Shown: piece by piece, positions 1 through 32,614 of the stretch
Numbering within the stretch: the first letter of the stretch is position 1
Layout of the letters: the number at the start of each line of letters is the position of its first letter
From: Deltaproteobacteria bacterium
Lineage (GTDB): Bacteria > Desulfobacterota > Desulfarculia > Adiutricales > Adiutricaceae
Reading direction: 5' to 3'
Length of the DNA stretch: 32,614 bases
NCBI GenBank assembly: GCA_031257535.1
Contig: JAIROO010000104.1
Coordinates: 1-32,614, forward strand
Made by a program: the position numbers and the translations under genes
The notes under the pieces: generated by a model
Database searches by the model: none
Seen by the model: the letters and a program-made list of their open reading frames with translations, nothing else
Told to the model about the DNA's origin: nothing

Positions 1-1
1 A

Positions 2-149
2 AACGCTGATTGGCATCTTTGGAATTCCCATTTATCACGTAAAAGCTTGACTTTTGCCAGGTCAATAGATTATTTATGCGCTAAATTTGCTATTTGTATA
101 TTATTTTATAATTTTATTAGACCTCATTCTACGCTCAGTAAACGTATTG
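2..149 (+). pseudogene. C-terminal remnant of a DDE-type IS transposase
   Basis: Frame 2 reads NADWHLWNSHLSRKSLTFARSIDYLCAKFAICILFYNFIRPHSTLSKR from the window edge. YNFIRPHSTL is a typical transposase C-terminal motif. The frame then runs into sequence antisense to the A2M gene at ~150. Confidence 0.65.
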
Positions 150-510
150 ATCAGGTTTTGGCGACTTTAAGGCCCGAAGCTATTGGCTCGGGAGCTAAAG
201 TCGGGCCCCCAGAGACGGTTAAAGCCCACCAAGGTCGCCCCGCCCCTTGAACTTTTAAGGTCAGATCTTTCTCTAAGGCGCGGTCAGTTCTGGGCTGGAT
301 ATAGTAGCCATATCCATCTCCGAGCCCTGGCCTAAGACCGCTCTCTCGGCCGTGGTTAGCTCGGCGACCTAAGGGCTCGAGGCTTTTGGCCATTTTAGCG
401 TGAGTTTAGCCGCGTATTGATTCTCGCTCTCTAAGCTCTAGAGGGGACTCGGCTAAACCCCCGCTGGCTAGCTCCGGGAGCTTGACGTTATCTAAGGCGC
501 CTAAAAAGAT
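150..510 (-). pseudogene. Degenerate partial duplicate of the alpha-2-macroglobulin gene C-terminal region
   Basis: 150-394 is highly similar to 1748-1998 and 405-510 to ~2137-2243 of the intact gene. The intervening ~140 bp is missing and the middle is frameshifted (ORF 151..393 shares MAKSLEP... and DLTLKVQGAGRPW.ALTVSG.PTLAPEPIASGLKVAKT). Confidence 0.85.
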
Positions 511-1043
511 TTGGAAACCTCTCGAAGGAAATTTATGGCTTCTTCGTCATTCTTATCCGCGGCCTTTTGAATCAACGTTAAGCCTTTGGCCTTGTTTAAA
601 GGAGCGCCTTGGCCGTAATAATAAATGAGCCCGAGTCTAAACTGGGCGCTGGCGTAGCCTTGGTCCGCGGCCTTTTGAAACCATTTTACGGCTTTGGCCT
701 TGTTTTCAAGACAACCTTCGCCAGAAAAATAAGCGTTGCCAAGGTTATATTGGGCGATATCCAGGCCTTGATCGGCGGCCTTTTGATACCATTTTATGCC
801 TTCGGCCTTGTCTTGTGGCACGCCTAGGCCGAAAAAATAACAATTGGCCATGCCTAACTGGCCCTTGGCGTGGCCTTGGTCCGCGCCCTTTTGAAACCAT
901 TTTACGGCTTCGACCAAATTTTTAGTCCCCAAGGAGTCGGACAAATACACGAGGCCAAGGTAAAACATCGCCTCGAGGTTACCTTTTTCGGCCATCTTTC
1001 CCAACATTTCCACCGCGAAATGACCCATCATAGCTTTTTCCAC
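501..1043 (-). CDS. Sel1-like repeat (SLR/TPR-like) protein
   Basis: Tandem repeats of the type KAVKWFQKAADQGYASAQFRLGLIYYYGQGAPLNKAKG, typical of Sel1 repeats. Confidence 0.85.
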   Translation of the reverse strand: MEKAMMGHFAVEMLGKMAEKGNLEAMFYLGLVYLSDSLGTKNLVEAVKWFQKGADQGHAKGQLGMANCYFFGLGVPQDKAEGIKWYQKAADQGLDIAQYNLGNAYFSGEGCLENKAKAVKWFQKAADQGYASAQFRLGLIYYYGQGAPLNKAKGLTLIQKAADKNDEEAINFLREVSKSF

Positions 1044-1161
1044 TTTTTTTGAGGTTAGAGGCCTTTTAAAAAACTAATTTTTACTCTTAAATATCACGCG
1101 GGCCTTAACGTTTAGGCGCTAAGTCGCGTTCGCGTTTTCTGTCCGCGCGCGAGTTAAATAA

Positions 1162-1200
1162 AGAGGAGGACTGTTCGGCTCCGCCGGGAAGCCCTCCTCT
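1162..1200 (-). terminator. Candidate terminator hairpin downstream of the A2M gene
   Basis: Inverted repeat AGAGGAGG (1162-1169) / CCTCCTCT (1193-1200), 8 bp beyond the stop at 1208. The minus-strand flank is TTTATTT. Confidence 0.5.
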
Positions 1201-1207
1201 CTAAAGG

Positions 1208-4200
1208 TCACGGCTCTAGATTGGCTCGCTCTTGAGGGGCGAGGTTAGCGACCGTCACTTCTTCGCCCGCGTCTTTATCGTCGCCGCCGTCAGCGTCTTC
1301 GCTCTCGCTTCCGCGAGGGTCTTCCCCTTCGTTTTCGCCGTCTAGCTCTAGCCCGTCGTCTTCTGGGCCCGTCACTTTGAGCCGCCCAGTTGGGGTTACG
1401 GCCTTTTTCTCGGGTTGATACATGCCCTCGGCCACGGTGGGCGGCAGAACAAACTCCCCGGCCGTGACCGCGCTTAAGACGTAAGATATCGTCGCCGAGC
1501 CATTTAACTGGTCAATAATCGCGATCACCCGGTCTTCCCTAACCTCGGCCCGGGCGGAGGTTTGGGACTCGTCGTCTAACCGAGGGTTTAAGGCCTCCAA
1601 CCCGCCTGGTAAAAGGTCAGCCACCACCACGTTTTGCGTCTTAGTCGGGGATTCTAGGGTAATCGCGACCGTCACTTTCTGACCTTTGGCGAGGGTGACG
1701 TCCGGGGCCGCGCCGTCGCTTAAAGAAAAAATCCTACCGTCGACTGTCCAGGTTTTGGCGACTTTAAGGCCCGAAGCTATTGGCTCGGGAGCTAAAGTCG
1801 GGACCCCGGAGACGGTTAAAGCGTACCAGGGTCGCCCTGCCCCTTGAACTTTTAAGGTCAGATCTTTATCTAAGGCGGCCGTCAGTTCTGGGCTAGAGAT
1901 AGTCGCCATATCCATCTCCGAGCCCTGACCTAAGACCGCCGCTTCGGCCGTGGTTAGCTCGGCGACGTAGGGTTCGAGGCTTTTGGCCATTTTGAGGTAA
2001 CTGGCTAAAGCCCACAGAGCCATGGCGTTTTCTTGGGTCGTGCGCCATTGCCCCGCCGCCCCGTTCTTAGCCACCGCCGCCGCTAGCTCCTTTGTTCTTG
2101 TGGCTAAAGGGTCCACCGTGGCCCAGGCTAGCAATAGTAAAGCCGCGTTTCGTTCCTCGCTCTCTAGGCTCGAGCGGTACTCGGCTAAACTCACGCTGGC
2201 TAGATCCGGGAGCTTAAAGTTATCTAAGGCCCCTAAAAAGGCGGAGGACCCGGCCTTTAAGCTTTTGGCGGCGGCCAGATTTATCCGCGCCGAGACCGAT
2301 AAGCCCGGGCTTCTTTCCTCTAAGGCGTTAATCCAGCCGTCGCGATACTCCCCGTTTAAAGCCAAAACGTAAAGAGCGTAAGCTTTGGTGGCTAAAACGT
2401 ATTCCGAGTAATAAGAGTCGCTCTCGCTCCGCCGCTCGACGCCACTTCGCAAGTAGTTTTTTAAATAACCTAAAGCGTCCTCCAAAAGGCCAGACGGCAA
2501 TTCGATCTCTTTTTTAGCCTCGGTTAAAAAGTGGGCCGCGTAAACCGTGCCCCATTCGTAAATCTCGCTCCCGCCGGGCCAGAAAGACAGACCGCCCAAA
2601 ACGGTTTGGCTAGTGGCTAGCCTTTTGACGGCCTCGATCAAACCGTCTTTAACGATAAGCTCCTGTTTTTGGCTTAAACGGCCTAAAGTCGGGGCGGCCA
2701 GAAAAGCGAAGGCTTTAGAGACCGTCTGCTCTAAGCAGCCGTAAGGGTACTCGGTCAGATAGGCCGAGGCCCGATTGGCGCTGACCCAAGGTCCGGCGGC
2801 TAGGCTAAAAGACCCTTTGGTCGTTCCGGCCAAAAAGTCTTGGCTCGGCGGCGTTAAAGTCGTTAAGGGTCCAGTCACGACCCCGGTTAAACTCCGGGTT
2901 AGCCGAGGATAAGGGGGTCTAACCACCGTGGTCGCGGCTTGGCTAAAGGTCTGGCCTTGGTACTGACCGGTCACGACGAGCTCAGCCGGGCCAGCCGCGA
3001 CTTCCCCAAGCTCGCTTAAGGCTTTTAACTTTAAGTTAAAAACCCGACTGTCGCCCGGATTAAGATCTAAGGTTACGCTGCCTTGGCTAAAACCTTGGGG
3101 TTCTTCGGCTAATGACAAGGGCCCTTTAAAGCTTAAGCTTAAGGTAATAGGGCTTTTAACCGCGGAAGGGGCCAGATAAACCCGGACCGGAACTTCCAAG
3201 CGATCCGTGGGAGCCAAAGCTAAAGGTAAGTTGGGCTCCACGGTGACCGCCCGGACGATGGGCATTTTTTCCTCTAAATAACCATAAGAAGACTCATGGC
3301 TCGCCACAATCGTTAAACGGCCTAAACCGCTATACTCGGGGATGTCTAACTGGACCTCCCCCAACCCGTCGGGCCCTATAACTACCGTGGGGGCGAAGGT
3401 CGTTAACAGCTCTTGGCGCCTTTGAAATGGCGAAAAAAGTCCGGCCCGCTCGTCGCCCCCGCCTGGAGTTAAAAAGGGATAGATCTTTTCTTCTAAAGGC
3501 AAGAGCAAGTCGCGGATCTCATACAAATGGCTGAGTAAACTCCGACTGGCCAGAAAATACGGCCCGGGCTCGGGGATCCGGTAACCATTTAAAGACAAGA
3601 TCCCCTCGTCGACCAGAGCTATGGCCACCTCCCCCGGGCTCGGGGCGCCACTTGGGTCTTGAAGTTTTATTTTTATAGTCGTTTTAGACCCTGGGGTTAA
3701 TTTTGGGGGCTCGGCGAGACTAACTTCTAAGTGGTTCTGGGCCCTATCCTTTTCTAAGCTAACCTGACCGTAAGCGAAAAAGCGACTTTGCCCGGCGGTT
3801 AGCGGTCGAACTAAGGTCGCCGACAGCATGGCGTTGGTAGCCAGATTTTTGGGGACGGGCAAATTAACCGTGGTTAAAGAGTCGTTAATGGTTAAAATCC
3901 GCGACCACAGAACCTCGTCCGTCTCCAAAGTCAGCCACAAGGTTCCGTTAAAAGGAGCTATAAGGGTGGCCTTAGCTTCGGCCCCTGGTCGATAAGCGGC
4001 CTGGTCTAACGTGACGACCACCTGGTCTTCGGGCGGGGGCTCTTCGCTAACGACCGCCTCGCCAACCACCCTAAAGCGGCGGGTTGACTCCTCGGATTGG
4101 CCCGGGAAGCTCGCCGTGATCTGATACTCGCCCGTCGCCTCGACCGTTAGGGGAACCACGGCTCGGCCAGCCGCTAACTGGACCTCGCCGGTAAAAATCG

Positions 4201-7200
4201 GGCTCAGCTCCTCGGTCGCGCGGCGATAAACCCGGCCATAACGCGCCTCCGTATAATAGCGGGGTTTAACCACGGCCACGGTCACGTTTAAGCTAGTCAG
4301 GTCGGCCGCTGGCTCGCCGGTGGCGGCGTTGATGGCCGCGAGCTCATACTCGAACTTCTGGCCAACGACCGCGGCCTTCGGAGCCTTAAACCCAATAACC
4401 CTGGGCCTTGGTCGCCAGTGGACGGTCTCGGAGAGGCCCTCCCAGCGGCCGCTGTCGGCTTGGACCCTTAAATTTAAATTTACGTCGACGAAATTGGGGA
4501 AATAGCCGTGATTTAAAGCCGGCTGAAAAGAGATGGCCGCCTCTCCTTCCTCGTCCAAAAGCCCCTCTCTCTCCAAGACCGTCTCGCTAAACCCGCCTAT
4601 TTTGGGCCCAGAAAAATCAAACCCTAAAAACGCTGGAAAAGAATAGGAGCCTAAAACGGCTTTGGCCGTCAACTCGTAGTTAAGGTTCTCCCCTTTGGCC
4701 CCAAAAAGATATTTAGCTAAAGCCGTGGCCACGATGGTCGGATTGTCGCCTTCGTAAGTCGTGGGGTCAGGCTTTAAGGTTAAAGCCAACCGCGGGGGGA
4801 CAAAGTCTTCAATCGTTAACCTGGCCTCGGTTAAGAAACCCTCTTGACCCGGCAAAATCAAGCGAACTTTGGCTGGCCCCACCCGAATGGAAAAAGGCAG
4901 CTTAGCCGAGAAATCCAAAGAGCCACTTAAGCTAACCACGCTCCGACCCTCGGCGATGGTCCGGTCGTTGGCGTCCAAAACTCGCCACAAAACCGGAAAC
5001 GCCTCTTTGGGCGGGAGGCCACTTTTATCCCGAATAAAGGCTTTGACCATAATGGTCTCCCCGGGTTTCCACAGATCCCGGGGTAAAAAGGCGAAGGCTT
5101 CGTAACCTTTGGCTAAAAAGGGCCGACCCTCGCCCCGCGCGGTGGGCAGATAACCGCCTTGGCCGTCAAACCATTTAACCGGACTCTCTTGCCAATAAAC
5201 GTTAAAACCTGGCTCGTAAGCGTCTTTTTGGCCTTCGCTTAAGAGCAAGTAACTTAAATCCCCGTCTTTTTCGGCGATTATAAAGGCCGCTTCTTTTTCG
5301 CCCACATTCGCGGTGGCCAAACCCTTGGCGTCCGTGACTCCAGACCAGATCACCTGGTTGGCTTTATCGTAAAATTTAAGGGCGACTTTGGGTAAGGCCG
5401 CGGCCGTATTTAAACTGGTGACTAAGACCAGGGTTTGCGTCGGGGTGACTTTAGCGCTTAAGCCTAAGTCCGAGACCACCACTGGTAAATACCTTTGGGG
5501 CGAATCGACAAAATCTTCGGCCTCAAAATCTAAGGTTTTATAATCAGTCGTAAAACTCCCGTAACTTAAGACCGCGGCCAGGGACCCCTCTTCATTTTGG
5601 ACCAAGGGGGTGAGTTTTAATAAGTACGCCCCGGCTTTTTCGCCTAAGGATTCCTTTAGATCCAATAAGCGCTCAAAACTAGCCCCGCCCAAATCGCCTA
5701 ACGGAACCTCAAAATCCACGTGGCTTTTAGCTAAGCGTAAGCCGACTTTGACTCGATCCCTTTGGCCCAAAAGCGGGCTCACGTTTAAAATGGCCGGCAG
5801 ATTGTTTTCGTAAATTTTAAAGGCTTGAAAACGGACGGAATGGACTTCCCGTCCAGCGATTTTAACCAAAAGATCTCTTTTAGGGCTTAAGTAGCGACCT
5901 TGACCGGTAAAGGTGAGGCGCGCGCCCGTTCCGGCCTCAACTTCGGCGAGAAACTCCCTTTTCTCGGTTAAAACCCCACCTCGAGACCTTAACCCGGGTA
6001 AAAGAATAATTTTAACGGGTCGGTCGCGGGAAAAGTCAGCCTTAATCCTCATCAAGTTGCCATTAACCAAAGTCGAGGTAAAAGGGATGGCCGGCTCTAA
6101 ACGAATATAAGGTTTAAGGTCTCCGACGATCTCCGAGCCGCGGGTCCAAATCTCGAAATACGGCTCCCAAGGAAAGGCCTCCTCTTGCCTTAAGCCGCCC
6201 CCGCCGACGATAAAGTCGTTATAGACCTGCCGCTTAAGGCTCGCTTCCGCGATCCGACTCGCCCCGTCGGCGCTGACTAAGTTATTGAGGATGGCCACGA
6301 TATGGTTCCCATTATTCAAAGGCCGGCTCGTTTTAAGGCTTACCGTTAAACCCGCGTTCCCCAGCTCCCCTAACTCATAATCTATGGGACTCCAGTCGGG
6401 GTAATGGATCGAATTCGCCGATTCGCGGGCGGAAGAAGGCGATCCAGAGCGCGACAAAACTTTTAAACTTAAAGCCGAGGCTAAGGCGTTCAGGGCGATG
6501 GGTTTATTAAAGGCTAAAGTCGCTTCCTGCCGACCATCGGTCGTAAACTCCCCTAACTGAAAACTTAGAAAGCGGAAACGGTCGAGGTAAAAAGCCTTTT
6601 CGTTAAACGGCCGCCATTGTTTTTCTTCCTCGCTCAATAATAAATCGCCAGCGTCGCTATAAGCCCAAAAGCGACCAACTAAATCTTGGACTTTTTCCTG
6701 GCCTAGCCCCACAAACCCTTGGTTAAAGGCCAAAGCCAGCTTTTGGTCCACCAACTGGGCGGCGTACTCCGTTGGCGAGAGGTAAAACTCGACCTCAAAA
6801 GTCTCCGGCGACGTCCACTGACCTCTGGCCGCCCCTTTATAGTCTGGGAAAGTGAAAGGAATCGCTAAATTATCCGCGTCTAAGGGGAGTTTTGGCCCGA
6901 CCGTCTCTTCTTTAACTAGCGGTCGGTTGAATTGAAACGTTAAAGACGCCCGCTCATAGCCAGCCGAGGCTTTAACTCGGCCTTGAAAAGGCTTGGGGCT
7001 AATCACCGCGGTCAAGTCTTTGATGGCGACTTGGGGCGCGAAAATGTCGCCTGGGTCCGACTCATAGGTCAAGACGTCAGTTAGGAGGTCGGGTTTAAGG
7101 CTTATGGTCAAGGGTTTAGCCACCAAAGCGGCCTGAAACTCGCTTAAGGTCAGATCCGTTAAGATCCTTAAAGAGCGCCCCGGGACCCGCCAGAAGACTT

Positions 7201-7861
7201 GAACTTCGGGCCAGTCGACGGTCACCGGGCTCTCCTCGGCGGTCAAAAGTTTTTCGACTAGGTTTTTGGAGTCGTCGATCAAAATGTCGTTACTTAAAAT
7301 CAACTCCAAAGCCATGACGCGCCGGGTCCGATTCAAAGACCCTTTGGGGATGACCATATTAAAATTTAACTTTATCTCGCGTGAACTAGATAATAGTTCA
7401 GATATATTAGAGGCTTTTCTGTTCAAATATCTATTTACATATTGGCTGGTCACTTTAGGTTCCGCCCCGCCTTTGGCTTCTGGGTCCGCGGCTTTCGCGG
7501 CGGGAGCGGCCTCCGCGGCGGGGGTGGCCTCCGCGGTGGGGGTGGCCTCCGCGGCGGATGCGGCCTCTGGGGTCGGGGCGGCCTCTGGGGTCGGGGCGGC
7601 CTCTGGGGTCGGGGCGGTTTTCGCGGCGGGAGCGGCATCCGCGGCGGGAGCGGCCTTTGGGGTCGGGGCGGTTTTCGCGGCGGGGGCGGTTTTGGCGGTC
7701 GGAGCGGCTTTGGGGCCAGTCCCCGGCCGAGGCGTGGCCATTTGAGTCGCGTTTTGGGACCGCGAAAGAAAAAACCAAGCCCCGCCCAAAGCCAGGACCA
7801 AGATCAGCAAAAGCCAGATTTTCCGGCTGGCGGGTTTTTCCGTCCTTTGTTCCGTCATCAA
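1208..7861 (-). CDS. Alpha-2-macroglobulin family lipoprotein-like/periplasmic protein (YfhM-like)
   Basis: 2217-aa ORF with an N-terminal membrane anchor, Ala/Pro-rich linker, MG-domain architecture and thioester motif YPYGCLEQT. It lies next to pbpC, the usual bacterial A2M neighbour. Confidence 0.93.
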   Translation of the reverse strand: MMTEQRTEKPASRKIWLLLILVLALGGAWFFLSRSQNATQMATPRPGTGPKAAPTAKTAPAAKTAPTPKAAPAADAAPAAKTAPTPEAAPTPEAAPTPEAASAAEATPTAEATPAAEAAPAAKAADPEAKGGAEPKVTSQYVNRYLNRKASNISELLSSSREIKLNFNMVIPKGSLNRTRRVMALELILSNDILIDDSKNLVEKLLTAEESPVTVDWPEVQVFWRVPGRSLRILTDLTLSEFQAALVAKPLTISLKPDLLTDVLTYESDPGDIFAPQVAIKDLTAVISPKPFQGRVKASAGYERASLTFQFNRPLVKEETVGPKLPLDADNLAIPFTFPDYKGAARGQWTSPETFEVEFYLSPTEYAAQLVDQKLALAFNQGFVGLGQEKVQDLVGRFWAYSDAGDLLLSEEEKQWRPFNEKAFYLDRFRFLSFQLGEFTTDGRQEATLAFNKPIALNALASALSLKVLSRSGSPSSARESANSIHYPDWSPIDYELGELGNAGLTVSLKTSRPLNNGNHIVAILNNLVSADGASRIAEASLKRQVYNDFIVGGGGLRQEEAFPWEPYFEIWTRGSEIVGDLKPYIRLEPAIPFTSTLVNGNLMRIKADFSRDRPVKIILLPGLRSRGGVLTEKREFLAEVEAGTGARLTFTGQGRYLSPKRDLLVKIAGREVHSVRFQAFKIYENNLPAILNVSPLLGQRDRVKVGLRLAKSHVDFEVPLGDLGGASFERLLDLKESLGEKAGAYLLKLTPLVQNEEGSLAAVLSYGSFTTDYKTLDFEAEDFVDSPQRYLPVVVSDLGLSAKVTPTQTLVLVTSLNTAAALPKVALKFYDKANQVIWSGVTDAKGLATANVGEKEAAFIIAEKDGDLSYLLLSEGQKDAYEPGFNVYWQESPVKWFDGQGGYLPTARGEGRPFLAKGYEAFAFLPRDLWKPGETIMVKAFIRDKSGLPPKEAFPVLWRVLDANDRTIAEGRSVVSLSGSLDFSAKLPFSIRVGPAKVRLILPGQEGFLTEARLTIEDFVPPRLALTLKPDPTTYEGDNPTIVATALAKYLFGAKGENLNYELTAKAVLGSYSFPAFLGFDFSGPKIGGFSETVLEREGLLDEEGEAAISFQPALNHGYFPNFVDVNLNLRVQADSGRWEGLSETVHWRPRPRVIGFKAPKAAVVGQKFEYELAAINAATGEPAADLTSLNVTVAVVKPRYYTEARYGRVYRRATEELSPIFTGEVQLAAGRAVVPLTVEATGEYQITASFPGQSEESTRRFRVVGEAVVSEEPPPEDQVVVTLDQAAYRPGAEAKATLIAPFNGTLWLTLETDEVLWSRILTINDSLTTVNLPVPKNLATNAMLSATLVRPLTAGQSRFFAYGQVSLEKDRAQNHLEVSLAEPPKLTPGSKTTIKIKLQDPSGAPSPGEVAIALVDEGILSLNGYRIPEPGPYFLASRSLLSHLYEIRDLLLPLEEKIYPFLTPGGGDERAGLFSPFQRRQELLTTFAPTVVIGPDGLGEVQLDIPEYSGLGRLTIVASHESSYGYLEEKMPIVRAVTVEPNLPLALAPTDRLEVPVRVYLAPSAVKSPITLSLSFKGPLSLAEEPQGFSQGSVTLDLNPGDSRVFNLKLKALSELGEVAAGPAELVVTGQYQGQTFSQAATTVVRPPYPRLTRSLTGVVTGPLTTLTPPSQDFLAGTTKGSFSLAAGPWVSANRASAYLTEYPYGCLEQTVSKAFAFLAAPTLGRLSQKQELIVKDGLIEAVKRLATSQTVLGGLSFWPGGSEIYEWGTVYAAHFLTEAKKEIELPSGLLEDALGYLKNYLRSGVERRSESDSYYSEYVLATKAYALYVLALNGEYRDGWINALEERSPGLSVSARINLAAAKSLKAGSSAFLGALDNFKLPDLASVSLAEYRSSLESEERNAALLLLAWATVDPLATRTKELAAAVAKNGAAGQWRTTQENAMALWALASYLKMAKSLEPYVAELTTAEAAVLGQGSEMDMATISSPELTAALDKDLTLKVQGAGRPWYALTVSGVPTLAPEPIASGLKVAKTWTVDGRIFSLSDGAAPDVTLAKGQKVTVAITLESPTKTQNVVVADLLPGGLEALNPRLDDESQTSARAEVREDRVIAIIDQLNGSATISYVLSAVTAGEFVLPPTVAEGMYQPEKKAVTPTGRLKVTGPEDDGLELDGENEGEDPRGSESEDADGGDDKDAGEEVTVANLAPQERANLEP
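7480..7730. repeat. GC-rich imperfect tandem repeats encoding an Ala/Pro/Thr linker in A2M
   Basis: Repeated CGGCCTCTGGGGTCGGGG and related 18-bp units, including three near-identical consecutive copies around 7561-7617. Confidence 0.85.
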
Positions 7862-8325
7862 ATCCTCGCTAAGAAAAAGGGGTAGAATTCAACTTTCAAA
7901 TTTATAAGCGACAATTATTTAGATAATTGTTTGTTATTACTGTTTAATATCATATCAAAATTAATTTAAGATCCTATATAATGTTTTTTGTTTTATATTA
8001 TATCTTAACCATGCTCTTAACTTAACTTTTCTAGGCAATAAATTATTTTTATAATAGTAGGGCCCCAAAAAAGATCTTCGCCATCGAATGGCGCCGAACT
8101 AATCGCCCCCGCCTGACCTAAGACCTTAATGACTTAAACCCTTAATGACTTAAACGGTCAGCTTACCCTAACTAATTCTAATTCGCAAAGAGAGATTCGC
8201 GAGCCTTAGTAAAAACCCGCTTTGAAATTTTAGGCCCGAAGTTCTACTATATAAGCGATTTCAAAATAAAATAGACTACTATATAGCCACCATAAGACGC
8301 CCGCTAAACCACCAAAACGCGTCGC

Positions 8326-11070
8326 CTAACTACTACTTTTAAGGATCGGGACCAAAGTCTTGACTTTCGGCCTTAAGACCGTAAACTCGCTATAAGCCAC
8401 CCGATCCCGGCTGTCGACTAGGCTTAACCGGCGACGACCTGGGGTTAAGGGTAAGGTCGGAACTCGGCCCGGACCAGCCACGGCCACAAACTCCCCGTCT
8501 AAAAACCAGTACACTACCCCCACCGCGCCCTCGCTTTTTAAGGGCAAAGACAGACCAGAAGCGGTCCCCCAGATGACCGAACCCGGGGCCGGGGAGACGA
8601 TCGTCGGACTTTTAGCCCCGCTAACGGCGCTGGGGCTCATAAAAAGGGCCAGGTCTTGGGGCCAGTTGATTTTCATCGCCCCGTTTTGTCTAACGTGGAG
8701 CGGACAAGGTCTAGTCTTGGCCTTGTCCTTTAACCGATAAGCCCAGATCCCTTCTGGACAAAAAGGACCTTTGGGCTCGCCAGACAAAGGGCAAGCCAAG
8801 TAGGTCTCCACCGCCGGCGGAGCCGGCGGAAATGAGGCTTTCGCGCCTAAATCCCGAAAATACAAAACCCCAGCCGCGGCCAAAGCGTTAAAGCCACTCA
8901 GATCCGGGTATCTAGCCCCACTGGGATCGCCTAACCACAAGACCGCCGCGTAGGTGGGGTTATAAATAGCTAGCCAAGCGTCGCGATTACCGGGCGAGGT
9001 GCCGGTCTTAAAGGCTAAGCCATCGCCCGCTAATCCATAAGGCCAGCGATTAGGCTGACTTAAGATCTGATTAATTAACCAGCTCGCCCCAGGCTCAAAT
9101 AGGTCGGTTAAGGCGTCCGTCGATTTTTGTTGTTCGTTAGGGTCGATAAAAACAGCCGCTCCAGCCGTAATTTGTCGATCCGGCCCACCCCGAGCTAAAG
9201 CGGCGTAAGCCCTTAAGAGCTCAAAAAGAGAGACCTCGCTCCCGCCTAAAACCAAAGAGTCCCCATAGTCGCGGTCAGAGGCCACTAAAAACCCGGCCCG
9301 ACTCAAAACGTCTTTGGTGGTTTCTGGGCCTAAAAGACGCGTCACCCGAACGGCCGGGGCGTTTAAAGAGTCGGCCAAGGCTTTCTGGACCGAGACTGGC
9401 CCCCGATAACGACGGTCAAAATTGCGAGGAGCCTGACCGTCTAAGCCTAAGGGGGTGTCGGCCAATAAACTAGCTGGAGCTAAAAGACCCTTAGCTAAAG
9501 CCTCTAAGTAAACAAAAGGCTTTAAAGTCGAGCCCGGGGAGCGCCGACCTTTGACGCAGTCCACGCTCCCCTCGGGTCCTAATGGCCTGGCGTTACCCAC
9601 GTAAGCCACGATCCGGCCAGTCGCCACCTCAATCAAGGCCCCAGCCCCGGCGATCCGCTCTGGGTAAGGAGCCAAAGCCTGATTGAGCCGAAACTCTAAC
9701 TTTTTTTGAAAAGCCAAGTTAAGACTGGTGGCCAGACCTTGGTAGTCGGGACCGCCTAAGAGCCAGTCGCGGGGGTTAGCCTTTAAAACCAACTCCGCGA
9801 AATGGGGAGCCGCCTTAGGTATCGCCTTTCTAGTCGCGGTCAGGGGTTCCTTGACGGCGAGATCTTTTTCGGCAAGGGCGATAACGCCTTTTTTAGCTAA
9901 ACGGGTTAAGATCAGATCTCGCCGCCCCTTGGCTAGCTCTGGCTGGCGGTCGGGTCGGTAGAGAGAGGGATTTTTTAAGATGGCGATCAGGGTCGCGCTC
10001 TCGGCTAAGGAGAGATCCGCGGGTTTTTTCTGAAAATAGGCGTAAGAGGCCGCCCCGACTCCTTTAATGTTGCCGCCAAATGGGGCCAGGTTTAAGTACA
10101 GCTCCAAGATCTGGTCTTTGCTCAACTCGCTCTCTAATTTTAGGGCTTTGACAAACTCGTCAATTTTGCGGGTTAAGGTTCTTGGGCCTGGGTTTAAGAG
10201 TCGGACGGTCTGCGCGGTAATGGTGGAAGCCCCGGAGACGATTTTTAGGGCGGTAAGATTTTGCCAAGTAGCCCGGATCAAGGCTAAAGGGTCAACCCCT
10301 AAGTGGGCGTAAAAACGCTTGTCTTCGGCGGCGACCGCGATCTTTGGGGCCCAGTAACCCATCTCCCCTAAACTGACTGGCCACAACCACTGGCCGTCGG
10401 CGGCTAAGGTTGAGTATAAGATCCGCCCATTAGCGTCTAAAACCGTGGGGGACACGGGCGCGAAGACTTTCACCGGCTCTATGAATAGACCCAAACCCAG
10501 CCCCAAGAGAATTAAAAGGCCAAGAGCGTAAGCTCCGAGCTTCAAAAGACCTCGAACAAACTTAAAAAACGGAAAACGACTCTTAAAACTTTTTGGCGAG
10601 ACGTTAGAGTCGTCGTCTAAAGGGGAGCCAAAAGAGGCCGCCTTTAATAATAGATGGCCGGTCTTAGGGCTAGGGTCAGAGCTAAGGCAGGAGACGAGAT
10701 TTGAGCTTGGTCTAGAGCTAAGGCTGGCGACGAGATCCGGGCTTGGCCCTGAACAAGGGCTGGAGCTGAGATCCACGCTTGGTCTAAAGCCAGGACCGGA
10801 GCCGGTATCTGAGCCTGGTCTAGAGCTAAGGCTGGAGACGAGATCTGAGCCTGGTCTAGAGCTAAAACTGGAGACGAGATCTGAGCCTGGCCCCAAACCA
10901 GGACTCGGGCTGACCTTAGAGCCTTTTAGGCTGACCTGAGCGGCTAGAAGCCAGCCTAATCGACCAAACAAACTGGTCTGAATATATTTAATTACATATA
11001 TAATATATTTCAAATTAATCCTTATAAATATTTTTAAGACCAATACTAAGCGTTTAAAACAGTATAACAA
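8326..11070 (-). CDS. pbpC: Penicillin-binding protein 1C (bifunctional transglycosylase/transpeptidase)
   Basis: Transglycosylase motif AAEDKRFYAHLGVDPLALIRA, transpeptidase SxxK SPGSTLKPFVY and KTGTS motifs, a C-terminal PBP1C-type domain, and A2M adjacency. The N-terminal start is uncertain. Confidence 0.92.
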   Translation of the reverse strand: MLYCFKRLVLVLKIFIRINLKYIIYVIKYIQTSLFGRLGWLLAAQVSLKGSKVSPSPGLGPGSDLVSSFSSRPGSDLVSSLSSRPGSDTGSGPGFRPSVDLSSSPCSGPSPDLVASLSSRPSSNLVSCLSSDPSPKTGHLLLKAASFGSPLDDDSNVSPKSFKSRFPFFKFVRGLLKLGAYALGLLILLGLGLGLFIEPVKVFAPVSPTVLDANGRILYSTLAADGQWLWPVSLGEMGYWAPKIAVAAEDKRFYAHLGVDPLALIRATWQNLTALKIVSGASTITAQTVRLLNPGPRTLTRKIDEFVKALKLESELSKDQILELYLNLAPFGGNIKGVGAASYAYFQKKPADLSLAESATLIAILKNPSLYRPDRQPELAKGRRDLILTRLAKKGVIALAEKDLAVKEPLTATRKAIPKAAPHFAELVLKANPRDWLLGGPDYQGLATSLNLAFQKKLEFRLNQALAPYPERIAGAGALIEVATGRIVAYVGNARPLGPEGSVDCVKGRRSPGSTLKPFVYLEALAKGLLAPASLLADTPLGLDGQAPRNFDRRYRGPVSVQKALADSLNAPAVRVTRLLGPETTKDVLSRAGFLVASDRDYGDSLVLGGSEVSLFELLRAYAALARGGPDRQITAGAAVFIDPNEQQKSTDALTDLFEPGASWLINQILSQPNRWPYGLAGDGLAFKTGTSPGNRDAWLAIYNPTYAAVLWLGDPSGARYPDLSGFNALAAAGVLYFRDLGAKASFPPAPPAVETYLACPLSGEPKGPFCPEGIWAYRLKDKAKTRPCPLHVRQNGAMKINWPQDLALFMSPSAVSGAKSPTIVSPAPGSVIWGTASGLSLPLKSEGAVGVVYWFLDGEFVAVAGPGRVPTLPLTPGRRRLSLVDSRDRVAYSEFTVLRPKVKTLVPILKSSS
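10675..10890 (-). repeat. 36-bp (12-aa) tandem repeats, 6 units, in the N-terminal region of PbpC
   Basis: PGSDLVSSFSSR/PGSDLVSSLSSR/PGSDTGSGPGFR/PSVDLSSSPCSG/PSPDLVASLSSR/PSSNLVSCLSSD. Confidence 0.85.
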
Positions 11071-11425
11071 AGAATTGATAATAGGTCAAACTATCGTCAA
11101 AACCTAAAAGACCCTAATCGCCCAAGGGCGCCGAGGTTAATTATGGGTAAAAGTTTTCGTTTTTTCGAAAGAGGAGCTTTTTTTTAGCCACCGAACTGGC
11201 TTAATATATTATTACACAGGGAGCAAGGCCAAAAATGGTTAAGACCCGTAAGACGCGATTTTTTGTTTTTTTTTCGTCTTTCTTAAATTTCGCGCTATAA
11301 TGGTCTATTGCCTTATTAGGCCTTTAAGGCTGGATTTCTCCGTAAAAGCCTTCTTAGGGTTTTGGTTAGGAGATTTTCTTTTAATTGTTTAGGCGTTTAG
11401 GGATAAGGGGCGCGCTAAAGTTTTT

Positions 11426-12307
11426 ATGTCCAACCCCAAAAAAAAAGTCCGTGGCCACAACCGCCGCGCTATTTATATTCTGCCAAACTTGTTTACGACT
11501 TTAAGTCTTCTTTTTGGCTTTTACTCCATGATTTGCTCTATTAACGGTCGCTTCGCCGCCGCGGCTGGGGCCATTCTTTTAGCGGCTATCATGGACGCCT
11601 TAGACGGGACCGTAGCCAGAATGACCGACACTACCAGTCGTTTTGGCCTGGAGTACGACTCTTTATGCGATCTGGTTTCCTTTGGGGTGGCTCCTTCGAT
11701 CTTGGTTTTTCTGTGGGCTTTACGGCCAGATAAGCTTGACCTGACCGCCCTGGTCACGCCAGAAGGCAAAACTATTAGTTTAGGGGCCATGGCCGCCTTT
11801 GTTTTTTTAGCTTGCGGGGCTTTACGTCTGGCTCGCTTTAACGTTTTCGCCGGTTTTCGGGATCCTGGCTTTTTCCAAGGTCTACCCATTCCGGCTGGAG
11901 CGGGAGTCATCGCTTCCGTGGTTTTGTGGCATTATCGCGTCCCTCAACAGGTTTTATCGCCTAATAGTTTTCTTATCTTAGGCTTAACCGTGGTCGTCGC
12001 CTTTTTGATGGTCTCTAATCTCGACTATTTTAGCTTAAAACACCGGATTATCGTTAAAAATAACCATCCTTTTGAGACCTTAGCTGTTTTTGTCGTGATC
12101 TTGGCCGTAGCCATTATTAAGGTAAAAACCATTCTGTTTCCTTTAGCCGTTATCTATTTGACCTCAGGCTTCATCGTCACCCCTATTAGGGCGATCCAAA
12201 GGCGAAGCTCGCTCGGGCTCGTCGGTGGGCCTGACCAACCCCCTAAAGACGCGGACGACTCGCCAGAGCCTAAGCCGGAGTCGTCCTCGGCCCCGGACCA
12301 GGAGTAA
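11426..12307 (+). CDS. pssA: CDP-diacylglycerol--serine O-phosphatidyltransferase
   Basis: CDP-alcohol phosphatidyltransferase motif DALDGTVARMTDTTSRFGLEYDSLCDLVSFGVAP plus multiple TM segments. Confidence 0.93.
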   Translation: MSNPKKKVRGHNRRAIYILPNLFTTLSLLFGFYSMICSINGRFAAAAGAILLAAIMDALDGTVARMTDTTSRFGLEYDSLCDLVSFGVAPSILVFLWALRPDKLDLTALVTPEGKTISLGAMAAFVFLACGALRLARFNVFAGFRDPGFFQGLPIPAGAGVIASVVLWHYRVPQQVLSPNSFLILGLTVVVAFLMVSNLDYFSLKHRIIVKNNHPFETLAVFVVILAVAIIKVKTILFPLAVIYLTSGFIVTPIRAIQRRSSLGLVGGPDQPPKDADDSPEPKPESSSAPDQE

Positions 12308-12312
12308 GACAA

Positions 12313-13335
12313 ATGGGCTTATATCTGGCTATCGGCGGTCTCGCGGTCCTCCTTTTAATCGCTTTAATAGCTTATCGAGCCGCGAGCCGTAAACCCCCAG
12401 TCGCGACTGGACGTGGGCTACCTCGTTTTTCCCGGTCCACCTTTGACGTCAAGGACAACCGCTTCCGACGTCGAGAAAAATCTAGCTTTAATTATCGTTT
12501 TTATCTCTTGGTTATAGCGGTCTTAATCATTTTAGGCTGGGTTGGTTTTTCTTTAGCTATCCGCACCTCGTCCTCGCCCCCAGTGGCCGTGGCTGATTCC
12601 TCAAATGAGTCCGCCCCGACCGGCGGCGACGAGAGAGGCGTAAAACTAACCCCGATTATTTCGGGTCGCTTAACTGGCCCGCCCCCAGAAGGACCTATCC
12701 CGCCTGGGCCCGCTCCGCCCCCGCCAGTTACCCCTGAGCCAGTCGCTAACGCTCCAGTCGCCACCGCTCCGGCCGAGTCGAAATCAGCCTCAATATTTTC
12801 GCCAGATCCCAATAGCGATCCAAATCAGCCAAGTATCATGGCCATGGCCGCTCAGAGCTTAGCTCCGGTCATTAGTCGCATGGAGCCCTTGGGGCGGACT
12901 TTAACTAACCCCAAAAAAACCACGCCCAAGCCTAGCGTCGCCCCCAAGCCTAAACTTCCCACGCCGCCCACTACCCCCGCCCCGGTCGCGCCACCGGTTA
13001 ACGCTCAAGCGACGACCCAAAAGGCGACCCCAGAGGCGATCCCCAAGACGACCCCAAAGGAAGCGGCCCCTAAACCCGAGGCGGAAGACCCAACCAAGGT
13101 CGCCAAGTGGACGGTCTTACTCGGGGCTTTTGGGTCGCAAGAAAACGCCATCAACTTAAAAGCCCGTTTGGAAGCCGCGGGTCTACCCGTCGCGATCTCC
13201 GAAGTTATGGAAAAAAATAAGCTCTGGTACCGACTCAATAGCGGGCTATTTGACGACAGAGAAACGGCTGAAGCCTATAGTCGCGAACTTAGACAAAAAA
13301 AACTAGTCGAACGGCCTTACGTAAAACGGTTATAA
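12313..13335 (+). CDS. SPOR-domain protein with one TM segment and a Pro/Ala/Thr-rich linker
   Basis: C-terminal KWTVLLGAFGSQENAINLKARLEAAGLPVAISEV...WYRLNSGLFDDRETAEAYSRELRQKK is SPOR-like. TM near residues 66-86. Confidence 0.85.
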   Translation: MGLYLAIGGLAVLLLIALIAYRAASRKPPVATGRGLPRFSRSTFDVKDNRFRRREKSSFNYRFYLLVIAVLIILGWVGFSLAIRTSSSPPVAVADSSNESAPTGGDERGVKLTPIISGRLTGPPPEGPIPPGPAPPPPVTPEPVANAPVATAPAESKSASIFSPDPNSDPNQPSIMAMAAQSLAPVISRMEPLGRTLTNPKKTTPKPSVAPKPKLPTPPTTPAPVAPPVNAQATTQKATPEAIPKTTPKEAAPKPEAEDPTKVAKWTVLLGAFGSQENAINLKARLEAAGLPVAISEVMEKNKLWYRLNSGLFDDRETAEAYSRELRQKKLVERPYVKRL

Positions 13336-14081
13336 GCTGTTTTTTTGTTGTTTTTGGATTATTTTAGGTTTTTCGGAGCTTTAAGGACTTTTAGGGGTTT
13401 GCCAATTTTTTAAACTTTAACTTTAAGGTTTGGCTTCAGCTTAGCTGGTCTCAAAGGGCTGCCGGCCTAAACTGACTCAACCCAAATACTCGCGCTCGCG
13501 AAAACCCCGCTCCCCAGCCCGAAAACCGAAAAACCAAGGCTACGCTCCCGCCACGTAACGCTGGTCTTTGGGACAATGAGGGCTCAGATTTCTTCTCTCT
13601 AGCTAGCTCGCGTCCACCCTGGTAGGGGGGTCCCCCCTTTAACAACGCCGCGTTTTTATATTTTAAAATAGTATATATACTATTTATATAGTTGAAAACT
13701 TGATACTGACATTCTATAATGTCTATTGATTAAACGTTTTTCCCCACCCTACCCGCTTATCGAAGAGGAGAGGGCGGAATTCTCATTACGATCGGAGAGG
13801 CGAGGCGATGATTGATCTTGGCCCAAAAACCTAATTTTTGAATATTGGCTATAAAAATTGTATAACTTTCAGTATTTAAGACAATAGAATATCAATATAT
13901 AATGTTTTTTGTGTAATGATCATTATTAGGAATATTAATATGATTACGATAGATATTATTACGTTTGTATATAATATTTGAGAGTATAATAAGATTCTTA
14001 TTGCGATTTTATATGATTAAGATATAAGAAAAAAGCATAGTATAAGATAGGTTAGTCTTATCATTTCGATTGGACGGACAG

Positions 14082-14111
14082 GATACGATACGATAGGATA
14101 TGATATGATAT
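14082..14111. repeat. Six 5-bp GATAY/GATAG tandem units
   Basis: gatac gatac gatag gatat gatat gatat, in an AT-rich intergenic region. Confidence 0.8.
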
Positions 14112-14285
14112 AATCGATTCTTACAGGTTCGGATCGGCCTTAGCCTTAAGCGAGGCCATTTTTTTTGGTCAAGCTGTTTTTTTAATTTTACGATTTTCTT
14201 GGTTTTTAAGTATTTTTGTCTTAAAGTCAGTAATTATTCCTTAAACGCGACTAGTTTTGGTCCGCGTATATTGTCTAGGCCAGCG

Positions 14286-15125
14286 ATGCGAATAGTTTTT
14301 ACCCAAACCATTGGCGAGGAAGCGCGGGACCTTTTTTTGACCGCGGCTTTTATCCTCCCCGCCAAAGTCAAGGCCGATCTCGCCGGAGCCTTGCCCCAAG
14401 AGTCCTCCCCTTTAGGGCGCTCCGTCTTAAGTCGCTTATTGGAAAATAGCGATCTCGCGGCTAAAAGTTTTACGCCTCTTTGCCAGGACACGGGTCTGGG
14501 TCAAGTCCGTCTAGACCTAGGCCAGGAAGTGACCTTGGTCGGGCCACCCTTAGCCGAGGCTATTAACGACGGGGTTCGGGCCGCCTACGCTTCGGCTTTT
14601 TTGCGCAAATCGACTTGCTGGCCTTTATCCCGAGTCAACTTCGGCGACAACTGTCCGGCTAGTCTTGAGACGGTTATCGTGCCTGGCGACCAAGTCCTAA
14701 TCCGGGTCTTAGCCAAAGGCGGCGGCTGCGACAACAAAAGTCGCTTTCTGACTCTCCCGCCTACCATAAGCCGCCAAGAGCTGATCGACGCCGTAGTCGA
14801 GACTATCGTCTTAGCCGGTCCCGACGCTTGTCCGCCTTTTTACGTCGGGGTGGCTATTGGCGGCTCCTTTGAGTCCGCTCCACGTCTATCTCGCCTGGCC
14901 TTAATGGAAATCATTGAAGAAACCCCTGGCTTAGAAGAAGAGGAGCTTTTAGCCGCCGAACTAACCACGGCCATCAACGCCACTGGCTTAGGACCCATGG
15001 GTTTGGGGGGCAAAGTGACTATTTTGGGGTTAAAAGTTAAAATTAGCCCCACCCATCTCGCCTCTTTGCCGGTGGCCGTTAATATCTCCTGCCATAGCTT
15101 AAGAGGCGGTCGAGTTAGACTCTGA
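14286..15125 (+). CDS. Fumarate hydratase class I alpha subunit / N-terminal domain (tartrate dehydratase alpha-like)
   Basis: CQDTGLGQVRLDLG, RVNFGDNCPA, AKGGGCDNKSRF, GVAIGGSFESA and GLGPMGLGGKVTILGLKV are class I fumarase alpha motifs. The internal ATG at 14286 (MRIVFTQTIGEEARDLF) is the likelier start than 14199. Confidence 0.88.
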   Translation: MRIVFTQTIGEEARDLFLTAAFILPAKVKADLAGALPQESSPLGRSVLSRLLENSDLAAKSFTPLCQDTGLGQVRLDLGQEVTLVGPPLAEAINDGVRAAYASAFLRKSTCWPLSRVNFGDNCPASLETVIVPGDQVLIRVLAKGGGCDNKSRFLTLPPTISRQELIDAVVETIVLAGPDACPPFYVGVAIGGSFESAPRLSRLALMEIIEETPGLEEEELLAAELTTAINATGLGPMGLGGKVTILGLKVKISPTHLASLPVAVNISCHSLRGGRVRL

Positions 15126-15623
15126 CCACAAAAAAAAGTCCTCTTTAGAGCCTAAGCTAGTCATTTTACCAGTCGTTATCGCTATATAATATATTAGAAA
15201 ACCGCTTATCGATTTTCAAACAAAACGTTAATGATATGTTTTTTAGTGGATTTAGGGCTCTAAAAAGATATCGTCCTTTGGCTCTCCCGGCTCGTTTTTG
15301 GGTAAATGTAAGACCGATTTTCAAAGAAACCAAAAGGAGTTAACGCTTCAAACGTCGACGCGCCGAGGGGCAGCTCATCAAGAGATTTTTTTGGAAATCG
15401 TGACTTGACTTTTTCCCCACCCGTTGTCTGTCCTCTCACGCGAGACAAAAGATATTGTAGTGAGGAGAACAAACTAGAATTGCCGCCTAGACAGTAAATA
15501 CCTTGACTTTATTTAAGCTGATAGCTATATTTTTTTGGGTAGAAGGTTAAACGCCTTTAAAGCGGCTTTTGAAACTAAAAATAAGTATTTTAGCCATTTT
15601 TGGTTAGCGGCTTAAAAAAAAGG

Positions 15624-15730
15624 GGTGAACTACCGCTACCCTGAAGGGTACCGGCTTCCAAAAGGAGGTTGGTTAGGTCACAAGACTAAGGTTTGGAAAC
15701 AAACCTACGTTGGAAAGGTAATGACACCCA
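15624..15730 (+). ncRNA. Structured-RNA-like repeat, copy 1 (candidate HEARO / IscB-type omegaRNA 5' portion, truncated)
   Basis: 105/107 identical to 32390-32496. Hairpins: CCG-C-TACCC(TGAA)GGGTA-C-CGG; CTTCC(AAAA)GGAGG; AGGTTTG(GAAA)CAAACCT. Starts directly after GGTGA. Confidence 0.6.
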
Positions 15731-15782
15731 GGGTTATCGTTTTTACGGGTTTTCCCGCCAATGGCTGACTTGACATTTTAAC

Positions 15783-15862
15783 GCGGCCTTTTGAGTGACT
15801 CTTAGCCCCAAAAGGCCAGCCCTTTAGGGGTGATTTTCTTTTTTATCGCTACTATGGCCAAA
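15783..15862 (+). repeat. 80-bp direct repeat, copy A (contains perfect 9-bp hairpin)
   Basis: 76/80 identical to 16328-16407. GGCCTTTTG (15785-15793) / CAAAAGGCC (15809-15817). Confidence 0.9.
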
Positions 15863-16216
15863 ATGGGCGCGGAAAAACTTTTCTTTGGTTACATTCGGCA
15901 AAGCGTTTCGTTAAAAACTCTGGCGGAGATAGTAGCTGAAATATATAAGCCTTTTAAAAATTTTGAGAAACATAAAGTTTTTTTTGAACTCTTGTTTAAA
16001 GCCCAACCTTTAGCTTTTAATGAAGCGACGCTTAAGAGGCCAGAATTTGCTGAGATAGTTAGCGATCTTCCTTTTGTCAAACAGATAATCGCTAAAGGCG
16101 TTCTGAAAACTAACATTAAGGTGGCTCTCAATGCCCTCACCAGCGAACCGCCTTCAACTATAAGTTATATAACCCTGTTAACGGGTTTCAGCGAAAAAAA
16201 GATCTTTTTCCTCTAG
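15830..16216 (+). CDS. Hypothetical protein (start probably the ATG inside the repeat, MAKMGAEK...)
   Basis: Open 128-aa frame; no family recognised; begins inside the 80-bp repeat. Confidence 0.35.
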   Translation: MIFFFIATMAKMGAEKLFFGYIRQSVSLKTLAEIVAEIYKPFKNFEKHKVFFELLFKAQPLAFNEATLKRPEFAEIVSDLPFVKQIIAKGVLKTNIKVALNALTSEPPSTISYITLLTGFSEKKIFFL

Positions 16217-16327
16217 GATTAGCTGGGACTAGTGACCGTGACTCAGCTACTGGACCTTGTCGACGAAAAAGGCGAGCGTTTTTTCCCATCTCTAAAGACT
16301 AAAGCTTTGTCTCTTGACCCTAAAGTC

Positions 16328-16407
16328 GCGGCCCTTTGAGTGACTCTTAGCCCCAAAAGGCCAGCCCTTTAGGTGTGATTTCCTTTTTTATAGCTACTAT
16401 GGCCAAA
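16328..16407 (+). repeat. 80-bp direct repeat, copy B
   Basis: Same as 15783-15862 with four substitutions and no indels; followed by a frame interrupted by stops. Confidence 0.9.
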
Positions 16408-17113
16408 CCTTTAGCGAAAAAGGGCTGCGGTTTTTAGCGTTATAGCCAAAAACTGTTCGCCTATAGGCTCCTTTTAGTGGTCATTATCTTTAAGCGCCTA
16501 AAGCTCTTAGCGTCTAACAAGGATTATGTCCCCCGTTATAGCCCTTAGCTCTTTAGTAAGGCGACTAAAGCCATTCTTCGCTCTTTCGCCTTTTTAGTAC
16601 AATACCGTCTTTTATGGGCTATTTAATGGTTAGATTTAGCGCTCCGTTAGCTCACATGTTAGAGCCGCTATTTTGGCTTGTCTTGATCCTTCATCTGAAT
16701 ATTTAAAATTGTAACTGAACGCGCTTTGACTGTAATTCATCGTAAAACAGACGTACTTAATAAGTAGATTATCGATAATAAATCAAATTGTTAAATAGGT
16801 GGAATTTACTTATTAATATAATAATTTTAAGTACAAATATTCTGACGTTACCTTATAGTTGAAAAATTTTTTTTACAAGATTACTTTAACAATTTTCAAG
16901 TTACGTTTCGCAGGTTCATTTTTTAATTTTATTTAATGAAAAATACAATATGATAATTAGATCAATACACTATAATTAATTATATTGGTAATCTTCTTTT
17001 CCCTGTTCAGTTTATTGTATTAAGAGATCTAATTCGCAAAGAAATACTTTTTTGGATTACATTCGCAACATATCTAGCGAACGCGCTTTTTTTGGTGGTT
17101 TTATTATAATTTT

Positions 17114-18205
17114 ATGACTATAACACAAAAAATATCAGTAGTCGTCCCAGCTTATAAGTCGGCTCAGACCCTTCCGACTTTAGTCCAGGGCTTAGAGGCG
17201 ACTCTAACCGCCTTAGGCCACCCATTCGAAGTAATTATCGTCGACGATTGTAGCCCGGACGACACCTGGTCGGTTTTAAGCCAACTAGCCCAAACCCATC
17301 AGTTTCTAAAAGCCATCCGCTTAGCCCGAAACGGCGGTCAACACAAAGCTATATTGTGTGGATTTAGCCGCGTAACCGGCGATATTGTTGTCACCATGGA
17401 CGACGACCTCCAAAACCCCCCAAGTGAGATCCCTAAACTCATTGAGCCACTTTTTTCAGGTTATGATTTAGCTATTGGCTCTTATATCAACAAAAATCAT
17501 TCGACTTTTAAAAACTTAAGCGGAGCCTTTGTTGATTTTACCCAGCGCCGGATCTTTAATCTACCCGCTGATTTTAAGCTAACAAGTTTTAGGGCCATTA
17601 AAAGATTTATTATTGACAACGTCAATAAAATGAATAATTATTATCCATATATAACATCTATGCTTTTGTATAACACTAACAAATATATAAACGTTGAGGT
17701 GGAACACCACAAAAGACTGGCCGGGAAATCCAATTACAACCTCAAAAGAAGCCTGGCTTTAACCCTCAATCTTTGGCTAAACTATTCCAATTATCCCCTG
17801 TACTTTGTCGTCACTTTGTGCGTTTTGTCCTTGTTCTTAGGCTTGGGTTTCGCCGCCACGGTCGTCTGGCAGGCCTTAACTTCTGAGACGACTTCGGGCT
17901 GGGCCAGCTTAATCGTGACCATCTCGTTTTTTAACTCTTTAGTTCTGCTAGCCTTAGTGGTCCACAGCGTTTACTTGTCGCGTTTGGCCAATAGCGACTC
18001 CTCGTTTTTTATTTCTGAAAAAATTATTAATCAAGACCAGCCGACCGAAGACGACGACCAAAGGTTACAAGCTGAAGATAATTTAACGCCTACCACGCAA
18101 ATTTTGAGTCTAGATAACGATATTTCATGGTTAAAAGACGAGATATTACGACTACATAATGAAAATATTAAATTAAAAAAAGATAATTTAAAATTAAAAT
18201 CTTAA
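17114..18205 (+). CDS. Family 2 glycosyltransferase (DPM/GtrB/ArnC-like) with C-terminal coiled coil
   Basis: ISVVVPAYKSAQTLPTLVQGLE, VIIVDDCSPDDTW, ARNGGQHKAILCGFSRVTGDIVVTMDDDLQNPP; two TM segments; terminal LKDEILRLHNENIKLKKDNLKLKS. Confidence 0.9.
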   Translation: MTITQKISVVVPAYKSAQTLPTLVQGLEATLTALGHPFEVIIVDDCSPDDTWSVLSQLAQTHQFLKAIRLARNGGQHKAILCGFSRVTGDIVVTMDDDLQNPPSEIPKLIEPLFSGYDLAIGSYINKNHSTFKNLSGAFVDFTQRRIFNLPADFKLTSFRAIKRFIIDNVNKMNNYYPYITSMLLYNTNKYINVEVEHHKRLAGKSNYNLKRSLALTLNLWLNYSNYPLYFVVTLCVLSLFLGLGFAATVVWQALTSETTSGWASLIVTISFFNSLVLLALVVHSVYLSRLANSDSSFFISEKIINQDQPTEDDDQRLQAEDNLTPTTQILSLDNDISWLKDEILRLHNENIKLKKDNLKLKS

Positions 18206-18416
18206 AATAAAACTTAATTTTCACTATAACTATAAACTAGCGATCCGTTGATATTTTGTGCTGTAACTATTTTTAATAATTTTATTAAGCACCCTAAAAT
18301 ATTCATATTAAATTATTTATCCTTATCTTTAACTAATGACCTCGTATAATCATCCTTTTACATTTTTAAGGAACTTTTATATACAATATTTGTGGGTCGC
18401 TCTAAATATAAATTAA

Positions 18417-18478
18417 CTTATATAATAGTAGATCCACGCGCTTAAAATTTTAAAACAAGGGTATTTACGTGGCCATCA
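18417..18478 (+). promoter_or_regulatory. Dispersed leader module R2, overlapping the ATP-grasp GTG start
   Basis: CTTATATAATAGTAGATCCACGCGCTTAAAATTTTAAAACAAGGGTATTTACGTGGCCATCA; similar modules at 8206-8255(-), 20325-20362(-), 20408-20466(+), 20644-20700(-). Confidence 0.5.
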
Positions 18479-19674
18479 TGGCTAAAAAACTCTTAATTCT
18501 CGGGGCTTCTCTTAACCAGATCCCCGCTATCCTCAAAGCCCAAAGTTTGGGTCACTTAGTCGTGACCACCGACAACCTCCCCCAAAATCCGGGGCACGCC
18601 TTAGCCAACATCTCCTATCACTTGGACACCACCGATATCCCGGCAGTCTTAGCTATAGCCAAAAAAGAAAAAATAAGCGGCGTTCTCGCGCCCGCCACCG
18701 ACGTGGCCGTGGTCACCGCGGCCACCGTAGCCGCGGAACTGCGACTCCCTGGCCCGAACGTGCTCGCGGCCAAAATCTTAACCTCCAAGGCCGATTTTCG
18801 AGCTTTCGCCCAAACCCACGACGTCCCCTGCCCCGACTTCTGGACCTTTGACCAGCCGATTTTTCCCCCTAACGCGCCCAAAGACGGTCGCTTATTAATC
18901 GTTAAACCTAATCGTTCTTCGGGGGCTAAAGGAGTTATGGTCGTCGATGGGCCAAAAACTTTCGCCGAAGCCGCTCCTTTGGCTTTAAGTTATAGCTTAG
19001 ACGGCCGTGGCGTCCTAGAAACTTATCTCTTAGGTGGTCAGTATACGGTGGAGGGAGTTTTAGCCAACGGGCGAATTTCGCTGTCGATGATCACCATCCG
19101 CTCCACCGCTCCAAGGCCTTATGAGGCGACTTGGGCTCATCGGGTCCCTTGCGACCTAAATCAAAAGACCCAAGAGACCGTCTTGGCGACTCTCGAGCGG
19201 ATTTTTGATTTATTAGGTTATAAGGACGGCCCTTTTGACGCGGATTTTCTCAATCACAAACAAGATACGTTTATTCTAGAAGCCACCCCCCGCATAGGCG
19301 GCAACTCGCTGTCGACCCTTTTCGCCAAAGCCTTTGATTTTGACATAGTCGGCTACGCGGTAAGCGCGGCCTTAGGCGAGCCCTTTGTAATTCCACCCCC
19401 ATTAACGCCCAAACCTTTAGCCTTAGTTCTTTTAGGAGTCTTAACGGCTGGCTCGGTCGTGTGGGACCAAAACGAGGAAGCGGCTTTACGGCGAGAAAAG
19501 TGGCTAAAAGATTTAAGTTGGGACGTAAGTATTGGCGATCCGGTTAAACCCTTTATCAACGGCCGGGAACGCTTAGGCGAGGCTTTGATAGCGGGCGATG
19601 GCCCCTCAAATTTAGTCCAAAATGTATTAAATTTCGGTAGACGCTTAAACTTAAGGGCGGAGTTGGTAAATTAA
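18469..19674 (+). CDS. ATP-grasp domain protein
   Basis: MAKKLLILGASLNQIPAILKAQSLGHLVVTTDNLP (PreATP-grasp), LLIVKPNRSSGAKGVMVV, FDADFLNHKQDTFILEATPRIGGN (ATP-grasp catalytic region). Confidence 0.88.
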   Translation: MAIMAKKLLILGASLNQIPAILKAQSLGHLVVTTDNLPQNPGHALANISYHLDTTDIPAVLAIAKKEKISGVLAPATDVAVVTAATVAAELRLPGPNVLAAKILTSKADFRAFAQTHDVPCPDFWTFDQPIFPPNAPKDGRLLIVKPNRSSGAKGVMVVDGPKTFAEAAPLALSYSLDGRGVLETYLLGGQYTVEGVLANGRISLSMITIRSTAPRPYEATWAHRVPCDLNQKTQETVLATLERIFDLLGYKDGPFDADFLNHKQDTFILEATPRIGGNSLSTLFAKAFDFDIVGYAVSAALGEPFVIPPPLTPKPLALVLLGVLTAGSVVWDQNEEAALRREKWLKDLSWDVSIGDPVKPFINGRERLGEALIAGDGPSNLVQNVLNFGRRLNLRAELVN

Positions 19675-19749
19675 CCCGCGACTAAAGTCGCAGGCTTTAT
19701 TGTAAAGCGCGGGGCTGGCTACCCGCCGTCCTTTCAACATAAGGCGTAT

Positions 19750-20331
19750 TTACGCCGCCCTAGTTGGCGCGATAGTCCCACCCATCCGGGCAAGGTTGAG
19801 GCCGGCGTTTCGGCGGCCTTCTGACATCCATTCCCAAGCTTTGGCCCTATTCATAGGAATGCACTCGCCACGGAAATAGAGATCGGATAGCCAATACTGA
19901 GCTTCCATGAGCCCTTGTTCGGCGGCTTTCTGATACCATTCCGCGGCTTTGGCCTTATTTAGTGGAACTCCATCGCCATGGTAATATCGAAGAGCCAGAT
20001 TGTATTGGGCCGCCGGTTGCCCCTGGTCCGCGGCCTTCTGAAGCCATTGTGTGGCTTTGGCCTTATTCTGGGCGACTCCATCGCCAAGGTCATATCGAAC
20101 GGCCAGATTGAATTGGGCGTCCATTTGCCCCTGGTCCGCGGCCTTCTGAAGCCATTCCACGGCTTTGGCTTTATTTAGGGGAACTCCATCGCCATTACCG
20201 TACATGGACCCAAGATGAGATTGAGCTTTAGCGGGCCCCTGTTCAGCGGCGTAACGGATATACTCAAAGGCGCGGGTTAAGTTTTGAGGGATGCCTTCTC
20301 CTAAATAATATCGCGTCCCAAGAGTGATGTC
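19750..20331 (-). pseudogene. Sel1-like repeat protein, apparently without a start codon
   Basis: Sel1 repeats KAVEWLQKAADQGQMDAQFNLAVRYDLGDGVAQNKAKATQW. The frame continues upstream of the first ATG (20205) through a further Sel1 unit (DITLGTRYYLGEGIPQNLTRAFEYIRYAAEQGPAKAQSHLGS) to an in-frame TAG at 20334-20332. Confidence 0.7.
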
Positions 20332-20407
20332 CTAGTAAAAACCCCCTTTTAATTTTTGAGGATTGGTTAATATACAATGTATAGTGGTATTTACAGTTTC
20401 AGATTGG

Positions 20408-20466
20408 CTTATGTAGTAGAGCCACGCGCCTATAATTTTAACGCCAGGGTTTTTACGAATCCATCA
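20408..20466 (+). promoter_or_regulatory. Dispersed leader module R3 (no ORF downstream)
   Basis: CTTATGTAGTAGAGCCACGCGCCTATAATTTTAACGCCAGGGTTTTTACGAATCCATCA. Confidence 0.45.
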
Positions 20467-20643
20467 AGAGTAAATCGCGACTCAATATAGTAATCTTTAC
20501 CGAGAGTAAACCATATAATAGTTGCTATTGTTAATAATTATAATATAATAATTATAAATTTATAGTTCATAACTATTACTTAAAAATACCTATAATGGCG
20601 ATTATCCAAAAGCGCGATTCCAAATTTTTCCATGGCGTATAAT

Positions 20644-20700
20644 TAATGGCCACGTAAAAACCCCCCTTCGTGATTTTAGTCGGGTAGATCTACTAAAAAA
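20644..20700 (-). promoter_or_regulatory. Dispersed leader module R4
   Basis: Minus strand: TTTTTTAGTAGATCTACCCGACTAAAATCACGAAGGGGGGTTTTTACGTGGCCATTAAT; the GTG opens a 25-codon ORF (20653..20576). Confidence 0.45.
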
Positions 20701-20980
20701 CGCCAATCTAAAGTTATTGTGACGACCTTATAAGAGAAATCAATTTATGTCAAGATAATGTTAGTACATTCGATTTATACTAAATAAAGTTAAATATATT
20801 TATATATAAAAAACAACAAAATAACAAAATCAAATCAAGCCAATAAGAGTAAAATCAAAATAAATAAATCTAATCAGCTCTTTTACAACTTATTATAGTC
20901 TAAAAAATATTAAACTTAATCTTTTCTCGTCATAATTAGCTATTTTATCTCTATAATTTTATTAAAATAATGAATTTAAC

Positions 20981-22117
20981 TTATAATTTAGCTAAAGAGT
21001 CTCTAACCCTCTCTTGATCCTCTTCTTTAAGTCCAACCCACAGAGGCAAACGCAAAAGCCGGCTAGCTAAAGAGTCCGTTAAACCCAGCGAGCCGACGGC
21101 CCGGCCATATTTCCGCCCCCCAGGAGAAGAGTGGAGGGGCACGTAATGAAAAACTGATTGGACTCCATCGCTTCTAAGAGAAGCGATCACCCGGTCGCGA
21201 TCTAGGGAGCTGGCCAATAAAATATAATAAATATGGGCGTTATGGTCGCACTCAGGAGGAATTATGGGCCGCCTTAAGATCCCTCTTTTTTCTAAAGGCT
21301 CTAAAAGCTCATGGTAAGTATTCCAGATTTTTTTCCGCCGGGCGATAATGGACTGCGCCTCCTCCAACTGGGCCCATAAAAAAGCCGCGATTAGTTCGCC
21401 CGGGAGAAACGAGGACCCTAAAGTCTGCCAGGTATACTTATCGACCTCGCCCCGAAAAAAACGGCTCCGGTCGGTCCCTTTTTCCCGAAAAACCTCGGCC
21501 ATGGAGGTTAAGGCGGCCTCGTTTAGCGTGATAGCCCCACCTTCCCCAGAAATAATGTTTTTCGTCTCGTGGAAACTTATGGTCCCTATCTCGCCAAAAG
21601 TTCCTAAATATTGACCTTTATAGCGCGACAAAAGGGCTTGAGCCGCGTCTTCGACCACGGCGAGGCCATTTGCCCGGGCGAGGCTCATAATTGTGTCCAT
21701 CTCGCAGCCGACTCCAGCGTAGTGGACCGGGACAATGGCTTTGGTTTTAGGGGTGATGGCCTCTTCTATCTTCCGCTCGTCAATATTTAAGGTGTCCTCG
21801 CGAATGTCGACAAAGACCGGCGCCCCTCCGCGTAAAACAAAGGCGTTGGCCGTCGAGACAAAGGTAAACGAGGGCATAATAATCTCGTCGAAAGGCTTTA
21901 CGTCTAAAATCAAAGCCGCCATCTCTAAGGCCGCGGTGCAGGAGTGGGTGAGTAAGACCTTGGGGCAGTTTAAAGACTTCTCCAACCAGGCGTGGCAACG
22001 ATTGGTAAAAGGACCGTCGCCAGCCAGTTTGCCGTTAAAATGGGCCTCGGCGATATAGAAAAGCTCTTTGCCCGTCATATAAGGACGATTAAAATCTATC
22101 AGACTATTTTGTTTCAT
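20981..22117 (-). CDS. rffA: dTDP-4-amino-4,6-dideoxygalactose transaminase (RffA/WecE type, DegT/DnrJ/EryC1 family)
   Basis: KVLLTHSCTAALEMAALILDVKPFDEIIMPSFTFVSTANAFVLRGGAPVFVDIREDTLNIDE, VPVHYAGVGCEMDTIMSLA, SFHETKNIISGEGGAITLN; very close to WecE from memory. Confidence 0.92.
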   Translation of the reverse strand: MKQNSLIDFNRPYMTGKELFYIAEAHFNGKLAGDGPFTNRCHAWLEKSLNCPKVLLTHSCTAALEMAALILDVKPFDEIIMPSFTFVSTANAFVLRGGAPVFVDIREDTLNIDERKIEEAITPKTKAIVPVHYAGVGCEMDTIMSLARANGLAVVEDAAQALLSRYKGQYLGTFGEIGTISFHETKNIISGEGGAITLNEAALTSMAEVFREKGTDRSRFFRGEVDKYTWQTLGSSFLPGELIAAFLWAQLEEAQSIIARRKKIWNTYHELLEPLEKRGILRRPIIPPECDHNAHIYYILLASSLDRDRVIASLRSDGVQSVFHYVPLHSSPGGRKYGRAVGSLGLTDSLASRLLRLPLWVGLKEEDQERVRDSLAKL

Positions 22118-22637
22118 AAAAAAATCTTTTATAATTAATTAAAGCGACAATAAAATTGTAAAAAGTAAAATAAAGTATAAAAAATAATAATAAATCAACA
22201 AAATCGTAATATCAATTGTATATATAAACTAAAGCTATAAATCATAAAACATACGTCTATTATCTTAATAAAAAAAAAGATTAAATTAGATTTTATGAAC
22301 TAAAACATATCTAAATAGCTATTTTAAAAACCTTGTAACTGTTGTCCTGGTCCTTTGCTTGACCTATGAGATTATCATCATTACCCGTCCCCGTCAAAAT
22401 CTAAAGGTTTTAGATTTTCCAAAACCAGCGATTTGCGTCCCCAAAATAAAAGAGCCCCTCCTCTTAAGGCCCAAAAAAAACCGTAAGCTCTATTTGGCCA
22501 AGACGAAGCAAAGTTGACCGTTTAAAGCCAAAAGTCTAAAAAAAAGACTGGAGGTAAAAGCTAACTCTTTGAATTTTATAATAAAAATAGGCCGCGAAAA
22601 ATATTAGCGAAAAAGAGCCATTGCTCCCAAAAAATCT

Positions 22638-22666
22638 TTGACAGAATTAAGAAGTTGTGCTAAAAA
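22638..22666 (+). promoter_or_regulatory. Possible sigma-70-like promoter for the tRNA
   Basis: TTGACA - 17 nt - TAAAAA, 64 nt upstream of the mature tRNA 5' end. Confidence 0.3.
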
Positions 22667-22729
22667 GCTCATTTACCGCTTTTGAAAAAGGCCAACTAAC
22701 AATTGGCCCTAAACAAAGCGCCAAAGCGT

Positions 22730-22805
22730 GGGGCTGTAGCTCAGTTGGGAGAGCGCATGACTGGCAGTCATGAGGTCAGGGGTTCGACCCCCCTCAGCTC
22801 CACCA
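22730..22805 (+). tRNA. tRNA-Ala (anticodon GGC), CCA encoded
   Basis: GGGGCTG...CAGCTCC acceptor pairing, anticodon stem CATGA/TCATG with loop CTGGCAG, T arm GGGGTTCGACCCC, terminal ACCA. Confidence 0.96.
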
Positions 22806-22859
22806 TTAACCCATTGATTTTATTAGTTTTTTCCCGAGTCAAAACTGATTTAACCGCAG

Positions 22860-22963
22860 TGTCAACAGCTGTGTCAACAGCCAGTCATGCGCTCGCTGAA
22901 CAGCCAGAAAAAAACACGGTAAATAGCCGTGTTCACAACAATGTCAACAGCTTTTGTCAACAG
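22860..22963. repeat. Four copies of TGTCAACAG in two pairs around a hairpin
   Basis: Copies at 22860-22868, 22872-22880, 22942-22950, 22955-22963; hairpin AACACGG/CCGTGTT at 22913-22919/22927-22933. Confidence 0.85.
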
Positions 22964-22981
22964 CGGCCCTATAAAATTCGT

Positions 22982-23233
22982 CTAAAATGAATCAGCCCAC
23001 TCTTGAAGATTTCGCTTGTCTGAGTTCGATAGTCTAACCGCCTCTTTTAAATCCAAGAGATAAATTATAAGGTCATGATTGGTTTTTCCACAAAGTGAAG
23101 GCTCGGGGATCTCTTGAAGATAAATAGTCGGAGGATAACAAGGGGCGGTAACTGTTTTAGCGGCACAACTGCTCAAAAACGCTATCTGGAATAATTTTAG
23201 AACTCCATTCACAAGCTTCTTTGTTAGTTTCAT
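22982..23233 (-). CDS. Small lipoprotein resembling phage Rz1/o-spanin
   Basis: Signal plus lipobox LSSC, then ...YPPTIYLQEIPEPSLCGKTNHDLIIYLLDLKEAVRLSNSDKRNLQEWADS, matching the Rz1-like pattern (C.vP.l.g.TN.DL..y..dL..al..CN.dK..l..W). Confidence 0.55.
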   Translation of the reverse strand: MKLTKKLVNGVLKLFQIAFLSSCAAKTVTAPCYPPTIYLQEIPEPSLCGKTNHDLIIYLLDLKEAVRLSNSDKRNLQEWADSF

Positions 23234-23781
23234 ATAATTTCCTTAAATTAGTTATAATATCGTTTTTTTCTTGGGTCAACCGTAACTTCCTTTTGGCGGG
23301 CGGTCAAAGCGGATTTGTTGGCTAGCAAAGAAAAATTTAAGACTGCGATATGGGCATTTCGCTCTCTCGAATTTCTGGGCCAATAGCTTATTGTCGGCCA
23401 GAATAATCTGCATATAACCTCTGGACACTGTGGGCTGACAAAAAAATAACTTAGGCGTTAATACAATTTCCATACCGAAATTTATTATAATGTTATTAAT
23501 TTTCTATAAATTATAATTATTTACCATCGAACGTTGGCTTTAGTTGGAAAAGTTTTAAAGATTTGGTATATTGATATCCGAAGAAATCTTGAATTCGATC
23601 TTTCAAGAAAAGTATCAGTGCACACTAAAAAGTACTAATTATTCTATTAATAATTTTTTTATATTAAATTATTATTAAAGATATATATTGAAACAACTAT
23701 AGCAAGTATAGCAACTATCCGTAAGAGTCGAGATGTAATCATCAATAGTCGTCAGCTTTTAACTCTCTTTTTTTAGAAAAT

Positions 23782-24159
23782 TTGCGACAAAATTTTAACT
23801 TATATACCAGTTATTATGTTATTGAGGAATGTAAACTTGGTAACACTGACGCGGCCCATCGCCGATTAGAGTTTTTAAAAGACCTTATATTTATTCCTAA
23901 ATCAGAACAAATTGAAGTTTTGGCTGCCAAATATCTTGAACTATTGGGTATTCCAGTGAAAGCCAAAATGGATTGTTACCATTTAGCAGCCAGTGTTGTT
24001 TTCAAAATGAACTGTCTATTAAGTTGGAATTTTAAACAATTTAACGTTAACACTTACATTAAAATATTAAAATTCAATATAAATCAGTGGTTAAATACAC
24101 CATTTCTACATACTCATGAAACATTAGCTGCAATAAGTATGCCGGAGGAATCTTTATGA
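23782..24159 (+). pseudogene. PIN-like toxin, N-terminally truncated
   Basis: LYTSYYVIEECKLGNTDAAHRRLEFLKDL...KMDCYHLAASVVFKMNCLLSWNFKQFN resembles the C-terminal two-thirds of PIN-domain proteins. The canonical N-terminal strand with the first Asp is absent; upstream frame closed by a stop at 23746. Confidence 0.6.
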
Positions 24160-24341
24160 AACCTGTGGATATCGACCCTGTTGAAGAGGTCAGGCGAAAC
24201 CGTGAACTACTGTTGGAAATGTACGGTGGAATTGAAGGTCTCCACAAGCATATGGATGAAGAACGCCCTAATTTGGAAAAACAGGGATGGAAGTTCATGT
24301 CCGACGAAGAAATGGCCGCCCGAATAAAAGGTGAAGGGTGA
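24156..24341 (+). CDS. Small partner/antitoxin-like protein of the PIN module
   Basis: MKPVDIDPVEEVRRNRELLLEMYGGIEGLHKHMDEERPNLEKQGWKF; ATGA overlap with the preceding ORF; acidic pattern common in downstream partners of PIN-like genes. Confidence 0.7.
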   Translation: MKPVDIDPVEEVRRNRELLLEMYGGIEGLHKHMDEERPNLEKQGWKFMSDEEMAARIKGEG

Positions 24342-24865
24342 AGAGGCGCAGACCACGATAAGATTTTCTCGTTTCTTCCTGGTAAAATCGTTTTCAAGTT
24401 TTTTTTACTTTCCAGCCGCATAGCTTTTGGACATAGAAAACAAACCGAAGTCCATTTACGACACTTTTTCTGACGGTATATTTGACGGTATTAAATTTAG
24501 TTTTAAATTTTTTAGTCAATTAAATCCAATTGTTACGCCGAAATATGGTTGACCTCAGCACTACTAGCCCTTTTTAAGGCCTTTTTTTTCATAACCACGA
24601 ACTAACTTAATAAAATCTACAAGTTAGCTTTTCTATATTTCAAATAATCCCCCTTGACATCAACTAACTTAGTACATAATCAGGCACATGGAGGCGTTTA
24701 GGCCAAATACACACGCTCCCACCTAATAAGCAGTTTTTTGTCTGTGTTGGAACACAAAAAAAATATCGCTCTTTGCCCCAATATCATCACCAAATCAAAT
24801 AAGTACGGTGTTGATAAAAGTCAATATTTTATCAGTCTATTAGTCTACTTGTAATCACGAAAATT

Positions 24866-25048
24866 ATGTTTCATGACTCCGGGGTGACGCAGCGAGTCAT
24901 GAGAGTTTTTTTGGAAAAACGTTTGGCTTTAAACCAGGATGGGCCTTATCATGAAGGGCTTTATCATGATGGTCTTTATGATGAAAAGTTTTATCATCAA
25001 GCTCTTTATCGGCTATTTTTTGTAAATATCAATTTTTTTAACTTTTAA
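24866..25048 (+). CDS. Hypothetical small protein with YH[ED]GL-type repeats
   Basis: MFHDSGVTQRVMRVFLEKRLALNQDGPYHEGLYHDGLYDEKFYHQALYRLF; coding status uncertain. Confidence 0.3.
   Translation: MFHDSGVTQRVMRVFLEKRLALNQDGPYHEGLYHDGLYDEKFYHQALYRLFFVNINFFNF
24941..25015. repeat. 15-bp tandem repeats, about 5 units
   Basis: gggccttatcatgaa/gggctttatcatgat/ggtctttatgatgaa/aagttttatcatcaa/gctctttatcggcta. Confidence 0.8.
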
Positions 25049-25140
25049 CCATTCATCTAGTTATTAAAAATAAAAAAGTACATAAAAATAAAATAATGAA
25101 CATAAAACAAATTAAAAGGGCCAAAAAAAATAAAGGGACA

Positions 25141-25169
25141 AAAAAAGGTCCTCGACCCAGAAAGTCGAG
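25141..25169 (-). terminator. Rho-independent terminator for the secreted-protein gene
   Basis: Minus strand CTCGAC-TTTCTGG-GTCGAG-GACC-TTTTTT. Confidence 0.65.
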
Positions 25170-25215
25170 AACCCTTAGAGAACCCTTTTTGAAGAATCGA
25201 CGAACTTTATTTTTA

Positions 25216-25668
25216 TTACTCGCTGAACTTTTGGATGACGGCGACAATTTTGGGCGTGTTTTCCTTGACGAGAGCTGATTCTTCAGGGGACAAGGCTAGA
25301 TAAGGCATATCGGCTGGAATTGGCGTGTCCGTCGCGCTGCCCATAATGGCCATAGGAATTTTTTCCATAATGTAGCGTAACCTGACGATGGAAATGTTGT
25401 TTTCTTTGGCGAAATTACTGGCCGTGTTCGAAAAAGTGTCGTCCAGGTCTTGGCCTTTAGGTTTTTGGGATTCGTTTTTGACCGTGGTGGCCGAGAGCTC
25501 AAAGAATTTGATATAAAGTTCAACGTCTTTTTGAGTTAAGGGCCCTTCCTTGTTTAGTTGCTCGGCAGTGATGTTGTCCAGATCTTGGGGTTGGGCGGAA
25601 AGGCCATAGGCTAAAGACAAAGTCATAGCCAAGGTTAAAACGAAAAGGCCAGTTTTTTTAAAAATCAT
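25216..25668 (-). CDS. Small secreted/periplasmic protein of unknown function
   Basis: Signal peptide MIFKKTGLFVLTLAMTLSLAYGLSAQ, AAAGGA Shine-Dalgarno-like sequence upstream, own terminator. Confidence 0.75.
   Translation of the reverse strand: MIFKKTGLFVLTLAMTLSLAYGLSAQPQDLDNITAEQLNKEGPLTQKDVELYIKFFELSATTVKNESQKPKGQDLDDTFSNTASNFAKENNISIVRLRYIMEKIPMAIMGSATDTPIPADMPYLALSPEESALVKENTPKIVAVIQKFSE

Positions 25669-32614: not shown

Follow-up and report, generated by a model that had tools for sequence, protein, structure and literature searches.

Two copies of an IscB omegaRNA in the window

We analysed a stretch of 32,614 nucleotides (the window) that corresponds to contig C18 of a deltaproteobacterial draft genome (G000; 362 contigs, 3.7 Mb in total). 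It contains two copies of the same structured RNA, and the features discussed here are the following.

15608 to 15624, plus strand: would-be guide of an intact omegaRNA, outside the element and directly 5' of its fixed boundary; the guide role is assigned by analogy with IscB (PMC9640706)
15625 to 15735, plus strand: 3'-truncated left end of the element, the 5' half of an IscB omegaRNA (element nucleotides 1 to 111; R1, 137.5 bits; HEARO, 23.5 bits; identity to siblings)
15736 to 15781, plus strand: non-homologous sequence right after the breakpoint, with no right end recognised in searches for repeats and right ends
32391 to 32607, plus strand: near full-length HEARO/omegaRNA comparator copy (HEARO, 74.3 bits, E = 2.7e-15, model positions 1 to 211)

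As an earlier note made from the sequence had claimed, positions 15624 to 15730 match 32390 to 32496 at 105 of 107 nucleotides with zero indels. The end of similarity that the note placed at about 15730 also exists, but its exact limit is 15735, after element nucleotide 111 (best comparator, L002), and the true start is 15625, where family identity begins at GTGA (the additional 5' G at 15624 is a chance match). Up to nucleotide 111, the truncated copy is 98 to 100% identical to its siblings in the genome. Both mismatches of the pair are A/G differences, one in a tetraloop (15660) and one at 15726, and both are variants that other copies share: 15660A is common to the truncated copy and L005, and 15726A to the truncated copy and L002, L004, L006, and L007. 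Hence, the tetraloop position, taken in the note as a sign of constraint on the stems, is uninformative on constraint of the truncated copy. Over the 104 nucleotides compared with the genome siblings, the truncated copy has no private substitution, which points to a recent truncation.

The Rfam model of the IscB omegaRNA is HEARO (RF02033), with a curated gathering score of 83 bits. The copy at 32391 to 32607 matches the full model just under this cut-off, while the copy of a relative (G022:C200, L117) reaches 102.7 bits; these two matches show that the repeated block is, as proposed, part of a structured omegaRNA. Behind the omegaRNA of G022:C200 there is an IscB coding sequence, itself disrupted, and in contig C75 of our genome the same omegaRNA is followed by an IscB N-terminus, from a gene that is either broken or cut off. 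In the truncated copy only the 5' half aligns, and its score stays below the gathering score set for the full model; it is a fragment of a HEARO member, not a member.

The note had contrasted one copy with a nuclease gene and one without. This contrast reflects the position of the contig end: the last nucleotide is 32614, short of the point where the nuclease ORF should start, so that the window lacks a nuclease gene for the 32390 copy as well; judging from contig C75, that gene would lie past the contig end. Just upstream of the 32391 omegaRNA we found an ORF for an ImmA/IrrE-type metallopeptidase (PF06114; 31038 to 32105), which ends in a run of 18 A.

A family with a fixed left boundary

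Searches of the whole genome, as the note had proposed, returned 18 copies of at least 89 nucleotides and, at the edge of a contig, a 28-nucleotide stub of the left end, which makes about 19 near-identical left ends; a single 3' piece was found in addition. All 18 copies with a readable flank start exactly at GTGAACTACC, the boundary predicted at GTGA, and the 30 nucleotides upstream are unrelated among them (mean identity of 26%). A constant left boundary with unrelated flanks, the pattern of IS200/IS605-type elements, is thus present in 18 copies. Of the two observations that would have spoken against the note, neither random 5' boundaries nor an IS end with terminal inverted repeats was found; the ends resemble the subterminal hairpins of the IS200/IS605 type. 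Of 37 genomes of the family, six have related copies, and four of these six have at least 10.

Directly upstream of the omegaRNA fragment there is an intergenic repeat of 406 nucleotides (15203 to 15608), which matches the last part of contig C153 at 82% identity (G000 C153:49853-50249, L090), with an 80-nucleotide core that recurs at C9:824-904 and C300:4591-4666. The paralogous repeat in C153 was considered as an empty site and discarded, as the contig stops 16 nucleotides before the insertion point. In the congeners inspected, the upstream gene order is conserved; past the fumarase gene nothing matches, and they offered no empty site. Since the synteny of the relatives ends after the fumarase gene and the C153 repeat ends 16 nucleotides short of the site, the truncating event, whether a deletion or an aborted insertion, cannot be reconstructed.

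Right end and architectures of the element

A repeat, CGCATTCATCCGCTAGACTAAAGTCTACCGGTTTTCTGCGAAAGATTTTATAAA, marks the right end of the family. It includes the hairpin TAGAC-TAAA-GTCTA, and immediately past ATAAA the copies, without exception, no longer resemble one another. Four contigs have the C-terminus of a Y1 transposase (TnpA; PF01797, Y1_Tnp) immediately in front of this repeat, and in several contigs the right end is fused to an IscB N-terminus that breaks off near codon 33. The TnpA-joined right ends are among L094 to L097 (C332, C236, C216, and C178) and the group of L024 and L045 to L048; across these loci, one set has TnpA C-termini at the right end and another has IscB codon ~33. 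With the same right end on both, a derivative that has lost iscB seems to have been amplified. A third arrangement is that of L007 (G000 C283, L007:1151-1512), a complete, nuclease-less and MITE-like element in which an omegaRNA of about 303 nucleotides is followed by a few codons and the right end, with no iscB. Because TnpA C-termini, IscB N-termini, and L007 share this right end, one set of ends evidently serves TnpA-carrying, IscB-carrying, and gene-less derivatives, all of which would be moved by TnpA. The congener G005 has omegaRNA variants (L123, L124, L078, and L080, in C80, C45, C156, and C155) in which the region of the 5' hairpin is present twice, owing to an internal insertion of roughly 33 nucleotides.

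Both our genome and its relatives repeatedly have truncated and nuclease-less copies, which differ in where their 3' ends lie; some of them keep the right end. Judged by eye, to within a few nucleotides, copies end at about nucleotides 93, 112, 113, 148, and 195 in G014, at about 175 and 198 in G022, and at about 209 in another copy of our genome. Full-length omegaRNAs without iscB include G014:C287 and L007, and short forms are found in G014 (C164, and C286 with right-end-like sequence from nucleotide ~112).

The readable copies are, however, a biased sample. Contigs stop 114 to 119 nucleotides into the repeat, as expected for a final assembly k of 119, a value taken from the contig names (k119) of related MAGs on the premise that the same assembler produced this genome. 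Full copies are identical beyond this length and break contigs, as at 32614, whereas the 111-nucleotide copy was bridged. We asked whether the truncations at 111 to 113 nucleotides (this copy and two in G014) form a biological class and set this idea aside, since copies shorter than k are preferentially assembled through; the cluster may be no more than assembly bias.

Sequence downstream of the breakpoint

Neither the rest of the omegaRNA, nor the start of iscB, nor the family right end has a convincing counterpart on either strand of 15736 to 18800 (the best of ten strand-by-query tests gave a shuffle P of 0.03, on the wrong strand). The ORF list of the window contains no IscB or HNH ORF after the truncated copy, as the note had claimed, and with no Pfam match for the ORF at 15830 to 16216 and no convincing similarity to the iscB start in 15736 to 18800, iscB is not directly downstream. 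A pattern search for the missing 3' half gave its only exact match at 32509. Displacement of this half by a later insertion was likewise rejected, as nothing in 15736 to 18800 rises above the multiple-test level. No second copy of the segment downstream of 15735 was found in the genome, and the assembly of this genome bin contains no intact iscB.

Siblings have a right end with a subterminal hairpin; none was found for the truncated copy in a search with the known variants, which would miss right ends that have diverged or are of another kind. The best candidate within ~60 nucleotides of the breakpoint, near 15745 to 15760, matches at 11 of 12 nucleotides (TACGGGTTTTCC; shuffle P of 0.026 for one of two variants tried). 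It has neither the hairpin nor the ATAAA end, and 71 of the 2,602 window tiles score equal or higher, so it was rejected as not above background.

Two direct repeats of 81 nucleotides (15782 to 15862 and 16327 to 16407; 95% identical and 545 nucleotides apart) lie further downstream. They carry the palindrome GGCCTTTTG...CAAAAGGCC and have no copy elsewhere in the genome; an ORF of 128 amino acids (15830 to 16216), with no Pfam match, sits between them and overlaps them.

Consensus fold and covariation

For the first 111 nucleotides, we derived a consensus fold from 17 rows from four genomes besides our own. In the covariation test that the note had suggested, 24 cells were changed on both sides, compared to 6.8 in shuffles, with 96% of cells paired, and slid versions of the fold scored far lower. 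Changes on both sides affect 8 of the 29 pairs of the shared half (covariation score of 0.274 versus 0.161 shuffled), which supports an RNA fold, and the hairpin at element nucleotides 60 to 90 forms the strongest helix. The family thus has conserved 5' hairpins with covariation, and the truncated copy keeps those helices. It retains both strands of only 23 of the 67 HEARO pairs; the 44 lost include all those of the central, nexus-side stem (0 of 11 kept) and of the pseudoknot (0 of 5 kept).

Comparison with known systems

The truncated copy resembles the HEARO/IscB omegaRNA in its sequence start, its 5'-half hairpins, and its position at the left boundary of an element, and its siblings match the whole model; unlike them, it keeps only nucleotides 1 to 111 and has lost the central stem, the pseudoknot, and the 3' hairpins. 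The family has the traits of IscB OMEGA elements mobilised by an IS200/IS605 TnpA, namely a fixed left boundary, a hairpin right end, and a constant ATAAA tail, with fragments of TnpA directly adjoining this right end in our genome, but the truncated copy is without iscB, tnpA, or a recognisable right end. The comparison with PATEs and MITE-like derivatives of IS200/IS605 elements (named in PMC3119063 and PMC7290912) is similar: the family includes nuclease-less copies with both ends, such as L007, while the truncated copy has one end only.

Origin and fate of the truncated copy

Considering all of the above, it seems very likely that 15625 to 15735 represents the left end of an IscB element of the IS200/IS605 type that TnpA mobilises, and that a recent 3' truncation has spared no more than the first half of the omegaRNA. 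It belongs to this family, begins at the fixed left boundary, and breaks off at 15735; we infer that it lost its function with the truncation, by deletion or by an aborted insertion.

In established IscB/OMEGA systems, an element takes its guide from the host flank upstream of it; IscB, bound to the scaffold, cuts the empty donor again, and the element is thereby retained. By analogy, the left end of an intact element here would double as the omegaRNA, with the host sequence upstream of GTGA as its guide; the scaffold would bind IscB, and IscB would recut the empty donor site and keep the element in place. The truncated copy has neither iscB nor the right end, and both its central stem and its pseudoknot lack their 3' strands, so that very probably it makes no working guide RNA and does not move by itself. 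It is most likely an inert relic. Among the readings offered in the note, the decay product comes closest, although "decay" is too strong a word for a copy with no private substitution.

The note had also considered a MITE-like derivative, that is, a non-autonomous element with the left end and a diverged right end within ~50 to 60 nucleotides, mobilised by TnpA in trans. Siblings of this kind do exist (L007, with 303 nucleotides of omegaRNA and a right end but no iscB, and G014 C287), several contigs join a right end to IscB codon ~33, G014 has the short forms C164 and C286, the latter with right-end-like sequence at nucleotide ~112, and 15745 to 15760 weakly resembles the right-end core. At this locus, that resemblance is no better than background and comes without hairpin or ATAAA, and the downstream sequence is single-copy in the genome. 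We regard such an element as unlikely here. Recurrent left ends of 93 to 113 nucleotides in two genomes could also represent a live short form mobilised by TnpA in trans, or a short RNA that regulates IscB by binding it non-productively, although we give this little credence. A chimeric join inside the repeat might be suspected as well, given that it is multi-copy and that many siblings end at contig ends, but a repeat of 111 nucleotides is shorter than the k of 119, single k-mers bridge it, and the join would rest on spanning reads (for the assembler assumed above), which makes an assembly artefact highly improbable.

A functional orphan omegaRNA, transcribed with its guide and serving in trans an IscB made elsewhere, would fit the intact guide-proximal hairpins and the lack of private mutations, and standalone omegaRNAs reportedly occur in Ktedonobacter (Altae-Tran et al., 2021). 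The single-strand fold of 15625 to 15850 is, moreover, better than that of shuffles (z of -3.9) and offers the 5' strand of the central stem an 8-bp partner at about 15775 to 15782. This partner was found with G-U pairs allowed, with a chance expectation that we estimate at roughly 5% or more. Against such an RNA are the loss of 11 of 11 central-stem and 5 of 5 pseudoknot pairs and the fall of the HEARO score from 74 to 23.5 bits. In OgeuIscB, a change in the pseudoknot loop abolished editing, and the pseudoknot is needed for activity in the solved complex (PMC9640706). A standalone guide RNA would thus be extremely improbable, and the truncated relic remains our preferred reading.

This single copy (15625 to 15735) is of little importance in itself and ordinary, besides documenting the breakdown of such elements. 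Short-read assemblies favour truncated copies, which are shorter than the assembly k-mer, and intact IscB copies vanish at contig ends. This genome, with its heavily amplified IscB element and readable copies that for the most part are truncated or have no nuclease, can serve studies on the degeneration of RNA-guided nuclease elements.
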